From positions 1 to 64,000 of the IMG/VR virus record IMGVR_UViG_3300047557_002497: DNA of 64,000 nt; one strand, 5' to 3'. The notes beneath the pieces were generated by a model that made no database searches, was not told the origin of the DNA, and was given only the letters and a program-made list of their open reading frames with translations. Below, one piece after another: positions 1-64,000 of the stretch (positions are counted from its first letter, which is position 1; every line of letters begins with the position of its first letter). Source of the stretch: a virus. Both the position numbers and the translations under genes were made by a program.

Positions 1-177
1 TCCCTGTCCCCATACGCTGACCCCTTGGTATGCGGAGAAGGCCACTAGGAGGGCGAGCAGGGCGACCCCTAGGGGCAGGCAGGCAGAGGCGAGTGAGGCC
101 CGTTGCGCCTTGCGCTGCGAGCGTGCAAAGTGAGTGTTGGTGCGTTGAGCTGAGCGGGTGCGAGTGGAGTGTGCCAT
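1..177 (-). CDS. Partial membrane protein, cut by the left window edge
   Basis: An open frame starts at an ATG at 175-177 and runs off the left end with no stop. The visible 59 residues are a basic, Ser/Thr/Arg-rich N-terminus (about residues 1-30) followed by a hydrophobic stretch (about 33-52: ACLPLGVALLALLVAF), so a single-pass inner-membrane protein is likely. The ribosome binding site (AAGGGACC, 7-8 bases upstream) is nearly the same as that of the next gene upstream. The segment is GC-rich with codon use like 284-706 and unlike the rest of the window. No family was recognised. Confidence 0.6.
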   Translation of the reverse strand, partial: MAHSTRTRSAQRTNTHFARSQRKAQRASLASACLPLGVALLALLVAFSAYQGVSVWGQG

Positions 178-195
178 GTGGTAGGTCCCTTGTGC
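173..195 (-). repeat. Duplicated translation leader, copy 1
   Basis: The 22 or so bases spanning the ribosome binding site and start codon here (CACAAGGGACCTACCACATG) recur at 703-725 as CACAAAGGACCTACCAAATG, with two differences. The copies sit in front of two adjacent GC-rich genes. This suggests duplication of an expression signal within the GC-rich block. Confidence 0.6.
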
Positions 196-205
196 TAAGT
201 GGTGA

Positions 206-233
206 CCCCTACCTAGCATGGACTAGGTAGGGG
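206..233. terminator. Perfect 11-bp hairpin between two GC-rich genes
   Basis: CCCCTACCTAG (206-216), loop CATGGA, CTAGGTAGGGG (223-233). A second hairpin, GGGGCAGG/CCTGCCCC, lies at 255-275. Both are just past the stop of the 284-706 gene on the minus strand. Neither has a clear U-run, so the role (termination or RNA stabilisation) is inferred from position. Confidence 0.5.
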
Positions 234-283
234 TGCAACCCCTTTTGTTGAGTTGGGGCAGGTGTTTCCTGCCCCCTGTAGTG

Positions 284-706
284 CTAGGCTTGCGCCTTGG
301 CGGCCTTGGCAAGTGCCTGCGCAGCGGAGGCCGGAGCCTGCAACCAGCCTTGTCCCTTGAACCAGTTTGCATGGGCGTTGGCAGTGCCGTTGGGCTTGGC
401 CACAGTGCCCCAGCCTGTGCTCGGCTGTTTGCAGGTGGTGCCTTGGGCATTGCCTGCCAAGGCGCTTGCGTATTGGGCCAGCGTAAACCCGTTGGGGTTT
501 GCCTTGGCCAGAGCCTGCGCAACCTGCCAGCAGTAGGCGCGGACGCTTGCGCCGGTTTGGGCTTTGACCGGCCAGCCAGTATTGTGGGTCTGGTGGTAGC
601 TGACCGGCAGGAAAACAGGGGCGAGCATGGGGGCAGCAGCAACCGGAGCAGGGGCAGCAGCCTTGGGCGTGGAAACGGGCTTGGAAACAGTGTTGGTGGT
701 AGCCAT
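284..706 (-). CDS. Unknown protein, Ala/Pro/Lys-rich, GC-rich gene
   Basis: A 140-residue product. The start is the ATG at 704-706 with AAAGGA about 8 bases upstream; the open frame extends further but without a better signal. The N-terminal 30 residues are a low-complexity Ala/Pro/Val/Lys stretch. The centre (about 40-115) holds Trp, Tyr and Cys residues in a compact domain (TGWPVKAQTGASVRAYCWQV, then HANWFKGQGWL), and the tail is Ala/Lys-rich (AAQALAKAAKAQA). The Ala/Lys ends could bind nucleic acid, but no family was recognised. Codon choice (GCC, CTG/TTG, ACC) is quite unlike the AT-leaning genes from 1.4 kb onward. Confidence 0.65.
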   Translation of the reverse strand: MATTNTVSKPVSTPKAAAPAPVAAAPMLAPVFLPVSYHQTHNTGWPVKAQTGASVRAYCWQVAQALAKANPNGFTLAQYASALAGNAQGTTCKQPSTGWGTVAKPNGTANAHANWFKGQGWLQAPASAAQALAKAAKAQA

Positions 707-1160
707 TTGGTAGGTCCTTTGTGGTAGTTGGGTCAGCACCATTGCTGCCCCATGTGTAATGGTATGGCAGACCAATGTGGCAACATTAAGGCAAACTATG
801 GCATTATTTGGGCATTGTTGTGGTTTGTTTGGGGCAGAGCAGACCGTCCCAGGGCAATGGACTTTGCATGACAAAGGACCTCGATGAGGATGAAGAGACC
901 GATGAAGATGAAGATAAAGATAGTGATGAAGAGACTCGGTCAGATAGAGTCGCTCACTCATTCATCATCAATATCAAACTCTTCTTCATCGTCCAACCAT
1001 CGATAACGAAGAAGATATAGAAGACGAGATACCTCGAAGAAGAAGATGATAAAGATGAAGATACTCGGTCAATTCGGAGAAGCACTGATTCGCCGATGAT
1101 CAGTCGGCCAGTGCTTCTCCTCGCTCGGTAGGGTCGGTGCGTCTTCCAGTGGGAGGGAGA
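707..1160. other. Gene-poor stretch with purine-rich tracts and structured repeats
   Basis: No convincing gene. From 880 to 1065 the plus strand is a GAA/GAT-rich purine tract that would encode only a D/E-rich low-complexity peptide. ACTCGGTCA occurs at 934-942 and 1063-1071, and again at 1859-1867 over the stop of the TerS-like gene. Each copy sits between purine-rich and pyrimidine-rich DNA that can fold back imperfectly. The right end holds the strong hairpin at 1076-1120. Confidence 0.5.
1076..1120. terminator. Strong compound hairpin downstream of the 63-aa gene
   Basis: GGAGAAGCACTG (1076-1087) pairs perfectly with CAGTGCTTCTCC (1109-1120). Inside it GCCGA (1092-1096) pairs with TCGGC (1104-1108), leaving a 7-base loop and a 4-base bulge: 17 bp in all. 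It lies about 40 bases past the minus-strand stop at 1161. There is no U-run, so it is either a factor-dependent or weak terminator or a structured RNA element. Confidence 0.55.
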
Positions 1161-1352
1161 CTACCGGGCGATCACTGGCCGCTGGAGACGGCCGATCTCT
1201 GAACCTTTCGCAATCGCCGGACGACAGATTTGAACCTGTCCTCCGAGGAACAAGAACGTGCTCATCGCATATGAGCATTGCGAACGAAGATCATTCTTGC
1301 TATCGGCAAGACGATCAAAAGTCGTAGGATCTTGGGCATTGAGATGAATCAT
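1161..1352 (-). CDS. Small hypothetical protein (63 aa)
   Basis: The start is the ATG at 1350-1352, chosen because CTGGAG lies 8 bases upstream, the same ribosome binding sequence used by several genes here. The product begins MIHLNAQDPTTFDRLADSKN and has a polar N-terminal half and a short hydrophobic middle (STFLFLGGQVQI). No family was recognised. It has its own promoter (1387-1415) and a strong hairpin after its stop, so it looks like a single-gene transcription unit. Confidence 0.55.
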   Translation of the reverse strand: MIHLNAQDPTTFDRLADSKNDLRSQCSYAMSTFLFLGGQVQICRPAIAKGSEIGRLQRPVIAR

Positions 1353-1386
1353 GGCATTTACTCCAGTTGTGCCTTCTGATGAGTAT

Positions 1387-1415
1387 AGTATAGCCCAAAG
1401 AGAGGCAAGAAACAA
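1387..1415 (-). promoter_or_regulatory. Sigma-70-type promoter for the 63-aa gene
   Basis: Minus strand: -35 TTGTTT (1410-1415), 17-base spacer, -10 TATACT (1387-1392). A second TATACT overlaps it at 1382-1387. Transcription would start about 30 bases before the ATG at 1352. Confidence 0.55.
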
Positions 1416-1463
1416 CACTCTGTATCTCTGGGCTCTCGCTCTCCACAGTTTTATCTGGACATC

Positions 1464-1712
1464 TTATCCGAACATCTCCAGGGCTGCATTCAGATCCGAG
1501 TAGATCGTAAATGCTCCCTTCATGGGAACAATGTCCAGGTGATGCTTGATCATGTAGAGATTATCTCCAATCGGCACGAGTTCATCTCCAGCTTTGGATT
1601 TCAAGAATCTCACATCGACATCAATCCATTTGGATTGGGCGAGTCCATGATCGAAGATTGTGCTGAGTTCAGGTGCAGTGAACAATCTCGGAACGATACT
1701 GATCTGGTTCAT
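1464..1712 (-). CDS. Small hypothetical protein (82 aa)
   Basis: The start ATG at 1710-1712 has TGGAG 8 bases upstream (ACTGGAGATAGCTATG). The protein is a compact mixed alpha/beta sequence beginning MNQISIVPRLFTAPELSTI, with no membrane segment or recognisable motif. It lies 112 bases upstream of the 63-aa gene and 153 bases downstream of the TerS-like gene, with a possible promoter of its own. Confidence 0.6.
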   Translation of the reverse strand: MNQISIVPRLFTAPELSTIFDHGLAQSKWIDVDVRFLKSKAGDELVPIGDNLYMIKHHLDIVPMKGAFTIYSDLNAALEMFG

Positions 1713-1741
1713 AGCTATCTCCAGTAGCTGTTTACAAGACC

Positions 1742-1769
1742 ATAATACACGCAGAGATTAAGATTGCAA
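1742..1769 (-). promoter_or_regulatory. Possible promoter for the 82-aa gene
   Basis: Minus strand: -35 TTGCAA (1764-1769), 16-base spacer, -10 TATTAT (1742-1747), about 30 bases before the start codon at 1712. Confidence 0.4.
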
Positions 1770-1788
1770 CTCATTTATGTCGATCATC

Positions 1789-1890
1789 ATCTTCATCTTC
1801 TGATGGATCGAAAGGAAGATGAAGAAGATATCAAAGATGAAGAGAATCTGATGGACTGACTCGGTCAATCCTCATCTTTATCATCTTCTA
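1789..1890. repeat. Imperfect inverted repeat around ACTCGGTCA, over the end of the TerS-like gene
   Basis: The purine tract at 1813-1846 (GGAAGATGAAGAAGAT then AAAGATGAAGAG) can pair with the pyrimidine tract at 1868-1890, which encodes the acidic C-terminus of the TerS-like protein. ACTCGGTCA (1859-1867) lies between them. A further pyrimidine tract (1789-1799) can also pair with the purine tract. It probably acts as a terminator for the TerS-like gene and resembles the structures at 880-1071. Confidence 0.45.
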
Positions 1891-2488
1891 CCTCAATCAT
1901 CACAGAAGATGGAGTGACATCTATCGCATTCTTGAACTTCTTCTCCCAAGCATCGATGGATGCCATCTCTGTCGGAGCTATCAGAACTCCACCAGTATGA
2001 TTGACCTTGAGCTCTTGCTTCTCTCGATATCCCTCATCAATCTTCTTCATCTCCATCTCAATCAATCTAATTGGATAGATCCTCTCAGTGGAGGCGATTG
2101 ATCCATCTCGAGCATAGGTGATCTTCTCAGTCCCATTGAATATCAGATCTTGGACATGTTCAATCACTTTGTTCTTATACTCTTCCTCAGCCATTAGGAA
2201 AGCGACAGCAAAATCTTCATCTTTATCAACATGATCTCTGACACACCCAATGGTGACACCGACCTTCGCTGCTGCATCTCCAATCCGACCCCATTGACGA
2301 TATTCATCCAGGAAAACTCCCTTCGCTTTATCGTCGAACTTAATTCGCTCCATCTTGACTTTCTGACGCCAATTTCCATCCTCATCCTGGTAATCTACGA
2401 GGACTGGCCGTGATCCACGAAGGAGCATTGATCTTGGACGAGCAGTCATCCGTAGTCGTGGAGTGATGGATTCGTCAGTATCTTCCAT
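1865..2488 (-). CDS. Terminase small subunit-like protein
   Basis: 207 residues. About residues 55-90 form a homeodomain-like helix-turn-helix (FLDEYRQWGRIGDAAAKVGV). After this come an acidic helical stretch, a beta-turn segment around TYARDGSI, and a KQELKVNHTGG motif. This is the layout of many small terminase subunits, where the N-terminal HTH binds the packaging site and the rest oligomerises and contacts TerL. The C-terminus is very acidic (EVEDDKDED). AGGTG precedes the ATG. Unusually, TerL lies about 58 kb away in this window. A different HTH regulator is possible, but the HTH-plus-NHTGG pattern favours TerS. Confidence 0.6.
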   Translation of the reverse strand: MEDTDESITPRLRMTARPRSMLLRGSRPVLVDYQDEDGNWRQKVKMERIKFDDKAKGVFLDEYRQWGRIGDAAAKVGVTIGCVRDHVDKDEDFAVAFLMAEEEYKNKVIEHVQDLIFNGTEKITYARDGSIASTERIYPIRLIEMEMKKIDEGYREKQELKVNHTGGVLIAPTEMASIDAWEKKFKNAIDVTPSSVMIEVEDDKDED

Positions 2489-2543
2489 GGTTTCACCTAA
2501 TCCGCGCGAATTGAAGACGAAGAAGAGACCTCGCTTAAAGACT

Positions 2544-2621
2544 TCATATCCCAGCCCAAGGGAAATAGCAAGAACTTAATCCGACGACCATTTCAGAGCT
2601 CTTAGCCCTTATCACTATCAC
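2544..2621 (-). CDS. Possible 25-aa leader peptide upstream of the TerS-like gene
   Basis: A GTG start at 2619-2621 with a strong ribosome binding site (CTGGAGG, 5 bases away) opens a 25-codon frame ending in TGA at 2544. The peptide begins MIVIRAKSSEMVVGL. Its only support is the good translation signal and its place in the TerS-like 5' leader. It may be a regulatory leader or chance. Confidence 0.25.
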   Translation of the reverse strand: MIVIRAKSSEMVVGLSSCYFPWAGI

Positions 2622-2696
2622 AGTATCCTCCAGGTTGTTTTCAGTGTAAAATCCTACAACTGATAATTTTTCTATGTATTGCCAAACTGGTCCTAA

Positions 2697-3018
2697 GTGA
2701 TGTCAGAGCTATTTAAGTGATGTCAATCCTTTTAGTCCTAAGATATTGTATTTATTAAGTAATATACTCTATTATATATCTTTGACAATACTGACAATAC
2801 TGACAATACTAAATATCCATCTAGGATAAATAATTTTAAACCTACGCAACTTGGATATAGGTAGTGCCAGTATTGCCAGTGCTGCCAGAGCTCTTATTGG
2901 GCTTCACATCCAACCAAAAAACCTTGTCATTTTAGTCACTTAGCCTTATATAGTCTAAACCACAACTGAAAAACCTAAGTATTGTCACCCGGCAGTCTAT
3001 GTATTGTCAGTTATGTCA
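2697..3018. promoter_or_regulatory. Control region 1: 9-bp TGRCAATAC/GTATTGYCA repeats
   Basis: This is the intergenic region between the divergent TerS-like gene and the plus-strand gene. It holds three tandem TGACAATAC (2783-2809), three tandem GTRNTGCCA in the opposite orientation (2861-2887), GTATTGTCA at 2979-2987 and 3001-3009, GTTATGTCA at 3010-3018, and GTGATGTCA at 2697-2705 and 2717-2725. The same repeats fill 36189-36453. Tandem spacing of exactly 9 bp and clustering at promoters suggest operators for a phage regulator or replication iterons. No protein partner can be named. Confidence 0.75.
2924..2952 (+). promoter_or_regulatory. Plus-strand promoter for the 223-aa gene
   Basis: -35 TTGTCA (2924-2929), 17-base spacer, -10 TATATA (2947-2952). 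The predicted 5' leader (about 2959-3041) carries three GTATTGTCA-type repeats, so binding there could block transcription or affect the RNA. Confidence 0.55.
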
Positions 3019-3041
3019 AAGCCTTATAGCAAGGATATGTG

Positions 3042-3713
3042 ATGATCAACGATTTCCAACCCATTCGCCCTATCCTCCATCCAACAACTGGCGATCTACT
3101 TCAATATTCCATAAAGCCCAAGAATAGAAACAAAATGAGGCTTTGTGATGTCACAAAGATGGAATCTAGAATTGCATCTCTCCGCTTATACAGACACGCT
3201 CGGTCTGGTGATATTCCGCAACAGGTAGTCATCCGTGAACTCTACAGTTATGTCACGGAATTTGTCAATCCTAATCTGATTATCAAAATCAGTGAAATGA
3301 AGATGGGTGTTGTTGTTACAGAATCCGTGAGATATGAACCACGGAAGCTAATCAACAATCGTGCTTATCATAAAGCAGCATCCTCATATTCATTCTTAAC
3401 AGACCTCGATCTCCAATATGGATTGGAATGGCAGATCTGTCTGTGGCTCAAAGACAATCTTCAAGTGCTCGGCTTCACAGGAAAATCAGGAGCTGATATC
3501 CTAGACGATATCCATATGATGCCACAAATGGAATACGACCGATTTGAATATGAGGTCGCAACGAAAGTCCCAGACCGAGTTATCGACTGGGACCATCTCA
3601 TCAATGATTTCGAGGAACATGACCTCAGGCCATTCATTAAAGTGAAGCCGAAAAAGACTATCGCTGAGTTCTCAGCATTGCAGGCTAAACCACGTCTCAA
3701 CGAGACGAAATAA
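3042..3713 (+). CDS. Unknown protein, the only convincing plus-strand gene
   Basis: 223 residues. The start is the ATG at 3042 with AAGGA six bases upstream; an adjacent GTG at 3039 is too close to that site. The sequence is mixed alpha/beta with a basic N-terminal third (KPKNRNKMRLCDVTKMESRI) and a basic C-terminus. No catalytic motif or classic HTH was recognised. Its position directly downstream of the repeat-filled control region, on the opposite strand to everything else, makes it the best candidate for the protein that binds those repeats. That is inference. Confidence 0.8.
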   Translation: MINDFQPIRPILHPTTGDLLQYSIKPKNRNKMRLCDVTKMESRIASLRLYRHARSGDIPQQVVIRELYSYVTEFVNPNLIIKISEMKMGVVVTESVRYEPRKLINNRAYHKAASSYSFLTDLDLQYGLEWQICLWLKDNLQVLGFTGKSGADILDDIHMMPQMEYDRFEYEVATKVPDRVIDWDHLINDFEEHDLRPFIKVKPKKTIAEFSALQAKPRLNETK

Positions 3714-3715
3714 GC

Positions 3716-3735
3716 CATCTATCAAGAGATAGATG
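3716..3735. terminator. Hairpin between convergent genes
   Basis: CATCTAT (3716-3722), loop CAAGAG, ATAGATG (3729-3735). It starts two bases past the stop of the plus-strand gene and touches the stop of the minus-strand gene, so it could end transcription from both sides. The stem is AT-rich and has no U-run. Confidence 0.5.
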
Positions 3736-3984
3736 TCAATGCAACATCTCTCCTGACTTCTTCTCAGCAGTCTTCTTCTCAGCAATGACTTCTAGCCTGA
3801 TCTTGTGCCGCTCAATAATCCCAGCGAACAATTTGTCGAGGACAGCCTTCGCTTCCATTTGGGCCTGATCAGCGAGATCTTTCCTTCCAAAAGAAATCTC
3901 TCGCTCATACTGAGTCATCCTGAAATCGAACTGATCTCTCAGTGGATCCAGAACATCATTGTCAAAATCACAGACTTTGCACAT
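3736..3984 (-). CDS. Small CxxC-start protein (82 aa), paralogue of its neighbour
   Basis: Begins MCKVCDFDNDV and continues as a charged, probably alpha-helical protein with a Lys/Glu-rich C-terminus (AEKKTAEKKSGEM). The upstream neighbour also begins with Met-Cys-x-x-Cys and is a similar-sized charged helical protein, so the two are probably diverged duplicates. The paired cysteines could bind a metal with a partner. The start overlaps the end of the upstream gene by 17 bases. Confidence 0.65.
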   Translation of the reverse strand: MCKVCDFDNDVLDPLRDQFDFRMTQYEREISFGRKDLADQAQMEAKAVLDKLFAGIIERHKIRLEVIAEKKTAEKKSGEMLH

Positions 3985-4222
3985 CTTGTTTTCCTTTTAT
4001 TGAGCAAGTAAGAGCTTCCATAATAGCGATAGGATTAGAATGGACTTTGGTAATTTCTGCCTTCATCTCGGAAAACAGGACGTCCAAAATCTCGTTGATC
4101 TTTTTCCTCTCAGCCTCAATCCCCATCTCCAAGATCGTCGATTTTTCAGCAACGAGGATCTGTTTTGCAACATTCCTCATATGAATTTCATATCTTTCTT
4201 TCAAATTACAGAACAGGCACAT
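3968..4222 (-). CDS. Small CxxC-start protein (84 aa)
   Basis: Begins MCLFCNLKERYEIH, then a helical stretch rich in Glu/Lys/Ile. It looks like a paralogue of the next gene downstream (same N-terminal CxxC, similar length and helix pattern). The start ATG at 4220-4222 lies inside the end of the exonuclease gene, with AAGGA upstream. Function unknown. Confidence 0.65.
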   Translation of the reverse strand: MCLFCNLKERYEIHMRNVAKQILVAEKSTILEMGIEAERKKINEILDVLFSEMKAEITKVHSNPIAIMEALTCSIKGKQDVQSL

Positions 4223-4739
4223 TGGTCATATCCTTGAAGAAGGAGTAAATCTTGTCGAGCGAAGCGAGCTGATAGATCGCATCGTCCAATGCATCATGCG
4301 TGTTGTTGAGGACATGAGGAAGATCAGTATCCAGCCCTCCGCACTTCACAAAGAATTTACGAAGAGTGCGGAGATCACGCTCCTGACGGAACGACCAAGG
4401 CGCGGCTCCGATATGATGTTTGATGATCTCCAGGTCGAACGAAGGAGAATTGGCCCAGACTTCCTGTATTTCTGGATCTCCACAGAAGTGCAAGAATCCC
4501 TTCTTGAACTTCTCCAAGGTCACAGTAGTCCTTGCAGAACTACTGTAACGTTCCTTCCACCACCTGATAGTATCACTATCAGGCATTGTTTCTGTCTTCA
4601 AAAGCACATCCAGCAAATCGAGATTCCATTTGCGAGTTTCAAACTGATTGCATCCAGTATTGAATGCAAGGAATTTGACAACTCCGACCTGAAACATCGG
4701 AGCGCGAGGACCGACACCGAGAGTCTCGATGTCGATCAT
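4206..4739 (-). CDS. DEDDh-type 3'-5' exonuclease (Rv2179c-like)
   Basis: 177 residues from the ATG at 4739, which puts MIDIETLG at the very N-terminus; this is the DxE motif (D3, E5) of the DEDD fold. Further on come DSDTIRWWKE, WANSPSFDLEII (second Asp) and THDALDDAIYQL (His and last Asp), which complete the DEDDh set. RNase T/Rv2179c-like phage proteins share the IRWW and N-terminal DIET patterns. It likely trims RNA or DNA 3' ends using two metal ions. The frame extends upstream, but those residues do not belong to the family. Confidence 0.8.
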   Translation of the reverse strand: MIDIETLGVGPRAPMFQVGVVKFLAFNTGCNQFETRKWNLDLLDVLLKTETMPDSDTIRWWKERYSSSARTTVTLEKFKKGFLHFCGDPEIQEVWANSPSFDLEIIKHHIGAAPWSFRQERDLRTLRKFFVKCGGLDTDLPHVLNNTHDALDDAIYQLASLDKIYSFFKDMTNVPVL

Positions 4740-4746
4740 TAGACAC

Positions 4747-4977
4747 TTAATTGGTGACAATTTCCCACTTCCCCTTCTTTTTCCCTTGATTGATCCAGCC
4801 ATCCCTGAGGATCTCGGCGCATTTGATTCGGCCCTCGAGAGTATCAAGGTTCGGTGCCTTGAACCCAAAGAATCTGGAGGTGTCCTTGATAGTGTTCATC
4901 AACCGACGAACGCCATCTTTATCATCGGTGAACCACAGCTCGACCGGTGAATAGTCATGTTTCAGTGCGCTGCTCAT
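4747..4977 (-). CDS. Small hypothetical protein (76 aa)
   Basis: Starts at an ATGA overlap with the gene upstream (ATG at 4975-4977) with GGAGG before it. A soluble, charged protein with a basic C-terminal stretch (NQGKKKGKWEIVTN). No family recognised. Confidence 0.6.
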   Translation of the reverse strand: MSSALKHDYSPVELWFTDDKDGVRRLMNTIKDTSRFFGFKAPNLDTLEGRIKCAEILRDGWINQGKKKGKWEIVTN

Positions 4978-5309
4978 ACGAGCCTCCATTCAACTTGTCC
5001 TGTTTCCAGGAATCGTTTCAGCATGTCGATCGCCATCTCTTTGGTGATGTCAGCATACTTTCTTAACTCATAGTCATAGACAATAGTCTCATGGAACATC
5101 AGAGATGCATCGGTCAGACTCAATCCGAGAATTTGCTGTGCAGCAAGAAAGAAACCTCCAATAAAATCATTTGGATCATCTTCTTCCATCATAACAGCAT
5201 GTCCAGCGATACACGCAGGAGTCCCACACTCATTGACGTAGGTCGCTTGATTGTAGGTCTCAGACTTCTCCAAGACCTTGATCAGCTTTTCAATCTTCTC
5301 GCGGTTCAT
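4974..5309 (-). CDS. Conserved phage protein with a TPACIAGHA motif
   Basis: 111 residues from the ATG at 5309 (TGATG overlap with the upstream gene). The central CGTPACIAGHAVMM segment followed by AAQQILGLSL is a pattern met in small hypothetical proteins of many phages. The Cys/Cys/His cluster could bind a metal or act in a thiol reaction, but no function is established. Confidence 0.6.
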   Translation of the reverse strand: MNREKIEKLIKVLEKSETYNQATYVNECGTPACIAGHAVMMEEDDPNDFIGGFFLAAQQILGLSLTDASLMFHETIVYDYELRKYADITKEMAIDMLKRFLETGQVEWRLV

Positions 5310-5491
5310 CAGAACATTCCAACGATTCTTACGATCAAAGCAACAAGACCATAGATGAAGCCAAATTCGAAGACCGGAAGTGCGACATTCTTCATAGCTT
5401 GCATCAGAGGAATTGTTGGTTTCTGACCCATGATGAAGAAGCATTGCACTCCACAGACCAGGAAACAGGCGATTTCAAATGCAAAGCTCAT
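5309..5491 (-). CDS. Small membrane protein (60 aa)
   Basis: Starts at ATG 5491 (GGAGG upstream, ATGA overlap). It has two hydrophobic segments: residues about 5-22 (FEIACFLVCGVQCFFIM) and about 40-58 (FGFIYGLVALIVRIVGMF). A two-pass inner-membrane peptide of unknown role. Confidence 0.6.
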   Translation of the reverse strand: MSFAFEIACFLVCGVQCFFIMGQKPTIPLMQAMKNVALPVFEFGFIYGLVALIVRIVGMF

Positions 5492-5652
5492 TCCAGCACC
5501 TCCGGGACGCACACGAACGTCAGCTCAGGTTGATCGACGATTTTGGTCACGATCAACCTCGTTTCTTCGCATCCTTCCATGGTCGGATGGGTCAACAAAT
5601 GAGTGAACCCATTCGGCCCATAGACATGGAGCACAAACACGATGACTTTCAT
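5488..5652 (-). CDS. Small hypothetical protein (54 aa)
   Basis: Begins MKVIVFVLHVYGPNGFTH at ATG 5652, immediately after the upstream stop (TGAATG), and ends in an ATGA overlap with the next gene. Tight coupling on both sides and GC-rich codon use matching the upstream gene support it. The product looks like a small beta-rich soluble protein. Confidence 0.6.
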   Translation of the reverse strand: MKVIVFVLHVYGPNGFTHLLTHPTMEGCEETRLIVTKIVDQPELTFVCVPEVLE

Positions 5653-6096
5653 TCAGTCCTCCACAAAGAGTTCGAAGGGAACCGTGAGCTGAAGATCGGC
5701 TTTCACGCCGTCGCTGATCAGCTCTCCAGTTTCCTGGTCGTATTTCGGTTGAACGGAGTAGCGACGGTTGGAAACGATCAGCCTCGGAACGTAGGTCGGC
5801 CCGAAGTAACCGCTGATCGCATTGATCGCTTCCGGAAGCCATTCTTCGACTTCATTCATCGGTGTGAGATCAAGGCAGATCTCTTCCCCGCCGATCTGCG
5901 CGTGCCTGATGCCGATGATCTTCTCCAGATTCTGCATCAGGAGTGCTTCTTCGACGTTCGGCTCGCCATAACGGGAATGAACGTAACGCTCGGCGTTGAT
6001 CTTGCGATCGACAAAGAACGAAGCACGCTCGCTGTTCGGCCAGAGCATGAGTTTCAGTTTGCGGGAAACCGCAGGCAGTGTGTTCTTCTTGGGCAT
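5653..6096 (-). CDS. Hypothetical protein (147 aa) with its own promoter
   Basis: The ATG at 6096 is chosen because CTGGAG sits 8 bases upstream, exactly as in the identical leader before the gene at 9476-9691. The protein begins MPKKNTLPAVSRKLKLMLWP, is soluble and mixed alpha/beta, and contains a Pro-rich turn near NRRYSVQPKYDQETGEL. No family recognised. Its GC content is clearly higher than the genes downstream of it at 3.7-5.5 kb. Confidence 0.7.
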   Translation of the reverse strand: MPKKNTLPAVSRKLKLMLWPNSERASFFVDRKINAERYVHSRYGEPNVEEALLMQNLEKIIGIRHAQIGGEEICLDLTPMNEVEEWLPEAINAISGYFGPTYVPRLIVSNRRYSVQPKYDQETGELISDGVKADLQLTVPFELFVED

Positions 6097-6098
6097 TT

Positions 6099-6156
6099 TC
6101 ATATCTCCAGGTTGGTAGCCATGCTTAAACATACCTCACGACTGGTCTTCAAACAA
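6099..6156 (-). promoter_or_regulatory. Promoter plus 30-base leader repeated at 9693
   Basis: Minus strand: -35 TTGTTT (6151-6156), 17-base spacer, -10 TATGTT (6128-6133). The leader at 6099-6128 is identical over 30 bases to 9693-9722. It starts inside the -10 box, runs through GCATGGCTACCAACC and ends just past the CTGGAG ribosome binding site. Confidence 0.65.
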
Positions 6157-6258
6157 GCATCAATATGTCAGCCACCAAATTTGCCACCTGCCACCTAGGC
6201 TAAGGCCATTCTTTGCCTTCTCCGATGCGTCAGAGGGGCCTCAGAGCCCTAAACGACT

Positions 6259-6284
6259 TTGCCGGGTAGGGTGGCACCCGGCAA
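6259..6284. terminator. GC-rich hairpin with loop shared by the GC-rich elements
   Basis: TTGCCGGGT (6259-6267), loop AGGGTGGC, ACCCGGCAA (6276-6284): a 9-bp perfect stem about 20 bases past the minus-strand stop at 6305. The core GGTAGGGTGGCACC recurs in the GC-rich elements at 24321-24334 and 38384-38397, each time closing a hairpin with the same 8-base loop. Confidence 0.6.
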
Positions 6285-6304
6285 GCCTTAAGGGCATCTA
6301 GCAG

Positions 6305-6382
6305 CTATGTGATGGTTAGGTAGATTATCATTCCACAAATCATACCAATTAACTCAAAGATAACAAAGATCAAAGGCCACAT
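6305..6382 (-). CDS. Possible 25-aa membrane peptide
   Basis: ATG at 6380-6382, two bases after the stop of the upstream gene. The peptide is almost wholly hydrophobic (MWPLIFVIFELIGMICGM...), so it would be a single membrane span. Support is translational coupling, hydrophobicity and a terminator-like hairpin just past its stop. Confidence 0.4.
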   Translation of the reverse strand: MWPLIFVIFELIGMICGMIIYLTIT

Positions 6383-6383
6383 A

Positions 6384-6581
6384 TCAGAACCATCTTGCAA
6401 CGAGATTGAACAACACGGACACGGGCCAGAAAACGATCTCTGTTGCGACGATCAGTGCATTTGCTTCTTTGGATGAGCTGATATCATATTCTTCAACATC
6501 ATCCATAAGATCATCAAAATCCAATGCCATGGAGATTGCCACGATCAGATAGAGAAATCCAGCGACATACCATCCCATCAT
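6384..6581 (-). CDS. Small membrane protein (65 aa)
   Basis: Hydrophobic N-terminal span (MMGWYVAGFLYLIVAISMA), an acidic middle (DFDDLMDDVEEYD) and a second span near the C-terminus (IVATEIVFWPVSVLFNLVA). Start coupled to the upstream gene (ATGATG). Role unknown. Confidence 0.6.
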   Translation of the reverse strand: MMGWYVAGFLYLIVAISMALDFDDLMDDVEEYDISSSKEANALIVATEIVFWPVSVLFNLVARWF

Positions 6582-6832
6582 TTGGCATCCCTCTGTTTGA
6601 TCTGCATCTCAAGATTGAGAACTCGCAGAAGACCGAAGAATGTATGAGATCGTGGCCATTTGGTCCGACCTGAGCGAACTGCCAAGATACAGGAGACACT
6701 GACGTTCACGCTTTCGGCGAGTTCGGCATAGTGGAAGCTATGCATCGCAGTGCGAACGATTGTCATCGCGGCCTCTGCATCACGAATCCCACGATAGGTG
6801 TGCAGTTGAGTGACGTTTGCTTGGGACATCAT
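6578..6832 (-). CDS. Small putative HTH protein (84 aa)
   Basis: Residues about 35-70 read as a helix-turn-helix: YAELAESVNVSVSCILAVRSG followed by a recognition-like stretch. The N-terminal part (ANVTQLHTYRGIRDAEAAM) is a separate helix. It could be a small transcription regulator of the Cro/XRE type, but the match is by pattern only. Start at ATG 6832 or the adjacent ATG 6829, after AAGGA. Confidence 0.55.
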   Translation of the reverse strand: MMSQANVTQLHTYRGIRDAEAAMTIVRTAMHSFHYAELAESVNVSVSCILAVRSGRTKWPRSHTFFGLLRVLNLEMQIKQRDAK

Positions 6833-7047
6833 ATCCTTCTCTCCTTGTGGATAACAAGTCCGATCTCGTTGTTGACCATCTCGACAGCCTGGAGATCAAA
6901 CTCCGTATTCTGTGCAAGATGGATCATCTTTGCACGACAGAACAGAAGCTGATCGTTCAGGCTCATTTTGTCGAAAGCAAAGATAGCATCGTCGATATTC
7001 CGAAGACGTTTTTCCTCACGTCTTGCAGCCATGTATCTTTTGAACAT
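6829..7047 (-). CDS. Small hypothetical protein (72 aa)
   Basis: Begins MFKRYMAARREEKRLRNI, a strongly basic amphipathic helix, then a mixed helical region. GGAG six bases before the ATG. No family recognised; the basic N-terminus may bind nucleic acid. Confidence 0.55.
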   Translation of the reverse strand: MFKRYMAARREEKRLRNIDDAIFAFDKMSLNDQLLFCRAKMIHLAQNTEFDLQAVEMVNNEIGLVIHKERRI

Positions 7048-7050
7048 TGT

Positions 7051-7242
7051 CTACTCCAAGATAGGACGGGTAACGATACCGCGCCCATTACGGAAAGCCC
7101 AGAAACAATGCTTGCCGAGCCAAGTCCGATCTTCGCTGTTGTTGTGATCGATGATTTTCTCTTTCTCTTTCTCATCAGTCTTGACGTTCCAAGTCTCAAC
7201 AATGATTTTAAGAGGTTTCAGGTTGCGCTCATTGCTGTCCAA
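7051..7242 (-). CDS. Small hypothetical protein (63 aa), TTG start
   Basis: The TTG at 7240-7242 has GGAG 7 bases upstream, and no ATG in frame is placed as well. The product (MDSNERNLKPLKIIVETWNV...) is charged and soluble. It overlaps the end of the upstream gene by 25 bases. Confidence 0.5.
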   Translation of the reverse strand: MDSNERNLKPLKIIVETWNVKTDEKEKEKIIDHNNSEDRTWLGKHCFWAFRNGRGIVTRPILE

Positions 7243-7448
7243 AATCGATCTCCTTTTTGGAGTTTGCGTTCTGTGCCATTTGGAATTCTATGGAGAGTGT
7301 AACAATCCACAGTCTGCCAGTTACGGCGTTTTGTTCTTTTGTCCCGATAGATCCTCTGCACGGTTCCATCGAGTTTTGATACTCTAACCCTCTTCTTCGG
7401 GCCATACATCCATTCGTGTCTGACAGTATTCAACAAAAGACGAATCAT
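7218..7448 (-). CDS. Small basic hypothetical protein (76 aa)
   Basis: Starts at ATG 7448 with GGAGG 8 bases upstream. The protein is very basic (GPKKRVRVSKLDGT, RDKRTKRRNWQ), consistent with a nucleic-acid-binding accessory protein, but no motif is diagnostic. Confidence 0.55.
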   Translation of the reverse strand: MIRLLLNTVRHEWMYGPKKRVRVSKLDGTVQRIYRDKRTKRRNWQTVDCYTLHRIPNGTERKLQKGDRFWTAMSAT

Positions 7449-7491
7449 GCAATTCGCCTCCAATAAGTCGGTTAGTTTATTGTCAGCCCGA

Positions 7492-7635
7492 CTAGAATAT
7501 GATATTGAATAGTTCCCTCGGTGTGATACAGTTGGGTTCCATCCAACTTTCGCATCCCATGAAGATGTTAATCATCACAAACGTTATAATGATGACCATT
7601 ATCATGAGACCAGCGAACTCTGCTAGTGTTCTCAT
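7492..7635 (-). CDS. Small membrane or lipoprotein-like peptide (47 aa)
   Basis: ATG at 7633-7635 with AAAGGAG six bases upstream. Hydrophobic residues about 5-25 (AEFAGLMIMVIITFVMINIF) are followed by MGCES, so it is a membrane-anchored peptide and possibly lipidated at Cys27. It is the first gene after the promoter at 7663-7691. Confidence 0.55.
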   Translation of the reverse strand: MRTLAEFAGLMIMVIIITFVMINIFMGCESWMEPNCITPRELFNIIF

Positions 7636-7662
7636 CCATGTCTCCTTTGGTAGCCTTACCTT

Positions 7663-7691
7663 AGTTTAGCCCAAAGAGATAGTTGAAGCAA
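7663..7691 (-). promoter_or_regulatory. Sigma-70-type promoter
   Basis: Minus strand: -35 TTGCTT (7686-7691), 17-base spacer, -10 TAAACT (7663-7668), 27 bases before the 47-aa gene. It should drive the run of small genes from 7.6 kb leftward. Confidence 0.5.
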
Positions 7692-7694
7692 CTA

Positions 7695-8003
7695 TCAGTT
7701 TTCAACTGCAATGAGACCATCGTCCCAGTCGTTATATCTCCACATCTCTGGAACATAAGTTTCAAAGATCAAGATAGTCTCAAGTCTTTGATTCTTGTTA
7801 AGATCAGGTCTAAACAACACACCAACTCGGAAGCGAACTACCCCTTCTTCAAGATGTTGCTCCAAGACTGTTCCAGGAATAAAATCACCACAGATTTCTC
7901 CTCTGTAGTATCCTTTCGGAATGAAAGCATTTCCATCCCATTTGGTCGCATTGTTGTTCCAGAATCCTATCCGAGTTCCTGCTACAACTCTCACAGTTTC
8001 CAT
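7695..8003 (-). CDS. Hypothetical protein (102 aa)
   Basis: Starts at ATG 8003, overlapping the upstream stop by 13 bases. The sequence METVRVVAGTRIGFWNNNAT is beta-rich with many Trp and Tyr (MWRYNDWDDG), suggesting a small beta-barrel. No family recognised. Confidence 0.6.
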   Translation of the reverse strand: METVRVVAGTRIGFWNNNATKWDGNAFIPKGYYRGEICGDFIPGTVLEQHLEEGVVRFRVGVLFRPDLNKNQRLETILIFETYVPEMWRYNDWDDGLIAVEN

Positions 8004-8512
8004 CCTGCTGCCCATTCTGGCCATCCCCTTACTGTGTATTCTGGCCTCCTCTTATCAGTCACCCAGCGACTCATCAAGTATTGTCTGTATGAAAGCGGAA
8101 CAATCAGATAAGAGAAATCCAAACCAAGCGATCTATTCTTTGCTTGATTGACAAATGGTAACAGTCCACCAGCCGGTAGACAATCTCTATATCCACCGAG
8201 ATATGGTAATCTATATCCTGATGCGTGTTGAGATCCAAATCTCAAAGTATACTCTGATCTTAATGCATCAGCATAATTGAGAGTCCACATGAAATTCTCA
8301 TAGGTCTCTCCAACCCATAAAGTGACAGGATTAGTCTGATGAGTAGGTCTGCAGAGCATTTCTGGACCATACTGCAAATCATTAGGATCACCATGTTTCT
8401 CAACAGCAACGCTCATCATCTGTGTGCATTCCATGAGAGCTTTGCCGATACGTTTATCGTCAAGACCAGCCGCAGCTAGTCTTGGATTTTCATCAAGAAT
8501 GAATAGGTTCAT
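7991..8512 (-). CDS. Conserved phage protein, pyrimidine-dimer-glycosylase-like N-terminus
   Basis: 173 residues from ATG 8512 (ATGA overlap, GGAG upstream). The N-terminus MNLFILDENPRLAAAGLDDK and following KALMECTQMMSVAV match a widespread family of phage proteins that start MNIFVLD..P..AA....DK...K...E..QM. The WVGETYENFMWTLNYADALR and EYTLRFGSQH segments also fit. Its fold is thought to resemble small DNA glycosylase/lyase proteins, but a repair activity here is only inferred. Confidence 0.6.
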   Translation of the reverse strand: MNLFILDENPRLAAAGLDDKRIGKALMECTQMMSVAVEKHGDPNDLQYGPEMLCRPTHQTNPVTLWVGETYENFMWTLNYADALRSEYTLRFGSQHASGYRLPYLGGYRDCLPAGGLLPFVNQAKNRSLGLDFSYLIVPLSYRQYLMSRWVTDKRRPEYTVRGWPEWAAGWKL

Positions 8513-8760
8513 TCTCTTCTCCAAACTCTCGTGCCAGGAATTTCTTCTTCTCCATTTAAATAAGGACCTTTGGCTGATCTGCAGACGAACTTGTAGCCAA
8601 GCTTCTTGCGATACGTGGTCGCAGCATTCTGCATCTGCTCAACAGTTTTACCTGGAGCAAAGAACGAATCACCAATCTGCATATCTTTGAAAGGATATTT
8701 GGATTTGGTGTTGAACTCAGGAATCGGAATTCCTTTTTCAATCTTGAACTCATTCATCAT
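8509..8760 (-). CDS. Conserved small phage protein (83 aa)
   Basis: Pattern IEKGIPIPE, then YPFKDMQIGDSFFAP, then a C-terminal GTRVWR. This combination is common in small phage proteins of unknown function (DUF7303-type). Soluble, probably beta-rich. Start at tandem ATGs 8760/8757. Confidence 0.65.
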   Translation of the reverse strand: MMNEFKIEKGIPIPEFNTKSKYPFKDMQIGDSFFAPGKTVEQMQNAATTYRKKLGYKFVCRSAKGPYLNGEEEIPGTRVWRRE

Positions 8761-8954
8761 ATCGAAGCCGCCTCTTCCATTGCGTTGTTCATGATGTCTT
8801 GTCCGTCTAGAAAGATGGATGCAAACTCTTTCGGAGTGTATATCCTAGTCTCTCCAGCTATGATCATTTTCACAATTCTTACTGCGAAAACTCCATCACC
8901 GAGATCATCAAGATCCATACTGATCTTAACTTCTATGATTCTATCTATTTGCAA
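8757..8954 (-). CDS. Small hypothetical protein (65 aa), probable TTG start
   Basis: A TTG at 8952-8954 follows GGGGAG by 8 bases and overlaps the upstream stop by 10 bases. An internal ATG (8918) is possible but has a weaker signal. The protein is acidic with a hydrophobic beta core (GDGVFAVRIVKMIIAG). No family recognised. Confidence 0.5.
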   Translation of the reverse strand: MQIDRIIEVKISMDLDDLGDGVFAVRIVKMIIAGETRIYTPKEFASIFLDGQDIMNNAMEEAASI

Positions 8955-9169
8955 AGATGCAACTCCCCGTTTTCTTGCCGAACATACTTCTGGCCTTTCC
9001 CAAGTCCGAGCTGACCACAGCCATAGAACTCCCAAGAGATCTGGCTCATCATAGCCCACGGACCAGCTTTGGTCTGTCCATCATAGACGAACTCGCCAGC
9101 CATCATGAGAAATGGTAGGCCGAAGTCATCTTTTGTTTTTCCCTCAGCTGAGAGATAGCGAGTTGTCAT
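8945..9169 (-). CDS. Small hypothetical protein (74 aa)
   Basis: ATG at 9169 with GAGG seven bases upstream. Sequence MTTRYLSAEGKTKDDFGLPF, then GQTKAGPWAMMSQISW and a Gly-rich CGQLGLGKGQKY stretch. No family recognised. Confidence 0.55.
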   Translation of the reverse strand: MTTRYLSAEGKTKDDFGLPFLMMAGEFVYDGQTKAGPWAMMSQISWEFYGCGQLGLGKGQKYVRQENGELHLCK

Positions 9170-9170
9170 T

Positions 9171-9479
9171 TCAGACCTCAATCATGTCGTTAAACAAGAA
9201 GCACAGACTGACATTGTCTGGTCCTCCCATTGGGCATGTCTCTTCGATCTTGACCATCTCGTCATGTTCTCCATCAGCGAGAGTCAATTTCTCTTCATGC
9301 GAAAGTTCTGAGAGCCATTTTTCAAGGGCTTTCAGTTCTTGTTCAGTCACACCATCTTGGTCGAGAACTTCGCTTGCTTTGCGAAGGAATTCTTCTTGAG
9401 ACTCAAAACGATTGATCATTGAATTGCAATAAGCTATCTCTAATGCAACTTCTTTGATATTTGGATATTGATCAATCAT
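9171..9479 (-). CDS. Hypothetical helical protein (102 aa)
   Basis: ATGA overlap with the upstream gene. Predominantly helical and acidic (QEEFLRKASEVLDQDGVTEQ), likely a small protein-binding helical bundle. Function unknown. Confidence 0.6.
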   Translation of the reverse strand: MIDQYPNIKEVALEIAYCNSMINRFESQEEFLRKASEVLDQDGVTEQELKALEKWLSELSHEEKLTLADGEHDEMVKIEETCPMGGPDNVSLCFLFNDMIEV

Positions 9480-9691
9480 TTCAGCAACTCAGACAGATCA
9501 GTGTGAGCGATAGCAAGCTGTCCACGCTTGTAGGTCTTGCCAGTGATCTCGCCAGCTTTGCGAAGCATGTTCTTTGGAGTGTAGAGTTTGTTGGCTTGGA
9601 TCCCACACTCAACATACATCTTGATCGCTGTCTTAAGAACAATCGCAGTATAGCGATCGATTTGTTCTTTTCCCTCGATCACAACACTCAT
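9476..9691 (-). CDS. Small hypothetical protein (71 aa)
   Basis: Begins MSVVIEGKEQIDRYTAIVLK and contains PKNMLRKAGEITGKTYKRGQ. This looks like a compact helical protein with a basic surface. It is first in its operon, behind the promoter and 30-base leader at 9693-9750 that it shares with the 147-aa gene at 5653. Confidence 0.65.
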   Translation of the reverse strand: MSVVIEGKEQIDRYTAIVLKTAIKMYVECGIQANKLYTPKNMLRKAGEITGKTYKRGQLAIAHTDLSELLK

Positions 9692-9692
9692 T

Positions 9693-9750
9693 TCATATCT
9701 CCAGGTTGGTAGCCATGCTTAAGCATAGCCTATTGAGCCTGGGATGACAA
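9693..9750 (-). promoter_or_regulatory. Promoter plus repeated 30-base leader, copy 2
   Basis: Minus strand: -35 TTGTCA (9745-9750), 17-base spacer, -10 TATGCT (9722-9727). The leader 9693-9722 is identical to 6099-6128 over 30 bases, including CTGGAG. ATGCTTAAGCAT here is a perfect 12-base palindrome over the -10 box. Confidence 0.65.
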
Positions 9751-9987
9751 ATTCGGTTTGTCATTCACAAATCTAATATCTTCAATATTTATGGTGTCTA
9801 TGAATGGTCTCGTTTCAAGATATCCTGCATTTATCGTGTTCGTTGATTTTATATCCATATCTTTGCTAAGACCAAGACAGATACATTTCGGAGAGAATGT
9901 GCTCGGTCTAATTGCTATCACTAACCAAGCACTTGGACCTTTCTTTCCACCACCAGCCTTGAACATATCTCCGACTTTGACTTTCAT
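9730..9987 (-). CDS. Hypothetical protein (85 aa)
   Basis: ATGA overlap with the upstream nucleotidyltransferase-like gene. Begins MKVKVGDMFKAGGGKKGPSA, resembling small phage proteins with an SH3-like beta-barrel (K-V-GD-F...WLVIAI). The C-terminus covers the -35 region of the next promoter. Confidence 0.55.
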   Translation of the reverse strand: MKVKVGDMFKAGGGKKGPSAWLVIAIRPSTFSPKCICLGLSKDMDIKSTNTINAGYLETRPFIDTINIEDIRFVNDKPNLSSQAQ

Positions 9988-10904
9988 GAAAACATCTCAT
10001 TGATAAGAGTTATGAAATAGCTTCCATCGATTGACTCTTGATCTTTGTCTTTCAATCTGCCAATCAAGTTAGCGAAGTATGCAGTGTCAACTCCTGTCAA
10101 TTGCTCTTCAAGAATTGTGTAGTTGGTCAGATCAAGTTTGCTGATCTGGAATGCCATCTTGACGTATTGTCCAGCATTGATCTTCCATCCTCTTTGGATG
10201 AACTTCTTTGTTCTGAACAACGAGCATACAGGATACAAAGACCCGAAGTAAACCAAAGTCTTTGACATCAATGAAAGAAGTGCTTTCTCATTGACGATCA
10301 AACCATCATCGAATGTCCAGTAGTTTGTGCAGTGGATAAAGTCGAAATTCTCATGGATTGCAGAAGGATCTCCATGAAAACGAATGATGATTTGAATCTT
10401 GTCACTGAGAGTGATCGCGTTTGACGACAAGAAGACTGGACTGTATTTGGGCTTCACATCATCTTCAAGAACGCTGGCAGCTTCTTTCACATAATCTTCA
10501 CCATTCTCATCTGGTTCAGATTCGAAGTATCGATAATCAGTCTCTTGTTTCACAGATGAAACTCCAGCAGACTGGACTTTGATCCTGAAACGTTTTCTGT
10601 CAAGAGAATCTTTAAGTTCTTCTGTAAAGATGTCTACTCCGACACCTCCTTGGGTCTTCTTCAGATTCTTGAATTTCTCAACATAGTAGTTTCCAATTTT
10701 GACTGTCGTTTCATATTCCCTGAAATACAAATCAACATCATTGATCTCTTCACCCAAAAGAAGCGAAGCGATGCATCCTCCGGTGACAATCACATTCTTC
10801 CGACATTCAGCACGAAGAGCTTCATCTTCAATGCTGCTGAGCCAACCTGTAACCTTACGATTGATTATCAGATTGATCGCTTTTTTCGTTTTTCCCACCT
10901 GCAT
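9984..10904 (-). CDS. Nucleotidyltransferase-fold protein
   Basis: 306 residues from ATG 10904, chosen because GGAG lies six bases upstream. Near residue 40 the sequence VTGGCIASLLLGEEINDVDL gives the GG...(N)D-x-D signature of the pol-beta/tRNA-nucleotidyltransferase fold. A second block (IHCTNYWTFDDGLIVNEKAL, then KTLVYFGSLYPVCSLFRTKK) is conserved in a family of phage proteins of this type. It may transfer a nucleotide to RNA, a small molecule or a protein; the substrate cannot be told. Toxin-like AMPylation is possible but unsupported. Confidence 0.75.
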   Translation of the reverse strand: MQVGKTKKAINLIINRKVTGWLSSIEDEALRAECRKNVIVTGGCIASLLLGEEINDVDLYFREYETTVKIGNYYVEKFKNLKKTQGGVGVDIFTEELKDSLDRKRFRIKVQSAGVSSVKQETDYRYFESEPDENGEDYVKEAASVLEDDVKPKYSPVFLSSNAITLSDKIQIIIRFHGDPSAIHENFDFIHCTNYWTFDDGLIVNEKALLSLMSKTLVYFGSLYPVCSLFRTKKFIQRGWKINAGQYVKMAFQISKLDLTNYTILEEQLTGVDTAYFANLIGRLKDKDQESIDGSYFITLINEMFS

Positions 10905-11085
10905 TTTCAGCTCCATGTTTACGAAGACAATCTGTTGTTAGACATTTTCCTTCATGATCTACATGAACAAATCCACATCCTTCACAGATAACAGCTACCA
11001 TCATTCCTTCTTTGCAATGGCCTTTATGATCTCCGAAGTCTTCTCCAAAGAGTTCGATAGAGCATTGCTTACAGAAGTCAGCCAT
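10855..11085 (-). CDS. Small zinc-finger-like protein (76 aa)
   Basis: Starts at ATG 11085, inside the end of the upstream gene. It has three cysteine clusters: CKQC near the N-terminus, CEGCGFVHVDHEGKC in the middle and a later C. This is the pattern of a small zinc-ribbon. The C-terminal tail is polar (NEKSDQSDNQS). Role unknown. Confidence 0.6.
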   Translation of the reverse strand: MADFCKQCSIELFGEDFGDHKGHCKEGMMVAVICEGCGFVHVDHEGKCLTTDCLRKHGAENAGGKNEKSDQSDNQS

Positions 11086-11287
11086 TTGGTGTGAATCTCC
11101 CATCAAAGAATTCTGAACATGGACGAACCCATACCTGATCTCTGTGTGTGTATTCAGAATAGATCACTGAGGGTTGCATGGTCTTCTCGATTATGCCAAA
11201 ACTGATGATGACATAGTTCTTTCCAGTCTTGACATGTGTCCACATATGTGGATATTTTTCTTGAGAAGATGGATCTCGAATTGTCAT
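11078..11287 (-). CDS. DUF1653-like small protein (69 aa)
   Basis: Start ATG 11287 with GGAG five bases upstream. The block YVIISFGIIEKTMQPSVIYS then DQVWVRPCSEFFDGRF matches the short beta-rich DUF1653 pattern (YxH...VVY...LWVRP...F). Family function is not established. Confidence 0.6.
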   Translation of the reverse strand: MTIRDPSSQEKYPHMWTHVKTGKNYVIISFGIIEKTMQPSVIYSEYTHRDQVWVRPCSEFFDGRFTPNG

Positions 11288-11288
11288 A

Positions 11289-11552
11289 TCATCTCCCGAG
11301 ATATGGTTCAAGCTTTTCCAAAGGAACAGCGAACCAGTATTTCATTCGATGATCTGGTGATGCGAATGCTTCAAGCTCTTGTTTGCAATCACAAATTCCA
11401 GCAGCAGTGAACATTCCATTGTCGACGAGACACACAACCATCGTTCGTGCATTCTCATCAATGTGGGAACTTGGGACCCTTTCCAAGCGTTCTCCGTATT
11501 TCTGAAGAAACGCTTCTTTGCTCATGTCCGGTGGATTTATGTAGAATCCCAT
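11289..11552 (-). CDS. Hypothetical protein (87 aa)
   Basis: GGAG precedes the ATG at 11552. Begins MGFYINPPDMSKEAFLQKYG, a pattern seen in small phage proteins (start FYI.P..M.KE.WL...G). The middle (ARTMVVCLVDNGMFTAAGIC) is a hydrophobic beta core. Function unknown. Confidence 0.6.
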   Translation of the reverse strand: MGFYINPPDMSKEAFLQKYGERLERVPSSHIDENARTMVVCLVDNGMFTAAGICDCKQELEAFASPDHRMKYWFAVPLEKLEPYLGR

Positions 11553-11691
11553 TTCTCTTCTCCAAGAAGGTTACAGTGCTTCGTCCTTTTTCTGTCATGA
11601 TAACTCCTGCTCCATGACAGAAAATACAGCTTGGTCCACCACAATTCTTGCAGCGAACGAAGTGACCAGTATCTGTTAGAACACCAGTCAT
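11458..11691 (-). CDS. Small DnaJ-type zinc-ribbon-like protein (77 aa)
   Basis: RCKNCGGPSCIFCHGAGVIM holds a CxxC...CxxC pair of the DnaJ zinc-centre type. The last 30 residues overlap the next gene by 95 bases in another frame and are probably less constrained. Start is an ATGA overlap with the GHKL gene upstream. Confidence 0.5.
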   Translation of the reverse strand: MTGVLTDTGHFVRCKNCGGPSCIFCHGAGVIMTEKGRSTVTFLEKRNGILHKSTGHEQRSVSSEIRRTLGKGPKFPH

Positions 11692-12821
11692 ATCTTTTTC
11701 ACCAATTCGAGGATCTTGTCAAACAAGAATTGTTGCATCGCTCTTGTGAGATCACTCAAACCATTCTTTGTGTGTAGAAATTCTTCATAAAGAGTTATTG
11801 CAAGAAAATCTGATCCATTGGAAATAGTTTGTCTTGCAATATAGATTTCTCCTTTCAAGACTCTAGCATAAACTGCTGCTCCAAGATCTTCAACATATTT
11901 GACAATCGAAAAATCAATATTGCAATTCAATTTCTCAAGGAGAACCTTAGCTTCTTCAAGAGTTTTCAGTTGAACTTCGTCAAGCTCAAAACTAGCAGAA
12001 ATATCTTTTCCTGTTTTCTTCTTCATGTAATCAACCATCTTATTATCAAGCTCACCAAGATTTGATTGAATTGCATGAAGAAAAGATTCAGATGGCTCCC
12101 AACAATCTATGAAATTTAGATTTCTCTCATAACCTTGACTTTTAATCACACCAACTGCGAGATCAAAATCATCAACAGTTGGAATTTTTGTCCCAAGACG
12201 ATATTGAGCATCATACTGTGATGCGATTGTTCTGTCCTCTGTCAACACCATTGGGCTTGTGAAGTTGTAGGTAAACATAGATTTTGTTTCAAGAGTAAAC
12301 ACTCTAATACCTCTGTAATAGAGATACTGAGAAGGTCTTCTGTGAATTTCGAGACCATCCGTGACTTTCCATGGCTCATCCATCAAAAAGATAGTTGATC
12401 TTTCACCATGAGTTTTCTCGATCTCTTCACCATCAACTTTGATGATGATATCTTGATCTTCTGGCATAAACGTAATGACTTTGCCATTCTCGTCCATGGC
12501 ATTGGAGTAAAGCTCTCGATAAGCCATCCAGACTTCCCAATGCTTTCCAAGATCAGTGGTAAATCCGAGTTTCGTGTCATTGAAATAAACAATATTGAAT
12601 TCTTTCCCACGAATAACATGGGTCCTTGCATTCACAAAAATGATAGGTTCGTTTTTCCTGAAAATTGTAATCCTGTGACCAGTTCTCAAAAGAACTGCCA
12701 TCGCATATTTGAAGCCGGTTCCGAACTGACCTATTGGATTGTCATCTTCTTTGACGTTCACTCCCAAAGTTGAAAGTGCATCAAGGTCGATGGTTCCGTT
12801 GTTTGCGAAAAATACTGACAT
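11688..12821 (-). CDS. GHKL-type ATPase-domain protein
   Basis: 377 residues. The N-terminal 120 residues resemble a GHKL/HSP90-type ATP-binding domain: FANNGTIDLDALSTLGV, then NPIGQFGTGFKYAMAVLLR (the G-x-FG-x-G-x-K lid motif) and a later ELYSNAMDENG that resembles the N-box helix. The rest is a helical domain ending LFDKILELVKKI. Stand-alone proteins of this type occur in phages; their target is unknown. It is the first gene after the promoter at 12850-12878 and has CTGGAG upstream. Confidence 0.65.
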   Translation of the reverse strand: MSVFFANNGTIDLDALSTLGVNVKEDDNPIGQFGTGFKYAMAVLLRTGHRITIFRKNEPIIFVNARTHVIRGKEFNIVYFNDTKLGFTTDLGKHWEVWMAYRELYSNAMDENGKVITFMPEDQDIIIKVDGEEIEKTHGERSTIFLMDEPWKVTDGLEIHRRPSQYLYYRGIRVFTLETKSMFTYNFTSPMVLTEDRTIASQYDAQYRLGTKIPTVDDFDLAVGVIKSQGYERNLNFIDCWEPSESFLHAIQSNLGELDNKMVDYMKKKTGKDISASFELDEVQLKTLEEAKVLLEKLNCNIDFSIVKYVEDLGAAVYARVLKGEIYIARQTISNGSDFLAITLYEEFLHTKNGLSDLTRAMQQFLFDKILELVKKI

Positions 12822-12849
12822 GAGGTTGGGCTCCAGATATTACCATTTT

Positions 12850-12878
12850 AGCTTACTTTACGACAGGCTAAATGACAA
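12850..12878 (-). promoter_or_regulatory. Sigma-70-type promoter for the GHKL operon
   Basis: Minus strand: -35 TTGTCA (12873-12878), 17-base spacer, -10 TAAGCT (12850-12855). The start codon follows about 29 bases on. Confidence 0.6.
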
Positions 12879-13098
12879 CTACAAAAACTCCAAAAGTCTC
12901 CTCACCATCCATAATGTCAAGAACATCTAGATGGTCATTCACCCAAGAATAGAAGGTCTTGTCCTTGATCCACTTATAACGAAAATTAAATTCTGTAGCT
13001 TTTGTCTTGAGAAAGACAGTCCACTTATCTCTTGCTTCCATTGGGACTTGTCCTCCCATTGCTTGCAAGAATCTTTCTCTAAGCTGATCGTGAGTCAT
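12868..13098 (-). CDS. Hypothetical protein (76 aa)
   Basis: Begins MTHDQLRERFLQAMGGQVP, helical then Trp-rich (KWIKDKTFYSWVNDHLDVLD) and ending in a hydrophobic strand (FGVFVVVI). The start overlaps the upstream gene by 20 bases. No family recognised. Confidence 0.6.
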   Translation of the reverse strand: MTHDQLRERFLQAMGGQVPMEARDKWTVFLKTKATEFNFRYKWIKDKTFYSWVNDHLDVLDIMDGEETFGVFVVVI

Positions 13099-13258
13099 CT
13101 ACGATATCTTTTATCTTCTTGAAAGCAGTGCTCTCTTTTGAAATTTGATTTATTTCTTTTTCAAGATCGTCCCAACGAAGACCCATGTAAGTTGGATGAA
13201 TAGGCTCAAGCTTATCTCTAACAACAGTGAAGAAATGAGAAAGATCGAAAAATTCCAT
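13079..13258 (-). CDS. Small hypothetical protein (59 aa)
   Basis: ATG at 13258 with AAAGGA upstream; the longer frame reads into the tRNA and is not used. Begins MEFFDLSHFFTVVRDKLEPI. Helical, charged. It lies directly downstream of the tRNA pair. Confidence 0.55.
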   Translation of the reverse strand: MEFFDLSHFFTVVRDKLEPIHPTYMGLRWDDLEKEINQISKESTAFKKIKDIVDDSRSA

Positions 13259-13279
13259 AGTTTGATTTCCTTTCTTATT

Positions 13280-13355
13280 TGGTAGACCCGAAGGGATTCG
13301 AACCCCTGACCTAAGCATTATGAGTGCCCCGCTCTAACCGCTGAGCTACGAGTCC
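13280..13355 (-). tRNA. tRNA with CAT anticodon (Met or Ile2)
   Basis: 76 nt with the encoded 3' CCA. Acceptor stem GGACTCG/CGGGTCT (one G-U at the end), D-arm GCTC...GAGC, anticodon loop CTCATAA (anticodon complement at 13320-13322), T-arm AGGGG TTCGAAT CCCTT. CAT could be elongator Met, or Ile for AUA after lysidine modification. The variable-loop region resembles tRNA-Ile2, but the choice is not secure. Confidence 0.92.
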
Positions 13356-13359
13356 ATTA

Positions 13360-13435
13360 TGGCGCGCTCGGAGGGACTCGAACCCCCGGCCAACTGCTTA
13401 GAAGGCAGTTGCTCTATCCACTGAGCTACGAGCGC
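13360..13435 (-). tRNA. tRNA-Arg (TCT)
   Basis: 76 nt with encoded CCA. Perfect acceptor stem GCGCTCG/CGAGCGC, D-arm GCTC...GAGC, anticodon loop CTTCTAA (TCT, reads AGA/AGG), T-arm with GGTTCGAGTCC. AGA is favoured by AT-leaning phages in GC-rich hosts, so the gene likely supplements a rare host tRNA. Confidence 0.95.
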
Positions 13436-13440
13436 AGTCA

Positions 13441-13457
13441 GGGCGGACTAGCCGCCC
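13441..13457. terminator. GC hairpin after the secreted-protein gene
   Basis: GGGCGG (13441-13446), loop ACTAG, CCGCCC (13452-13457), between the stop of the 174-aa gene and the tRNA-Arg. It has no U-run, so it may be a processing or stabilising hairpin as well as a terminator. Confidence 0.5.
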
Positions 13458-13463
13458 CTAAGA

Positions 13464-13988
13464 TTAGTTTCCGTAGACGCCGCCTTGCTTGAGCGAACGT
13501 TTGATCTGGAAACTGTCATCGATGTTGGCGATGCAGATCGTGTAGGCCATATCATCACCACGCTTGTTCAAGCAGTGATCGATCAACGCCTGACGAGCAG
13601 TCAGAAGCGTCACTTTGAGAGGTGCGCAGATTGCACCAGTCAAGGTAGAGAAGCACCAGTGAGCCTCACCACCATTGATCGCCGGTGCCATGTAGACATC
13701 GCCCATCTTGATAGTAGCAGAGCCACCAGCGCCACCATTCGCAGTGTTCGAGTTCACGTTCGTGTTCACGTTCGTGGACTCTTGGCTCTGTTGTTGCTGC
13801 TGGAACTGCTGCTGAATTTGGGTGACAGTGAGATCAGCATCAACAGTGATCTTGACTCCGGTGTCAGAGTTGGTGCAAGTTTTGTTCTTCGCACCAGACC
13901 AGACCTTGTTGCAATTGATGGTTGCATTCGCAGCGCCAGAAAGTCCAACACAGAGAACCAAACCAGCGAGAATAGTTACGATCTTCAT
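13464..13988 (-). CDS. Predicted secreted protein with Gln-rich linker
   Basis: 174 residues from ATG 13988 (AAGGA upstream). Residues 1-22 form a Sec signal peptide (MKIVTILAGLVLCVGLSGAANA, shown here only to its AxA end). The mature part has paired cysteines, a Gln-rich run (QIQQQFQQQQQSQ), an Asn/Ser/Thr linker, then a domain with several Cys. A phage-encoded exported protein could act in the periplasm, for example on superinfection or envelope stress. GC-rich codons suggest strong expression. No family recognised. Confidence 0.65.
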   Translation of the reverse strand: MKIVTILAGLVLCVGLSGAANATINCNKVWSGAKNKTCTNSDTGVKITVDADLTVTQIQQQFQQQQQSQESTNVNTNVNSNTANGGAGGSATIKMGDVYMAPAINGGEAHWCFSTLTGAICAPLKVTLLTARQALIDHCLNKRGDDMAYTICIANIDDSFQIKRSLKQGGVYGN

Positions 13989-14062
13989 TTCCTTACTTCC
14001 CTTTCGTAGCCGAGCTGAGTGCTCGAGATCGGAGCCTCTTTCAAAGCTCACGACCAGAACAC

Positions 14063-14218
14063 TCACTTCTTGGCAAGTTTCGCAGCAACAAAGACAAGAC
14101 CGACTGTCAAGATGTCAAAGACGAAATCGATCAATGACGGCGTGACAAGCCTCAGTCCCACAAGAGTTGCCGCAGAACTTGTTGACCAAGCAAGAACGTG
14201 GTTCCTCAGCCAATCCAT
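14063..14218 (-). CDS. Small membrane protein (51 aa)
   Basis: TGATG overlap with the TerB-like gene. One clear hydrophobic segment (PSLIDFVFDILTVGLVFVAA), preceded by a weaker one, and a basic C-terminus (KLAKK). It sits between a TerB-like and a secreted protein, so an envelope role is likely. Confidence 0.6.
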   Translation of the reverse strand: MDWLRNHVLAWSTSSAATLVGLRLVTPSLIDFVFDILTVGLVFVAAKLAKK

Positions 14219-14652
14219 CAGAGATAGCTCTCAAGCTGAAAGCCGAGGATTTTGCCGATGTCCTGGAGAACCTTCTTCTCTTGGGGTTCCATCTCGCCAT
14301 CAGAATTCGCAACGTCGATCGCAATGACGTAAAGCATTTCCAGGTCGTCGGTGCTGGATTTCGCTTTGGCTTCCTCGATCTCACGCTTCAGACCGATCTT
14401 TCCAGCAAGACCACCCTTGGCGCGTTGGATCATCTTGTTGACAGTCGTTTCAATCTGGGAAGTCGAGAATGCCTTGGAAAGCGTTTCATGGACCAGAAGA
14501 GCAGCGAGCATCGACTCCACTTCTGCATCTTCGACATCACCGTCCGCTGCTGAAACCATCGCACAGGCAGCAGCGATACCTTCCAACAGATCAGTGCGAC
14601 CGGCAAGACGTTGAGCTCCACCAGTGAGTTTCTCTTTCAGTTTTCCGAACAT
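14218..14652 (-). CDS. TerB-like protein
   Basis: 144 residues from ATG 14652 (AAAGGA 7 bases upstream). MVSAADGDVEDAEVESMLAA and later IDVANSDGEMEPQEKKVLQD are the two acidic, calcium-site-like helix repeats of the TerB (tellurite-resistance) fold, seen in many membrane-associated stress and phage-resistance contexts. The neighbours are a membrane peptide and a secreted protein, which suggests a small envelope module. Confidence 0.75.
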   Translation of the reverse strand: MFGKLKEKLTGGAQRLAGRTDLLEGIAAACAMVSAADGDVEDAEVESMLAALLVHETLSKAFSTSQIETTVNKMIQRAKGGLAGKIGLKREIEEAKAKSSTDDLEMLYVIAIDVANSDGEMEPQEKKVLQDIGKILGFQLESYL

Positions 14653-14689
14653 ATCTACATCCTTTGTTGTGATGCATGACTGCATCTCG

Positions 14690-14711
14690 CAGCGTCCGTG
14701 ACCGGGCGCTG
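14690..14711. terminator. Interrupted GC hairpin
   Basis: CAGCG/CGCTG outer and CCG/CGG inner stems, separated by a 1x1 mismatch and closed by a 4-base loop, just past the minus-strand stop at 14722. Confidence 0.45.
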
Positions 14712-14721
14712 AAAGAAGTGG

Positions 14722-14829
14722 TCATGAGTATTTCTTGTCTGGGTGTTTGATGTCTCTTGCCCAAACCCTATTCTGACGATGATAAAGCACACCATCAGGA
14801 ATCGATTGATTCTGCTTTCGCTTTTTCAT
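14722..14829 (-). CDS. Very small basic protein (35 aa)
   Basis: TGATG overlap with the upstream gene and a hairpin past its stop. Sequence MKKRKQNQSIPDGVLYHRQN continues in the same basic style. Support is coupling plus coding-like composition; function unknown. Confidence 0.45.
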   Translation of the reverse strand: MKKRKQNQSIPDGVLYHRQNRVWARDIKHPDKKYS

Positions 14830-15323
14830 CAATCGTTGAAAAACGAGAAGTCGTCCTTTTCCACTGCAGATTCTGTTGCTAATTTCTTCATCCTTGATTG
14901 ACGATCCATTTCAGCTGCGAGAAGAGCACCTGCCTTCTCAAAGTTTCTCTGTGGCAACGGCGAAGGTTTGAACCAGAAGGTTTCCCACGGCCAGCCTGGA
15001 GGCGGCGGTTCAGTATTGTTGAGGGTATATCCCTGACCTTCAAGTCCAGCTCGAAGATAATGAAGCGCGGCCTTTGCCAACTCACCATTGATATGCAGAT
15101 CATCATGATGAGCATCGAAATACTCTTCGTTCATTTGACGAAGACGTTCCTTTGCTATCTCACCAGCACCAGAAGCCGAAGGCACTCCGACGAGATACTC
15201 GACAGTGTATGAATCACCAACGAGCTCCTTGATCTCATCATTATCAAGATGTCCATCAAAGAGATAGATCTCACTTTCAACATCATCACTATTTGTTTTG
15301 GTCGTAACTTTAGTGATCAGCAT
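14829..15323 (-). CDS. Conserved phage protein with ER..Q/LAKAA domain
   Basis: 164 residues. Residues about 55-150 match a common phage domain: EIAKERLRQMNEEYFDAHHD, then ELAKAALHYL, then PPPGWPWETFWFKP and NFEKAGALLAAEMDR. Stand-alone and fused copies occur in many phages; function unknown. The N-terminal part is a beta-rich extension. It is coupled by TGATG to the DNA ligase gene. Confidence 0.7.
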   Translation of the reverse strand: MLITKVTTKTNSDDVESEIYLFDGHLDNDEIKELVGDSYTVEYLVGVPSASGAGEIAKERLRQMNEEYFDAHHDDLHINGELAKAALHYLRAGLEGQGYTLNNTEPPPPGWPWETFWFKPSPLPQRNFEKAGALLAAEMDRQSRMKKLATESAVEKDDFSFFND

Positions 15324-16243
15324 CAGAACAAACTCCCTTGTCTATCATCTGGAGGACTCATGTCTTCTTTGTCTCGCATTCCAAGGTAGACTGGGAACCT
15401 CGGTGCATCTTTCGTTCCAACTGCAAAGAACTTATATTTGGCAGTTTTGCCGATTAGATTCTGATGCCACAGTTCAACTCTTTGAGCGTCAGTGAATCCA
15501 GTTCCAATTCGGACCGACTCGCTCTGCCATCCATGAATTTTCACTTCAATAGCACCAAGCTTATTCATCGGAATAAGATTCTCTTTATGGCCACTTCTTT
15601 CAGTGTGTCCGAGTTCATTTGTCTTCGCTTCGTTGGAGTTGTGCATGAACTCATGGACAGCAATGATCTCACCTTCTGCATCTTCGAAACGCTTGAGTTT
15701 GATCAGCTGTCCTTCTTTGGGCGTCCCTCGTCCATGTTTATACACTGAATATCTGTTGCGAAGTATCAATCCTTCATGACCTTCTGCAAGCTTTTTCTCT
15801 TCATACTCACGAAGCATCTGCATATCGTAAATCATTGATGCCGGAGCAACTTCTACCCAAGAAGGAAGAGAATCAACCTTCTGATACAGAATGTCAAGTC
15901 TGGTGTCATAGACTTCCTCAGAACTCCAGATATCGAAAACATAGTATTTCACATTCTCAATATCATCATTCGTGAAGCTCATCACAGCAGACGATGTTCT
16001 GACATAACAATCTGGAGCAGTTGGTTCTCCAACAATCATCTCCCCATCCAGACCAATCAAAACATCTGCGTTTCGTCTGATCATAGATTGAAGAACTTCG
16101 TTGCGAACAGGTTTCAAACTGCGAGTGTATCCGTATCCATTGCTTTCAACACCAACACGAATTCCATCGTATTTCGGCTGGACCCACATGGGGAACATAG
16201 TCTCGTTACGCTCTTCCCATTTGCTGGCGAGCATAACTCTCAT
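15323..16243 (-). CDS. ATP-dependent DNA ligase
   Basis: 306 residues. Motif I KYDGIR with the adenylated lysine near residue 24, LDGEMIVG (motif III region), GHEGLILR (motif IV) and LIKLKRF (motif V), followed by a C-terminal OB-type domain. The short N-terminus is typical of small phage ligases. It seals nicks in phage DNA using ATP, and sits next to the primase-helicase. Confidence 0.92.
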   Translation of the reverse strand: MRVMLASKWEERNETMFPMWVQPKYDGIRVGVESNGYGYTRSLKPVRNEVLQSMIRRNADVLIGLDGEMIVGEPTAPDCYVRTSSAVMSFTNDDIENVKYYVFDIWSSEEVYDTRLDILYQKVDSLPSWVEVAPASMIYDMQMLREYEEKKLAEGHEGLILRNRYSVYKHGRGTPKEGQLIKLKRFEDAEGEIIAVHEFMHNSNEAKTNELGHTERSGHKENLIPMNKLGAIEVKIHGWQSESVRIGTGFTDAQRVELWHQNLIGKTAKYKFFAVGTKDAPRFPVYLGMRDKEDMSPPDDRQGSLF

Positions 16244-16500
16244 GCTGGAGTTCCAGTTTTCTTGTTCTCGATGAACTCTTCCCAGGTGATGTATTTCCCA
16301 TCAATAAAAGTCTTGCATTGTGTTACATGCAAGGCAACATCAACACCACAATTTTCATAGACATGCTCAAAAGCCCAGAGAGGCTCAGCATCCTCTGCCA
16401 CACAAGTCTGGCAGAAACAAAAAGACATCGGGCCAAGCATGGATCCAAATACGCCAACAATATTCGTTTCAGAACCACAAACTTCGCATTTTTGTGACAT
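16240..16500 (-). CDS. Small zinc-ribbon-like protein (86 aa)
   Basis: CEVCGSETNIVGVFG and later CFCQTC supply two CxxC-type pairs, suggesting a structural zinc site. Start has AGGAG upstream; the stop overlaps the ligase start (ATGA). Function unknown. Confidence 0.65.
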   Translation of the reverse strand: MSQKCEVCGSETNIVGVFGSMLGPMSFCFCQTCVAEDAEPLWAFEHVYENCGVDVALHVTQCKTFIDGKYITWEEFIENKKTGTPA

Positions 16501-16522
16501 TACCTGCTCCTAAACTAGCATT

Positions 16523-16551
16523 ACTTTAGCTTGTGACGTGTTTGGTGACTA
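16523..16551 (-). promoter_or_regulatory. Promoter upstream of the ligase genes
   Basis: Minus strand: -35 TAGTCA (16546-16551), 17-base spacer, -10 TAAAGT (16523-16528). It lies about 23 bases before the 86-aa gene. Confidence 0.45.
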
Positions 16552-16570
16552 TAGCCTTTAGTTCTGGCTA

Positions 16571-16650
16571 TTCTAACGACACGCCTGGACATTGCCAGCG
16601 TGCCTATATACATGGGGCTTGCACCAACACGTCCAAAACAGTCGTTAGAA
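16571..16650. repeat. Short relative of the GC-rich element, bounded by a 10-bp inverted repeat
   Basis: TTCTAACGAC (16571-16580) and GTCGTTAGAA (16641-16650) pair perfectly, enclosing 60 bases; an inner GGAC/GTCC adds 4 bp. The right part contains CCAACACGTCCAAAACAGTC, identical (on this strand) to the end of the GC-rich elements at 24226 and 38289. The left part (GTCCAGGCGTG on the minus strand) resembles their other end weakly. It may also serve as the terminator of the primase-helicase gene, whose stop lies at 16645. Confidence 0.6.
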
Positions 16651-19044
16651 AGGTGGCTCGTTATCTTGTATAATCGGTATCTGCGTAGGATTTTCCCAAT
16701 TCTGTTTCCCATGGGCTTTTTCCCAAGAAGCACGACACTTATCGAGACTTCCAAAGTTGTAGAAGTTCGCTCTTCTGGTTTCAAAATGCGTTCTTCTAGT
16801 ATCATCATACACTTCAACTTTAATTCGCTTAGAAACTTTTGTGACATGAGGAATTACTCTAGAAAGGAATCTTCCAAGAGTAGTTTCGTTACCACGTCTG
16901 TTCTGCTTCCATTTGTCCATGTATTCAACATAGTCAAGGATTAACTTCTCACATTGAATTTCACTTTCCCACTCTGATTGCTCATTCAAGATAATTCCAT
17001 CCTGGAGTTTACGATACCACCATTCTTCGTCGTAACTCATGGATAGAAGTTTCTGCTCTTGCAAAGCTTCTGTCTGTGGGACGTTTCTGACTTCAAAGCC
17101 AGTCAGATCTATTGATTGCAGATAATAGAGCAGGGCTTCAAATCCACCATTCTCCATCTGCATGTTAATCGCTCTGAAGTAGTCAGCATTTTGTTTCTTT
17201 TTGCCACCAACTTCAAGAACGAAATATCTTCTCTCATCTCCAGTTGCACGAATAACGTGAGGATCGTTTGCTGCCATTATGAGATGAACAAAGTTTGGTG
17301 CTGATTCTACATCATAGCCTTTCTTTTCAACAGGCAGAGTATCTTCTGTGATAAGCATTTTCAGCACACTTTCGTGTGACTTATCACCAGCGAAAAATGC
17401 TTCATCTGCATATAGAACAGAACAATCTTGCAAGTGAGCGTTGAAGTTACCGACAAGATGCTTTGCGTTCGCGATATGGATAAAGTGTCTGCCAAAGAGT
17501 TTCCCGTATGTTCTGGCGAACCATCCTTTGCCAGCACCTTTATCACCTCTAAGAACAACTGCAACTTCTCCAGCACCAGCAGGTTCTTGAACACCTCTAG
17601 CCATCCAATGTATGAGATATTCGTAATAGATTTCATTTCCATTACAGATGTTCTCACGAATATGATCAAGATACAGAGAGCACTCTCCAGGTATAGAATC
17701 AAATGCAAATCCTCTCCAGAGATTATAGACGCCTTCTTTCTCAATCAAAGGCATAAATCTCATGGTGTTGTATTGTCTTCTCATTGGGTGTTCAAGCCAG
17801 AATTTTCCCAATGTGGTGTAGACATCGTTACCTTCCTTGGTCGATCCGATCTTAACTTTCTTATTGAGATATCTTTGTTTGATGCTGTCAAAGCTAGACA
17901 TCGTTAGTTTAGATCGATTATAGGTTTGCCCATTGTGGAGTTTGAGGTTATCATCGACTTCCTCAATCACAACACATTTTCCACCAACGTTTCCAATCAC
18001 TGCATGACGATCATTCATTATCAAAAGTTCTGGACTTTCAGAATATTGTTTTGCTCGCAATATCTGCCGTCTGGCATACTTATCAGCACCAGACTTTAGT
18101 TCAAGAACACTTGAAGAGATCAACCAACCTGGATCAGTTAGAAGACTATAGATAACTCCATCTGGAACACCATGACGTATCAATGAGCAGACACAATCAA
18201 AAACCCAAGAGGAACGAGAGTTGTCCTTATCCTTCGGCTGATCAGGATGCATCCCTTGGGCAATGATGACTTTAACTCTATCAGAGACATTCCACTGATC
18301 TAGTTCTGACAGATCCTCAATCTTCTGGATATTCCCAGGAATTTCGAGTGTTCCATCAATCTCTCCATCCATCATAGATGAAGAAGTTTGGACCCCAACA
18401 GCTTTCTTGAATTCTGATATATCGTAAGCATCAGGTGTGAATTGAAGTAGTTTTGCTTCTACCTCAACGCGACCCTTCTTACGCTTCTTTGCATCTGGAA
18501 TATTGATTGTTCCAGGAAGACGGCAAATCCTATCAATGTTGAAGCAATGGTCTCCTCCGAAGACTTGTTCAAGTCTCTTATTATAGAGCTCTAGTTCCTC
18601 CCAGAGCTTCTCAGTTCCTTCAACTTTGAATTTGTCCTTTAACCTCCATAGACCCCAGAAGCCATTTCCAGATGCGATAATTGCAGATGGAGCAGGTATT
18701 CCCTTTGGAAGCTTCGTTGTCAGATTTTCAAGGATTGAATTAAGATCTTGTTTAAGATCTTCTTCAGTTAATGCACCACTATCAATATCAACATGCAAGA
18801 ATTCTGCATGTGAGATATCTGTCTTTGCAGGTTTTGTTTCAAGAGGATGAGTTGTCGGATTTATCAGGAAATATACGTTCCTGACACCATTCTCTTTCTC
18901 AACGAACTTGTATGCATCGCTCTCATTGAGAAATGTTTTGAAAGAGACACTTTTCTTATCAACAGCTATTGCACCAAGAGTCCATGGTCCTTCCGGCTTA
19001 AGCTTCTTTAGAAAAGCAATGGACTTACTGCTGTCACCCTTCAT
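16645..19044 (-). CDS. Primase-helicase (SF3/D5-like)
   Basis: 799 residues. The N-terminal 210 resemble RepB/archaeo-eukaryotic-type primases: HVDID, IIASGNGFWGLWRLKDKF and CFNIDRICRLPGTINIP. About residues 460-640 form an SF3-type helicase: LRGDKGAGKGWFARTYGKLF (Walker A), VLYADEAFFAGDKSHESVL (Walker B and C region), IMAANDPHVI and GDERRYFVLEV (arginine finger). It would lay primers and unwind the fork for the phage DNA polymerase. The C-terminus ends DNEPPF, like the acidic tip of SSB proteins. Start is coupled to the gene upstream. Confidence 0.88.
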   Translation of the reverse strand: MKGDSSKSIAFLKKLKPEGPWTLGAIAVDKKSVSFKTFLNESDAYKFVEKENGVRNVYFLINPTTHPLETKPAKTDISHAEFLHVDIDSGALTEEDLKQDLNSILENLTTKLPKGIPAPSAIIASGNGFWGLWRLKDKFKVEGTEKLWEELELYNKRLEQVFGGDHCFNIDRICRLPGTINIPDAKKRKKGRVEVEAKLLQFTPDAYDISEFKKAVGVQTSSSMMDGEIDGTLEIPGNIQKIEDLSELDQWNVSDRVKVIIAQGMHPDQPKDKDNSRSSWVFDCVCSLIRHGVPDGVIYSLLTDPGWLISSSVLELKSGADKYARRQILRAKQYSESPELLIMNDRHAVIGNVGGKCVVIEEVDDNLKLHNGQTYNRSKLTMSSFDSIKQRYLNKKVKIGSTKEGNDVYTTLGKFWLEHPMRRQYNTMRFMPLIEKEGVYNLWRGFAFDSIPGECSLYLDHIRENICNGNEIYYEYLIHWMARGVQEPAGAGEVAVVLRGDKGAGKGWFARTYGKLFGRHFIHIANAKHLVGNFNAHLQDCSVLYADEAFFAGDKSHESVLKMLITEDTLPVEKKGYDVESAPNFVHLIMAANDPHVIRATGDERRYFVLEVGGKKKQNADYFRAINMQMENGGFEALLYYLQSIDLTGFEVRNVPQTEALQEQKLLSMSYDEEWWYRKLQDGIILNEQSEWESEIQCEKLILDYVEYMDKWKQNRRGNETTLGRFLSRVIPHVTKVSKRIKVEVYDDTRRTHFETRRANFYNFGSLDKCRASWEKAHGKQNWENPTQIPIIQDNEPPF

Positions 19045-19375
19045 TCTGCACCCAATATTCTATAAGCCTGTCCATAGGAGCTTTGCCAAGTTCCATCATG
19101 TTATACCAGTATCTTGATATACCGATTTGATTGGCACATTCTAAGATTGTCCATCCACTTCTTTTACGGAAGATCAGGCATTTCTCATGGGCCTCCAGTT
19201 CACCCAATGAAGGAAGAAACAACGATGAAGTGTTTTTGAGAATAATCTCTTCTCGCTCAACAGATGCAAATTCGTTCCTCGGAATTCCGATGAGTCTTGC
19301 AGCCGTTCTTTGAGATAGATTATTTCTACGACGTAGGATTGTTAGATATTCGCCGAAGCTAAGTTCTGCTGGTAG
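19034..19375 (-). CDS. HTH protein with no evident start codon
   Basis: The frame ends at 19034 and encodes two HTH-like units: GEYLTILRRRNNLSQRTAAR (about 19310-19370) and RSGWTILECANQIGISRYWY. Between the VRR-NUC stop (19342) and the first HTH there is no ATG, GTG or TTG in this frame. The open frame only reaches a start at 19651, deep inside the VRR-NUC gene. The HTH may therefore be made by a -1 shift from the nuclease gene, from a far upstream start, or from an unusual start codon. The start given here marks only the recognisable protein. Role: probably DNA binding. Confidence 0.5.
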   Translation of the reverse strand, partial: LPAELSFGEYLTILRRRNNLSQRTAARLIGIPRNEFASVEREEIILKNTSSLFLPSLGELEAHEKCLIFRKRSGWTILECANQIGISRYWYNMMELGKAPMDRLIEYWVQNEG

Positions 19376-19782
19376 GAGCGAAGGAAGTTTATCAGAGGCT
19401 GTGATTCCATCTTGCCTTTGAACACTATCTCTGCTTCCAGCTCCATTTGGGTCTTGTTCATGTTGTCCCAGAGTTTCATGTCTCTTATCTTCTGACCCGA
19501 CCAAAAGAACCAATAGTTGCTGATTTTCCCACAGACTAGAGCCGCCCCTTTTGCCCTCTCTCTCCTCCACAACCAGATTTGCTGTTCTTTTGTCAACGGA
19601 TGATGGAACTTTATTGGATCTTTTATGTTTCTTGGCCACAGCTTCATCCACTTACACTCAATCCAACCATAAGTATGGTTGACATCAGGAATACCAATAC
19701 CAGTGCCTGTTGATTCTATTCTAACAGCATTGATAGCTTCTAGCTTTTTCACTAGAAGAGATTTCATATCTGCTTCTGACAT
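19342..19782 (-). CDS. VRR-NUC (PD-(D/E)xK) nuclease
   Basis: 146 residues. GIPDVNHTYGWIECKWMKLW contains the nuclease core (Asp, then E-x-K), preceded by RIESTGTG and followed by the PLTKEQQIWLWRRERAKGAA helix typical of VRR-NUC phage proteins. Expected to cut branched or flapped DNA near the fork. The ATG lies only 6 bases after the -10 box of the promoter at 19789-19817, so the transcript would be leaderless unless the internal ATG six codons on is used. Confidence 0.8.
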   Translation of the reverse strand: MSEADMKSLLVKKLEAINAVRIESTGTGIGIPDVNHTYGWIECKWMKLWPRNIKDPIKFHHPLTKEQQIWLWRRERAKGAALVCGKISNYWFFWSGQKIRDMKLWDNMNKTQMELEAEIVFKGKMESQPLINFLRSYQQNLASANI

Positions 19783-19788
19783 TAGGCC

Positions 19789-19817
19789 ACCATACCAGTA
19801 TCCAAGGCAAAAGACAA
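19789..19817 (-). promoter_or_regulatory. Promoter for the nuclease and primase genes
   Basis: Minus strand: -35 TTGTCT (19812-19817), 17-base spacer, -10 TATGGT (19789-19794). TTGTCTTTTGCC is shared with the promoter at 27628-27656. It fills the gap between the dCTP deaminase stop and the nuclease ATG. Confidence 0.6.
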
Positions 19818-19818
19818 G

Positions 19819-20307
19819 TTATGGAAGGTAACTTCCAGGCTCAAATATTGCTTGAACAGGACCTCTCTTTTGATTTTGATATTTCCCATCATAAGCAACA
19901 GAAGCTGGCTTATCAAGAAAATGGAAAATGATCTGAGCTATTGGATCGCCACGTCTCAATTTCAACATTTGATTTTGATTGTGATTCACCAATTCGAGAG
20001 TCAGGTATCCACACCATCCAGGTTCTATGACTGTATTCTGAACAGTCAGTCCTTTCCTTGCCCAAGTAGACTTATCATGGACAACTCCGAGGAGATTTTT
20101 TGGCATCGTGAAATGTTCAATCGTTGAAGCTAGAGCAAATGCTCCAGGCATCATGATGATATGGTCTGTTGATCCATCTTCATCAAATTCAACTGTCACA
20201 TCATAACCAGCAGGTCCAACTCCATAGGTCAAACCATTGTGTCTTGTTCTTTCATTGAAAGGTGTGAAGATGTTCAGTTCTTTGATTGTTTGTCCACTTG
20301 CGATCAT
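19819..20307 (-). CDS. dcd: dCTP deaminase / dUTPase-superfamily enzyme
   Basis: 162 residues from ATG 20307 (TGATG overlap). GPAGYDVTVEFDEDGS, VHDKSTWARKGLTVQNTVIE and GWCGYLTLELVNH are the conserved blocks of dCTP deaminase, and KYQNQKRGP is the C-terminal lid. The enzyme converts dCTP to dUTP, or directly to dUMP in bifunctional forms. This would feed the thymidylate synthase homologue at 25.3 kb. Confidence 0.88.
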   Translation of the reverse strand: MIASGQTIKELNIFTPFNERTRHNGLTYGVGPAGYDVTVEFDEDGSTDHIIMMPGAFALASTIEHFTMPKNLLGVVHDKSTWARKGLTVQNTVIEPGWCGYLTLELVNHNQNQMLKLRRGDPIAQIIFHFLDKPASVAYDGKYQNQKRGPVQAIFEPGSYLP

Positions 20308-20489
20308 CACACAATTCCTTTTTCTTCAGCGAGAGATTGTTCCATAGTGACCATCTTGGTGTCTTCATCCCACTCGTGTTGGGATTTAGGTATCCAGACA
20401 TTCTCTTTGTCTTCATCAAATTTGAAAAGACGAGCTTTGTCTGTTTCATGAACAAGTATGGCGATGATATCAACGAGTGTGCTTCTCAT
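20307..20489 (-). CDS. Conserved small phage protein (60 aa)
   Basis: The pattern ALLF..D..E...WIPKSQ..W......VTMEQSLAEEKGIV is found in many phages as a small protein of unknown function. It is beta-rich with an acidic C-terminal helix and is coupled on both sides (ATGA and TGATG). Confidence 0.7.
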   Translation of the reverse strand: MRSTLVDIIAILVHETDKARLFKFDEDKENVWIPKSQHEWDEDTKMVTMEQSLAEEKGIV

Positions 20490-20839
20490 GATTCACCTTC
20501 AAAATGTCCGAGATTCACTTGAGGCCATTCTTCTTTATGTTGAAACGATCCATCTTTGGCAATTTCCCATGAACGTTTCTTGTTGACTTCAAATTTGTCT
20601 CTTACAGCTTGTTCAAGATCAACTTCAAGAAGACCACATATTTGAAGAAGAAAGAACATGACATCAGCACATTCTTCTCCAACTTTTTTCGGATCATAAT
20701 TGTTGAAATTGTTATAAAGATCAGAGAGAAGCTCTGAATACTCTTTGTTTCCACGAATTCCCAATGCAAGAGGATGAGGTTCTTCGAAGGTCTCTTGACC
20801 CCAATTCGTGATCTCAGCTTGAAGTTCAGACAACGGCAT
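20486..20839 (-). CDS. MazG-like nucleotide pyrophosphohydrolase
   Basis: 117 residues. KVGEECADVMFFLLQICGLL is the EE...AD helix that binds magnesium in the all-alpha NTP pyrophosphohydrolase fold, followed by DLEQAVRDKFEVNKKRSW as in dATP/dGTP-type (DUF550) members. It likely hydrolyses a (d)NTP to the monophosphate, either to clean the pool or to exclude a canonical base. No PurZ-like gene is in the window, so a 2-aminoadenine pathway is not supported here. Confidence 0.75.
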   Translation of the reverse strand: MPLSELQAEITNWGQETFEEPHPLALGIRGNKEYSELLSDLYNNFNNYDPKKVGEECADVMFFLLQICGLLEVDLEQAVRDKFEVNKKRSWEIAKDGSFQHKEEWPQVNLGHFEGES

Positions 20840-20841
20840 TT

Positions 20842-21540
20842 CTATCTCCTATATGATGCGAGTGTTTGCCACAGATTTTCTTGCATTTTAGGTTCACGAG
20901 TGCATTCCCAACCAGATTCAATCAGGAAGTGATGAGCTTTCTCAACATATTCAACTCCGAAACCATTGATATGGTATTCAAGAGCAAATTCTTTCAATCC
21001 AGTTTTGTGGAGTTCTGGAATGAGATTGTATTCTGCACCTTCACAGTCAATCTTTGCAACTGTGATATCATGATCTCCACTGAACAAATCAAGAACTGAA
21101 ATTGTATCAACTTCGAAGCTGATTCTTCCTCTTCTACTATATGTAGACGAGTTCCCAGGATTTCTTCCGGTCGGACTTATGAACAGAGGAATTCTGCCCG
21201 CTGGCTTCGGAGTCAATGCTGCATTAATAAGAGTGACACCTGTATCTTCTTGGGTATTCAAGATCAGCATATTGAAATTGTTTGGTTCAGGTTCGATAGA
21301 TACAATGGATTTGCATCCCTGATCTAGAGCCCAACGAGAGAAGCATCCAATGTTCGCTCCAATATCAAGAACAACTCTGTCTTTGACATCAAGAGTTCCA
21401 TATGAACGGACAATCTCTTTAGATACATATTCATCATATGTATCTTTCCTGCACCACACAGGCTTCTGGAAATTCTTAGGTTGGAATTTGTAAATTTCTC
21501 GTTCTTCAAATCCAACGATAGTCTCAACACCATATTTCAT
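20842..21540 (-). CDS. FkbM-family methyltransferase
   Basis: 232 residues from ATG 21540 (ATGA overlap). VVLDIGANIGCFSRWALDQG is the SAM-binding motif I, VSIEPEPNN the acidic loop, and KIDCEGAEYNLIPEL the FkbM signature. FkbM enzymes O-methylate sugars or other small groups. In this context a role in modifying a glycan or a modified DNA base is possible but only inferred. Confidence 0.82.
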   Translation of the reverse strand: MKYGVETIVGFEEREIYKFQPKNFQKPVWCRKDTYDEYVSKEIVRSYGTLDVKDRVVLDIGANIGCFSRWALDQGCKSIVSIEPEPNNFNMLILNTQEDTGVTLINAALTPKPAGRIPLFISPTGRNPGNSSTYSRRGRISFEVDTISVLDLFSGDHDITVAKIDCEGAEYNLIPELHKTGLKEFALEYHINGFGVEYVEKAHHFLIESGWECTREPKMQENLWQTLASYRR

Positions 21541-21818
21541 AGTTTCTCCCACTTCTTGAACTTGATGTTTCTTCTTGTGATTGACAAAGCTTCAAGTTGA
21601 ATTTCGAATGGAACTTCTGGTTCTTCTTTTACAATGCTAAATCTTCTTTGTTCTAATCTATGATAAGAACGAGTTTCATCAATCATGAATTTATGTCTTT
21701 TGCTATCTCTAGACATTACATACATTGCATCTAGATAGAGATATTCACCATCTCTTAACCAGAATTCCCATCTAACTTTATTGAGATCATCAATCTCTTT
21801 GGTAATTTCTATTCTCAT
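21537..21818 (-). CDS. Hypothetical protein (93 aa)
   Basis: Begins MRIEITKEIDDLNKVRWEFW; charged and Tyr/Arg-rich, probably a small alpha/beta protein. Coupled by ATGA on both sides. No family recognised. Confidence 0.6.
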   Translation of the reverse strand: MRIEITKEIDDLNKVRWEFWLRDGEYLYLDAMYVMSRDSKRHKFMIDETRSYHRLEQRRFSIVKEEPEVPFEIQLEALSITRRNIKFKKWEKL

Positions 21819-22039
21819 GATGGTATCAGAATTTGCTGCAGAGTGACTTCATCGAGTTCATTCCAATCACATGGAGTATAATCAGATTCTTCCCAGCAGA
21901 TTTGGCAAACTGGAACTGGTTTTGCAGAAGAAAGATCTTCTACTCTTGACCATCTCACATCAGCCAGTGCATGACCATTGCATTCTTCATCGCAGCTATT
22001 GCAAACAACGACGAGATGGCTGTTCAGGATATATGTCAT
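21815..22039 (-). CDS. Small Cys-rich protein (74 aa)
   Basis: Start at ATG 22039, overlapping the polymerase stop (ATGA). CNSCDEECNGHA and VCQICWEE supply CxxC pairs and a His, suggesting a zinc ribbon. Located between polymerase and the FkbM operon part; role unknown. Confidence 0.6.
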   Translation of the reverse strand: MTYILNSHLVVVCNSCDEECNGHALADVRWSRVEDLSSAKPVPVCQICWEESDYTPCDWNELDEVTLQQILIPS

Positions 22040-24105
22040 ACCTTGCTTATCTCTCCCCATGAAGGACCAACTTCTGTATCAACCTTAAACGGAACCCAGA
22101 TGGTTCCAGAGAACTTCTCGACTGCACAGTCTTTCATTATACGACCAACTTCTTTAGCTTCTTCAACAGAACTAAAAGAGCCATCCATTTCATCATGAAC
22201 CTGAAGTTGAATGAAGTAACCTGCATCATCAAGCTCACACAAGGCCAATTTAGTCTGGTCTGCGCTGCTGCCTTGTATAACACGGTTGAGAGCTTTGTGA
22301 GTATAGTCATAAGTTCCATCTTCACGACGTTCAAAATTCAAACGTCTATTAAAGATTGTTCTGACATATCCAACGCTATTTGCTCTATCAGATGCAGCTT
22401 TTGATAGCTTACGAACATACGGAACTTCTCTATCAAACTTATCAAGAATTTCCTGACCATGCTCACCAGCAACTTCTCTGATGTAACCTTTCTGCATTTC
22501 CATACGATAAGCCATAGCAGAAGCTTGATCTTCAAAATATTCTGTGTGTTTCAAATCACCGTAACCGACAGTATACATCCATCTAGTCGGTTGCTTGATA
22601 TCTCTACACAGTTTGGGTCCACCTTCACCATAGCAAAGACCAAGGAAAATGTTCTTATCGTAACCTCTTTCAACTTTGAATTCTTTGGGAGATTCTTTCA
22701 TCGCCCAATCAGTCCATTTATCACCTCTGATGAGACGAACCATCATCTCATGGTTATCAGTATCAGGATTTTCTTGATAACGCCTTGCAGCTTCTCTAGC
22801 ACGAGGTAGATCCATGACGGCCGCGAAGTGAGTTGTCCATCTTGGCTCTTGTTGGGAATAGTCGTTGCATCCCCAGATTTGTCCATGTTCCGGGATAAAG
22901 ATCTTTCTCCATTCACCAGCAATCTCAGGGTCTCTATCTGGAGAGGGCTGCTGCTGCATATTAGGATCTGTTGCAGATAGTCGTCCGTATCTAACGCCCT
23001 TCTGATCACCTTCCTCGTCCTCTTGTGCTATTTGACGGAACGTGCAATGTAGCCTTCCGTTGACCGAATGCTTTCTTATACTTTGGGCGAATGTAGTTCT
23101 AAGTTTATTGACTTTACGAGCTCTGAGAATTGCTTCACAAACAGGATCATCATTTCCACCCAAAAGGAAGCGATCAATCTGTGGAGCTCCAGTGCTAGTC
23201 TTTTTAAGACGAACTCCTATTGCTTCAAGTGCTGGAGCAAGAGCATCAGGTTTCCAAACTTCACCGAAGCCGATCTTAACTCCAGTAGTTCTCTTGATAA
23301 AATCAAGAGCTTTCATCTCTTCTGTTTCAGCCCAATTTTCAATTTGTTGAAGTTTATCAAAATTGATAAGAACACCACGTCTTCTCATACGAACAAGCGC
23401 AGGAAGGGTTCGTGTCTCTAGGTCCCATATTTCTCTAAGACCTTCTTTATCAATTTTCTCTTCTTGCTTTTTCAATATTTCTAACGGAGAGACAGAGTCT
23501 TGCTCTGCATATTGTCCAACAAATCTAGCTGGTAATCTCCACAATCCTTTCTTAAAATCAAGACCGAAAGACTTTGCAGCTTCTATTAGAAGAATTTCAT
23601 GTTTCGCTTCTATACCATATCTCTCACCAATTGCTTTTAGAGAATAGTTCATATGAAGTTCATATATTAATGGATCAGCAATTTGGATATCTCTGAATTT
23701 AGCGTTTTTATTCCATTCAAAATTATCAGAGTAGCCATAATCCATGTCATAAGCCAAATTGGCTCCAACATATTCGCCTTCAAAATGTTTAATCTGTTCA
23801 CTAAGATATCTCTTGACTTGAACTTCATCAAGATTATCACCACCTTCATGCCCATAGGGCAGATAGAATGCCGGACCTCCTTCTATTGAAAAAGACCAGC
23901 CAACAGTTTTCCCGTCTCTGAGCGAACCTGATCCCATTTTATTACCAAGAGAAGGATCTTTGGTTTCACAATCAATCGCTATTCTTTTAGCATCTTTCCA
24001 GGAAGGAAGATCAGAAAGTGATGGTGGCCTCCAGGTAGATTCTGGAGTAAAGAAACTCATTTGCAGAGAGCCACCTAGATTAGGATTTCCCTTCTTTCTA
24101 ATCAT
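22036..24105 (-). CDS. polA: DNA polymerase I (family A) with 3'-5' exonuclease
   Basis: 689 residues from ATG 24105, chosen for its ATGA-type overlap with the upstream gene. Exonuclease motifs: AIDCETKDPS (Exo I, D45/E47), GANLAYDMDYGY (Exo II), QYAEQDSVSPL (Exo III). Polymerase motifs: GCNDYSQQEPRWTTHFAA (motif A), KNIFLGLCYGEGGPKL (O-helix, motif B with Tyr-Gly), VHDEMDGSF (motif C). There is no 5'-nuclease domain. The motif A change from DYSQIE to DYSQQE is worth noting, though it keeps the catalytic Asp. This is the replicative polymerase of the phage. Confidence 0.95.
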   Translation of the reverse strand: MIRKKGNPNLGGSLQMSFFTPESTWRPPSLSDLPSWKDAKRIAIDCETKDPSLGNKMGSGSLRDGKTVGWSFSIEGGPAFYLPYGHEGGDNLDEVQVKRYLSEQIKHFEGEYVGANLAYDMDYGYSDNFEWNKNAKFRDIQIADPLIYELHMNYSLKAIGERYGIEAKHEILLIEAAKSFGLDFKKGLWRLPARFVGQYAEQDSVSPLEILKKQEEKIDKEGLREIWDLETRTLPALVRMRRRGVLINFDKLQQIENWAETEEMKALDFIKRTTGVKIGFGEVWKPDALAPALEAIGVRLKKTSTGAPQIDRFLLGGNDDPVCEAILRARKVNKLRTTFAQSIRKHSVNGRLHCTFRQIAQEDEEGDQKGVRYGRLSATDPNMQQQPSPDRDPEIAGEWRKIFIPEHGQIWGCNDYSQQEPRWTTHFAAVMDLPRAREAARRYQENPDTDNHEMMVRLIRGDKWTDWAMKESPKEFKVERGYDKNIFLGLCYGEGGPKLCRDIKQPTRWMYTVGYGDLKHTEYFEDQASAMAYRMEMQKGYIREVAGEHGQEILDKFDREVPYVRKLSKAASDRANSVGYVRTIFNRRLNFERREDGTYDYTHKALNRVIQGSSADQTKLALCELDDAGYFIQLQVHDEMDGSFSSVEEAKEVGRIMKDCAVEKFSGTIWVPFKVDTEVGPSWGEISKV

Positions 24106-24757
24106 TCTGATATCCAAATGGCGATGGATGATCTGAGCTCATCTTGCATTCATCAGTAGCAAATTCCATCATTTTCCTTCTTGGAAGACCACAGCCACAT
24201 GGACAAGGACCGAATGGTATTTCAGCGACTGTTTTGGACGTGTTGGTTGGTTGCCCCTGCCCTATGGTGCCTTGCGCCCCGCTAGGCGCTGCCCCTGCGC
24301 TGCCCTGTTTGCCTGTAGCCGGTAGGGTGGCACCGGGCAAGGGGTTTACCCCATCCAGTGCCCCGCTTACAGTCATGATGAGTGTATTCAAAACTGCCTT
24401 CGCTTCATAGACTTCATTGAGAGAAACAAATCTGCACATAGAATACATGAACTCTCGTTCTAGTCTTCTTTCAGCAGTTCCCAAGCCATTTGAATTTACG
24501 AAATTCAAAGTCAATTGAAAGTCAAAATTGTTTCTTGATCTGCATTCATTTGGGATAGTTATGTGACTAGTTGCAATGATCTTATCGATGTAGGTCATCG
24601 CTTTCTTTAGATCTTCAATCCCATTCTTTTTCCACCAACGAGAAACATACTTCGTCGCACACCCTGCAAGATATCCCATACCGAGATCAGTTACCCAATC
24701 CCAATGCTGATATACAGACTGATAGTGATCTCCGCCTTCTTGCTTCACGTATTCCAT
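24098..24757 (-). CDS. DUF3310 protein carrying an in-frame GC-rich element
   Basis: 219 residues. The first 65 are a DUF3310 domain (GGDHYQSVYQHWDWVTDLGM, KYVSRWWKKNG, DLKKAMTYIDKI), a short helical domain common next to phage DNA polymerases. A helical linker follows. Residues about 129-177 are a Pro/Gly/Ala-rich low-complexity stretch (GATLPATGKQGS...PTNTSKTV) encoded by the GC-rich element at 24226-24373. The frame then resumes with a possible metal site (GPCPCGCGLPRRK). The gene stays open through the insert. Confidence 0.8.
   Translation of the reverse strand: MEYVKQEGGDHYQSVYQHWDWVTDLGMGYLAGCATKYVSRWWKKNGIEDLKKAMTYIDKIIATSHITIPNECRSRNNFDFQLTLNFVNSNGLGTAERRLEREFMYSMCRFVSLNEVYEAKAVLNTLIMTVSGALDGVNPLPGATLPATGKQGSAGAAPSGAQGTIGQGQPTNTSKTVAEIPFGPCPCGCGLPRRKMMEFATDECKMSSDHPSPFGYQND
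24226..24373. mobile_element. GC-rich MITE-like element, copy A
   Basis: About 148 bases of GC-rich DNA in an AT-leaning gene. Plus strand: CGACTGTTTTGGACGTGTTG at 24226-24245, variable middle, CCGGT-AGGGTGGC-ACCGG hairpin at 24319-24336 and CCAGTGCCCCGCTTACAGT at 24355-24373. The ends give short terminal inverted repeats (ACTGT...ACAGT). Copy B (38289-38435) has the same ends, and its hairpin core sits at the same offset (95 bases). No transposase or target duplication is visible, so mobility is inferred. Confidence 0.6.
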
Positions 24758-25317
24758 TATTCACCTTTATCAGAAAGAGTTTCCCAGCCATCGCTTTCAA
24801 CTTGAAAGAAGAAGTCAACTATCTTTGGATGATAGTGATGTTTTCTATCTCTTATGTGTTTAGAGACAGCGAGCAATTTTGTTTCCATGGATAGATTTCC
24901 AAGCATTTGTTCATCTCTGCAGTAGAGATAGAACTCAATCATGTCAAGACCACGAAACCACAAAAGATCTTCTTCACTTAGATCTGATTCAGGATCTTCT
25001 CCGAATACAAGAACTTGCAGTTCACTCTCAGTTTCTTTGAGATATGTTGCATCAATGAAACCGATATGCTTTGCTGGATGAGGAATATCACCAACAATCC
25101 TTTCAGGAACGTCATGCTGGAGAACAGCCCAGATGAGTTCTTTCGGAGCATCAGGATATAGAATTCTCAAGAGACAGAGCATATTGAAAGTGTGCCCAGA
25201 GACAGGATATTCTCTAATCCCTCTTTGAGCATGACATCTCAGAACATTGCCACCTTCTCTCGCAAATTTAACTTTCTGAACATTCAAATCTCTTTCAGAT
25301 CTGAAACCATAAGTCAT
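24757..25317 (-). CDS. HD-domain nucleotidase (YfbR-like)
   Basis: 186 residues from ATG 25317 (AAGGAG six bases upstream, ATGA overlap with the thymidylate synthase homologue). SGHTFNMLCLLRILYP supplies the first His, AVLQHDVPERIVGDIPHPAK the HD pair and the E-x-x-x-GD-x-P-P-AK motif of 5'-deoxynucleotidases, and RGLDMIEFYLYC the last Asp. It would dephosphorylate deoxynucleoside monophosphates, shaping the dNMP pool for the neighbouring enzymes. Confidence 0.83.
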   Translation of the reverse strand: MTYGFRSERDLNVQKVKFAREGGNVLRCHAQRGIREYPVSGHTFNMLCLLRILYPDAPKELIWAVLQHDVPERIVGDIPHPAKHIGFIDATYLKETESELQVLVFGEDPESDLSEEDLLWFRGLDMIEFYLYCRDEQMLGNLSMETKLLAVSKHIRDRKHHYHPKIVDFFFQVESDGWETLSDKGE

Positions 25318-26324
25318 TTCATTCTCCTTTGAAGCCATTCAACACAAGCAAGTCTCCAATCAGTTGCAGCGATCTTTTCAGCAAACACGATTGCCTTCTC
25401 AAGATGATACGGATCATCTTTATCTTTCCATGCCATCCAAGAACTGTAGACTGGAGATGCAACTTTCTTGAAGAACGGATCTTTAAACCCAATGACAGGA
25501 CCCTCAGACATGAACATCGAGAGATCAGTAAACCACTCTTCTATTGGGCCATTGACGATTGGGAAGGGTTCTACTGCACCTGTCGCATACGGATCCATAC
25601 CAGTAGAATGCATGGAGAGTTCTTGGACTTTCTCCAAAGTATTGAGGTAAGCATGGAAATTCGTGCTGATCTGATAATAGGAGCCTACTTGAACTCCGAT
25701 CCAAGATGCCATCACTTCTTGCAAGAAAGAGAAATGAACAGCATTCGCTCCATACGCTCCCCAGATCATGTCATTGCTTCTGTTGAACACAGTCATGTCA
25801 AGATATCCATATGGATTTATCCTGAAAGTAGCAATGAGATTGCAAGGGAAGTCTTTGCCATCTCTACCAAGATCACAAGAAGCATCCCACATTTGAAGAA
25901 CAGTTCTTCTATCATCAGGATTTTGTTTTAGAAGTTTTGCAATAGTTGCGAGTTGATCAATTACAAAAGATCCGCCTTCATCATATGCTGGAAAAGCATT
26001 TCTCCAACGATATCCATATGCACCATGGAATGTAACTCCATTATCACTATAATTCGCGATATTAGAAGAAAAACGAGAAATCCATTCAACATCATTTCTT
26101 CCAGAGATCATCCACAAAGATTCCATAAGATGGAAAAAAGGATTTGCATCTCTTTCAGGAAAGAAGATCACTCTTTCTGTAGGATCTTTATATTTCGTTG
26201 TTACTGGATCAGGGAAAACCCTAACTGGTCCATTTCTTGAATCTCTCAGAACTCCATCAGATTCAAGCTTTCTAAGCCCAATGATAAGAGCATCATTGAC
26301 GTTGTTAGCTTCTATGATGATCAT
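25314..26324 (-). CDS. Thymidylate synthase-superfamily enzyme (possible pyrimidine hydroxymethyltransferase)
   Basis: 336 residues. Conserved blocks: FFHLMESLWMISGRNDVEWI, YGYRWRNAF, RRTVLQMWD, the active-site PC (Cys161), NRSNDMIWGAYGANAVHFS (Arg182, Ser183, Asp185, and Asn194 at the site that recognises uracil in dUMP) and TNFHAYLN. The usual Pro-Cys-His reads Pro-Cys-Asn. Asn194 favours dUMP over dCMP. Transfer of a methyl or hydroxymethyl group to dUMP cannot be told apart from sequence. The neighbouring glycosyltransferase and base-modification homologue make hydroxymethylation plausible. Confidence 0.8.
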   Translation of the reverse strand: MIIIEANNVNDALIIGLRKLESDGVLRDSRNGPVRVFPDPVTTKYKDPTERVIFFPERDANPFFHLMESLWMISGRNDVEWISRFSSNIANYSDNGVTFHGAYGYRWRNAFPAYDEGGSFVIDQLATIAKLLKQNPDDRRTVLQMWDASCDLGRDGKDFPCNLIATFRINPYGYLDMTVFNRSNDMIWGAYGANAVHFSFLQEVMASWIGVQVGSYYQISTNFHAYLNTLEKVQELSMHSTGMDPYATGAVEPFPIVNGPIEEWFTDLSMFMSEGPVIGFKDPFFKKVASPVYSSWMAWKDKDDPYHLEKAIVFAEKIAATDWRLACVEWLQRRMK

Positions 26325-27604
26325 TTTACTATCCCATAATGGTTGAAGAGAAGTGAATCGCAGTTGTCCATAACTTGATGATCAGGGAATCCATATTCCA
26401 CGTCATCAAGTTCTCCATTAACCAGATCAAGCAACCTTTTCGCAACAGTCGCTCTTTCAAAGTTTTTGATGATCAGAGCATTTTCTTCAAGATATGGTCT
26501 TGCTTGTTGAATTGACATATTGCCAGCATCATCAATTATCTTTCCATAAGTGTATGGATCAGTTGCTTCACCTAGATCGATGTAATGAACTCCAGGTTTA
26601 AAGAAATCACTTCCCATTCCTCTTTGCTGAGCAACAGGAATTGCACCATGGATCATCGCATCAACAACAACGCGATTCCAATGTCCACCAATCTTAGAAT
26701 ATTTCTTAGACCAAGATGGATCTACCAGAACACGAGCTTTTTCGAGCCACGAGTGAACTTCACTGGTAGACCAATATTCATGATGTGTCATTCCATTTGC
26801 AAGAGCAGCTTCCCAGAACGTCATGCCTGAGAACCAATGGTCATTCACTCCATGATAATACTGAGGCTTGCATTTGTCTTCTGAAGTCATATACTGATAT
26901 TCAATTCCCTTACCAGCTACTTCACGAAGAGAATTTCCATCATAGTCTTTCATATATGCGATTGATTCAATCAACTCGTGAGCATGTTTCCATGCTTTGA
27001 AAGTTTGCATATTCACAAACCCTGGAAGTTTTTGGTCCCAGTCAGTTGTTGGAAAATATATCTCTTGTGGATTGAGGATCAAAGCTCTTGGTGGAGTTAA
27101 ATGATCTGATCCATTCAAAGCACAAGAATGGACACATGCTATTGCAGAAAGCTTCTCTTCAATATGTAAAAGATGAGGCGCACCATCACGAGAATTTCCA
27201 TCATGTATGAATGCGAGTTGCTTGACGTGTGGCTTCAAATTATAAAGAAGAGGCCACTTGTTATTTCCTAAATGGAGTTTGTTTTTAGGAGGAACTGGAA
27301 CAGTCCAAATAACAAGATCATAAGAATTCAAAACTTCAATTGTCGTTCTTAGACCAAGAGATGTTTTATAAGGAAGACGGTTTTGAAGAGGAAAACTCCA
27401 TCCGCATCCTTGTCCAAATCTTATTCCACTTGGGCCAATTTCGTTTGCATTCTGCTTATCGAGAGCATGAACTCTTTCAGAGTAGCACATTTCGTAGAAA
27501 TGAACAGTGTGTCCTAAGTCTTTCAAACCACCAATCAATTGTTCAGTATGATTGATGATTCCTCCAAGATCCATGCAGGAATGGAGAGCGATACAAATTT
27601 TCAT
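26321..27604 (-). CDS. Glycosyltransferase (GT-B fold, GT4-like)
   Basis: 427 residues. N-terminal Rossmann half: MKICIALHSCMDLGGIINHT, then EQLIGGLKDLGHTVHFYEM, the glycine loop of GT-B enzymes. C-terminal half: ARVLVDPSWSKKYSKIGGHW, then NRVVVDAMIHGAIPVAQQRG, corresponding to the E-x7-E nucleotide-sugar site of GT4 enzymes (here more relaxed). It transfers a sugar from a nucleotide sugar. Because it is co-transcribed with the thymidylate synthase homologue, a sugar on modified DNA is one candidate acceptor; host or phage glycans are another. Confidence 0.75.
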   Translation of the reverse strand: MKICIALHSCMDLGGIINHTEQLIGGLKDLGHTVHFYEMCYSERVHALDKQNANEIGPSGIRFGQGCGWSFPLQNRLPYKTSLGLRTTIEVLNSYDLVIWTVPVPPKNKLHLGNNKWPLLYNLKPHVKQLAFIHDGNSRDGAPHLLHIEEKLSAIACVHSCALNGSDHLTPPRALILNPQEIYFPTTDWDQKLPGFVNMQTFKAWKHAHELIESIAYMKDYDGNSLREVAGKGIEYQYMTSEDKCKPQYYHGVNDHWFSGMTFWEAALANGMTHHEYWSTSEVHSWLEKARVLVDPSWSKKYSKIGGHWNRVVVDAMIHGAIPVAQQRGMGSDFFKPGVHYIDLGEATDPYTYGKIIDDAGNMSIQQARPYLEENALIIKNFERATVAKRLLDLVNGELDDVEYGFPDHQVMDNCDSLLFNHYGIVK

Positions 27605-27627
27605 GATGTCTTCCCCCGTTATGATTT

Positions 27628-27656
27628 AGCATAAACCAGCTAGGGGCAAAAGACAA
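27628..27656 (-). promoter_or_regulatory. Promoter for the glycosyltransferase-polymerase genes
   Basis: Minus strand: -35 TTGTCT (27651-27656), 17-base spacer, -10 TATGCT (27628-27633). A short leader with GGGGGAAG leads to ATG 27604. Confidence 0.65.
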
Positions 27657-27661
27657 TTTTG

Positions 27662-27862
27662 TTATTTCTTTTTCTTTACAAAAAGCCTATAGATAGTAAC
27701 AAATGGAAGAGCAATTGGAAATGTAAACATTCCTATAATGATTGTTTTTCTATCATATTGTTTTGCTTTTTCTGGATCATTCTTAATGACAAATTCATAA
27801 GCATAGACAAGAATCATGTCTACGATAAGAAAATACAGGCAGAAATAGAACCACCAACTCAT
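27662..27862 (-). CDS. Small two-span membrane protein (66 aa)
   Basis: Residues 1-22 (MSWWFYFCLYFLIVDMILVY) and about 42-60 (IGMFTFPIALPFVTIY) are hydrophobic, with a charged loop between and a basic KKKK end. Coupled by ATGA to the gene upstream. Role unknown. Confidence 0.65.
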   Translation of the reverse strand: MSWWFYFCLYFLIVDMILVYAYEFVIKNDPEKAKQYDRKTIIIGMFTFPIALPFVTIYRLFVKKKK

Positions 27863-28776
27863 TTTGGGAAATATCTAGAACGAGGTTTTCCTTGTCCTAA
27901 ACGAACACGCTCATACTTATCAAACTCACACAAACTGAATTGAATATCAGTTGGTGAGAGATAAGGAAATCCATCAGGAAGATAGTTGCTTTGTTCTTCA
28001 AACAATGTCATAAGAATTGACATCGCTTTACTGTTTGACATCTTCTTGGAGATATCAGCTAGTTCATCAAGAATTCGTGCAGCACCTCGTAGAGCTCCCG
28101 GTCCGATAGGCGTCCAGTCCCACCAGTCTTTTGGGAATGTAAATCTTCCATCAGGAGTTTCATCAGTAACTGCCCAAAAGGGACAATAAGTCGTGTCAAG
28201 AAGAATCTCCTTGGTCATGAATCCAGTTCCACCGAATCCATTGATCTTCATCATCTCTTCAGCTGTCAGTCTCCAGGATTGAGTTTTTGAAGCAATATCA
28301 ACCAGACGACCAGCTTTTTCATGCAGAGCTCTAAGGAAGTAGTCTACTACAACCTCTTCTTTGGGCTCTGAGATTCCTTGGTTGGTAATCACGTATGCTC
28401 CAGTGAACACACGTAGATTTTCAGCAAATCTTTCTTTAGCTACAGATTTCACAAGTTCAAAATCATAAGCATCAAAAGTCTGCCAACCAACAGCTTCTGC
28501 GAATTCCCATGTTCCAAAATATCTGAAGGTTGCACAATTCATGAGAATTGTTTTCTTATCATCAGATTGAATCTTGCTGTAAAAAGATTCACGAAGTTTT
28601 GAAGACGTCTTGTCATGATGACGCCTAACATTGGTGAATTTATACATTGAGAGAATAGGATCAAAAGTCCACTTATTCTCGTCAAACCCAATGGAAGTAT
28701 CCGCCTCCTTCCGAAGGCGGATATTCTCGCGCTCAATGATATAGTTAAAGAACGCGCTTGCTCTGGAAAGAAACAT
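27859..28776 (-). CDS. Putative DNA base-hypermodification protein (HMUDK/aGPT-PPlase helical domain-like)
   Basis: 305 residues, all-alpha. YKFTNVRRHHDKTSSKLRES followed by ILMNCATFRYFGTWEFAEAV resembles the N...R..D..T...R / N...R.F....T/E pattern of the helical domain of 5-hydroxymethyl-dU kinases and alpha-glutamyl/putrescinyl-thymine pyrophosphorylases. KINGFGGTGFMTKEILLDT is a helix-hairpin-helix-like DNA contact, and the C-terminus is basic. Members act on modified thymine or hydroxymethyluracil in phage DNA. No P-loop kinase is seen in the window. The family call is from memory of motifs and should be tested. Confidence 0.6.
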   Translation of the reverse strand: MFLSRASAFFNYIIERENIRLRKEADTSIGFDENKWTFDPILSMYKFTNVRRHHDKTSSKLRESFYSKIQSDDKKTILMNCATFRYFGTWEFAEAVGWQTFDAYDFELVKSVAKERFAENLRVFTGAYVITNQGISEPKEEVVVDYFLRALHEKAGRLVDIASKTQSWRLTAEEMMKINGFGGTGFMTKEILLDTTYCPFWAVTDETPDGRFTFPKDWWDWTPIGPGALRGAARILDELADISKKMSNSKAMSILMTLFEEQSNYLPDGFPYLSPTDIQFSLCEFDKYERVRLGQGKPRSRYFPK

Positions 28777-29516
28777 TACGAAGCCGTGGCTTCATCAGCA
28801 GGTTTCGCAACAGCGGCATCGGCTTCTGCTTTCTTCGCAGCAGCAGCATCAGCTTTTGCTTTCTCAGCAGCAGCTTTCTTTTCAGCAGCCTCAGCCTTGC
28901 GCTTTTCAGCAGCTTCCTTGTTGGCAGCTTTCTTCGCAGCAGCTTCTTCAGCTTTGGTGATTTTCGCCAGATCAGGGTCAGGAACGCCTTTCTTGGTGAA
29001 GTAGGCAGCACGACGTTCTTTGTATTCCTCGTCGGTCGGCTGATGGACTTTCATCAGACCTTTTTCTTCCCAATTGTAGATGTCCCAAGCCAGCGTGCCT
29101 TCGCCCTCGATTGCATCGATGATTAACATGCCATCTTTGTAATTCGGCCAGCGATGAGCACGATCTTCTTTGCCAGTGTGCTGAGCAATGATCTCAACTT
29201 TGGCAAACATCTTGCGAGTCGGGCGTTTCACGAACTGAGATTCAGCAGGCTTTGCCAGACCACGAACTTTCGGCTCTTTCGGCTCTTTGGTTTTCTTGAC
29301 TTCAGCTTGAGGAGCCGGGTCTTTCGCGCTTTCTTCGGCATACTTGGTCAGTGCCTTGAGGGTCTGAGCAACAGCCGTGTCATGGTTCGGGAAAGAGCGA
29401 ATTGCGCTTGCACCAAGATTTGATGCCACAAGATTGCGAAGTTCGAGAAGCTGATCAATCCCGAGCGCCTTGAGATCTGCTTCGTCATATTCCTGTTCAA
29501 GGAACTTGATCTTCAT
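28776..29516 (-). CDS. Protein with a histone H1-like Ala/Lys-rich tail
   Basis: 246 residues. Residues 1-65 are helical (FLEQEYDEADLKALGIDQLL), and 85-175 hold a small domain with KRPTRKMFAKVEIIA. The last 60 residues are a long Ala/Lys/Glu helix (AAAEKAKADAAAAKKAEADA). Such tails bind nucleic acid or form rods. GC-rich codons and a private promoter suggest strong expression, perhaps as a DNA-compacting or ssDNA-associated protein. No family is firmly recognised. Confidence 0.65.
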   Translation of the reverse strand: MKIKFLEQEYDEADLKALGIDQLLELRNLVASNLGASAIRSFPNHDTAVAQTLKALTKYAEESAKDPAPQAEVKKTKEPKEPKVRGLAKPAESQFVKRPTRKMFAKVEIIAQHTGKEDRAHRWPNYKDGMLIIDAIEGEGTLAWDIYNWEEKGLMKVHQPTDEEYKERRAAYFTKKGVPDPDLAKITKAEEAAAKKAANKEAAEKRKAEAAEKKAAAEKAKADAAAAKKAEADAAVAKPADEATAS

Positions 29517-29568
29517 GGTGTTTCTCCGTTTCTACTGTTGATATGGCGTTCTTGCCACCAATATTCAG

Positions 29569-29597
29569 ACTTTAACCCGTCTGAACAAAGATGGCAA
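29569..29597 (-). promoter_or_regulatory. Promoter for the Ala/Lys-rich protein
   Basis: Minus strand: -35 TTGCCA (29592-29597), 17-base spacer, -10 TAAAGT (29569-29574), in the 104-base gap after the ribonucleotide reductase stop. Confidence 0.55.
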
Positions 29598-29620
29598 GCA
29601 CTTTTTATCAATTCGTGACA

Positions 29621-31501
29621 TTAATCTGCACAGGCACCAGTCTTACGACCAAACTCATCAAGAGAGCAAGCGCCGGAGAACCCATCTTCCTCTTGCAGCA
29701 TAGTCAGTTCTTGTATGGCTTTGACTTCAGCTTTGACTTCTTCAATTGCTTTGATTGGTTCATCATAGTTTCCATTCGGTCGATAAGTCGTGCAACCCTT
29801 GGCTCCTTTATCATGAGCCAACAGATACATATTCTTGAAGCTATCAAAAGGAAAGTCAGTCGGAACATTGCAAGTCTTACTGACAGCACTATCAACGTTC
29901 TTTTGAGCAGTGCATAGAACATTGATATGTTCTTCAGCAGTGATTCCACCGTTCTGAACAGTTCTTCCACGAACATCCAGATAAGTGACACCATAGTCAG
30001 GAATAATGACCTTGATCTTGCCTTCTTTCATTATCACTGAACGTTCTTGTTCATAAGCAATGACTGGCTCAATACCAGACGAAACATTGTCTGCATACAG
30101 AGAAATTGTTCCTGTCGGAGCAATAGAAGTCAGATGACTATTTCTGATTCCATACTTCTTGATCATTTCTTGAGTTTCTGGCCAGAGAGTCTTGATGAAC
30201 TGTCCTTTCAGATAGTGCTCTGCACTATAGAGCGGAAAGCTTCCTTTTTCTTTAGAAAGCATTGCAGAAGCTTGATAGCATTTGTTTGCGATAAATGCCA
30301 ACAGTCTGTCTTGGAAATTGACAAAAGCTTCTGTTCCATATGGGAAACCAAGAGCTTCCAAAGCATTCGCCAAACCAGTAACACCGAGACCCATACGTCT
30401 CTTTCTTTGGGCCTCCAACTTCTGCTCTGGAAGTGGATATCTGCTGCGATCAATCACATTGTCCATTCCACGGACTACATGGGGAATGTCTTTCTCAAGT
30501 TGATCCCAATTGAAAGCATAGACTCGTTTCCCATCTTTATCAACTCCGAGCTGATAAAGATATTTCACAACGTTGAATGACCCAAGAAGACAAGCACCAT
30601 ATGGAGGAAGAGGCTGCTCACCACAAGGATTGGTTGCTGCAATCTTCTCACAATACCACAGGTTGTTCATTCTGTTGATTGTATCAATGAACAGAACTCC
30701 AGGCTCTGCCCAATCATAAGTGCCACGCATGATCATGTCCCAGAGAGCGAGTGCATCAACTTCTCTGTATTTCTGATCACCGAATTTGAGTGTGAAGGGT
30801 TTGCCAGAAGCAACACAATCCATGAAATCGTCTGTGATTGCAACCGAAGTATTGAAACCACGAAGAGGACGAAAATCCCAGGGAATGCTTTCATCAGTAA
30901 CTTGTTTTGCACGAATGAAAGTTTCAATATCAGGATGATCTACTCGAAGAACGAGCATCTGTGCTCCACGACGATTTCCTGCTGATGATGTAGCTTTGCA
31001 GACAGCATCATAGATTGGAGCAAATGCTAGAGGTCCATCTGTGAGTGACTGAACACCTCGGATCATATCACCTTTTGGTCGTAACGTGCTGATGTCATAT
31101 CCAACACCGCCACCTTGTCTCATCGTGATTGCAGCGAGTTTTGCTACGTCCATAATGGATTGAGAATTGAAATCCCAGCCATTACCTTTCTCAATCAACT
31201 TCTCTTCTTCTGTCGGACCATCTGTGAAACTGTCGTGAATTGTCGGCATCACGAAGCAATTGTAGAGTGTCACATTCTTGAGGCTACCTGCTCCAGCTAT
31301 GACTCTACCGGGCGGTGAATATCTCTGTTCAAGAAGAGTATCTCGAAATGCCATATAGTGTTCGTGATTGTCTTGAAGAAAACCAGCGACACGATTCATC
31401 GCTTCTCTGTGATCCTCATTCTGTCCACGATACTTCTCTGCTCCAATTGCGTCACAATGTGGATTCTGCGGTCCGACCATTTTCTTAACCCTCTGGTTCA
31501 T
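29621..31501 (-). CDS. nrdJ: Ribonucleotide reductase, class II (adenosylcobalamin-type)
   Basis: 626 residues, short for the class. YSPPGRVIAGAGS near residue 62, TLYNCFVMP with the first redox Cys82, GGGVGYDISTLRPKG, NPCGEQPLPPYGACLLGSFN with Asn291/Cys293/Glu295 (radical Cys and proton acceptors) and IAPTGTISLYAD are the barrel motifs of NrdJ. A C-terminal Cys pair (C612, C624) would reload the active site. There is no NrdB-like partner, which supports class II. It makes dNTP precursors from ribonucleotides and needs host B12. Confidence 0.92.
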   Translation of the reverse strand: MNQRVKKMVGPQNPHCDAIGAEKYRGQNEDHREAMNRVAGFLQDNHEHYMAFRDTLLEQRYSPPGRVIAGAGSLKNVTLYNCFVMPTIHDSFTDGPTEEEKLIEKGNGWDFNSQSIMDVAKLAAITMRQGGGVGYDISTLRPKGDMIRGVQSLTDGPLAFAPIYDAVCKATSSAGNRRGAQMLVLRVDHPDIETFIRAKQVTDESIPWDFRPLRGFNTSVAITDDFMDCVASGKPFTLKFGDQKYREVDALALWDMIMRGTYDWAEPGVLFIDTINRMNNLWYCEKIAATNPCGEQPLPPYGACLLGSFNVVKYLYQLGVDKDGKRVYAFNWDQLEKDIPHVVRGMDNVIDRSRYPLPEQKLEAQRKRRMGLGVTGLANALEALGFPYGTEAFVNFQDRLLAFIANKCYQASAMLSKEKGSFPLYSAEHYLKGQFIKTLWPETQEMIKKYGIRNSHLTSIAPTGTISLYADNVSSGIEPVIAYEQERSVIMKEGKIKVIIPDYGVTYLDVRGRTVQNGGITAEEHINVLCTAQKNVDSAVSKTCNVPTDFPFDSFKNMYLLAHDKGAKGCTTYRPNGNYDEPIKAIEEVKAEVKAIQELTMLQEEDGFSGACSLDEFGRKTGACAD

Positions 31502-31503
31502 TG

Positions 31504-32742
31504 TTACATCCTTATGATGGTCACGTTTTCAGCGGCACGAGTAATCGCAGTGTATAACCAGCGATGTCTCTGCTCCTTAAAAACGAAAGACTCATCGAAG
31601 ACACATACACTATCCCACTGAGAACCTTGGGATTTGTGAACTGTCAGCGCATATCCATAATCAAATTCTTGGGCGTTTGTTCTAAGCCAGTATTGTTTCT
31701 CTAGGTCTTTTGATCTACCTAGGAAGTGTTGTTCAAGAGCAGCAACCTCAATGCTGAAAATGCTGTCATCTGGATGAACGGAAAGATGAACTTTTCCATC
31801 CATTACTCCACGAACATCACTTACATTGAAGATTGCGCCATTTAGCAAGCCTAACTCAGCATTGTTCTTTAGACAAACCAAACGGTCACCGATCACAGGA
31901 TAAGCATCATCGATACCTTTGATTCTACGAATTTTTGTGTTCGCAGAATATCTTGTGTCGTTCTTACCAACTAGGATTTGATCAAAGGATAAAATCCTTT
32001 CCTCATCCAGTTTTGTTCCTTTTGGGAGAACATGACAGTTTTCACCATAGTCTCCTAGCTTAAGATAATTTCCATTTCTGACTTCTGTAGCCATTCTCAG
32101 AATTGGTGACTCAGCAGCCTGACGATGAACTTCGTCAAGCATGAAATCTGGAGCAACGTTCTCTGTGAAGAAGCCAGTGCTCGCTACAGGTGGAAGTTGA
32201 GCAGGATCACCCAATACAAGGACAGGAGTTCCAAAGTAGAGAAGATCAGCACCCATCTCATGTCCAACCATAGAGCATTCATCAATTATGATTAGAGCAC
32301 TATCTTTGACGATGCTATCTTCATTCCTGGTGAACGTTGGTTGAGAAACATTCTTCGTCTCTAGATTGATTGCTTTCCTGAGCTCATCAACCTTTGGGTG
32401 TTTGTCGATGAATCCTTGTCCATATTCTGCTAATTCTTTTAACAGATTAAGCAGATCGTTTTCAAGTTGCTTCAATCTAGAAGTGCTTTTGTCTCTGGTA
32501 TGATAAATCAATGAGTGAATCGTAGCAGCACCATCACATCCTTTTTTACGAAGAACATGAGCAGCTTTTCCTGTGTATGCTGCGAACAGAACGTCACCAT
32601 CAATTCCCTCAGCTAAATGTTTAGCGAGAGTTGTTTTTCCAGTTCCAGCGAACCCAAATAAACGGAAGACCTGATTTGAGCTCGATTCATACCAATGCTT
32701 TACAGCGAGCAAAGCCTCGTCTTGTTGTTGTGAAAATTGCAT
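31504..32742 (-). CDS. Dda/RecD2-type SF1B DNA helicase
   Basis: 412 residues. GFAGTGKT (Walker A, residues 30-37), LIIIDECSMVGHEMG (Walker B), LGDPAQLPPVAS (motif III), then DEVHRQAAES (motif IV region) and YGYALTVHKSQGSQWDSVCV (motif V in a UvrD_C_2 domain), ending WLYTAITRAAENV (motif VI). A 5'-3' helicase likely used in replication start or recombination. Confidence 0.9.
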   Translation of the reverse strand: MQFSQQQDEALLAVKHWYESSSNQVFRLFGFAGTGKTTLAKHLAEGIDGDVLFAAYTGKAAHVLRKKGCDGAATIHSLIYHTRDKSTSRLKQLENDLLNLLKELAEYGQGFIDKHPKVDELRKAINLETKNVSQPTFTRNEDSIVKDSALIIIDECSMVGHEMGADLLYFGTPVLVLGDPAQLPPVASTGFFTENVAPDFMLDEVHRQAAESPILRMATEVRNGNYLKLGDYGENCHVLPKGTKLDEERILSFDQILVGKNDTRYSANTKIRRIKGIDDAYPVIGDRLVCLKNNAELGLLNGAIFNVSDVRGVMDGKVHLSVHPDDSIFSIEVAALEQHFLGRSKDLEKQYWLRTNAQEFDYGYALTVHKSQGSQWDSVCVFDESFVFKEQRHRWLYTAITRAAENVTIIRM

Positions 32743-32762
32743 GTCATCTCCGAAGACAGTTA

Positions 32763-32784
32763 GGGCGGGACATTACTCCCGCCC
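32763..32784. terminator. GC hairpin after the SSB-like gene
   Basis: GGGCGGGA (32763-32770), 6-base loop, TCCCGCCC (32777-32784), directly past the stop of the SSB-like gene on the minus strand. No U-run; it probably attenuates read-through or protects the abundant SSB-like mRNA end. Confidence 0.55.
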
Positions 32785-32792
32785 GGTTGAAA

Positions 32793-33653
32793 TCAGAACG
32801 GGATTTCGTCTTCGTTCTTCGTCGGAGCAGGACCACTGGTTGAACGACGTGCTTGTTCAACTTCAGTCTCTTCACCAGTGTAGTCAGGTTTCGCAAGACC
32901 ACCTTTGATCATGTCTCTGAATTTCAGAGCCTCGCTCAGCAGCATCTCACCTTCTGGTGTTGCAGGATTGATCAGAGATTCGCGCCAAGAATCTTTCAGT
33001 GGAGCAACTCTGTAGTTGTAAGAAGTTCCACTCTCTCTCTTTTCCATTGCAGTCGAGATCTTTGCTCTGTTTGCATAGATCGGTGGAGCACCTTTCAATC
33101 CATACATCGCACTGATGAAGTCTTTGTAGACTTTGATCTTCGTAGAAGTGAAGCTCAGAACACAGAAGCCTTCAATCGATTCACCAGCTTGGTCAAGAAT
33201 GAGACAGTAGATGTAGAAAGTCTCGACCAGTTCATTTCCAGCAGGAGATTTGAAACTGATGCGCTTGTTTTCTGCATCTTTCGGAGGAATTCTTGAGCCA
33301 CCATTGGCCTTGATCACGTCAAGGAAAATGTCAGATTCAAGACTGTGACGTCCAGCGATACCACCGCCCTTGCTTCTGGGAATCCATTCCACAACAGCTT
33401 CTTCACGATGCACCGGAATAATGACAACCGGCTGTGAAAGAATTTCACGTGTCACAGAATTCAGGAGATCACCAGCGCGACAACCTTCGATTTGATTTTC
33501 GACGATCTCAGGAGATGTCGGTTGGAGAACGTTGATGAAAGGAATTGAGAGGTCATTGATACCAATGCCTTCAAATCCCTCATGAGCATGATCCCCATAG
33601 TCATAGGCTTGGATCTGGGCGGTCTCTTTTTTCGCAACTTCTGTGCCAGCCAT
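32793..33653 (-). CDS. Putative single-stranded DNA-binding protein
   Basis: 286 residues. IPFINVLQPTSPEIVENQIE, then GDLLNSVTREIL and VVIIPVHREEAVVEW, are the opening of a phage protein family placed with replication genes. The body is beta-rich, and the C-terminus is disordered and acidic, ending DEIPF like the SSB tip that recruits partner proteins. It lies between helicase genes. The SSB role is inferred from tip, context and size. Confidence 0.62.
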   Translation of the reverse strand: MAGTEVAKKETAQIQAYDYGDHAHEGFEGIGINDLSIPFINVLQPTSPEIVENQIEGCRAGDLLNSVTREILSQPVVIIPVHREEAVVEWIPRSKGGGIAGRHSLESDIFLDVIKANGGSRIPPKDAENKRISFKSPAGNELVETFYIYCLILDQAGESIEGFCVLSFTSTKIKVYKDFISAMYGLKGAPPIYANRAKISTAMEKRESGTSYNYRVAPLKDSWRESLINPATPEGEMLLSEALKFRDMIKGGLAKPDYTGEETEVEQARRSTSGPAPTKNEDEIPF

Positions 33654-33723
33654 GATGGCTCCTTTCGGCTATCGTTGATTGGAATGCTTCCAAGCTCACC
33701 ACTATCCTAGGTGACAGGATGGA

Positions 33724-34281
33724 TCATTTCTTTTCCTTGATCTTTGCGATACGCTGAGGATACACGCCAAAGAGATCACGAGGAATGTCGTCGCCTTCTT
33801 TGATACGCTCTTTCACCCAGGAAAGCATTGTCATGTGATGAACATCAAGGTCTTGTTTGATGACGACAGGATTTTCGAAGTTGATCTGTTGAATTTTCTC
33901 AACAAGAGTATCAGAACCTTCTTTGTCACCACGAGAGAATTCAACAACAACTGCTCTCTTGACAATAGAAGAATATCCGTGTTCATCGAGCCATTTGATT
34001 GCTGGAGCTTTTCTTTCTCCACCAATGCTTGCACGAATTTCTTCTTTGACGGTGATTTCTCTTCCATCACCAATATCGAAGGTTCCGTCCATACCTTCTG
34101 TCAGTTTTGGGATCCTAATCTCAACGAGGTCTCTTCGGAGATTACTCAATCTTTCAAGTTCTGTGTTTGTATTTTCAATATCAGCATCGATTTTGATTAG
34201 CTCATCTGCCATCTTTTGCAGTGAACGCTTGAATTCTGAGTCTGGCTCTTCTCTGAACTGTGCATATGGATCTGACATCAT
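33724..34281 (-). CDS. Hypothetical protein (185 aa) with coiled-coil N-terminus
   Basis: Residues about 15-60 are a coiled coil (MADELIKIDADIENTNTELE), followed by an alpha/beta domain with IKWLDEHGYSSIVKRAVVVE. A similar protein often sits beside phage SSB and exonuclease genes. Function unknown. It has its own promoter and an AGGAG site. Confidence 0.7.
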   Translation of the reverse strand: MMSDPYAQFREEPDSEFKRSLQKMADELIKIDADIENTNTELERLSNLRRDLVEIRIPKLTEGMDGTFDIGDGREITVKEEIRASIGGERKAPAIKWLDEHGYSSIVKRAVVVEFSRGDKEGSDTLVEKIQQINFENPVVIKQDLDVHHMTMLSWVKERIKEGDDIPRDLFGVYPQRIAKIKEKK

Positions 34282-34300
34282 TTGCTCCTGCTAGACACAA

Positions 34301-34329
34301 TAAATACCATATGTTGTGTTCAAAGACAA
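34301..34329 (-). promoter_or_regulatory. Promoter for the coiled-coil protein and SSB-like gene
   Basis: Minus strand: -35 TTGTCT (34324-34329), 17-base spacer, -10 TATTTA (34301-34306), in the gap before ATG 34281. Confidence 0.6.
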
Positions 34330-34331
34330 AT

Positions 34332-34670
34332 CTAATATATCTTCGTCACAACTTCTATGTATCTATCATTTCTGCCGCTCCACTGTAATAGCTTCACTGA
34401 ACCATTATTATAGTGAGCAGCGATAGCTGTCGCCATACCAATGAGAGCAGGATTTCCTATAAGAAGAAGATGATCATCATCGGAGAAGTCTTTCAGCTTC
34501 TCATGCATGTCACCTAATACCAAAGGAGGATCAAATGGATGCGCAGAAGGTGAGAGAAGATAGACCATCTTCCCCCAACTCTCAGCCTTATCTATAGATG
34601 AAAATCGTGGAACAAGCTCTTTGGTCGCTTGATCATATTTCATCTGTTGCTGAATGACAAAGACTGTCAT
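34332..34670 (-). CDS. Hypothetical protein (112 aa)
   Basis: Begins at ATG 34670 by TAATG overlap with the helicase stop: MTVFVIQQQMKYDQATKELV. The middle, HLLLIGNPALIGMATAIAAH, reads as an alpha/beta core with a turn like those binding nucleotides, but no family is clear. Similar small proteins follow SNF2-type helicases in other phages. Confidence 0.65.
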   Translation of the reverse strand: MTVFVIQQQMKYDQATKELVPRFSSIDKAESWGKMVYLLSPSAHPFDPPLVLGDMHEKLKDFSDDDHLLLIGNPALIGMATAIAAHYNNGSVKLLQWSGRNDRYIEVVTKIY

Positions 34671-36145
34671 TATATCCAATCTCCTTGATCGTCTTCAAGA
34701 ATCTCATTTGAAACGTTTCTCTTCGTTCTGAGATTGTTGACGATGTGCTTATCAATTGCACAATCACCAAGAATATCGATATAGTTCACAGATTCATCAT
34801 CCATACCACCACGATGGTTTCTGTCTTCTGATTGGACTCTGTCAATATATCTAAACGAGTTAGAATAATAGACAGTTGTTTTCGCCACGGTCAGAGTTAG
34901 ACCTGACCCTCCCTTTTGGGCATTTCCGACGAACCATTTCTTATCGCCGTGCTGGAATGCCAGCTTGTTCCTTTCAGCTTCATCAGGGGTTAAAGTTCCA
35001 TCATACCGAACAGCATCTTTTCCAAGAAGATCCATCAACTGATCAATATCATGCTTGAATCTAGCCCAAACAATGCCAGGACGGTAGACCTCGTCGCGAA
35101 TTTCCTCCATCACTCCAAGACGAGGATTCTTGTCTGAGAACATATGGACTGGTTCATCAATACCGACTGGGACATAGTTGCAAGCGATTTGTTGATATCG
35201 CAGCATTGCCACAATTGGAAGATCAGCACTGATGATATGATCACCAATTTCAAGGATCAAGTTTTCCTTGAGTTCTTCCATCGCAGCTTTTTGCACAGAC
35301 GACAGTTCAAAGTATCGTTTGGAGTATATCTTGGACGGAAGATCAAGAACATCTTTCTTCAGACGTCTATCAGAAATTTCCTTGAGCCATTTCTGGAGTT
35401 TTTCAATATTCTGATATCCGAGAAGCTTGTCATATCCAGGATCGTAGCCTTTCAAACGTTTAACGTCTGCAGCGAGTTCCCATTGACCGAAGAAGTTTCT
35501 GAAGTCGACTGATCCACCATGGATACCGTGATTCTTCCAGAACCACTCATCCAGAAAATTGATCTGACTGTAGAGATCGAATGGCCCAATGGAGATAGGA
35601 GTTCCAGTCAGGATTCTGCGATACTTCGCATACTTGCCAGCAGCGATAACTCTCTTTGTTCTCTTGGCATTTGGACTTTTGATATTGTGTGCTTCGTCAA
35701 GAACAAACATACATTCGCGATTTTGGAGAAAGCGCCAGACCAGCTTCTTTCCTTCTTCTGACATGATTGCATCATAGCTCATCAAAAGGATTGAGAGACC
35801 ATCATGCCTGAACAGACTTTCCATCTGTCTCTTATGTTCTTGAGTATGCTTTTTGTGATTGTTGAAAACCTGAACTCTGATATCAAGAGAAAGGTCTATT
35901 GGCATGTGAGTTGGAATTTCGTCACTACGCCAGTTTCTTTCCACACCAGAAGGTGCGACAACTAGAAGACCATTGATCTTCTTTTGTGAGTATAAAATTG
36001 AGGCATTGTCAATGATTGGTTTTGTCTTGCAGGTGCCTTGTTCCCATAGAAGACCCCATGCTTTGTCGTCATAGTGGTTGTTCAAAAACTCAACCTGATG
36101 TTCGAAAGGTTTGAGTTGGTGAGGATAGTTTTCCGGTGTGAACAT
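34670..36145 (-). CDS. SNF2/SF2-type DNA helicase
   Basis: 491 residues. LLWEQGTCKTKPIIDNA (motif I, residues 32-48), GLLVVAPSGVERNW (Ia), CMFVLDEAHNIKSPNAKRTK (motif II, DEAH), RRILTGTPISIGPFDLYSQI (motif III), and in the second RecA lobe GIVWARFKHDIDQL, GSGLTLTVAKTTVYYSNSF (V) and QSEDRNHRGG (VI, QxxxRxxR). A double-strand translocase that may remodel forks or displace proteins. It is the first gene of the early operon, directly behind control region 2, with AAAGGAG before ATG. Confidence 0.9.
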   Translation of the reverse strand: MFTPENYPHQLKPFEHQVEFLNNHYDDKAWGLLWEQGTCKTKPIIDNASILYSQKKINGLLVVAPSGVERNWRSDEIPTHMPIDLSLDIRVQVFNNHKKHTQEHKRQMESLFRHDGLSILLMSYDAIMSEEGKKLVWRFLQNRECMFVLDEAHNIKSPNAKRTKRVIAAGKYAKYRRILTGTPISIGPFDLYSQINFLDEWFWKNHGIHGGSVDFRNFFGQWELAADVKRLKGYDPGYDKLLGYQNIEKLQKWLKEISDRRLKKDVLDLPSKIYSKRYFELSSVQKAAMEELKENLILEIGDHIISADLPIVAMLRYQQIACNYVPVGIDEPVHMFSDKNPRLGVMEEIRDEVYRPGIVWARFKHDIDQLMDLLGKDAVRYDGTLTPDEAERNKLAFQHGDKKWFVGNAQKGGSGLTLTVAKTTVYYSNSFRYIDRVQSEDRNHRGGMDDESVNYIDILGDCAIDKHIVNNLRTKRNVSNEILEDDQGDWI

Positions 36146-36175
36146 ATTTTCTCCTTTTCTACATTCTTATAGCCC

Positions 36176-36203
36176 ATTATAAGCACTTTGGCAATACTGG
36201 CAA
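36176..36203 (-). promoter_or_regulatory. Early operon promoter with operator-like -35
   Basis: Minus strand: -10 TATAAT (36176-36181, perfect), 16-base spacer, -35 TTGCCA (36198-36203). The -35 lies inside one 9-bp repeat (36198-36206) and a second repeat (36189-36197) fills part of the spacer. A protein bound to these repeats would cover the promoter. Confidence 0.65.
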
Positions 36204-36453
36204 TACTTAGACTAACAATCTTGATCTATGTATTGTCAGAGATATTACCTCTTTTTACCTTTATTTACAACAGCTTAAAGAGCTTTGACAATACTGGCAA
36301 TACTGACAATACTAAAAACGCTGCTGCAACAAAACTTCCAAATGCTGGCAACCCTTGGGCATGTATTGCCAGTATTGCCAGTGATGTCAGTGATACTTTT
36401 CATGAACAAAAACAATAGGTTAAGATTTGCTCACTGACATCACTTGACATCAC
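36189..36453. promoter_or_regulatory. Control region 2: 9-bp repeats between lysis and early genes
   Basis: TGGCAATAC at 36189-36197 and 36198-36206; GTATTGTCA 36230-36238; tandem TGACAATAC/TGGCAATAC/TGACAATAC 36286-36312; tandem GTATTGCCA, GTATTGCCA, GTGATGTCA 36363-36389; TGACATCAC at 36435-36443 and 36445-36453. The layout (two direct-repeat triplets in opposite orientation) mirrors control region 1 at 2.7-3.0 kb. No gene is seen in the 308 bases between the helicase start and the endolysin stop. Confidence 0.78.
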
Positions 36454-36962
36454 TAACCTTCCATCAACTCAAAGTGTGGTCCATCGATGAAGTCAGGACC
36501 AGGATGAGTTTCTTTGTATCTGTCAACAGCCTTTATGATGTCTTTCAAAGAATTGCCATAGTCATTCAGGCATTCATACCAGTTCCCACCCCATTTGATT
36601 TTCACGTTGTGAATCTTGGCGGCTTGAGCGACAGCATGACCGATCTTGTAGTAATGATTCCAATCATCGAAATCCCACTCTCCGTTGACCCAAGCAGTGA
36701 AGTCAACAGAGTGACCTGTTCCGTCTGAAGTTACTTGATGATTGGATTTGTTCTTGTATCCATCTTTATCAGTGACCCGTTTCCCAGGTTTGGTTCTGCC
36801 TTGCTGATAAAGCTGATTTTGTTCGAATGCTGTTCTGACAGCTTTCTTTTGGACACCGAAGTCTACTTCGGAAAGACTGATCGCTGTATTTGCAACTGTG
36901 ATCAGTTTGGGATTAAGCCCGGCCATATTTGCGATCGAGGCTTTTCCAAATTTAAAGATCAT
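36453..36962 (-). CDS. Endolysin, M15-type peptidase (L-Ala-D-Glu or DD-carboxypeptidase-like)
   Basis: 169 residues. VTDKDGYKNKSNHQ (His75), GHSVDFTAWVNG (His84, Asp87) and C-terminal GPHFEL (His163) give the zinc-binding His/Asp/His of the M15_4 family; QQGRTKPG is the usual upstream block. The distance between the first His and Asp (12) is larger than the usual 7, pointing to a small loop insertion. There is no signal peptide, so export would need a holin. It cuts peptidoglycan cross-bridges at lysis. Confidence 0.85.
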   Translation of the reverse strand: MIFKFGKASIANMAGLNPKLITVANTAISLSEVDFGVQKKAVRTAFEQNQLYQQGRTKPGKRVTDKDGYKNKSNHQVTSDGTGHSVDFTAWVNGEWDFDDWNHYYKIGHAVAQAAKIHNVKIKWGGNWYECLNDYGNSLKDIIKAVDRYKETHPGPDFIDGPHFELMEG

Positions 36963-37347
36963 CTTTGTTCCCCCAAAGTTTGTGTGGATAGAATACAGCA
37001 GTCAGGATATTGTATTTTCCAGGAGACTGCTTATTGACCAGAAGCCAATATCCTTTGAGCTTGAACCAGCAGCCGATGCAGATGAGAGCATTGAAAACCC
37101 AATTGATCATCCCACGACTAACACCGATATCAGACCAAGTGAAATCGAACATCTCTGGAGTAATGTCCCAGAAAAGCAACCTGAGAATCTGGAATGATGC
37201 AAGCATCCAAATTCCAATTCCAAGGTAGTCCATTGCCTCTTTTCTGTCTCTGTGAAAGTATCTCCTGAACCCAAAGGCAACAAGGAAGAGCATGAATATT
37301 GCCATGACTCCAGTTATCATAGTCAACACTTGAAAAAAGTTATTCAT
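36952..37347 (-). CDS. Membrane protein, putative holin
   Basis: 131 residues with three likely spans: about 8-27 (TMITGVMAIFMLFLVAFGF), 42-60 (LGIGIWMLASFQILRLLFW) and 80-98 (INWVFNALICIGCWFKLKGY), plus a charged tail (GNKDDL). It overlaps the endolysin start, the usual place for a holin. Confidence 0.6.
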   Translation of the reverse strand: MNNFFQVLTMITGVMAIFMLFLVAFGFRRYFHRDRKEAMDYLGIGIWMLASFQILRLLFWDITPEMFDFTWSDIGVSRGMINWVFNALICIGCWFKLKGYWLLVNKQSPGKYNILTAVFYPHKLWGNKDDL

Positions 37348-37507
37348 GTTTTATCTGATCCCTGATTACTTCTGAAAGAGCTCGTGACAGTTGTTCGTGT
37401 ATCTGTTCTCTTCTCTTTTTGAGATTCTCAAGATAAGCAGATGTCTCCTCTACCTTTTGATTGTCAGGCTTAGTCTTCAATGAAATATTCATTCCGAATA
37501 TCATCAT
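37340..37507 (-). CDS. Small coiled-coil protein in the lysis cassette (55 aa)
   Basis: Starts at ATG 37507 (or 37504), right after the stop of the gene upstream, with GGAG 8 bases before; its stop overlaps the holin start. Sequence MMIFGMNISLKTKPDNQKVE, then a charged helix (LENLKKRREQIHEQLSRALS). No membrane span. Role unknown, perhaps a lysis timing factor. Confidence 0.6.
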   Translation of the reverse strand: MMIFGMNISLKTKPDNQKVEETSAYLENLKKRREQIHEQLSRALSEVIRDQIKHE

Positions 37508-37735
37508 TTACCTAGCTCCCATTGCTTTGACAATTATTGTCAGCTCTGTGAGGACGCTTGTCGTCTGTTTCTCACGCTCAAAAGAATTGTGCATTTGCTC
37601 GAAGAGCTTGCCAGTCAGATCATCGATCTTTTTGTCTTTTTGCTGATTCTGCCATATTGAGTAGATATTCCAGACACCAAGAACTCCATAACCAGTTAGA
37701 ACAGTGACGATCGAATCAAATATGTTACCTTCCAT
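37508..37735 (-). CDS. Single-span protein, possible second holin or antiholin
   Basis: 75 residues: hydrophobic N-terminus (SIVTVLTGYGVLGVWNIYSI), then a polar coiled coil (QQKDKKIDDLTGKLFEQMHN). One-span-plus-coiled-coil proteins of this shape are common in lysis cassettes. Confidence 0.55.
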   Translation of the reverse strand: MEGNIFDSIVTVLTGYGVLGVWNIYSIWQNQQKDKKIDDLTGKLFEQMHNSFEREKQTTSVLTELTIIVKAMGAR

Positions 37736-38078
37736 TTCCCATTACTCCTCCATCCCTTATCTTATAAAACTCAACAAGAGATTCATGACGTTCTCCACAC
37801 GCCAGTAGATTAGAACGATCAGAAATCCAAAGCTTCTCCACTTCAGATTGGCTCAATTCTCTATTAGGAAGAATAACTGGTCTTGAACATTTCACAACCA
37901 AAGATGCCGGTGGATCTACTAATACAGGAGGTTCAATCGATCCTATTGATTCTGCGCACGCTGTCAACAGAAATAGCTGGCCTAGAAGCATTAGGGTCCA
38001 AGTCGATTTCTGACATGAGATTTTTGATTTCTTCATTTCTTTGCGCAAGAATCTCAGCGAGTTCTGCTTCCCTTTCAT
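37725..38078 (-). CDS. Rz1: Rz1-type outer-membrane spanin lipoprotein
   Basis: 117 residues from ATG 38078; a shorter form from the in-frame ATG 38036 (MKKSKISCQKSTWTLMLLGQ) fits a lipoprotein signal better. Lipobox LTAC, then a Pro-rich stretch (GSIEPPVLVDPPAS). The gene overlaps the 3' part of Rz in another frame by 104-146 bases, the classic overlapping spanin arrangement. The C-terminal extension past the Pro-rich region is longer than in lambda. Confidence 0.78.
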   Translation of the reverse strand: MKGKQNSLRFLRKEMKKSKISCQKSTWTLMLLGQLFLLTACAESIGSIEPPVLVDPPASLVVKCSRPVILPNRELSQSEVEKLWISDRSNLLACGERHESLVEFYKIRDGGVMGNGR

Positions 38079-38274
38079 GAGCTAATCTTAGAGCCTCATT
38101 ATTAGCTCTAGTTATGCGATCTTTTTCAACTTGCATGGCACGCTCATATTTTTGAGTTGTCACTTCAACGCCATCGTTGAATGCATCGTGCCTGATGTAA
38201 AGACCGGCTCCCACGAGCAGGGCAATGCCCAAGAAATAAGGCATAAACCTGTTAAAGACAATACTTGAAAGCAT
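37933..38274 (-). CDS. Rz: Rz-type inner-membrane spanin
   Basis: 113 residues. N-terminal span (FMPYFLGIALLVGAGLYIRH, residues about 10-28), then a periplasmic coiled coil (EVTTQKYERAMQVEKDRITR, HEREAELAEILAQRNEEI). It pairs with Rz1 to fuse the two host membranes. Its ribosome binding site (AGGAAAC) lies at the edge of GC-rich element B. Confidence 0.8.
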   Translation of the reverse strand: MLSSIVFNRFMPYFLGIALLVGAGLYIRHDAFNDGVEVTTQKYERAMQVEKDRITRANNEALRLAHEREAELAEILAQRNEEIKNLMSEIDLDPNASRPAISVDSVRRINRID

Positions 38275-38288
38275 GGATTAGTTTCCTA

Positions 38289-38435
38289 CGACTGTTTTGG
38301 ACGTGTTGGTAGCGGGGCCTTGGGTGTTGGTGCAGGTAGCGCGGCCACAGGCGCGGCTAGCGTGGCAGGTTTGGCACCTGCCCGGTAGGGTGGCACCGGC
38401 CAGCAGCAAAAGCCAGCCAGCGGCCCGCTTATAGT
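38289..38435. mobile_element. GC-rich MITE-like element, copy B
   Basis: 147 bases between the LamG-type gene and the spanins. CGACTGTTTTGGACGTGTTG at 38289-38308, variable middle, hairpin CCGGT-AGGGTGGC-ACCGG at 38382-38399, and CCAGCGGCCCGCTTATAGT at 38417-38435. Ends and hairpin-core offset (95) match copy A at 24226-24373. A 60-codon frame (38278-38460) runs through it and, as in copy A, reads TNTSKTV and GATLP, but it overlaps the upstream gene and looks like a by-product. Confidence 0.6.
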
Positions 38436-38437
38436 GC

Positions 38438-39148
38438 TCAGACTGGCGTGAAACTTGCATCAGAATTCCTAAGACCAGTTCCTTTTACAACGAGCAGATT
38501 ATCGATCAGTCCACGCCAACGTTCATCCGAAAAACTGTATCCAGGTTGACCAATATTCACATCAACAGTGTTGTTGCCAACAACCACAGATCCAAATGAA
38601 GAATTTTTGCCAACCATGACTCCATCTTTGAACATACGAAGATTTGATCCATTACGTGAAACTGCAAAATGGAATGTAGTTGTTCCGACTGCTCCACCTG
38701 ATCCAGCTAGCGATGATCCTGTATTCCAAGAGAATTCTAGATTTCCACCATTGGGAAGAATACCAAGTCCCCAACCATTATCAGGATTGTATGTCAAGTT
38801 ACCAATCAAGAAACGAACATATGTTCCAGGCGAAGAACTGAAATTTGACTTCGCCCATCCTTCAATAGAAAAGTCACCAGTTCCAAAATTCCAATCACTA
38901 GATGCGCCACAAGCAAGAAAACCTGTAGTTTCATTCGCTGGATTAATCGCAAGTGAAGAAGTTCCTTTCAACGCTCCAGTAGTTTCTAGAGCACAGACTC
39001 CATTAGCTGTGAGTGTTCTTCCTATTGGGCTTAGATCAAGAATAGTTGTTGATCCATCTGCTCCTTCTGCATCAATATAAAGAACTGTTCCAGAAGGTAA
39101 TGAAGGACCTGCTGGAGCTAAGATTGCAGAGTTTACGACCATACTCAT
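38438..39148 (-). CDS. LamG/concanavalin-like tail protein
   Basis: 236 residues. The domain from about 25 on (LYIDAEGADGSTTILDLSPI, then DFSIEGWAKSN, TTFHFAVSRNGSNLRMFKDG and WRGLIDNLLVVKGTGL) follows the LamG/jelly-roll lectin pattern (W at the start strand, FKDG turn, IDN-L-V). It probably binds a glycan on the cell surface and sits at the tail tip. Confidence 0.75.
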   Translation of the reverse strand: MSMVVNSAILAPAGPSLPSGTVLYIDAEGADGSTTILDLSPIGRTLTANGVCALETTGALKGTSSLAINPANETTGFLACGASSDWNFGTGDFSIEGWAKSNFSSSPGTYVRFLIGNLTYNPDNGWGLGILPNGGNLEFSWNTGSSLAGSGGAVGTTTFHFAVSRNGSNLRMFKDGVMVGKNSSFGSVVVGNNTVDVNIGQPGYSFSDERWRGLIDNLLVVKGTGLRNSDASFTPV

Positions 39149-39876
39149 GTTCTGTGCCCAATAAGAGTGACCTTAAGTCCTTTCGCAGTTCCATCACCAA
39201 CTTGATCAACATCGATTGTTATTTCAGCATCATCGGCAAGAGATGAGTCACTGATGACCGCTGGAGTTGCAGCAGTTGTGGAAGTTTTTTCAGTGTTATC
39301 AATTGTCAACTTAGTGGAAAGAATAGAAACTCCACCTTCATTGATATCAACAGTGAAAATAGAACCAGAAGCCTGAGCAGTTGTCAAAGATGCTCTTACT
39401 GCAAGAACAGTGAAAGCATACTGCATTCTTATTGTCATCTTTGCAGTGCCAGTAGTGATTGCAGTGGCCTCATCACTTGCTGGAATTATAAGAGCCTCAG
39501 TCGGTCTTATTTCTGAAAGAGCAATTCTTCTTGTAGTCCACTTGATGATCGTGACACTTTCACCAGCAGCATCATCAACAATCACATCTCCATTTGGAGA
39601 TTCAATTGTCATCTTTGTTGTTGTGAGAGTTTCAATCGTTCCAATGAAAATGTTATTCACAACGTTTCCAGTGAACCCAGAAACGAACACTCTATCACCA
39701 ACAGCAAATCCAGCAGCTACGAATCCAGCTGCAGAATCATTGTAACTGTTATCAGTTGCCAAAGCACTGATTGTCGTTGCAGTGATCTTTATTGTTGGTG
39801 AGAGTTTTGAAATCTCAACTATCTCAGTTCCAACATAAGATTCTGCGATTGTAAGATCTGTTACTCTATCGACCAT
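39145..39876 (-). CDS. Virion fibre-type protein
   Basis: 243 residues. The first part (KITATTISALATDNSYNDSA, then GFAVGDRVFVSGF) is a beta domain also met in tail-tube-associated proteins. The last 100 residues (YAFTVLAVRASLTTAQASGS, FTVDINEGGVSILSTKLTID, then EITIDVDQVG, GTAKGLKVTLIG) form a jelly-roll-like domain common in phage fibres. It starts right after the tail tip gene. Confidence 0.7.
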   Translation of the reverse strand: MVDRVTDLTIAESYVGTEIVEISKLSPTIKITATTISALATDNSYNDSAAGFVAAGFAVGDRVFVSGFTGNVVNNIFIGTIETLTTTKMTIESPNGDVIVDDAAGESVTIIKWTTRRIALSEIRPTEALIIPASDEATAITTGTAKMTIRMQYAFTVLAVRASLTTAQASGSIFTVDINEGGVSILSTKLTIDNTEKTSTTAATPAVISDSSLADDAEITIDVDQVGDGTAKGLKVTLIGHRT

Positions 39877-42642
39877 TTAGTCCTCCGTAAACCTTTCGTT
39901 GCCTTCTTCTGTAACCCTAGAGTTACCATCTTCAGTTACTCTAGACGAAGAAGTGTCATATTCAAATTCATGAGTTGCTGGTTGCATTGACAATAGACCA
40001 TCTCTTCTTGAATAAACCTCAACTCTTATTGTTCCATGAGATGGAGGTGTCCAAGTATCACCAGAAGTTGCAGGATCTTCAGTATGAACCAGAACATCAT
40101 TTATGTATCCATAAAGAACATAGTCTGTTCCAGCTTCTGGACCTATATCAGTTTCTGTGTGATCATATATTATCGTTGAAGTTTGCTGAGTTCTATCCCT
40201 ATGAGACCAAGTAAAAGTCAGTATTCCCTCTTGAGTCGCAGTGGGATAATACACAGAATTGATTTTGAAGTTACCTGGAGGATAAGGACGGTATGCTCTT
40301 TGATCTAGTGTCACATCGATTTGAGGAGCATCTACAAGCGGGGTTTCTCCAAAGCCAGATGCAGCAGTGATTTTGGTTCCAACCACTTCACTCAGGACAT
40401 ATTCAGCACTATCAGATCCATAGGAAGTATCCCAAAAGAATACAGTCTCACCAACAAGATGCTTATGAGGAGTTGTATCCAAACAGCCACGACCGATTGT
40501 TATTTCACCAGTCACTGTGTCAACTGCATCTACACGACAGTGCTCAAGAGTTTCTCCTGTTCCAATTTGAAGATGGCTTCCAACAACGACTGTGTCAATA
40601 TCTATGAAATCAGATATGAACAGTGTCTCTTCTATTGGGTCTATTTCGACATCAACAAGTCCAAATGGAGCGAAATCAAGATTTGATGCAAAATCGAAAC
40701 CAGTTCCATCGTCTGTGTAGAGAATTGCATTTATCGCAGCAGTAGATTTCGCAGCAACTCCGAAGACATATCCAAATTCTGGATTTTCATTCAAAGTAGA
40801 ATCAGTTGTAGTTTGACCATAGGTCATCACCAATTCGAAATATGGAATTTCTCCAGCGAGACTATATTCAATGTCATCAGGAAGTCTGGATGGATCAACC
40901 CAAGCAGTTCCAGTTGTTGAAACTAGAATTGTCTCTGGAGTTCTGAAGATGTCCTCAGACACAGTCAGCCTGACAGTATTGTCTCTGCCGTTACCAGAAG
41001 AAATTCCAAGAACTCTCATAAGAGTTTGATTAAGTTTCCATCTTGGCAAAGTCAATTTTACGACATCACCAATATTAAGATTTCTTGCTCTTTGATCAGT
41101 GTAGATTGTGCAAGAGAAAAATGGAGATGAAAGACTTCTTAAATCTCTTTGTCCAGCATATGATGCGTTTCTTTGATTTGTGAAACCCTTATATTCTAGA
41201 TCCTTTGATATCGGAACTCCTTGCTGTTGAACCATAGCAGTATCACTTATTGTGATATTTGCTTCATCACCAATCTCAGAGTCCCAGTATTTCACACTAA
41301 CAGTATTGATCAATTCAGAGATCAACGGTTTGTTAGGATTTGTTATTTTCTTAATGTTTGATGCATCAAATACTATGATGTCAGGATCATCAGGATCATA
41401 ATCATCTCTTATGAGCCTTAGAATGAATTTTCCACTACTTCTTGAAACATAGATTGCTGCATCTATGTGACGAACTATTTCTCCAACAAAATTCTCGATT
41501 GTGGTCTGTTTGTCCCAAAGAAGAGACATTCCAAGACCTTCATTGTATAGAGTGTCAGCAACTCCTGTGAATGATGTCTCATCAACATCAGAATCAAGAT
41601 ATCCCATACCCCAATCACGATCAGTCAAACATTCTCTGATCATATGAGCAGGATTCATATCAGAATGAACACTGATACTTTTTGCGTCACACTGAAGAAA
41701 TTGTCCATTGTATGGTTGAGTGACAACGATCGGTTTTGAAATATCATCGTCAGTAACAGAAACATTAGAGTTATTCTTCGCTTGTTGTCCATCAATAGTA
41801 TCTGCTTCAAATGTTATTGTTGCTCCACCAGCTACTGGAATAGTTAGAATATAATCAAGAGCATGAGAATTAAAATCAAAAGTCCCATGGTTTAGAACAT
41901 AAGTTGCAGATGGATTACTGACAATCATTTTATATTGATTGACTAAAAAGCTGGTGTTTCCTGTTGGGTCTTTTTTCGCAAAAGATGAATTTGTATCAGA
42001 TCCACCAGTATAATTGCAAAGTTCAACGACACCACGAATTCTAAATGATGCACTGTAAATTGCTCCAGTCGTTCCGACCATAGTCGCAACATCAGAGGCA
42101 CTGGCAGAAGTTGCACATATGACAGGAGAAATACTTGATCCACATGGAAGAAGCCATTGAAGTCCAGTAAAATTGTCTATAAATTCTTGATTGATAGAAT
42201 TTATTGTTGAGCCAATTTCTGACTTCTCATCATACCATTGCTCAAGACCTTCTGTTCCTTTTACATGGATTCTCGTAGCACGAAAAGACCAAGGTTTGAT
42301 ATATGGACTTGTCCCAAGGTAAAGACCTCTAAGGACTGCTCCGACAACTCCACGATATGCTGGAATATTTGTTTCGATTTTGGATTGAAGATAATCATTT
42401 TGAAGCTGAGAAGGTCCACCCATCTCAATATCGAGAGTTCCTTCAATACCACCTTCTTTTTCATCACCACCGAAAATATTCGGTTCATTAATTGTTATTT
42501 GTCCACCAGTATTGTTTCCAGACCAAATTCTTTTCTTATCTATGTTGATTTGTGAGATATTGTCAATCGGTCCATGCGCGAGAATCATGTGAATCCCGAG
42601 CTTGTATTTATAACCGATTGTTTGTTTTTTAGCTCTCCCCAC
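39877..42642 (-). CDS. Tail tip / host-specificity protein (J-like)
   Basis: 921 residues from GTG 42642, chosen because GGAG lies 7 bases upstream (the TTG at 42648 is too close). The N-terminal half (WSFRATRIHVKGTEGLEQWY, AHMIRECLTDRDWGMGY, SLLWDKQTTIENFVGEIVRH) is the hub-like domain of gpJ-type proteins. A beta-rich region and a fibronectin-like segment near residue 820 follow. The C-terminus ends in a short repeat (SRVTEDGNSRVTEEGNERFT). It forms the tip and sets host range. Confidence 0.85.
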   Translation of the reverse strand: MGRAKKQTIGYKYKLGIHMILAHGPIDNISQINIDKKRIWSGNNTGGQITINEPNIFGGDEKEGGIEGTLDIEMGGPSQLQNDYLQSKIETNIPAYRGVVGAVLRGLYLGTSPYIKPWSFRATRIHVKGTEGLEQWYDEKSEIGSTINSINQEFIDNFTGLQWLLPCGSSISPVICATSASASDVATMVGTTGAIYSASFRIRGVVELCNYTGGSDTNSSFAKKDPTGNTSFLVNQYKMIVSNPSATYVLNHGTFDFNSHALDYILTIPVAGGATITFEADTIDGQQAKNNSNVSVTDDDISKPIVVTQPYNGQFLQCDAKSISVHSDMNPAHMIRECLTDRDWGMGYLDSDVDETSFTGVADTLYNEGLGMSLLWDKQTTIENFVGEIVRHIDAAIYVSRSSGKFILRLIRDDYDPDDPDIIVFDASNIKKITNPNKPLISELINTVSVKYWDSEIGDEANITISDTAMVQQQGVPISKDLEYKGFTNQRNASYAGQRDLRSLSSPFFSCTIYTDQRARNLNIGDVVKLTLPRWKLNQTLMRVLGISSGNGRDNTVRLTVSEDIFRTPETILVSTTGTAWVDPSRLPDDIEYSLAGEIPYFELVMTYGQTTTDSTLNENPEFGYVFGVAAKSTAAINAILYTDDGTGFDFASNLDFAPFGLVDVEIDPIEETLFISDFIDIDTVVVGSHLQIGTGETLEHCRVDAVDTVTGEITIGRGCLDTTPHKHLVGETVFFWDTSYGSDSAEYVLSEVVGTKITAASGFGETPLVDAPQIDVTLDQRAYRPYPPGNFKINSVYYPTATQEGILTFTWSHRDRTQQTSTIIYDHTETDIGPEAGTDYVLYGYINDVLVHTEDPATSGDTWTPPSHGTIRVEVYSRRDGLLSMQPATHEFEYDTSSSRVTEDGNSRVTEEGNERFTED

Positions 42643-42820
42643 GAGCAATCTCCACAGCTTTCATTGCCATAGCATCATTGAGAGCAATAAGCTCTTCTTC
42701 AGGAATTCCTTCTTCAAGAAATTTCTTGAAATCTATATTATGTTTCCTGAAGAACTTTCTCATTCCAATAACACATTGTTTTACTTTTCTTGCATGATGA
42801 ACTTTAACGATTACACTCAT
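42629..42820 (-). CDS. Small baseplate-region protein (63 aa)
   Basis: Starts at ATG 42820 (ATGA overlap). MSVIVKVHHARKVKQCVIGM, then KFFRKHNIDFKKFLEEGI and ALNDAMAMKAVEIA. A small helical protein kept between hub proteins and the tip in related tails; role unknown. Confidence 0.65.
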   Translation of the reverse strand: MSVIVKVHHARKVKQCVIGMRKFFRKHNIDFKKFLEEGIPEEELIALNDAMAMKAVEIARGES

Positions 42821-43047
42821 TTTCCACCAGCTTTCTTTTTGATTGGGACAGTTTGAAGATCGCCATACCAAACGATGTTCGGACCATTGATATCTCTTGT
42901 TCCAAATAGAACAGGAATTTCTCTTCCATCTTCTGCTGTTGGTAATTGGAATTGATCTAGACCAGCAGCTTCTGGTGGCTTGATCTTAGGAGTAAGATAC
43001 CTAAGAGCAGCAAACGAAACTATGAGAAGAATTACTGTCGGCCACAT
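42817..43047 (-). CDS. Baseplate-region membrane-start protein (76 aa)
   Basis: Hydrophobic N-terminus (MWPTVILLIVSFAALRYL), then GREIPVLFGTRDINGPNIVW, which matches the IP-x-x-FGT / GP-x-x-WYG pattern seen in small proteins before J-like tip proteins. Probably a tail assembly or tip component. Confidence 0.65.
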   Translation of the reverse strand: MWPTVILLIVSFAALRYLTPKIKPPEAAGLDQFQLPTAEDGREIPVLFGTRDINGPNIVWYGDLQTVPIKKKAGGK

Positions 43048-43842
43048 TTAAGCTATTGAACTCCCACCCATTGGATTCTTTGTTGGGATATGATCAAATC
43101 CACCATAGTTCAGCAGATTGTCAAATTTCACTCTGCATGTATCTCTAGACTTGTTGCATCCAGGATAAATTTTCGCTGTCATTCCAGGACCTTGAATAGC
43201 AAATTGAGATACCATTGAAAAGTTCAATCTTTGAACCTGAATTGAAGTTCCAGAATGCCCAATAACGAACAGGAAAGAATTGTCTGGAGAAGTGATTATA
43301 CCTCCAGCAAAATATCCATCATCAAATCCAGAGGCTTCTGGAACTATTAGAGTATTTCCAGAGATTGCATCTATTGTGACATCGTTTTCAAAATCTGCAA
43401 GAAGAAGTTTACAACCTCTTCCATAAAGTGCGTGGCGACAAGATTTTTGAAATCTTGCTCTAAGACCAATTCTGCTAAAGCTGGTGAAGATAGATTCTAC
43501 AGAAAGATCTAACTTCTCATCTTCGGTTGGTTGAAAACTTGCGACTCGTCCTTTCCAAGTAACTTCTGTAACTCCATCAATATTACTGAAGACAGTAACA
43601 CTCATGGGATTTTCAGATGTCGCTGTTAAGATAGTAACTGCAAGATCACAATCAATCGGAATTGTAACTGTCAAGTTCGCTTTTGAGATTTCATTCTTCT
43701 GTTGAATATCATTTCTCTCAATTGTTAGCGGAACATAGATTTCATCACCATCGCCAGCATCATAGATTATATCTGCTTTTCCAGACGTAAAAGTCCAGAT
43801 CGTTGATGCCTGAGCAAATCTGAATATTTCATACAGGATCAT
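43048..43842 (-). CDS. Tail hub protein with BR0599/DUF2163-type Cys cluster
   Basis: 264 residues from ATG 43842 (GAGG upstream, overlap with the gene before). Residues about 150-260: CRHALYGRGCKLLLADF then YPGCNKSRDTCRVKFDNLLN and GGFDHIPTKNPMGG, the four-cysteine C-terminal motif of the family. In lambda-type tails the L protein at this place holds an iron-sulfur cluster at the tip. The N-terminal part is the beta-rich hub. Confidence 0.85.
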   Translation of the reverse strand: MILYEIFRFAQASTIWTFTSGKADIIYDAGDGDEIYVPLTIERNDIQQKNEISKANLTVTIPIDCDLAVTILTATSENPMSVTVFSNIDGVTEVTWKGRVASFQPTEDEKLDLSVESIFTSFSRIGLRARFQKSCRHALYGRGCKLLLADFENDVTIDAISGNTLIVPEASGFDDGYFAGGIITSPDNSFLFVIGHSGTSIQVQRLNFSMVSQFAIQGPGMTAKIYPGCNKSRDTCRVKFDNLLNYGGFDHIPTKNPMGGSSIA

Positions 43843-45412
43843 ATTGAACCTCAATGGTTCTGACGCTTGATCGCGCTATTCCAGCTCCAACATAATCAAT
43901 CTGAACTTCATCACTGTTTAGTCTTTTGTAAGACAACCAGCAGGCTCGATCGATTAAACTAGGATCAAGAGAAATAGTATCGTCAAGTGTCAGACGGATA
44001 GTTGAAGAAGAAATAAGAGCTTTGTCTGTGACTAAAAGGATATGCCAGTTTGATCCTTCTTGCAATGCAATATAGGACCGATCAGAAGGGAATTGTAAGA
44101 GTTCATCTTGTTCAATATCTATAGTTGTCGTTATTGTTGATGAATTCTTAATTCTGAAATCTCTTTCAAAAGAAGGCTCCCAGAACGAACGATATCTTCC
44201 CATTCTTCTAACTACGAATTTTCTAAATTCATGAATTTCCTCATGTGTCTCTAAGATGACATTTCTATTTCTCGCATTCTTAGAATAGAGCCAACTTGCA
44301 TAATGACTTATTGGTCCGAGACCAGTATCAAAGATCATCATGTTGGTGCTGATATCATCACTTGAATTATTAGAATCGAGAAGAGTATTCTCTGTATAGA
44401 GATCCTCTCCTAGAAATGTGTCAGGTGTCTGAGACAAATATTCAATAAGCTCTTTGACATGAAAAGTTATAGAAAACTCAGAATCAAGACCATTATATTT
44501 GCGAGTCACAGAATTTGGAATTACCGCTACTCTCATGGGCATGATAATCGCATTTGAGAATTCGTCAATCAAAGTGCTGAATTTAACAGTTGTGGATAGA
44601 ACATGGTCTACTCCAACAATCTGCCATTTATCAGTTGATTGCCATATGAATGCGAATGATCCTCTGAAATAATCATGGAATTCAACATTACTGAATGTCA
44701 ATTCTTGAGTTCCAGCACTGATGGACCCAATGAAAGAAGGTTGTGTCCAAAGAGGAACGAACCATTCAAGACCAAGAGCTCCATAAACAATATTCATTGC
44801 TCTTGGAGTTTCTTTATATTTCGAAGGAAAATCAAACTCTAGAATTTGAGTCATTCTGCTAGAAAGACTAACTCTTGTTTCTTTTCCATCAATCATATCA
44901 TGAATTTCAGTAAGGAAAGAAAGTCTCTCCCTGACTGGTGCTGCTGGTTGAACAGCCAAGATTGCTGGAGAATAATCTACTGTGAGATAAACATATGTTG
45001 AATCTGATTCGTCGCTTATGCACAAAGCTGCAATCTGATGAGTTCCTTCACCAACTAAATCTGCTGGAATGACCAATGAGAAATTCTGTGCTACAGAATA
45101 ACTTTCATCACTTCCATTAAAACTTCCAACATAAACTCCATCAAGATAGATGAATGCAGCATGTTCAAGTTTTCCAGAAATTAGAATTGGTTTCCCATCT
45201 TCAGCGACGAAGTTTCTTCTGATCCACAAAGCATCAGTAGTGTCCCATGCAGTTTCTATTGGGATTTCAAGAATAGAATCTCCAACAGTTCCAAATGGTG
45301 AAAATCCAGATGTCCACCCAATGGAAGGCACTACCTCTGAATCTGGATTAGAGGGGAATACATTCGTTGCAGTCTGGTATTCCCAAGCTGCTATTGGCTC
45401 AACTAGAGACAC
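43829..45412 (-). CDS. Distal tail / baseplate protein with carbohydrate-binding domain
   Basis: 527 residues, GTG start coupled to the tape measure stop. Residues about 30-160 resemble a galactose-binding jelly roll (LWIRRNFVAEDGKPILISGK, AAFIYLDGVYVGSFNGSDES, HQIAALCISDE). The rest is a tail hub-type region (RMGRYRSFWEPSFERDFRIK). It probably forms the ring below the tail tube, with the sugar-binding domain facing out. Confidence 0.65.
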   Translation of the reverse strand: MSLVEPIAAWEYQTATNVFPSNPDSEVVPSIGWTSGFSPFGTVGDSILEIPIETAWDTTDALWIRRNFVAEDGKPILISGKLEHAAFIYLDGVYVGSFNGSDESYSVAQNFSLVIPADLVGEGTHQIAALCISDESDSTYVYLTVDYSPAILAVQPAAPVRERLSFLTEIHDMIDGKETRVSLSSRMTQILEFDFPSKYKETPRAMNIVYGALGLEWFVPLWTQPSFIGSISAGTQELTFSNVEFHDYFRGSFAFIWQSTDKWQIVGVDHVLSTTVKFSTLIDEFSNAIIMPMRVAVIPNSVTRKYNGLDSEFSITFHVKELIEYLSQTPDTFLGEDLYTENTLLDSNNSSDDISTNMMIFDTGLGPISHYASWLYSKNARNRNVILETHEEIHEFRKFVVRRMGRYRSFWEPSFERDFRIKNSSTITTTIDIEQDELLQFPSDRSYIALQEGSNWHILLVTDKALISSSTIRLTLDDTISLDPSLIDRACWLSYKRLNSDEVQIDYVGAGIARSSVRTIEVQYDPV

Positions 45413-45413
45413 C

Positions 45414-48400
45414 TTAACCTCTTCCGTTAAGAATACCAGATTTCTGAATTTCGTTTATAAGAACTTGGTTTCCCTCTGGTGAAGTCAAGAACTGACCAAC
45501 AATACTAGGATCAACAACATTGATGTTTGTCAGTTTTACTTCTGGCTTCACAACTTGATTTTGGCCACCTTGATTTTGGGTCTTTCTTTGGTCAGCTTGT
45601 TGTCCTGGAGTTAGAATATCAACACGCTCATCAGGTCTTTTATTGAAAGCAACAACTTGAGTATCAGTGCTCCCAGGACCTGTCGGAAGGATACTACCAC
45701 CGCCAGCAAAGCCTCCAAGACCACCAAGACCAAAGCCTCCAGGGATACCAAGCAATCCTCCAAGGAAGCCTAGCAGAAGTCTCTGGGCAGCGAGTTTCAG
45801 TAGTTGAGCAAACAAATCTGCAAACAACTGTCTCAAGTTAAGCTGACCAGTTTTAGCGAATTCAACAATCGCATCAGCAGCACTGTTCGCAGCGTTAACG
45901 ATGACGCCACCAACAGCTTCACCGAATTGTCCAGCAGATTGAATACTAGATGCAATCGCTGCACGGAAACCTCCACCAATACTTCCTGCTGCACGATCAG
46001 CATTGATCTGCATCTCTCTAAGTTTTTCGTTGTATTGCCCCATGGTGATAACACCTTGAGCAAACAACTGATTAAGAGCTTCTTGACCAATTTTCAACTG
46101 ATCTTGAGGCCCAAGGATAGATTCTAGAATAGAACCTTGAGCTTTGGCGACTTCAAGAGCAATTGTCGCAGCAGCGACTTGTTGTTGTTCAGCAGCAGAA
46201 AGATCTCTCTTTAATGCAGATGAGATTTGATCAATATTGTTATTGATCTCTTTTTGGATACCATATTGTTTCTCAAGCTCGATTTTTTCTTTAAGTTTTT
46301 CGAGCTCTGCTCCAAAATCTGCACTATTTGCACCACCTCCACCACCTGCTCCTGCTCCAGGTGCTCCCGGTCCACCAGGAATTAAACTATTGATTCCAGA
46401 ATCACCAGCAGGAGCATTATCAAGAGCACTTGCCTCTGTGAAAATATCAGTGACTGCTCCAACTGCTTTGTCTTTAAGATTAACTAGAGAATCTCCAAAT
46501 CTTCCAACATAGTCAACTTGAGCATTTCCAAAAGCATCAGCAATTGCTCCACCAGCATTTGCGAGATTTTCTGTTAATTGAGCAGTGTCAGTCTTCAAAG
46601 CAGAAAGATCACCAGCCTTGCTGATAGCAAAGAAAGTATCGACCCCAAGATTGTCATCAACACCTGGAAGACTTGCCATGATTTCAGCAATTGTTCCAAT
46701 CGCAAAAGCAACTTTTTGAACAATGAAGTTGATTGCATCAATAACAATATTCTTTGCAAGAGCCATCGCTAGAGCAAAAGCTGCTGGAATTCCTTGTGTG
46801 ACTATTGGTCCAATCGCATTAATTAAACCAACGAAAAGTCCAATCGTTGTATTGATGAATGACTTTATAAATCCTAGAATGTTACCAATAGTGATTCCCC
46901 AATTGGAAAGCCAATTGTTGAGTTTGTTAACTTGATCTGTGAAGAATGTCGCAGCAGCCTGAATCATATTTGAGAAACCAGTAGTGACTGCGCTAACTAG
47001 ACCAACAAATATATTCCAAACAGCTTGAATTGCTCCCCAAATCCTTTGCATCACAACAAGGAATATAGAGCCCAAAGAAGCAGAGACACCGTTGAATTCT
47101 ATGATAGAATCACGAAAGAGATAAATTGCTCCAATTGCAAGAGTGATGGCAGTGATAATAGCTGTGATTGGATTCGCAAGAAGACTTGCTGTGAACATCC
47201 ACATCGCACCAGTGGCGAGACGAATTGCTCCAGTCAGAAGAGGGAATGTTGCTGCAAATCTTGCAGTGAAACCAGAAGCAGCAGCTTTCGCTCCTGCAAG
47301 TCTTGTCGTAGCAGCAGCTTCTGCAGTTTCAGCTGCGATTAGTTGTCCTCTAATGGCAGTAGTTCTTGAAGCAATTCCTTGCTCAATCGCTTCTGCTTGA
47401 TAAAGACGAATTGTGGCTGCTGACAAACGATCTCTAGCAGCCTGATTTGCAATGTATTGTCCAGTTTGAAGATCTCTTGCTCTACCATTAGCGAATGCAG
47501 CAGTAGCAGAAGCATATTCTGCTTGAGCAGAAGCTAGGACAACCGATGCTCTACTACCAGCTATCGTCATATTCTCTAATTGAGCAGCAGTGTCTACTCT
47601 AGTAGCAGCAGCATTTGCAAGACTTCTAGCAGCACCTACGACTTGAATATTATAGAATCTGGAAATTGCCAAACCTGCTCTTGTGACCATATCCACATAT
47701 GAGCCAATTCGCCCAAGAACAGCAGCACCAAAAGAAGCAGCGAATCCAGCAGCGACTAGTCCAAGACCAACTATAAGGACATCGATATTCTGTGAAATAG
47801 CAATGATCGCACTTGCGATAGCAGCACTTGCTCCAGTCGCATCATCAAAGTCATCAATGAATTTCTTAAGATTATTTCTTGCAATTAAGAATGCAGATTC
47901 AATGGTCGGTTGTGTTTGAGCAAATAAAGCATCAACACCAGACTGAGAAGCTTCAATCGCTTTGAAAATAATATCAGCAGTCAACTTTCCTTCACGACCA
48001 AGTTCTCTCAGAGTTCCTCTGCTGACATTTCCAAATTGTTGTGTCTTATTAAGATAATCAACAAGAATATCAGCAACATAAGGAAGTTGTTCCAAGACAG
48101 AACGAAGTTCGTCACCAGACAAACGGTCAGAGGCAAGACCTTGCCCGAGTTGGACGAGAGCAGCATTTGCTTCTTGGGCAGATGCGCCTGATAGAACTGC
48201 TGCTTTCTGTAATGTCTCTGTAACATTGATAACTTGTTGTTGACTGACACCGAGTTGTCTTGCAGAAAGAGCAATTCTGCTGTAAATATCAGCAGTAGAT
48301 TCTATGGCTGAACGAGATCTATTTGCAGATTCGAAAAGGGCATTTTGAACTTGCTGAAGATTTGCTGCGCTCGTCGTAGTAAGACGAAGTCTATTTTCCA

Positions 48401-48593
48401 TATTCGTCAGAGCATCAGCATAGCTAGTCAAAGTCGCCAGAATACCAGCGCCACCGATAACGAACAAAGCTCTCTTCATGAGGAAAATTCCTCTAGTAGC
48501 TTCGTTCGCAGCTTTACCAATATCATCAATACGGCGTTTCACAACGACCGCACCATTTTCTACAAATCTAATGACTACGTTTTCAGTGACCAT
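45414..48593 (-). CDS. Tail tape measure protein
   Basis: 1059 residues, the longest gene. The N-terminal tape-measure domain has FESANRSRSAIESTADIYSR and GDELRSVLEQLPYVADILVD; the middle is Ala-rich helical with hydrophobic spans (AMWMFTASLLANPITAIITA). A Gly/Pro linker follows (GGPGAPGAGAGGGG), then a C-terminal domain (AGQFGEAVGGVIVNAANSAA...FADLFAQLLKLAAQRLLLGF). It sets tail length and helps DNA cross the inner membrane. Start overlaps the upstream stop (TAATG). Confidence 0.93.
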   Translation of the reverse strand: MVTENVVIRFVENGAVVVKRRIDDIGKAANEATRGIFLMKRALFVIGGAGILATLTSYADALTNMENRLRLTTTSAANLQQVQNALFESANRSRSAIESTADIYSRIALSARQLGVSQQQVINVTETLQKAAVLSGASAQEANAALVQLGQGLASDRLSGDELRSVLEQLPYVADILVDYLNKTQQFGNVSRGTLRELGREGKLTADIIFKAIEASQSGVDALFAQTQPTIESAFLIARNNLKKFIDDFDDATGASAAIASAIIAISQNIDVLIVGLGLVAAGFAASFGAAVLGRIGSYVDMVTRAGLAISRFYNIQVVGAARSLANAAATRVDTAAQLENMTIAGSRASVVLASAQAEYASATAAFANGRARDLQTGQYIANQAARDRLSAATIRLYQAEAIEQGIASRTTAIRGQLIAAETAEAAATTRLAGAKAAASGFTARFAATFPLLTGAIRLATGAMWMFTASLLANPITAIITAITLAIGAIYLFRDSIIEFNGVSASLGSIFLVVMQRIWGAIQAVWNIFVGLVSAVTTGFSNMIQAAATFFTDQVNKLNNWLSNWGITIGNILGFIKSFINTTIGLFVGLINAIGPIVTQGIPAAFALAMALAKNIVIDAINFIVQKVAFAIGTIAEIMASLPGVDDNLGVDTFFAISKAGDLSALKTDTAQLTENLANAGGAIADAFGNAQVDYVGRFGDSLVNLKDKAVGAVTDIFTEASALDNAPAGDSGINSLIPGGPGAPGAGAGGGGGANSADFGAELEKLKEKIELEKQYGIQKEINNNIDQISSALKRDLSAAEQQQVAAATIALEVAKAQGSILESILGPQDQLKIGQEALNQLFAQGVITMGQYNEKLREMQINADRAAGSIGGGFRAAIASSIQSAGQFGEAVGGVIVNAANSAADAIVEFAKTGQLNLRQLFADLFAQLLKLAAQRLLLGFLGGLLGIPGGFGLGGLGGFAGGGSILPTGPGSTDTQVVAFNKRPDERVDILTPGQQADQRKTQNQGGQNQVVKPEVKLTNINVVDPSIVGQFLTSPEGNQVLINEIQKSGILNGRG

Positions 48594-49066
48594 TAGATGT
48601 CGCCTCCCTCATCTTCATTATCAGTGAAGATTCTAAAATTTCTTAGATTCGCAGAAACTTGTGCAGAGACAACTTCCATCGTTCCGCCCAATAAGGCAAC
48701 ATCTATATGATCCGAGTTATTTGATATGTAGAGAGAAGTCTTAAGTCCAGCACCAGAAACACCGCGAAGAGAATCTATTCTAGCATTTCCAGCATCAATG
48801 GTTGCTCTAGCATTTGAAGTTTCAGAAATTCCCTGTCCATTTCCTTTGCTACGCTTAGGATATGGAACATATGGTCTGATGACAGATTTTGTTGGATTTC
48901 CTACACCAACTCTCCAGTTCGATCTCGCTTCTCCAGTATCAACTTTTGTGTTATAGACAAGAGTCTTCAAAGCGACCTTAGCTGAAGATCGCACCATCTT
49001 AGAGGAGGCATTAATGACTTGCCTTCCTCTTTTGAACATATTCCTTGAAAACTGTAGAGTTGGCAT
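48593..49066 (-). CDS. HK97 gp10-like neck/tail protein
   Basis: 157 residues. LKTLVYNTKVDTGEARSNWR is the VDTG-x-x-x-x-x-W core of the family, followed by a variable loop (PYPKRSKGNGQGIS), INNSDH-type turn and a long C-terminal helix. Such proteins act at the head-tail joint; here it lies unusually between the chaperones and the tape measure. Confidence 0.72.
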   Translation of the reverse strand: MPTLQFSRNMFKRGRQVINASSKMVRSSAKVALKTLVYNTKVDTGEARSNWRVGVGNPTKSVIRPYVPYPKRSKGNGQGISETSNARATIDAGNARIDSLRGVSGAGLKTSLYISNNSDHIDVALLGGTMEVVSAQVSANLRNFRIFTDNEDEGGDI

Positions 49067-49067
49067 T

Positions 49068-49391
49068 TCAATTCTTCGATTGTTTGCTTTTCATGAACAC
49101 TTCATCAAGAGCTGAAATGTGGAAATGAAGGGCTTCTCTTTGGTCATCATCCACTTCAAGTCTGTCACAGAAATCTTCTATCTTATCCCACGGAATAGGA
49201 CCTACGGAAAATCCTATTTGCCTTGAAGAGTTCAACCGTAGAAAACCTAGATAGTATAGCTCCAAACCCGGCAAAAGACTAGGGGCATTTTCTATGCTCG
49301 CAGGCAAAGGCAGTCCATTGATAATGGACTGCCTGATAATTGTTTCTTCAGTGAGACCGTGCTTGAGAGCATACTCAAGCACGGAGATTAG
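49068..49391 (-). CDS. Tail chaperone, frameshift-only part (gpT-like)
   Basis: 107 codons read in the -1 frame after the slip at 49391-49397, giving a 249-residue gpG-gpT-type fusion together with 49388-49816. The frame begins CTA ATC TCC GTG and runs unbroken to 49068. A stand-alone start (GTG 49382) has no good ribosome binding site, so frameshifting is the likely route. Content: EYALKHGLTEETIIRQSIIN, then PWDKIEDFCDRLEVDDDQRE, a helical partner that would recruit tail tube and tape measure proteins. Confidence 0.75.
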   Translation of the reverse strand, partial: LISVLEYALKHGLTEETIIRQSIINGLPLPASIENAPSLLPGLELYYLGFLRLNSSRQIGFSVGPIPWDKIEDFCDRLEVDDDQREALHFHISALDEVFMKSKQSKN

Positions 49392-49397
49392 TTTCCC
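49357..49397 (-). promoter_or_regulatory. Programmed -1 ribosomal frameshift signal
   Basis: Minus strand: slippery heptamer G GGA AAC (49397-49391, in the zero frame as GGA AAC), the zero-frame stop TAA at once after it, a 6-base spacer (49390-49385), then an 11-bp perfect hairpin CCGTGCTTGAG/CTCAAGCACGG with 6-base loop (49384-49357). A second 10-bp hairpin lies at 49333-49309. This matches the known layout of phage tail-chaperone frameshift sites. Confidence 0.88.
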
Positions 49398-49816
49398 GAC
49401 TCTTCTTCCAACTCAGCTTTGCGGAAGTTCGAGATTTGCTGAGCTTGCTCTTGAAGGTCGATAAAAAGATTGGGAAGATCGTTCAATGCTTGGCTGATAT
49501 TCTCCTTGGTGACGGGGAGAACGTCACCAGTTTTGGATTCAATGCCTTTTTTCCACTTGTCGTCTTCTTTAACTTCCCAATCAAGGATAATAGTTTTGAC
49601 ATAGATGTCAATCATAACGATGCGAGAACGCTCAGGGCTAAGAGCTCCAGCAGCCATTGCGCGACGAATCGGTTTCAGAGCTTTGTCAGCATATGTGACA
49701 TACTTCTTGTTACCTTGAGTCGCACCAGCAATTCTCACACGAAAATCACCGTAATCGATCCAAATGCCATCATTCTCAAGATCAGCATCAGTATCGAAGA
49801 CATCATACATTCCCAT
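49388..49816 (-). CDS. Tail assembly chaperone (gpG-like)
   Basis: 142 residues: WIDYGDFRVRIAGATQGNKK, LKPIRRAMAAGALSPER and YVKTIILDWEVKEDDKWKKG are typical of small chaperones that follow the tail tube gene. It ends SGN-stop on the slippery site. AGGAG precedes ATG 49816. It binds tape measure protein during tail assembly and is not expected in the virion. Confidence 0.82.
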   Translation of the reverse strand: MGMYDVFDTDADLENDGIWIDYGDFRVRIAGATQGNKKYVTYADKALKPIRRAMAAGALSPERSRIVMIDIYVKTIILDWEVKEDDKWKKGIESKTGDVLPVTKENISQALNDLPNLFIDLQEQAQQISNFRKAELEEESGN

Positions 49817-49841
49817 TATTCATTCTCCTGTTTTAGGGAAA

Positions 49842-49868
49842 CTGACGCTGCTCACATAGCAGCGTCAG
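49842..49868. terminator. Hairpin over the tail tube stop
   Basis: CTGACGCTGCT/AGCAGCGTCAG, 11 bp with 5-base loop (49842-49868). On the minus strand it covers the last codons and stop of the tail tube gene and is followed by a U-rich stretch (TTTCCCT). Probably a partial terminator that makes tube protein more abundant than the genes after it. Confidence 0.65.
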
Positions 49869-51417
49869 GCAGATAGTTGAAGTAAGTGATGCAGAGAGTA
49901 TGATCAAGATCTTCGTGGATATCTTCACCACTTGCTGCATCAGTGTTCAGAGGAATCGTAATCGGTTGATCAACTTCAACTTTCAAACGACCATCTCCAA
50001 GAGCGATCAAAGGCATATCATAGACAATGCCAGTGTTGTCTTTTGCGAAGGAGATGTCAAGACTGACATCACCATTGTTGCGGACTTGTTGAACTGCTGC
50101 AACCGACGAGAAGTATGCTGTCAAACTTCCAGAAACAGCAAAGGTCCCAGCAGTCACATCAAATGCACCGAGAATTCCAATCGCCTTATTTGGGCTGACA
50201 TTGTTGTTGATGGTGATTTTCAGTTCAGTGATATAACGAGTGAGAGAAGTCGGTGCCTCAGTCGTGTCATCAACAGAAGACAGATTGAAACGAACAACAT
50301 CACTCGAAGTGTTGTATTCAGAAGCAGCATCAAAGATTTGAACACTGGATTGTTTCGGACCAGTAGGACCATCTCTCTGAATGTTATCAATCCCAATGAA
50401 AGCGAGGTCAACGTTCACAAGGTTCGCTTGAGGAACGTTGATTGTCAATTCATTACCGACTGCTCCAATCAGAACTTCTGATTGAATTTGAGTAGGTTGA
50501 GAATCATCAGGAGCACCAAGAGTTCTCTCAATGTTGTAAGAGCGACGAACAATGAGATCACCAGTTTCGTTGCGAAGAACATCACCAAAGAACAGCCTGA
50601 TGAACTTCCCAGAGGCAGCAGCTTCTACAACCATCGTAGACGTGGATTTGTCGAATACGATCTGAGTTGCAGAAACACTACGAACTCTCTTATATCCATT
50701 GTTCGCAGTGTTTGCAAAACGAGAAGAAGTTGTATCACCACCAATGAAAACCCATTGGCCGGGAACAATTCCAAGGTTCGAAAAGTTTACCAAGGCTCCA
50801 ACAGAAGACATTACTGGCAAATCACCAGAAACAACGATTTGTGCATCTGCGTCAGCGAACTGGAAACCAACAACTTGAATCTCAGCATCTGCAGGAGGAG
50901 AAGCTTCTGCTGTCAACTGGCCAGTAGCAACTTCAACAGAAGTGTTGCTGACAATAGCAGTAACGACATTCAAACCATTGTTTGCAGAATTGGTGAAATT
51001 CTTGCCTTTGATGATCGAACCAGCAATGAAACCAGTCGTGCTGGCAACTTCGTATTCATCAGGGTTGCCGCCATCAATATCAACAGCAGTGACAGTTTCA
51101 CGACCTTTTTCTCTGATATCAGCGAACATGAAGCTCTGCATGATATCTGTCAAGTTCGTGAATGTGAGGTTGTGGTTGAAGCCACCGCTCGCATTCAAAT
51201 CCGTGGTCACACCTTTACGGCGTTGACGAGAAGGATTGATCGGGTTCGGTGCAACCGTGACGATTTCACCGCCGAAATCATCATAGCTGTTCGGATTGAG
51301 ACGTTTCCAAACAGGAGTGCCACCAAAGCCGTTTTCGCCAGGAAGTGAGCCAAGAGCAGCTTCTTCAGCATACGCAAGGCCGGTGATATTTGAATCAATT
51401 TTCGGAACTTGTGCCAT
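49852..51417 (-). CDS. Major tail tube protein
   Basis: 521 residues, beta-rich: NPINPSRQRRKGVTTDLNAS, GGFNHNLTFTNLTDIMQSFM, then RSYNIERTLG and a C-terminal QQVRNNGDVSLDISFAKDNT. The pattern of two Ig-like insert domains (DEYEVASTTGFIAGSIIKGK; TANNGYKRVRSVSATQIVF) fits the large tail tube proteins of siphoviruses. It forms the hexameric tube. Confidence 0.85.
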   Translation of the reverse strand: MAQVPKIDSNITGLAYAEEAALGSLPGENGFGGTPVWKRLNPNSYDDFGGEIVTVAPNPINPSRQRRKGVTTDLNASGGFNHNLTFTNLTDIMQSFMFADIREKGRETVTAVDIDGGNPDEYEVASTTGFIAGSIIKGKNFTNSANNGLNVVTAIVSNTSVEVATGQLTAEASPPADAEIQVVGFQFADADAQIVVSGDLPVMSSVGALVNFSNLGIVPGQWVFIGGDTTSSRFANTANNGYKRVRSVSATQIVFDKSTSTMVVEAAASGKFIRLFFGDVLRNETGDLIVRRSYNIERTLGAPDDSQPTQIQSEVLIGAVGNELTINVPQANLVNVDLAFIGIDNIQRDGPTGPKQSSVQIFDAASEYNTSSDVVRFNLSSVDDTTEAPTSLTRYITELKITINNNVSPNKAIGILGAFDVTAGTFAVSGSLTAYFSSVAAVQQVRNNGDVSLDISFAKDNTGIVYDMPLIALGDGRLKVEVDQPITIPLNTDAASGEDIHEDLDHTLCITYFNYLPDAAM

Positions 51418-51426
51418 CTCGGCCTC

Positions 51427-51849
51427 CTACTTGGTTTCGCTATACTCGAATTCAATGATTACGTCCGTTTGGAAATAACCACCATCTCTTCCTTTTTCGC
51501 TGATTCTAATATTCCTGAACCAAATCCCGTTTTGAGAAGAGACACCTTCAAAAGCGTCTGATATAGCTTTAGCAATTCCATAAGGTCCTGACAAGCCACT
51601 TCCAGTCGGAAAATTCAGAGTCGCAATAAGAACTCCATATCTCATGAAGATTCTTTGACCAGCGCCGCCTAGTGTCGCTTGATTTCCAAAGGCGTGCCTT
51701 AGAACAACTTGGATAAATGCAATTTCTTCATCAGGACGATCCTTCCTTGTATTCTCATAGAATACAGGATACTCATACTGATCTGTAACCTCTTTGAGCA
51801 TTGACAGAACTTCGTCAACTGCTTCTTCATATGTGAGAGTGAGACTCAT
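51427..51849 (-). CDS. Tail terminator / tail completion protein
   Basis: 140 residues. FIQVVLRHAFGNQATLGGAG, then MRYGVLIATLNFPTGSGLSG and VSSQNGIWFRNIRISEKGRD match the DUF4128 tail-terminator pattern. It caps the tail tube and joins it to the head. Confidence 0.78.
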   Translation of the reverse strand: MSLTLTYEEAVDEVLSMLKEVTDQYEYPVFYENTRKDRPDEEIAFIQVVLRHAFGNQATLGGAGQRIFMRYGVLIATLNFPTGSGLSGPYGIAKAISDAFEGVSSQNGIWFRNIRISEKGRDGGYFQTDVIIEFEYSETK

Positions 51850-52244
51850 TTTCTCACTCCAATAAATCCTAGCAGAGTTGTGTCTGCTGGCTTCAATGAT
51901 TGGGTTGCTTCTATTTGATAAATGCTATTTCCATCACGAACTTTAGTGAAGCTTTTCAGATCAAGTTCTTCAGCAAAAATAACATAGACTAATTCAACGA
52001 CAGAAAACATTTGATCCAGTTTGCCAGCATCACCAAGAGCTGAAAGCCCAAAGACACGAACAGCATTAGGAAGAACTTGGATTGCCGGAACTTCTGTGTA
52101 AGTTTCTCCACCAGACGCATTCTGTCCCCAAGGCATAGAGGACAATTCTGTCTGTGTCGCAAGACGGACAAGTTCTATCGTTCGTCCATTTTCTGTAATT
52201 AGACGTCGAGCCGTATTTGCGATTGTTTCGTAGTTAATCGCCAT
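51846..52244 (-). CDS. Head closure (stopper) protein
   Basis: 132 residues: RLITENGRTIELVRL at the N-terminus and FTKVRDGNSIYQIEATQSLK near the end fit the small SH3-like head-closure proteins placed between connector and tail terminator. The gene order supports it. Confidence 0.68.
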   Translation of the reverse strand: MAINYETIANTARRLITENGRTIELVRLATQTELSSMPWGQNASGGETYTEVPAIQVLPNAVRVFGLSALGDAGKLDQMFSVVELVYVIFAEELDLKSFTKVRDGNSIYQIEATQSLKPADTTLLGFIGVRK

Positions 52245-53128
52245 TAACGATATGTTCCTCCATTTTCATGGATGAATTCTTTCATCAAGAGCTCAACCTC
52301 TGGGAACATTTTGAAGATCAACGAAATTCCACCAGATGAGTATCTGTATTCAGTCTCAACTGGACCGACCTTTTCACGAGCAAGAGTTTTCACATATCCA
52401 GTATCATCAACAACAGGATCAGGAAGTAATACAGTTGTCAACGAACGATATGCAAGTTCCATCGTCGCAAATTTCAGATTTTCAGGAATTCCTAATATTT
52501 GGGTTCCATCACGATAGTAGGCAAGGTCTCTTGGGAAACACAGAGACTGTATTCCATCATCAGTGTCATTGACCAAAATACTACTGTCCCAGGACAGATT
52601 TGAAGAGGTCGTTGAGACTTCGATTGGCTCAGGCAAGGCACCGGCAACCAGTGCCACCACGCCAAGCAAAAAGGACCCGGTTAGACTGTCAGAGGACGCT
52701 ACAGACACATCAGGATTGGCGGGCGTGCCATTGGGGCCACCGGCTATAATGGCCACTAGCGCGGCTCCTGTGGCCGCAATGTTGGCACCGATTGTAACCT
52801 CATATGGGTTCGTTGCAGCGGTTTTGAAGACGTAAACTGTTTCTCCAATTGTGAGAGTTTCATCTTCAACAGGAAGCCCAATAACAGACAGAAGTGCTGA
52901 TCCTGGGATGGACAGATTGTTGTAGAGTTTGAAGCCTTTCAAAGATCTTCCAAATCTTAGATCAAGATATCTCGTTGATCCAATCATTGCAGCTTTCTTC
53001 TGAGGAGTTGTCTTTGCAACCCACTCAGTGAGAACGCCTTTCGCATTCATGTAAGAATGTGCATATCCATATCCAACATATGAATTCGCACCAATGACAC
53101 CAGTGCCATCTTCAACAATGAGAGTCAT
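52244..53128 (-). CDS. DnaT-like head-tail connector with an inserted domain
   Basis: 294 residues from ATG 53128 (TGATG overlap). Residues about 10-70 (NSYVGYGYAHSYMNAKGVLT, AMIGSTRYLDLRFG) and 200-294 (QSLCFPRDLAYYRDGTQILG, NLKFATMELAYR, KVGPVETEYRY) are the two halves of the connector family (formerly DnaT-like). Between them is about 115 residues of an extra beta domain (DETLTIGETVYVFKTAATNP...). Its centre (52610-52800) has GC-rich codons unlike the flanks. The protein forms the ring under the portal. Confidence 0.75.
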   Translation of the reverse strand: MTLIVEDGTGVIGANSYVGYGYAHSYMNAKGVLTEWVAKTTPQKKAAMIGSTRYLDLRFGRSLKGFKLYNNLSIPGSALLSVIGLPVEDETLTIGETVYVFKTAATNPYEVTIGANIAATGAALVAIIAGGPNGTPANPDVSVASSDSLTGSFLLGVVALVAGALPEPIEVSTTSSNLSWDSSILVNDTDDGIQSLCFPRDLAYYRDGTQILGIPENLKFATMELAYRSLTTVLLPDPVVDDTGYVKTLAREKVGPVETEYRYSSGGISLIFKMFPEVELLMKEFIHENGGTYR

Positions 53129-53457
53129 CAACCCTCTCCAATTTTTGAAAGAATTCCAAGCCCAACATCGACAAGAACTTCAAAATCGAGTTCAGGAGTA
53201 AGGGTCACACCGCGTTCAATCCATCCAACAAGCATACGATCATTCGCTGCTAAAAGTGGAGTTTGGATTGTTCTTCCAGAGAACGTCATCGCAGTTGTTC
53301 CAGCAGCACAGCCAGAAACACTCCTAACATAGATTCTTCCATTTGCAGGCATTGCAAATGATCCAGTTGCTGGAGTTGTTCTGAGAGTATCGAATTGTTT
53401 GGTAAGACGACGAATCTTTTGATTTTTGAGGGTGATTATATCTTGCAGGGAAGCCAT
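53128..53457 (-). CDS. Hypothetical capsid-region protein (109 aa)
   Basis: An N-terminal coiled coil (DIITLKNQKIRRLTKQFDTL) leads into a small beta domain (GRIYVRSVSGCAAGTTAMTF). It lies between the 220-aa protein and the connector. Possibly a minor head or decoration component; no family recognised. Confidence 0.65.
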   Translation of the reverse strand: MASLQDIITLKNQKIRRLTKQFDTLRTTPATGSFAMPANGRIYVRSVSGCAAGTTAMTFSGRTIQTPLLAANDRMLVGWIERGVTLTPELDFEVLVDVGLGILSKIGEG

Positions 53458-53485
53458 AGAATCACCCTCTCAATTCAAACAGAAA

Positions 53486-54148
53486 TCAGGTCTTCTGTCC
53501 AGGACGGCCAGTGCCACGATCTGTTTTTCTCGACATAGCACGATCAATCGGCGAACGAGGATCGAGCTTGATGAGATCAGAAAGTTTGGCTCCACCAAGG
53601 ATATTCTGGAGATGAGCGGCTTTTGCCATTCTCATTTGGAAGTTGTTGTCAAGATAATCACGAATTGCCTGAGAATTCGAAACATCCTTCACAAGACGCT
53701 GAACCCAGACTTTCGTCTCACCTTTGTTCACTCGAACAGCTTTTCTGTATTCATTCAGATCATTGATTTTCTTGTCAATCATCTGAATGGAATCTTCGAG
53801 ATATTTCTCAATCCCAACCAATTCGTCAGGCGTTGCCGCTGAAAGAACTTTCTTGGCGAAAATCGAGACATCAACTCCGATAAGCTCTGAGAGGTCCATG
53901 GGGACTGGTTCCTCGTCAGGCACGCTTTCAGCAGCAACAGTCGCATCACCGTCAGGTTCTGGTTTCTTCTCTTCCTTGGAAGTATCCATATTCTCACGGC
54001 TGAATTTCGGTGCAGCATCAACGACTTCTGCACGACTGACTTGTTTCCCAACGAGATTTGAGACAACCTCAAGTTTGGGAGAGCCATCTTTTGTCCACTG
54101 CTCGTCGTCCATTTGATCGAGCGACATAAGTGCTTCTTTGATATCCAT
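53486..54148 (-). CDS. Hypothetical head protein (220 aa)
   Basis: Acidic linker (KEEKKPEPDGDATVAAESVP), then a helical part (ELVGIEKYLEDSIQMIDKKI) and a basic C-terminus (SRKTDRGTGRPGQK). It lies in the capsid-connector gene block and may be internal to the head. No family recognised. Confidence 0.65.
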   Translation of the reverse strand: MDIKEALMSLDQMDDEQWTKDGSPKLEVVSNLVGKQVSRAEVVDAAPKFSRENMDTSKEEKKPEPDGDATVAAESVPDEEPVPMDLSELIGVDVSIFAKKVLSAATPDELVGIEKYLEDSIQMIDKKINDLNEYRKAVRVNKGETKVWVQRLVKDVSNSQAIRDYLDNNFQMRMAKAAHLQNILGGAKLSDLIKLDPRSPIDRAMSRKTDRGTGRPGQKT

Positions 54149-54169
54149 TTCAGCCTCTCATTGGTTGGA

Positions 54170-54189
54170 GGTGAGCCTTTCGGCTCACC
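54170..54189. terminator. GNRA-loop hairpin
   Basis: GGTGAGCC/GGCTCACC; on the minus strand the loop is GAAA, a very stable tetraloop. It follows the stop of the 170-aa head protein. Likely mRNA end protection or attenuation. Confidence 0.6.
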
Positions 54190-54191
54190 CA

Positions 54192-54704
54192 TTAATCGTC
54201 AAGCATCGTGATGAGGCAAACTTCAAGATAACCACGAGCCGTGACAATAACAGTCGTCGCGTCCGTGATGTTCGCAGCATCAACAAGCAAGTTCAAATTC
54301 AATTCAAGAGAACCGTCAGTGTTGTCGAGAACGAAGTCCACTCCGTTAGCGACAACTTTCGTGGGCGAAACTTCTGCAGTAGCAGCACCGAGAGCAGTGC
54401 TCGCGATGAAGTTCACATCTGTTCCAGTGATCGTAGCATCATCGGCAGGAGTTGATCCAACACCGAAGTCACCGTCCCAGGTATCAGTCAGGTTGGTTGT
54501 GGTCGGACCAGTAAAGGTCACGATGACAGCAGCCGACAAAAGCTTGAGATAAGCCTGAGGAAGACCACCGACAACAACACTCCCGAAACCAATACCAGCA
54601 CCAGCAGCAACGACAGAAATCTGATGGTCAAGTTTGATACGAACTTTCTTGATTGCAGAATTCTCAGCTTTTGCTCGCGCGTTTGAACGAGGAAGTCCCT
54701 TCAT
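54192..54704 (-). CDS. Head decoration-type protein (170 aa)
   Basis: Starts at ATG 54704 (GGAGG upstream); a longer frame overlaps the capsid gene and is not used. Basic N-terminus (MKGLPRSNARAKAENSAIKK), then a beta-rich domain (ATVIVTARGYLEVCL near the end). Its place directly after the major capsid gene and GC-rich codons suggest an abundant head protein. Confidence 0.68.
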   Translation of the reverse strand: MKGLPRSNARAKAENSAIKKVRIKLDHQISVVAAGAGIGFGSVVVGGLPQAYLKLLSAAVIVTFTGPTTTNLTDTWDGDFGVGSTPADDATITGTDVNFIASTALGAATAEVSPTKVVANGVDFVLDNTDGSLELNLNLLVDAANITDATTVIVTARGYLEVCLITMLDD

Positions 54705-54724
54705 TTCTTTGCCTCCAAGTTGGA

Positions 54725-54746
54725 GAAAGGAGCCGAAGCTCCTTTC
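54725..54746. terminator. UUCG-loop hairpin after the major capsid gene
   Basis: GAAAGGAGC/GCTCCTTTC; on the minus strand the loop is TTCG (UUCG in RNA), the most stable tetraloop type. It begins 3 bases past the capsid stop. Probably stabilises the capsid mRNA or attenuates read-through. Confidence 0.65.
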
Positions 54747-54748
54747 AA

Positions 54749-55816
54749 TTAAGCTTCGCGAGTGACGAGACGAGCAAACTTGATTTGCTTCCGCTCGGGG
54801 TAACGACGATCCCAAGAAGCAGCTTCATCAAGGTCCGAACTGCCAGTGCCAGTGTTCGCGGGGCCACCATCAGGAGTGGAGCCACCGATCCAGGCATGAC
54901 CAGTCGGGTGCATACACCACATTTGGCGCGAGTAGAGAACGTCTTGTCCACCACCGTTACCACCACCAGCTTTCCGCTCAACTTCTGTCGGAACAGGATC
55001 AGACCCAAACGAGAACTGAGTTGCACCAACACCAAAGATCCAGGTGTCATAGACAGAACCAGTGCGCGGCATACCGTCATCAACCAGAAGCTCACGACCG
55101 AGGAAAGTCGGAATACGAATTGCATTCCCGTTCACACTGTCAGAAACGAAGTCGATCAGGTTGTTCTTGAGCATACGGTTGTAAACGACCGAATGCACAC
55201 AGAGGCCAGTCAGCTCATCTTGACTGTCGCCCATCGTTTGGACTGCATCAAGGAAAGCTTCTGCGGAGAAGTTCGTCACGCCGTCAATGAAGCCAGCACC
55301 AGAAACGTTGAGCTGATAATCAGCCGAATCGTTTGCAGTATTGTCCGCGATCACACCCTTCCAGGTGGAAATGAACGCAGTCTGCAGACGACGAACCCAA
55401 TAATCAGAGACAAGGTTGCCGATCGCACGCATCGGATCAGCACCAGCCAGAACTGCTGCGAGTCGAGAAGTCGACCACGAGTTGTTGCGCATGATGCGAA
55501 CAGCAATTTCCGACAGAGTTCCGATTTTCAGCGGGTTCGGGGGACGAGCCACACCAGCAGGCAGAGAAGCGTCTGCATCAGCGAAAGGCACCGAAGTGTC
55601 AGTCGGGGTGCGATCAGTGTCGTTGTCCAGATCTTTGAACGACGGCATGTTGAAGGTGAGGCCACCACCAGCGAGTTTCTCTGCGAGAAGTTCCGAGCCA
55701 GTCAGAAGACCGCTGCGAATCAAGCGAGATTTTTCCGCAGTGAGATTCTGCGCATAGGCGGTGAAGATTTCAGGGACAATGATGTCCGCAATACGGGTAG
55801 TCGGTCCAGCAGCCAT
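54749..55816 (-). CDS. Major capsid protein
   Basis: 355 residues: RIADIIVPEIFTAYAQNLTA at the N-terminus, then GLTFNMPSFKDLDNDTDRTP, PLKIGTLSEIAVRIMRNNSW, LTGLCVHSVVYNRMLKNNLI (the P-domain helix and turn of HK97-fold coat proteins) and PERKQIKFARLVTREA. Matches the gp13-like major coat family. GC-rich codons, its own promoter (55903-55931) and a UUCG hairpin after the stop fit very high expression. AAAGGA precedes the ATG. Confidence 0.9.
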   Translation of the reverse strand: MAAGPTTRIADIIVPEIFTAYAQNLTAEKSRLIRSGLLTGSELLAEKLAGGGLTFNMPSFKDLDNDTDRTPTDTSVPFADADASLPAGVARPPNPLKIGTLSEIAVRIMRNNSWSTSRLAAVLAGADPMRAIGNLVSDYWVRRLQTAFISTWKGVIADNTANDSADYQLNVSGAGFIDGVTNFSAEAFLDAVQTMGDSQDELTGLCVHSVVYNRMLKNNLIDFVSDSVNGNAIRIPTFLGRELLVDDGMPRTGSVYDTWIFGVGATQFSFGSDPVPTEVERKAGGGNGGGQDVLYSRQMWCMHPTGHAWIGGSTPDGGPANTGTGSSDLDEAASWDRRYPERKQIKFARLVTREA

Positions 55817-55902
55817 GACAAAATTCCTTTCGGGATTGAGGGGATTTGCGAACCCATGCTCGCTGATGAATTAGACAGCCATGCCGTCAAAATTATGGAT
55901 TA

Positions 55903-55931
55903 TGATTAACAACATTTAAAAAAGAAGACAA
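55903..55931 (-). promoter_or_regulatory. Promoter for the major capsid gene
   Basis: Minus strand: -35 TTGTCT (55926-55931), 17-base spacer, -10 TAATCA (55903-55908). It lies just past the terminator hairpin at 55938-55967 and leaves a leader of about 80 bases. Confidence 0.6.
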
Positions 55932-55937
55932 TAGAAA

Positions 55938-55967
55938 TTTGTGACGAAATGTTACTTTCGTCACAAA
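55938..55967. terminator. 12-bp hairpin upstream of the capsid promoter
   Basis: TTTGTGACGAAA (55938-55949), loop TGTTAC, TTTCGTCACAAA (55956-55967). On the minus strand it follows the 124-aa gene's stop and is trailed by a U-rich run, so it likely ends that transcript. Confidence 0.6.
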
Positions 55968-55972
55968 CTATT

Positions 55973-56347
55973 TCAAACGTCGTCAAAGCAAGAGATTGTA
56001 ACAGTTGACAAACCATCAACGTCAACTGTTACAGGGCTAATAAAGAAACCTTGAGCAACAATTGCATCGAATGCATTCACCATATAATTCGCTGCAAAGT
56101 TAATGCTTTGGCCTTGAGTGTTATCAGCAGTCAAACGAACTTTTGTCTGTTTGGCAATAGCTGCTGAATCAACATAACCGCGAATTTGATCGAGGACCCA
56201 AGCCGTGCGTTGGGGTCCTGTCCAGACTGACCAATCGCCTTCAGAGATATCTGGCCGAAATACCATTCCGGTCGTGTTCGCCCGCATCTGTGCAGCCGTG
56301 TAGTCGAACGGCTGCAATTGTCTTGCTTTGTTGGGAGCTTTAGCCAT
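55973..56347 (-). CDS. Hypothetical head-region protein (124 aa)
   Basis: Starts at ATG 56347 (AGGA 8 bases upstream). MAKAPNKARQLQPFDYTAAQ, then DISEGDWSVWTGPQRTAWVL and a beta-rich C-terminus. It lies between a fibre-like gene and the capsid gene. No family recognised. Confidence 0.6.
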   Translation of the reverse strand: MAKAPNKARQLQPFDYTAAQMRANTTGMVFRPDISEGDWSVWTGPQRTAWVLDQIRGYVDSAAIAKQTKVRLTADNTQGQSINFAANYMVNAFDAIVAQGFFISPVTVDVDGLSTVTISCFDDV

Positions 56348-56366
56348 TTTCATGATCCTTTAAATT

Positions 56367-57638
56367 TTATGGAACCGATTGCACTGACATCAAAATGTAA
56401 GGGGCTGCAGCGTTAGCTACGAGGTCCGAACTCGTGAAATTATAAGAGGAAGGAGCGCCGCTGGCATAAGTAACCCCGGTTCTACGAAGGACCCCGACGT
56501 TCTGTTGCTGACTAGAGGCAATAATATAGCATCCTGCGAGGGGAGTATGCTGGATTGAACTTGTGCCAAGCTCAAGTATACCGACCCAATATTGGGTCCC
56601 TCCAACAAACTGGAAGTCCCCAGCGTCTTTTCCTAGTGTAGTATTTCCTCCAGCAGGGACCGATAAACCAGTGCTCTCGTAGAGCTTTGTGGCTGGCAAA
56701 CCATCGGCGCCACACGAATACACAACAAATTTGACTTCCGATCCGTCCACTCCAGACGAGCGGCGAACCGCGAAGTTATCAACTGTAAAGGTTCTTCCCG
56801 GCACAAAAGGAACGAGATCAAGTCTGTCAGTCGCCATTGCGACAGCACTTGGGTTAGATGCAGCAGCGCCTGTGGCAAAAAATTGCCCGACAATAGCAGG
56901 CGCACGATAGCCAATCGTTAAATCTCCAGCACCTACAATAGAGAGTGCATTAATTGTCTTGATATTAGAACCACTAGAGAGAGTATCTTGCTTTCCACTG
57001 ACTACACTAGTCAAATCATTGATAAGCTTCTCAATCTTACCGAATGCTGCTAATATCGTATCAGTTGGAGAAAGAGCAGCTGCGACACCTGCTACAGCAT
57101 AACCTGCGATCTGTGTTGCAAGAACTCTAGCAGTTGTGAAATACTTATTTATCGTTCCTTCAACTACGTCATCTGTAGTTCCGGGAGCAGCTTGAATTTC
57201 AACATAGACAGAGCCAGACCAGCGATAGACTGCATTATCATCCAGTGTAACATAGAGTTTGCCAGTTTCTCCAGTAACTGGAAGTGCTGCGAAATTAGCA
57301 ACTTCAATAACTTCATCGACTGAACCTGGAAGATAGATCGCAGGAATAAGCCCAGAAACTAGAGGAGCATATCCATTAGATGCACCTTTGTTTGCGACGT
57401 CTTCTGGTGTGAAACCAAGCGAATTCTGCTTTCCGTCTAAAGCTCCCTGCAAACCGTCAACATCATCAATGACATGATCATGGTCTTCAGGAGGAAACTC
57501 TGTTGGTTTATTCTGCAGAGTATTCCAATCTGCGTCACCAGTTGATTCTGCTGGAAATACTATTTCAAGATCATGAATAATTCTTTCAGCAGTTTGCATT
57601 GAAAGAGTTGTATTCAAAAATTCTCTAACAATTTTCAC
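56367..57638 (-). CDS. Fibre protein (possible head fibre)
   Basis: 423 residues from GTG 57638. The middle (GYAPLVSGLIPAIYLPGSVD, FAALPVTGETGKLYVTLDDN, YRWSGSVYVEIQAAPGTTDD) is a beta-strand repeat region common in phage fibres; the end (DVNIGQPGYSFSDERWRGLI-like folds are absent) holds VRRTGVTYASGAPSSYNFTS, a jelly-roll-like tip. Its place between scaffold and capsid genes suggests a fibre on the head rather than the tail. Confidence 0.7.
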   Translation of the reverse strand: MKIVREFLNTTLSMQTAERIIHDLEIVFPAESTGDADWNTLQNKPTEFPPEDHDHVIDDVDGLQGALDGKQNSLGFTPEDVANKGASNGYAPLVSGLIPAIYLPGSVDEVIEVANFAALPVTGETGKLYVTLDDNAVYRWSGSVYVEIQAAPGTTDDVVEGTINKYFTTARVLATQIAGYAVAGVAAALSPTDTILAAFGKIEKLINDLTSVVSGKQDTLSSGSNIKTINALSIVGAGDLTIGYRAPAIVGQFFATGAAASNPSAVAMATDRLDLVPFVPGRTFTVDNFAVRRSSGVDGSEVKFVVYSCGADGLPATKLYESTGLSVPAGGNTTLGKDAGDFQFVGGTQYWVGILELGTSSIQHTPLAGCYIIASSQQQNVGVLRRTGVTYASGAPSSYNFTSSDLVANAAAPYILMSVQSVP

Positions 57639-57928
57639 TAGCTGATTCCTTCTTCCAAAATGACAAGTTGTGTCGGAGAAGAATAGGATTCATCACCAAT
57701 GGTAAATCTTATATCAGTCTGATAATTTCCAACTTCATAATCAGTTGTGTCAAAAACAGAAATCACAGTAAAATCATCAGGTCTTTGAATTGTTCCAACT
57801 AACTCAGTTGTTGATTTTTTGAAAATGCTTCTGATCGTGTAACCAGAAATATCAATAGCATTTCCATCGTCATCAAAAAGACGATCCCTGATCTTTATCG
57901 TATCGCCGATTTTGAATGTTCTTTGCAT
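57638..57928 (-). CDS. BppU/Ig-like virion protein (96 aa), probably leaderless
   Basis: Sequence FKIGDTIKIRDRLFDDDGNA, then YTIRSIFKKSTTELVG and GNYQTDIRFTIGDESYSS matches the BppU N-terminal-type beta domain that joins fibres to virions. The ATG lies 6 bases past the -10 box (57935-57940), and no ribosome binding site is present, so the message would start at or next to the ATG. The terminator at 57978-58014 isolates it from the scaffold gene. Confidence 0.7.
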   Translation of the reverse strand: MQRTFKIGDTIKIRDRLFDDDGNAIDISGYTIRSIFKKSTTELVGTIQRPDDFTVISVFDTTDYEVGNYQTDIRFTIGDESYSSPTQLVILEEGIS

Positions 57929-57934
57929 GTTGAC

Positions 57935-57963
57935 ATAGTATCATCAACTGCTATTCTAGACAA
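57935..57963 (-). promoter_or_regulatory. Promoter giving a leaderless fibre mRNA
   Basis: Minus strand: -35 TTGTCT (57958-57963), 17-base spacer, -10 TACTAT (57935-57940). The start codon is at 57926-57928. Confidence 0.65.
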
Positions 57964-57977
57964 TGATCTTTTATAAA

Positions 57978-58014
57978 GAAAGCGCCGGACATAGCCCATA
58001 TGTCCGGCGCTTTC
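57978..58014. terminator. Strong intrinsic terminator after the scaffold gene
   Basis: GAAAGCGCCGGACATA (57978-57993), loop GCCCA, TATGTCCGGCGCTTTC (57999-58014): a 16-bp perfect stem. On the minus strand it is followed by TTTATAAAAG. The clearest rho-independent terminator in the window. Confidence 0.85.
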
Positions 58015-58114
58015 AGTGCGAGCATAACTCAAGCACTCAGTGACGTTAGGCTACCACACCAGAACACGTCACCTAAACCAAAAATAGCACATTGAGGTTT
58101 AGATGAAAAGCTCC

Positions 58115-58945
58115 TTAGTTCATCTTGGGACCAGTAGCGCCAACGAACGAGCCAGCAGCTTTCGCAGCTTCTTCAGCTTTGGCAGCACCATTCTCGCGAA
58201 TATACTGTCCCTGTTTCGTGATGTTCCAGCCTTTTGCAGACCAAGGATTGTCATCAGCATTCGCGAACAGACCCTTGCCATTGGCTCCACCACCAGAAGA
58301 AGCTGGCCACCAATGAGGTTTCGATTTCTGCATGTCTTTCAAGAAGCCACGAACATCGGAACCTGGAGTCACACCTTTTGCATCAGCCTTGACAACAAAT
58401 TCTCCGCTTTCATTTTTCTCAAAGTAATTTGAAGCGATGAATTCAATGTCAGAGATAGCAGTCGGCACAACTTTCATGTCAATCGCAACTTGTCTGATAG
58501 CTTCAGACAGATCACGTTTTTCGATTGTCTTCAAAAGACTGTTGACGTTTCCTGAGAGCTCAGAGTTAGATGTCTCAAGCTCTTTGATTTTGCGTTCAAG
58601 AGGAGAAGTTTTCTGCACCAGACGAGATTCGACAATTTTGTCAATACCAGCCTGATCGAGTTTTCCACCAGCAGCAAGTTCCAGTTCGCCCATACGATCA
58701 AGGCGTTCTTGAATCTTCGCAGGATCATCACCAAGAGCTTTCCAGGTCTTGATCAGTTCTCTCGTCTTACCATGATCTTCACGTTCCTTGCGAAGACCTT
58801 CTTGGACATTCATTATGTCCTGATTGGTCTTCATTCCCTTTACGCCAGCAAGAACAAATTTCCCTTCCTTGTTCTCATAGAGGCCTTTGTAAGAGGCAGG
58901 AACAGAAGCTTCGTCGTCGTAAGAAAGTTCGATTTCATCAGGCAC
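58115..58945 (-). CDS. Capsid scaffolding protein
   Basis: 276 residues from GTG 58945 (GGAG 7 bases upstream). Acidic N-terminus (MPDEIELSYDDEASVPASYK), a long coiled-coil middle (ERKIKELETSNSELSGNVNS), and a short basic tail. Position between portal and capsid genes and the coiled coil support scaffold. Removed before DNA packaging in related phages. Confidence 0.78.
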   Translation of the reverse strand: MPDEIELSYDDEASVPASYKGLYENKEGKFVLAGVKGMKTNQDIMNVQEGLRKEREDHGKTRELIKTWKALGDDPAKIQERLDRMGELELAAGGKLDQAGIDKIVESRLVQKTSPLERKIKELETSNSELSGNVNSLLKTIEKRDLSEAIRQVAIDMKVVPTAISDIEFIASNYFEKNESGEFVVKADAKGVTPGSDVRGFLKDMQKSKPHWWPASSGGGANGKGLFANADDNPWSAKGWNITKQGQYIRENGAAKAEEAAKAAGSFVGATGPKMN

Positions 58946-58957
58946 TTTGTCTCTCCA

Positions 58958-60490
58958 TTATGACTTTTGTGTTCTTCCACTCGGGTGAGTTGTTTGACCT
59001 TTCGGCTTTCCGCCTTCACCTTTGTTTGGGTTGTTCGGATCATTCGGCTGAACTGGAGCCTGATCCGGAGTCTTCGGCTTTCCGAAAACGAAATCTTCCG
59101 TGTCCTCTTTCTCGGCTTCTTCGACTTCCTCTTCGAAGGTCTTGGTAGTGAGATGTCTCTTAACAGAGAGATCATGCATGGATTTTGCAGAAATCGGCCA
59201 GCCAAGATTACGAGCAGTTGCGATTTCAACCATGGACTGTCCAGTGAGAGGCATATCACCGAATTCTTTGTTCGGCGTTACCTTGACTTCCTCTGGGTCT
59301 TCGTCCATCCATTTTGCAACAGATTTCAGGACGAGTTCGAGCCCAAAGGCACCAGCCTCAACGACTTGATTCATGTCTGCTGTTCTAGCTGCGATTCTGA
59401 GTCGCAGACTGTCACCAGATTCTCTTTCTCTGCTCGTAGAATCAAGAGTCTGAGCTCCCATCGAGCTTGCTCTTGAGGTTAACCTATCAAGTGCTTCTCT
59501 TTGTTCAGAGAGACCATCACCTGTGACACCGACAAACTTCGCGTCACCACCTTGCGGGAGATCAATTCTTGCACCAGTCCCAAGTCTAACAGAATCTTCT
59601 TCAGAGAACATTCCACCAATCGTTACGAACGTGTCTTGTCCTTGCATGTAGAGGTTCTGGCGATAGTCAGCTTCTCCACGATAGATTGCAAGACTGATGT
59701 TCGCAAGATCAAGCAAAGGAGGATCATCAACATCTGCTGTTACATCACAAGAATTAATGATTGTGAAAGGGATCTCGTTGAGAGTTCTACCTTTCCATTG
59801 CGGAGCCTTCATGTTCGATATAGCATATTCACTGTCATCAACAAAAACTCCCTGGAAATACTCTCCAGCGTTTTCGTTGCTTTCCATTGGTCCGAGAGTA
59901 AGAACCCTTGCTTTCTCTTTCTTGGTCCATGTGAACACGTCTCTGACTTGCTCAGATTCATCAAGAACTACAAGGTTCAATTTCTGTGGAATGAGAGTCT
60001 CAACTGCTCCATCATCCCAATTCACTATTTTCTCAGATTCATAGAGAGTGATGTATGGAATATCGTTGTCTGGAGTTGTCTTGACCGGAATATCAGCCAT
60101 AACTCCAATACGACCAGTCAAGAGTTGTTCAGTATTGATTTTCCTGAGAATGTATTGAAGAGTTTCACCGTTTCGTCCACGAATCTTTTCCATGGCTTTT
60201 GGTAATTTGATATCAGCAGGCTTTGAGTGCATCATGCCGATTGCTGACTGAACTGCTTCACGAACAAAGTTAAAGAACACGGCTCTTTTCTGATAAGCCA
60301 TGTAAGCAAGATATCCCTTGCTCGTGACTGCACCTCTGCCACCATCAAGGACTTGTGAAGCCGTCATCGGCAGATAAAGCTCATTCTTAGATTTGATCTG
60401 CCTCTCACCCTGATAGCAGTCTCTCATTAGGAGCCAATCAGCCAGCAATAGCTGATACTCAGGATGCTTTGATGAAAGAATGTTTGCCAT
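58958..60490 (-). CDS. Portal protein (DUF4055-type)
   Basis: 510 residues. HPEYQLLLADWLLMRDCYQG at the N-terminus, then AYMAYQKRAVFFNFVREAVQ, GMMHSKPADIKLPKAMEK and ALDRLTSRASSMGAQTLDST match the DUF4055 portal family; the C-terminus is polar and Pro-rich. Forms the dodecameric DNA gate of the head. AGAGG precedes the ATG, with its own promoter upstream. Confidence 0.88.
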   Translation of the reverse strand: MANILSSKHPEYQLLLADWLLMRDCYQGERQIKSKNELYLPMTASQVLDGGRGAVTSKGYLAYMAYQKRAVFFNFVREAVQSAIGMMHSKPADIKLPKAMEKIRGRNGETLQYILRKINTEQLLTGRIGVMADIPVKTTPDNDIPYITLYESEKIVNWDDGAVETLIPQKLNLVVLDESEQVRDVFTWTKKEKARVLTLGPMESNENAGEYFQGVFVDDSEYAISNMKAPQWKGRTLNEIPFTIINSCDVTADVDDPPLLDLANISLAIYRGEADYRQNLYMQGQDTFVTIGGMFSEEDSVRLGTGARIDLPQGGDAKFVGVTGDGLSEQREALDRLTSRASSMGAQTLDSTSRERESGDSLRLRIAARTADMNQVVEAGAFGLELVLKSVAKWMDEDPEEVKVTPNKEFGDMPLTGQSMVEIATARNLGWPISAKSMHDLSVKRHLTTKTFEEEVEEAEKEDTEDFVFGKPKTPDQAPVQPNDPNNPNKGEGGKPKGQTTHPSGRTQKS

Positions 60491-60497
60491 GCGACCT

Positions 60498-60526
60498 CTA
60501 TTACGCTAAATTTCACCCTATGACAA
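60498..60526 (-). promoter_or_regulatory. Promoter for the portal gene
   Basis: Minus strand: -35 TTGTCA (60521-60526), 17-base spacer, -10 TAATAG (60498-60503), in the gap between TerL stop and portal start. Confidence 0.6.
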
Positions 60527-60528
60527 AC

Positions 60529-62073
60529 CTAAACTCCTGAGACTGAACCTGTCCCACCAACAGTGGTAATCCATCTCACAAAATATCTAGCTTCGTCTGC
60601 AACGTGATCTTCTGCATCAGTATCAATATCATCCATATCCTTCTCATCACGAGGAAGAACAGGAAGAGTTTCTACAAACGATTTACAATCTTCAAATACA
60701 AACAATCCAGGTTTTTCACGAGGATATACTCTTTTCTCACCATTTACGAGCTTAACGTTCGGCCATGCGTTCTTCAATTTCTGACGAAGTTGGACCCAAC
60801 CAGTATTCCTTGATCCTGGTCTCTTATCAGATGGTGCCCAAATGATACCGGGATACCTGTATCCATCATCGAGCCGAACCTTCATTCTCATGTCTGTAGC
60901 GATACAGTTTCCATTCTCAGCAGCAAAGATTTGAGCGTCTGCCACTCCAGTCTTTACCTTGCACCAGTTGTCTCCTTTGTGCCTCCAACCCCACTCGAGC
61001 TCTCTTTTAACGATTCCTTCAGAGATGTCAGTCGCAAGCATGTCAAGTCCCTCATTGGGCTTTCCAGTGCTTCCATACCATTCTCTCACTCTAAACATAT
61101 CGTTCTTAAGAGTGCTTCGCCAAATTCCCTGACGATCTTGAACATCACTTCCATCAGAAAGAGCCCACCATCCTACAGAGAATGGCTTAGAAGATCCCCA
61201 GTCAAACGATCTGAATATCTTCCAGTTCTCTGGTATATCAAACCGTGGAAGAATGTTGTAGTCTGGACTCCACACGTCATCAAACATGCCGCCAGCAACG
61301 ATGTTCCAGTCGCCTTCTAGCCATGCTTTCTTTTCAGCTTCGTTCCGAGCCGATGCAGCAATTCTGTTCTTATAGTCCGGATCAGCTTCAAGAAGTGCAA
61401 TGTTCTCATCAATGTGACTATGAATCACAAGACGTGGAGGCTCTGGGATATTGTCGTCGTCTACAAGATCACGACGGACAATCATATTCATTATTTTTGG
61501 TTTGAAACGATACTTCACCCAATTGTGACCTGGACCATATGGGTTTGTCGTGGCTCTGATCATGCGTGGCATTCCCTTTTGGGATGACCGACAGCATGAG
61601 AACATTCTACGATAACCAGCGTCAGAAGCCCAATTGCAGAGCTCCTCCCAGCCGATCCAAGGGTATTCGTGACCGTGATAGTTCCAGTAGTCGTCTTCTT
61701 TGGCAAATTGACGAAGAAGAAGTTGCTCTCCTGTCGGCCAAGTCCATGTATGCTCAGAGTGGTTGAACTTTGCGTCTGGCCAGATTTGAGGAATCCATTT
61801 TTTCGTCTTGGAAATGACGTCTGTCAGTTGCTTATAGGTCTGACGGAACAAAATCCCTTTCCACGCCGTGCCAAATCCCTTCCCCACGTGTTGACAGAAT
61901 GACATTAGAAGACAATCTGTCTTCCCTCCGCCCCTCGTCCCTTCGAACAACACTTCGAAAATCGGCGTTGATGCCAGGAACGCTTCTTGGCTTCCAGCCA
62001 TAGGACGCCAGATCACGTTTTTCGGATACTTCAAATCTATATATCCATTTTTTAGAGCGACGAACTCTTTCAA
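60529..62073 (-). CDS. terL: Terminase large subunit
   Basis: 514 residues. FEVLFEGTRGGGKTD (Walker A, residues 44-52), a DEAD-like stretch around WIGWEELCNWASD, then the RNase H-like nuclease: FRSFDWGSSKPFSVGWWALS, KTGVADAQIFAAENGNC and AEDHVADEARYFVRW with its acidic residues. Packages DNA with ATP and cuts it. The start is set at TTG 62073, but the ribosome binding site is weak; an internal TTG (62034) or ATG (62001) is possible. Confidence 0.92.
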   Translation of the reverse strand: MKEFVALKNGYIDLKYPKNVIWRPMAGSQEAFLASTPIFEVLFEGTRGGGKTDCLLMSFCQHVGKGFGTAWKGILFRQTYKQLTDVISKTKKWIPQIWPDAKFNHSEHTWTWPTGEQLLLRQFAKEDDYWNYHGHEYPWIGWEELCNWASDAGYRRMFSCCRSSQKGMPRMIRATTNPYGPGHNWVKYRFKPKIMNMIVRRDLVDDDNIPEPPRLVIHSHIDENIALLEADPDYKNRIAASARNEAEKKAWLEGDWNIVAGGMFDDVWSPDYNILPRFDIPENWKIFRSFDWGSSKPFSVGWWALSDGSDVQDRQGIWRSTLKNDMFRVREWYGSTGKPNEGLDMLATDISEGIVKRELEWGWRHKGDNWCKVKTGVADAQIFAAENGNCIATDMRMKVRLDDGYRYPGIIWAPSDKRPGSRNTGWVQLRQKLKNAWPNVKLVNGEKRVYPREKPGLFVFEDCKSFVETLPVLPRDEKDMDDIDTDAEDHVADEARYFVRWITTVGGTGSVSGV

Positions 62074-62383
62074 GGGTCACTTTTTTCTTACGAGAAGGAT
62101 CATACACCTTCCCTTTATAAAAGACAACTGCATGATTAGTGCGATGGAAATTAACACTTTTCACAGAAACGATAACTGGTTTCTTCTTATTTATGAATCT
62201 TTTTGATCTAAAAGTTGTGAAACCAAGTTCTGTCGCTATATCATGAATATACACTCCTTCTTTATGAGTGTTATACCCTGATTCTACAGCGACTTTGGCG
62301 ACTTTTTCGTAAGGAACTCTTAATGCCATAGCGATCGAGGCTACAGCACAGTCACATCTGCGTCTTTGCTTTATGAGCTTCAC
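61832..62383 (-). CDS. C39-like cysteine peptidase-fold protein overlapping terL
   Basis: 183 residues from GTG 62383 (AGGA six bases upstream). RRRCDCAVASIAMALRVPYE carries the catalytic-type Cys with the helix after it; NFHRTNHAVVFYKGKVYDPS supplies the His and Asp of papain/C39-like peptidases. The fold seems complete by about residue 115; the last 70 residues run into terL in another frame and look unconserved. Cleaves or has lost the ability to cleave a peptide; target unknown. Confidence 0.6.
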   Translation of the reverse strand: MKLIKQRRRCDCAVASIAMALRVPYEKVAKVAVESGYNTHKEGVYIHDIATELGFTTFRSKRFINKKKPVIVSVKSVNFHRTNHAVVFYKGKVYDPSRKKKVTLERVRRSKKWIYRFEVSEKRDLASYGWKPRSVPGINADFRSVVRRDEGRREDRLSSNVILSTRGEGIWHGVERDFVPSDL

Positions 62384-62642
62384 GCTTTTTCCTATTATAG
62401 AGAGCCATTTCGCGCATTGTAATTTCAACTGCACCGTTTTGAACAGCCAATTTCCGCTTAGAAATTGATAAATCAAAATGCTCGTCTGGTCTTCCTTTGT
62501 GCTGTATCCATTTTGGGTCCAAATCTATCTTTTTGACCATTTCGACAAGTTCTTCATGAGTATCAGCCATCATGTGGCTCATTTTCATGCGTCCATATTG
62601 GCCCAAATTGAAGAGATACATGTCATCGACGTAGACGGTCAT
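62352..62642 (-). CDS. DUF4031 protein
   Basis: 96 residues. MTVYVDDMYLFNLGQYGRMK, then SHMMADTHEELVEMVKKI, WIQHKGRPDEHFDLSISKRK and AVQNGAVEITMRE match DUF4031, a short conserved family in phages and bacteria with invariant Asp and His residues but no known activity. Confidence 0.82.
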   Translation of the reverse strand: MTVYVDDMYLFNLGQYGRMKMSHMMADTHEELVEMVKKIDLDPKWIQHKGRPDEHFDLSISKRKLAVQNGAVEITMREMALYNRKKREAHKAKTQM

Positions 62643-63241
62643 CTTCTACACTCTCTCATTTCATTATTCTCTAAGAATTTCCTAAACGACACTTCTTCTC
62701 CACATCTAATGCATTTCAAGAAAATGTCACCATCTGTTTCGTCTGTATAGAATTTGTTGATTATCAAAACATGACCTCTTTTCGCAGCAGAATAAAAGTA
62801 GTCTCTATCTTGAAAATCATTATCTTGTATTTCTTTCATCGTTACATAGATTTGTCCATCAGAATCAAAATTCTGTGAAGGAACAAGTTTCATAAGAGTG
62901 TTAGCAGCACGAAATAGTCTTTGCCTGAACTCATTAGTTCTAGAACCTTTATCAAAACCAAGAAATTTTGTAATTTCTTTAGGAAGTTTAACGGCAGGCA
63001 AAGGTTTATGCATCATAGGAATTTCTAAATATGGAGTATATATTCCTCCAAAATCATAATCATGATCTACAAGTTTTTTATATTTCATCTCATCAATAGC
63101 TTTTTGCTGATAAGGTTTCAGCTTCACTGTCACATTCTGATCTCTTGGATCAAGTTTCAAAATGCTCTCACAATGACATGTTCCTGTCTTCCGACAAGAG
63201 CAATTTCCATGTTTCTTTTCACAGATGTCGAAGTGATTCAT
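62639..63241 (-). CDS. Hypothetical protein with two Cys clusters (200 aa)
   Basis: The N-terminus (CEKKHGNCSCRKTGTCHC) is Cys-rich and likely metal-binding; the middle is mixed (FLGFDKGSRTNEFRQRLFRA) and the end carries CIRCGEEVSFRKF, a zinc-ribbon half. Could be a nucleic-acid-binding regulator. No family recognised. Confidence 0.6.
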   Translation of the reverse strand: MNHFDICEKKHGNCSCRKTGTCHCESILKLDPRDQNVTVKLKPYQQKAIDEMKYKKLVDHDYDFGGIYTPYLEIPMMHKPLPAVKLPKEITKFLGFDKGSRTNEFRQRLFRAANTLMKLVPSQNFDSDGQIYVTMKEIQDNDFQDRDYFYSAAKRGHVLIINKFYTDETDGDIFLKCIRCGEEVSFRKFLENNEMRECRR

Positions 63242-63504
63242 TTCTTGAGTTTCCTAGCAAGCCAATCAACGAGTTTATCTTCAAGGGTTTTCTGGATTTT
63301 GTCTACGCTTTCACCAGTGATTCTGACCTGATCAGCCCCTTGAAGTTTTTGCACAACATATTTCGGTGGATTCAGAATAGTGAATTTATCACCATTGGAT
63401 AGAATGATGATAGTATTCAATCCTTCGTTTCCAACACAAGAAACATGCTCAGGATTTATGTAGATCTTTCTTTCAGACTCAGATATTAATTCCACGAGTT
63501 TCAT
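63238..63504 (-). CDS. Small hypothetical protein (88 aa)
   Basis: Begins MKLVELISESERKIYINPEH; first half beta-rich, second half helical (DKIQKTLEDKLVDWLARKLK). AGGA upstream of ATG 63504. The opening resembles small phage proteins in which a beta-sheet carries a helix; role unknown. Confidence 0.6.
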   Translation of the reverse strand: MKLVELISESERKIYINPEHVSCVGNEGLNTIIILSNGDKFTILNPPKYVVQKLQGADQVRITGESVDKIQKTLEDKLVDWLARKLKK

Positions 63505-63875
63505 AGTATTCCTGCTTTCGTTAAGAATTCAAAGGCGCGACGTTGTTCTTCTTTGTCTATCTTTGACAAGAAGTCAATTCTCAGTTGAGGATCCACATGC
63601 TCGGAGACGAGTATTGCATCACAACCCAAACCAAACCCAATGATAGAGCCAATAGCCCAAGAAATGTCAGACTTGTCGAATAGTGGATATTCTTTAGAAA
63701 TAGCGTCCACCACTCCACAGAAGTTGTCTTTCGTTAGAAAAGGACATCTCATGCGTATTGGGATTTGAGTTTGTCCACTGACAATCATTGATGCGATGAA
63801 ACAAAGCTGATCTTGGCAGCATTGTCCGCAGTTATTGCACGGAGAGCCGTATGGAGGTTTCTCGATTTCAGTCAT
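63501..63875 (-). CDS. YkgJ-like Cys-cluster protein (124 aa)
   Basis: PCNNCGQCCQDQLCFIASMI has the CxxCGxCC signature of YkgJ-type zinc or iron-sulfur proteins; RCPFLTKDNFCGVV adds two more Cys. Likely binds a metal cluster; function unknown. Confidence 0.7.
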   Translation of the reverse strand: MTEIEKPPYGSPCNNCGQCCQDQLCFIASMIVSGQTQIPIRMRCPFLTKDNFCGVVDAISKEYPLFDKSDISWAIGSIIGFGLGCDAILVSEHVDPQLRIDFLSKIDKEEQRRAFEFLTKAGIL

Positions 63876-64000
63876 CTCACTTCAACTTTTCTGTCATATG
63901 AAATCACAATCGCTCCTTTGAAGACACCATCTTCAACTGGTTTATTCTCTATGAGAGCTTTATTCAAACTCTCTATGAGAGCGCTTAATTCAGGAGTAAC
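63872..64000 (-). CDS. Partial small protein, cut by the right window edge
   Basis: 42 codons are open from the window edge to the TGA at 63872, overlapping the next gene by ATGA. The visible end is charged (ENKPVEDGVFKGAIVISYDR). Too short to identify. Confidence 0.55.
   Translation of the reverse strand, partial: VTPELSALIESLNKALIENKPVEDGVFKGAIVISYDRKVEVR

Follow-up and report, generated by a model that had tools for sequence, protein, structure and literature searches.

Two short GC-rich segments in a phage genome of otherwise modest GC content, one of them lying in frame inside a gene and the other between genes, raise the question of whether they are copies of a mobile element or something of a different nature. 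The original prediction described them as a family of elements resembling miniature inverted-repeat transposable elements (MITE-like), of 147-148 bases, with common ends, short inverted termini, a hairpin with an identical loop and diverged middles, one copy adding about 49 codons to a DUF3310 protein without breaking its frame, and no such element was familiar in phages. The sequence examined, called the window here, is the whole stretch of 64,000 nucleotides taken from the 65.4-kb viral record IMGVR_UViG_3300047557_002497, and all coordinates refer to it unless stated otherwise. The features on which the following paragraphs rely are:

24226..24373 (+), copy A, a GC-rich island free of GA/TC, in frame as the C-terminal linker of the DUF3310 reading frame, which runs on the - strand
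38289..38435 (+), copy B, an island between a laminin-G-like gene and the i-spanin gene, with a 116-bp interior that has no GA/TC
16623..16644 (-), copy C, an exact 22-bp left end directly after the primase stop codon, in opposite orientation relative to genes
16535..16547 (-), the inverted counterpart CACCAAACACGTC that closes region C
6258..6285 (+), D, the hairpin TTTGCCGGGT-AGGGTGGC-ACCCGGCAAG, with the same 8-nt loop as A and B and a different 10-bp stem
24319..24336 (+), the hairpin of copy A
38382..38399 (+), the hairpin of copy B
205..877 (strand not assigned), a long GA/TC-poor island, consisting of a gene for a 139-aa protein without D or E (start about 703, - strand) plus its noncoding upstream side, with counterparts near terminase in the other clade genomes
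36281..36387 (strand not assigned), a weak GA/TC-poor stretch in the repeat-rich spacer upstream of the helicase gene
24098..24757 (-), the DUF3310 gene that carries A
25314..26324 (-), a thymidylate-synthase-like gene (candidate dUMP hydroxymethylase)
27859..28776 (-), a PF18723 (5-hmdU DNA kinase, helical domain) gene, candidate thymine hypermodification enzyme

The observation itself was confirmed. A is 148 bp long with a GC content of 0.65 and B is 147 bp long with a GC content of 0.66, in a genome of 43% GC. They share exactly the 22-bp left end CGACTGTTTTGGACGTGTTGGT, exactly the 18-base hairpin CCGGTAGGGTGGCACCGG (5-bp stem, 8-nt loop AGGGTGGC) at offset 94 in both, where offset 95 had been given originally, and a right end SCCCGCTTAYAGT differing by two bases. 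Shuffling of the sequence yielded 0.00 expected copies of the left end with up to three mismatches and 0.01 of the hairpin, so none of this is chance. Two further pieces had been overlooked, namely the third exact copy of the left end on the other strand at 16644-16623 (C) and the hairpin loop with a changed but paired stem at 6258-6285 (D). The region after primase (16651-16535, - strand) holds several overlapping inverted repeats (TTCTAACGAC/GTCGTTAGAA, GACGTGTTGGTG/CACCAAACACGTC and CACGCTGG/CCAGGCGTG) which cannot all form at once. A 37-bp repeat, 97% identical, occurs at 6097-6133 and 9691-9727, 3.6 kb apart. Directly next to copy B overlapping i-spanin and lipoprotein-like o-spanin genes are found (37725-38274, - strand). 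An assembly error had been named in advance as one way in which the observation could fail, and it is excluded, as independent contigs carry homologous segments at the same places.

As the segments could not be traced by their own sequence, relatives had to be found through proteins. Exact scans of 2.9 million viral contigs with the left end and the hairpin gave only chance matches, plasmid and phage nucleotide searches returned nothing relevant, and Rfam reported only two tRNAs; adjacent tRNA-Met (CAT) and tRNA-Arg (TCT) genes lie in a GC-rich patch at 13280-13435 (- strand). The polymerase and terminase of the phage resemble those of the YuA/M6 group (Mesyanzhinovviridae) and of phage Simon at 47-58%. 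Closer relatives were found only as metagenomic contigs (labelled with L or G and a number below), L110, L111 and G001 by polymerase at 68-73% and some 30 more by the PF18723 protein. The ends of the record repeat 127 bp (window positions 1-127 and the last 127 bases of the record). The same length is reported for the assembly of phage Lydia (PMC11946847), so that this is probably the assembler's overlap of a circularly permuted genome rather than a biological repeat.

Comparison with these relatives showed that A is not a recent insertion. Of 30 DUF3310 genes, including that of the present phage, about 26 have in frame and at the same place, after the conserved domain and before DNA polymerase, a linker rich in Ala, Gly, Pro and Thr followed by a conserved PFGY tail. 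In most of them the linker DNA is GC-rich and nearly lacks GA/TC over 80-160 bp. The conserved left end is the complement of codons for SSASTE/TNTSKT. The linkers diverge so fast that mostly words are shared, in either orientation, yet far more than shuffles allow (cross-genome 11-mers 11 against 0.8, 12-mers 8 against 0.17). Presence of the same sequence at the same place in relatives had been put forward from the outset as an outcome that would speak against a mobile element, and for A this is largely what was found.

The original interpretation was only partly supported. It was right that the two segments are related, belong to a larger GC-rich family, and can sit in frame in a gene or between genes. 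A MITE-like insertion, however, was not supported. The inverted termini are only 5 bp long in A and B (ACTGT/ACAGT) and do not extend, whereas 10 bp or more is typical for MITEs, and the search for target duplications suggested with the prediction revealed no repeat above 3 bp with boundary shifts of up to 4. The helper transposase proposed along with it was not seen among the window proteins scanned. On the side of the host, which is not known, the left end is absent from about 85,000 species genomes save for one hit, a 20-mer in Methanimicrococcus without an island around it, and this leaves the existence of a partner transposase undecided. Empty sites, which had likewise been proposed as a criterion, do occur: site B is occupied in the present phage and in G007, G008, G009, G010 and G012 but empty in G001, and the gap between primase and ligase is occupied in L110, G008 and G011. 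As the copies are strongly diverged and site A is fixed, this variation does not settle whether similar copies move to new sites. A conserved TTTC before the left end looked like part of the element, but in B and L110 it is the complement of a ribosome-binding site and in C it is primase coding sequence.

B and other islands proved to be relatives of A at other sites. Islands lie upstream of i-spanin in the present phage, G007/L157, G009/L167, G010, G012/L168 and G008/L181. In L174/G011 a GA/TC-poor linker containing GATLP is in frame in an endolysin-like gene, while the DUF3310 island is noncoding because the gene stops before it. Alignment scores between A and B within one genome are 47-50 in the present phage, L157 and L181, against a median of 26 for A with A between genomes. 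The B of L157 is nevertheless closer to the A of other phages than to its own, so copying is not simply within one genome. Further recurring sites are about 1.2 kb into the tape-measure gene (G001, G008, G009 and G012) or about 4 kb before it (G011, G013 and G014), and a long island of up to about 800 bp near terminase. In several genomes the latter encodes a protein with no or almost no D or E, with 0 of 139 residues in the present phage (GC-rich gene at 284-703, - strand) and 0 of 141 in G008. The homologs in G008, G012 and G015 have 0-2 such residues, and the function of this protein is unknown. Genome positions of some islands differ between subgroups. The weak stretch at 36281..36387 falls into one of two spacers (2763-2897 and 36178-36399, the second upstream of the helicase gene) with 9-bp tandem repeats (TTTGACAATACTGACAATACTG...) and inverted counterparts (GTATTGCCAGTATTGCCAG), which are iteron-like and in which CpG is nearly absent.

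The property which defines these islands, and which could not be seen from the first inspection, is the near-absence of the dinucleotide GA and its complement TC in their interior. Under one procedure applied to all ten dinucleotide classes, ten near-complete genomes of the clade yielded 48 GA/TC islands (35 if not scaled by genome frequency), 120-180 bp each plus a long one near terminase, and at most 4 of any other class (15 for the globally rare TA and 9 for AC when unscaled). Five control phages gave none of this class, nor did the parts of Sonora, phiW-14, ViI and Epa5 that were read. The p-values for islands are per window and uncorrected, the comparison across dinucleotide classes serving as the control. 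Pooled GA/TC is 0.14 (short islands) and 0.11 (long islands) of expectation, against an enrichment of 1.30 genome-wide and 1.22 in GC-matched windows outside islands. The excess of CA/TG, AA and TA in the islands is the arithmetical result of removing GA/TC and was not counted as evidence. A single binding motif common to all islands was sought and not found.

To examine whether the rule acts on DNA or on protein, the GA/TC content was predicted from the encoded peptides and the codon usage of each phage, tilted to the GC content of the island. Coding islands should hold 219 (sd 11) GA/TC and hold 47. As these islands had been chosen for low GA/TC, the unbiased test is its repetition on the DUF3310 linkers of 24 phages chosen by position alone, where 119 were seen and 286 (sd 12) expected, while residues 1-100 of the same genes show the reverse, 1097 against 983 (sd 16). 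GA and TC are about equally rare on the sense strand (70 and 80 in 10.6 kb). Noncoding islands obey the same rule, as seen for B of the present phage, the primase-ligase sites of L110 and G008, and the DUF3310 site of G011. Tape-measure and capsid-region islands could partly reflect Ala-rich protein sequence, but according to the codon test not wholly.

A clue to a possible mechanism came from the gene content. The clade encodes a thymidylate-synthase-like enzyme and a PF18723 protein (E 1.6e-30 in the present phage), a kit of the kind found in thymine-hypermodifying phages, although hydroxymethylase activity was not tested and the precise enzymatic role within the PF18723 family is not settled, its members being annotated also as thymine pyrophosphorylases. 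In M6, ViI and phiW-14 the modified T appears to lie in TG or TC (PMC6449724), 5hmdU DNA kinase acts at TG and TC (PMC7653180), and phosphorylating 5hmU in a template turns transcription by bacterial RNA polymerase down (PMC6457204). Just before the PF18723 gene, AC/GT-poor stretches of 130-200 bp occur in five relatives (L155, L157, L174, L179 and L184), and the present phage has its lowest AC/GT window at about 28826, within the gene next to it.

What the analysis demonstrates is a clade-wide set of GC-rich islands to which A and B belong, in which GA/TC is purged on both strands at recurring genome positions (the DUF3310 tail before DNA polymerase, upstream of i-spanin, between primase and ligase, near terminase, and inside or near tape-measure genes in some genomes). 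The constraint acts on DNA, not on protein, and where an island falls in a gene it is translated as a low-complexity stretch; islands at different sites share words in both orientations and some are diverged copies of one another. Everything beyond this, apart from the gene content and the cited papers, is inference and is put forward tentatively. In this view these phages replace thymine by hydroxymethyluracil and hypermodify part of it in a TC context, and the islands have lost TC so that they stay free of the bulky modification and give an unmodified window to a machine that must bind, melt or cut the DNA (RNA polymerase, replisome or terminase; which of them is not known). New islands would arise by copying or recombination of existing ones, because a long GA/TC-free stretch is hard to evolve from scratch. 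If the enzyme of this clade prefers TC, this would explain dinucleotide specificity, strand symmetry, indifference to coding or noncoding context, the lack of one common motif, the recurring positions beside replication, lysis and packaging genes, and the confinement to one clade. Against it stands that M6, ViI and phiW-14, whose thymine hypermodification is published, and YuA have no GA/TC or TG/CA islands in the parts examined. A more general rule of TG-free control regions in TG-modifying phages was examined in YuA and CN2 and is weak, with a TG depletion of 0.65-0.75 in two control regions. TG is not avoided in the islands, so the enzyme would have to be TC-specific. This specificity is inferred from the islands themselves and is untested, identity to the Pseudomonas and Bordetella phage homologs is only about 25-28%, and no modification has been measured in any member of this clade, nor were virion DNA data part of this study.

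Other explanations were considered and appear less likely. A selfish short repeat family of the MITE, Rickettsia palindromic element or GC-cluster type, which copies itself between genes and in-frame sites and whose lack of GA/TC is simply inherited composition, would account for the shared ends and hairpin at several sites, the variable occupancy of sites B and C, and the in-frame copies in DUF3310 and in the endolysin-like gene of L174/G011. It is unlikely, however, given the missing inverted termini and target duplications, the lack of a transposase among the window proteins scanned, the fixed A position, and the fact that unrelated island types (the long gene, tape measure) share the rule without being alignable copies, while interiors diverge fully and GA/TC stays absent. 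Bacterial MITEs (PMC10969869) are likewise short, dispersed and without a transposase of their own. Rickettsia palindromic elements, as described in the same review, are also about 150 bp long, occur in several copies and can be in frame inside unrelated genes, which holds here for DUF3310 and the endolysin-like gene. In the islands no long palindrome was seen, positions are largely fixed across the clade, and the definition rests on an absent dinucleotide, not on a conserved peptide: only short resemblances (GATLP, TNTSKTV/SASTEV) were found, and endolysin and tape-measure islands encode other peptides. GC clusters of yeast mitochondrial DNA are short GC-rich hairpin-bearing segments in a less GC-rich genome, one kind being in frame in a gene; no GA/TC rule is known for them, and an insertion signature was not found here. 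The resemblance to them was not tested. The islands are consequently not assigned to a known family.

Avoidance of GA/TC for another reason acting on double-stranded DNA, such as a different base modification in GA context, a host nuclease or a CRISPR motif, would fit the strand symmetry and dinucleotide specificity. It too is unlikely, as the avoidance is confined to islands while the rest of the genome is enriched in GA/TC, so that it is not a general escape, and no deazaguanine or adenine modification genes were met in an incomplete scan of the proteins. Improbable is an effect at the protein level, with disordered Ala/Gly/Pro/Thr linkers without acidic residues coded by GC-rich codons and noncoding copies as decayed duplicates of the DUF3310 tail. 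The recurrent tail motifs GRAGG...SSASTE...PFGY, the A/G/P-rich composition and the frames of B, which still resemble TNTSKTV/SASTEV, speak for it, but it is strongly disfavoured by the synonymous codon choice, and noncoding islands, the equal effect on both strands and the undepleted GC-matched windows contradict it as well. Equally improbable are RNA or regulatory hairpins (terminator, attenuator or processing site) placed before particular genes. The conserved hairpin loop with changing stems in A, B and D and the position of several islands just upstream of gene starts would be compatible with these, as would GGACGYGYTGG, which occurs as an inverted pair at a constant 37-bp spacing inside the DUF3310 linker (GRAGG...SSAST codons) of three phages (G007:26828-26875, G009:17824-17871 and G015:44657-44704), a possible conserved hairpin. 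But copy C is in the opposite orientation, words occur in both orientations, a single-strand signal would not deplete GA and TC equally, and some islands lie deep inside tape-measure genes.

Phages of the M6/YuA (Mesyanzhinovviridae), ViI and phiW-14 types share the thymidylate-synthase-like gene and the PF18723-type protein with the present phage, and M6/YuA also related polymerase, primase and terminase, but none of those examined has dinucleotide-purged islands. No description of such islands was found in the literature searched, which lacked most subscription papers. Even without the proposed function, a strand-symmetric loss of one dinucleotide, strong enough to dictate synonymous codons and linker sequence at recurring positions in a whole phage clade, needs an explanation. 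In the most far-reaching reading, which is possible but more doubtful than not, these phages keep a set of modification-free windows by erasing the target dinucleotide of their own DNA-modifying enzyme from islands of about 150 bp, overriding protein sequence where needed, and the genome would thus encode a map of where its own chemical coat must not be. Phages with hypermodified DNA must still let polymerases, primases and terminases read it. If islands purged of the target dinucleotide are unmodified windows, they would mark, from sequence alone, where those machines act, and would let the sequence context of an uncharacterised modifying enzyme be read from the genome.

Follow-up and report, generated by a model that had tools for sequence, protein, structure and literature searches.

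Two copies of a 9-bp repeat array in a phage genome are predicted to be paired replication origins

Two intergenic regions of a phage genome, here called H and T, carry tandem arrays of a phage-specific 9-bp word. From their anatomy and comparison with related phages, we lean modestly towards reading them as two copies of one cis-acting element that would act as a pair of replication origins; by a similarly slight preference, H is predicted to carry an overlapping promoter as well. This reading is favoured because the anatomy comes closest to that of the two origins of Bacillus phage SPP1. The window analysed is a stretch of 64,000 nucleotides from IMG/VR virus record IMGVR_UViG_3300047557_002497. 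The record has 65,413 bases with an exact 127-base terminal repeat, and it therefore probably represents the complete genome, a circle of 65,286 bp. By its capsid protein and helicase the phage is placed near the Queuovirinae and Mesyanzhinovviridae groups, and nearly all genes in the window run leftward. Positions 1-2000 have a GC content of 0.52 and a GC skew of +0.10, against about 0.43 and a negative skew elsewhere, and are perhaps a recent insertion. The window also encodes a homologue of 5-hmdU DNA kinase (27859-28776; Pfam HMUDK_hel) and a thymidylate synthase-like gene (25314-26324), and modified thymidines are therefore likely in this phage.

The word TGRCAATAC has 15 matches on the two strands of the window, where 0.68 were expected from 100 dinucleotide shuffles (shuffle maximum, 3), and the repeats described in the initial annotation are real. 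All 15 sites fall into two clusters and none lies elsewhere in the window. Eight are in H (36176-36454), upstream of the operon of the SNF2-type helicase, and seven in T (2675-3018, with the TGRCAATAC sites at 2676-3009), upstream of the terminase small subunit gene terS and about half a genome away from H. The T cluster was absent from the sites listed by the initial annotation, which had described exact 9-bp tandems in both orientations. This description holds for H, where the tandems start at 36189/36198, at 36286/36295/36304 and, on the other strand, at 36363/36372/36381; the single exception is a pair with a 10-bp step at 36435/36445. A variant word, TGACATCAC, accompanies both H and T and ends the plus-strand tandem of H. 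The parts of both regions are collected in Table 1.

Table 1. Parts of H and T, neighbouring genes and genes for candidate binding proteins (window coordinates).
Feature	Position	Strand	Remarks
Helicase-operon promoter, sigma-70 type	36176-36203	-	TTGCCA (36203-36198), 16-nt spacer, TATAAT (36181-36176); 11 of 12 consensus bases
H promoter-proximal array	36189-36207	-	two units AGTATTGCC, 9-bp tandem
H single unit	36229-36238	+	TGTATTGTC, opposite orientation
H AT-rich tract	36227-36266		least stable 40-mer of the region; weak (0.3% quantile of window)
H core	36275-36390	-	homologous to T core; 71% over 117 columns, E 2.5e-17
H central array	36286-36313	-	three units AGTATTGTC-AGTATTGCC-AGTATTGTC
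H opposed array	36362-36389	+	three units TGTATTGCC, AGTATTGCC, AGTGATGTC
H distal pair	36435-36454	-	TGACATCACT twice, 10-bp spacing
T outer sites	2675-2725	+	TGTATTGCC, two AGTGATGTC
AT-rich tract adjoining T array	2739-2778		lowest stability of all 40-mers in the window
T core	2772-2888	-	homologous to H core
T central array	2782-2810	-	three units AGTATTGTC, 9-bp tandem
T opposed array	2861-2887	+	AGTATTGCC, AGTGCTGCC, one degenerate unit
T outer sites preceding ORF 3039-3713	2978-3018	+	
terS, terminase small subunit	1865-2488	-	first gene of structural operon downstream of T
ORF 3039-3713 (candidate binder 2)	3039-3713	+	predicted winged helix; clade core gene adjoining terS
Primase-helicase-type protein (DUF5906)	16645-19044	-	downstream of tandem-HTH gene; naming after PMC11946847
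Tandem helix-turn-helix (HTH) protein (candidate binder 1)	19034-19471	-	beside primase-helicase; HTH part 19037-19366; start uncertain
SNF2-type helicase	34670-36145	-	first gene of replication/nucleotide operon driven from H

The promoter that the initial annotation had placed here, with a perfect TATAAT, a -35 formed by one repeat and a spacer filled by another, was confirmed: both the -35 and the 16-nt spacer of the helicase promoter lie inside the promoter-proximal array of H, and the next repeat fills the spacer. Several relatives have a -10-like hexamer almost equally far from the start of their helicase gene. In most relatives with such a hexamer at a similar distance the -35 lies outside any tandem array, so that the overlap of promoter and array is not the most conserved feature of the region. 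T is flanked by terS on one side and by the rightward ORF 3039-3713 on the other.

No relatives were found among named phages at the DNA level, and the comparison was therefore made through the helicase protein. Eighty IMG/VR loci surrounding a relative of the helicase were collected, and the 65 non-redundant loci among them were used to count near-identical 9-mers at each lag. Upstream of the helicase, 373 windows at lag 9 were found in 34 of the 65 loci, against a mean of 11.8 and a maximum of 27 at other lags, lag 10 (88) and lag 18 (52) also being raised; inside the helicase gene the count at lag 9 was 23. About half of the 65 loci, mostly the more distant ones, have no detectable array. 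The word varies by phage, being AGTATTGTC in the window and AGTATGGTC, AGTAAAGTA, AGTAGAGTA or AGTTAAGAA in others, and the phage-specific words mostly match AGTNNNG. The same 9-bp geometry occurs in the named phages Epa5, PA_LZ03 and RHph_I65 (hereafter I65), and the H/T pair was found in relatives as far as named Pseudomonas, Bordetella, Rhizobium and Pseudanabaena phages. The exact 18-mer pattern matched 21 contigs, three of which (L019, L021 and L025) contain longer tandem runs of it. At two loci (L030, 2420-2965, and L043) an HNH-endonuclease-like ORF, recognised by eye, is interposed between the repeats and the helicase gene.

A second copy upstream of terS was found in the window's genome and in G014, I65, PA_LZ03, Epa5, M6, Pam3, Simon and FP1; in M6, H is near 29.5 kb and T near 3.4 kb. 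Beside the value for the window (Table 1), H and T of one genome are identical at 83% of 306 aligned columns for PA_LZ03, 71% of 256 for I65 and 76% of 215 for G014, and the identity amounts to 77% for Epa5, 64% for M6, 86% for Pam3, 76% for Simon and 80% for FP1. H and T are mutual best matches within six genomes (G014, I65, PA_LZ03, Epa5, Pam3 and Simon), and T of the window is closer to its own H than to any other copy. The T copies of G002, G006 and G008 resemble one another, hold only 1-2 units and align poorly to their own H. Judged from these alignments, homogenisation of the copies within a genome is thus frequent and not universal. The T copies of PA_LZ03 and Epa5 face the opposite way with respect to their operons, which is compatible with an element that works in either orientation.

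The AT-rich tracts stand out when all 40-bp stretches of a genome are ranked by nearest-neighbour energies. H and T supply the two least stable 40-mers in 11 of the 12 genomes ranked for both copies (G002, G006, G008, G010, G014, I65, PA_LZ03, Epa5, M6, Pam3 and FP1), in a ranking that omits 12.0-19.9 kb of PA_LZ03 and 50.4-54.5 kb of I65 and covers Simon for T only; H of Simon is even less stable than its T. In the window, T ranks first for instability, and H is weaker, at the 0.3% quantile, and not exceptionally unstable. Intergenic DNA tends toward AT-richness and promoters can contain AT-rich tracts too, so that the minima at H and T are support for melting elements rather than proof.

If H and T are origins, a phage-encoded helix-turn-helix protein would bind the 9-bp units, which lie head to tail and would thus be occupied on shifting faces of the helix. 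The bound protein would load on both sides of the AT-rich tract and help it to melt, and the melted tract would let the phage primase-helicase load. The same protein may also control the replication operon, since units of H form the -35 and the spacer of the helicase promoter.

The best candidate for this protein is the tandem-HTH protein encoded beside the primase-helicase. All 24 members of its family match the HTH_31 profile, and the predicted structure (pLDDT 89) has two three-helix units; structure matches by Foldseek are weak and support the fold only. The window has CTG at 19471 where relatives have ATG in the alignment, and ATG or GTG stands at or near this position among relatives. 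No ATG, GTG or TTG start is present in the frame just ahead of the first HTH, and the frame overlaps the end of ORF 19342-19782, which is RecU-like by its resemblance to the Pam3 gene. The second recognition helix is conserved in this family and the first is variable, a pattern that could mirror the words, with their constant AGT and changing triplet. The protein is present in the window clade, M6, FP1, Epa5, PA_LZ03, Simon and G014 and absent from I65 and Pam3, which encode a stand-alone DnaA domain IV in its place. Each of the nine lineages checked encodes a small DNA-binding protein in its replication operon, a tandem HTH in seven and a DnaA domain IV in two. The DnaA domain IV ORFs lie directly upstream of DNA polymerase I, at 7506-7736 of L175 (RHph_I65) and at 12565-12858 of L181 (Pam3). 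In Bordetella phage FP1 (L184, 20860-23602), the genes annotated 'repressor' and 'integrase' are those of the tandem-HTH protein and the primase-helicase.

The product of ORF 3039-3713, which the initial annotation had named as a possible binder (as 3042-3713), is an alternative candidate. Its relatives stand beside terS in most near-complete members of the clade and diverge fast. No Pfam family was matched by the product; its predicted structure is winged-helix-like (pLDDT 86), and the structure matches, many of them winged-helix proteins, are weak (best Foldseek E 0.3; VIA Z <=4.6) and support the fold only. The correlation between words and residues in this family is suggestive and confounded by descent. 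The tandem-HTH protein is the better candidate because more of the array-bearing phages have it.

An origin with host DnaA boxes was considered and rejected, since TTWTNCACA occurs 5 times in the window against 7.4 expected, with no match in H or T. A DnaA domain IV fused to the DUF3310 gene upstream of the polymerase (24098-24757) was looked for and not found, and a search for DnaA-domain-IV proteins, positive in 12 of 14 control genomes, detected none in the window's genome.

Direct repeats beside a melting element are an already known kind of origin. Iteron-type origins of plasmids and phages place an AT-rich tract next to binding sites in tandem, an arrangement that a promoter may share. 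H and T likewise have tandem sites beside an AT-rich tract; however, their units are of 9 bp instead of the usual 17-22 bp or so, lie in both orientations and form two copies per genome, and no known Rep family was found for candidate initiators among the window ORFs scanned. A host oriC with DnaA boxes also combines 9-bp units with an AT-rich tract, and I65 and Pam3 encode the DnaA domain mentioned above. In contrast, H and T of the window are without the DnaA-box consensus and their words are phage-specific. The genome of SPP1 has two origins, oriL and oriR, which consist of direct repeats and an AT-rich DNA unwinding element (DUE) and are bound by the initiator gp38 (PMC6316719). H and T are similarly two like-organised loci in one genome with direct repeats at each. 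An AT-rich, melting-prone tract was seen at both copies in the 11 genomes listed above; in the window it is clear at T (rank 1) and weak at H. The SPP1 origins are about 13 kb apart with oriL inside the initiator gene, whereas H and T both lie between genes, at a distance of roughly half a genome, and are built of uninterrupted 9-mers that point either way; no relative of gp38 was recognised. Alphaproteobacterial phages have intergenic gaps rich in CtrA sites, that is, sites for a host regulator (PMC9437464). These gaps are likewise large intergenic regions with many regulator sites, and the phages that have them are related to the YuA group, but the words of H and T are specific to each phage and vary even among close relatives.

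The initial annotation had left the choice between an origin and a switch between lysis/structural and replication genes. The duplicate between operons, the melting-prone tract and the conservation in other phages favour the origin, and a simple promoter switch is less favoured, while transcriptional control may still operate. Points against origins are the overlap of the arrays with a good promoter, their place ahead of operons, the lack of a detectable array at about half of the 65 helicase loci and the sparse, poorly aligning T copies of G002, G006 and G008. A purely transcriptional role, in which a phage regulator on the arrays would switch between the replication and the structural block and the AT-rich tract would be an upstream promoter element, is the main rival, and we consider it possible but less probable. 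It would account for the position of H and T, each upstream of the first gene of an operon, for the repeats in the -35 and spacer of the helicase promoter, for the promoter-like pair at a similar distance in several relatives and for the one word common to H and T. It accords poorly with the inverted T copies of PA_LZ03 and Epa5, with the homology between H and T of the window, which ends short of the helicase promoter, and with the other promoters of these genomes, which have no comparable melting minimum. The GC-skew check that the initial annotation had suggested for an origin was uninformative, the sign being uniform from 2 kb on with no switch at H or T.

Far less probable is a role in partition, packaging or recombination, with centromere-like arrays or a terminase site duplicated in the genome. 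Iterated arrays do resemble centromeres, T adjoins terS and two similar copies could recombine; yet no ParA/ParB-type gene was found among the window proteins scanned (part of the ORFs), a packaging site would need no copy upstream of the helicase, and both inverted and direct arrangements exist.

The contiguous 9-bp geometry in both orientations, together with phage-specific words and homogenisation of two copies, is to our knowledge new. The open-access literature searched, a scope that leaves the original YuA report outside, describes no origins or repeats for this phage group; in the Mesyanzhinovviridae paper on phage Lydia the terms 'promoter', 'intergenic' and 'origin of replication' never occur (PMC11946847). 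A wider and rather doubtful proposal is that a tailed-phage family replicates from two homogenised, roughly opposite origins. In this proposal the 9-bp iteron word would change from phage to phage in step with its initiator, for which two unrelated DNA-binding folds, the tandem HTH and the stand-alone DnaA domain IV, would be interchangeable, so that each phage would have its own origin specificity. If the origin prediction is true, H and T would provide candidate replication origins for YuA/M6-like phages and their relatives, for which the literature searched gives none, and a family in which recognition words can be compared with their DNA-binding proteins over many genomes. It would also suggest that stand-alone DnaA domain IV proteins can serve as phage initiators and that, in some of these phages, the gene called 'repressor' next to 'integrase' is a replication gene.
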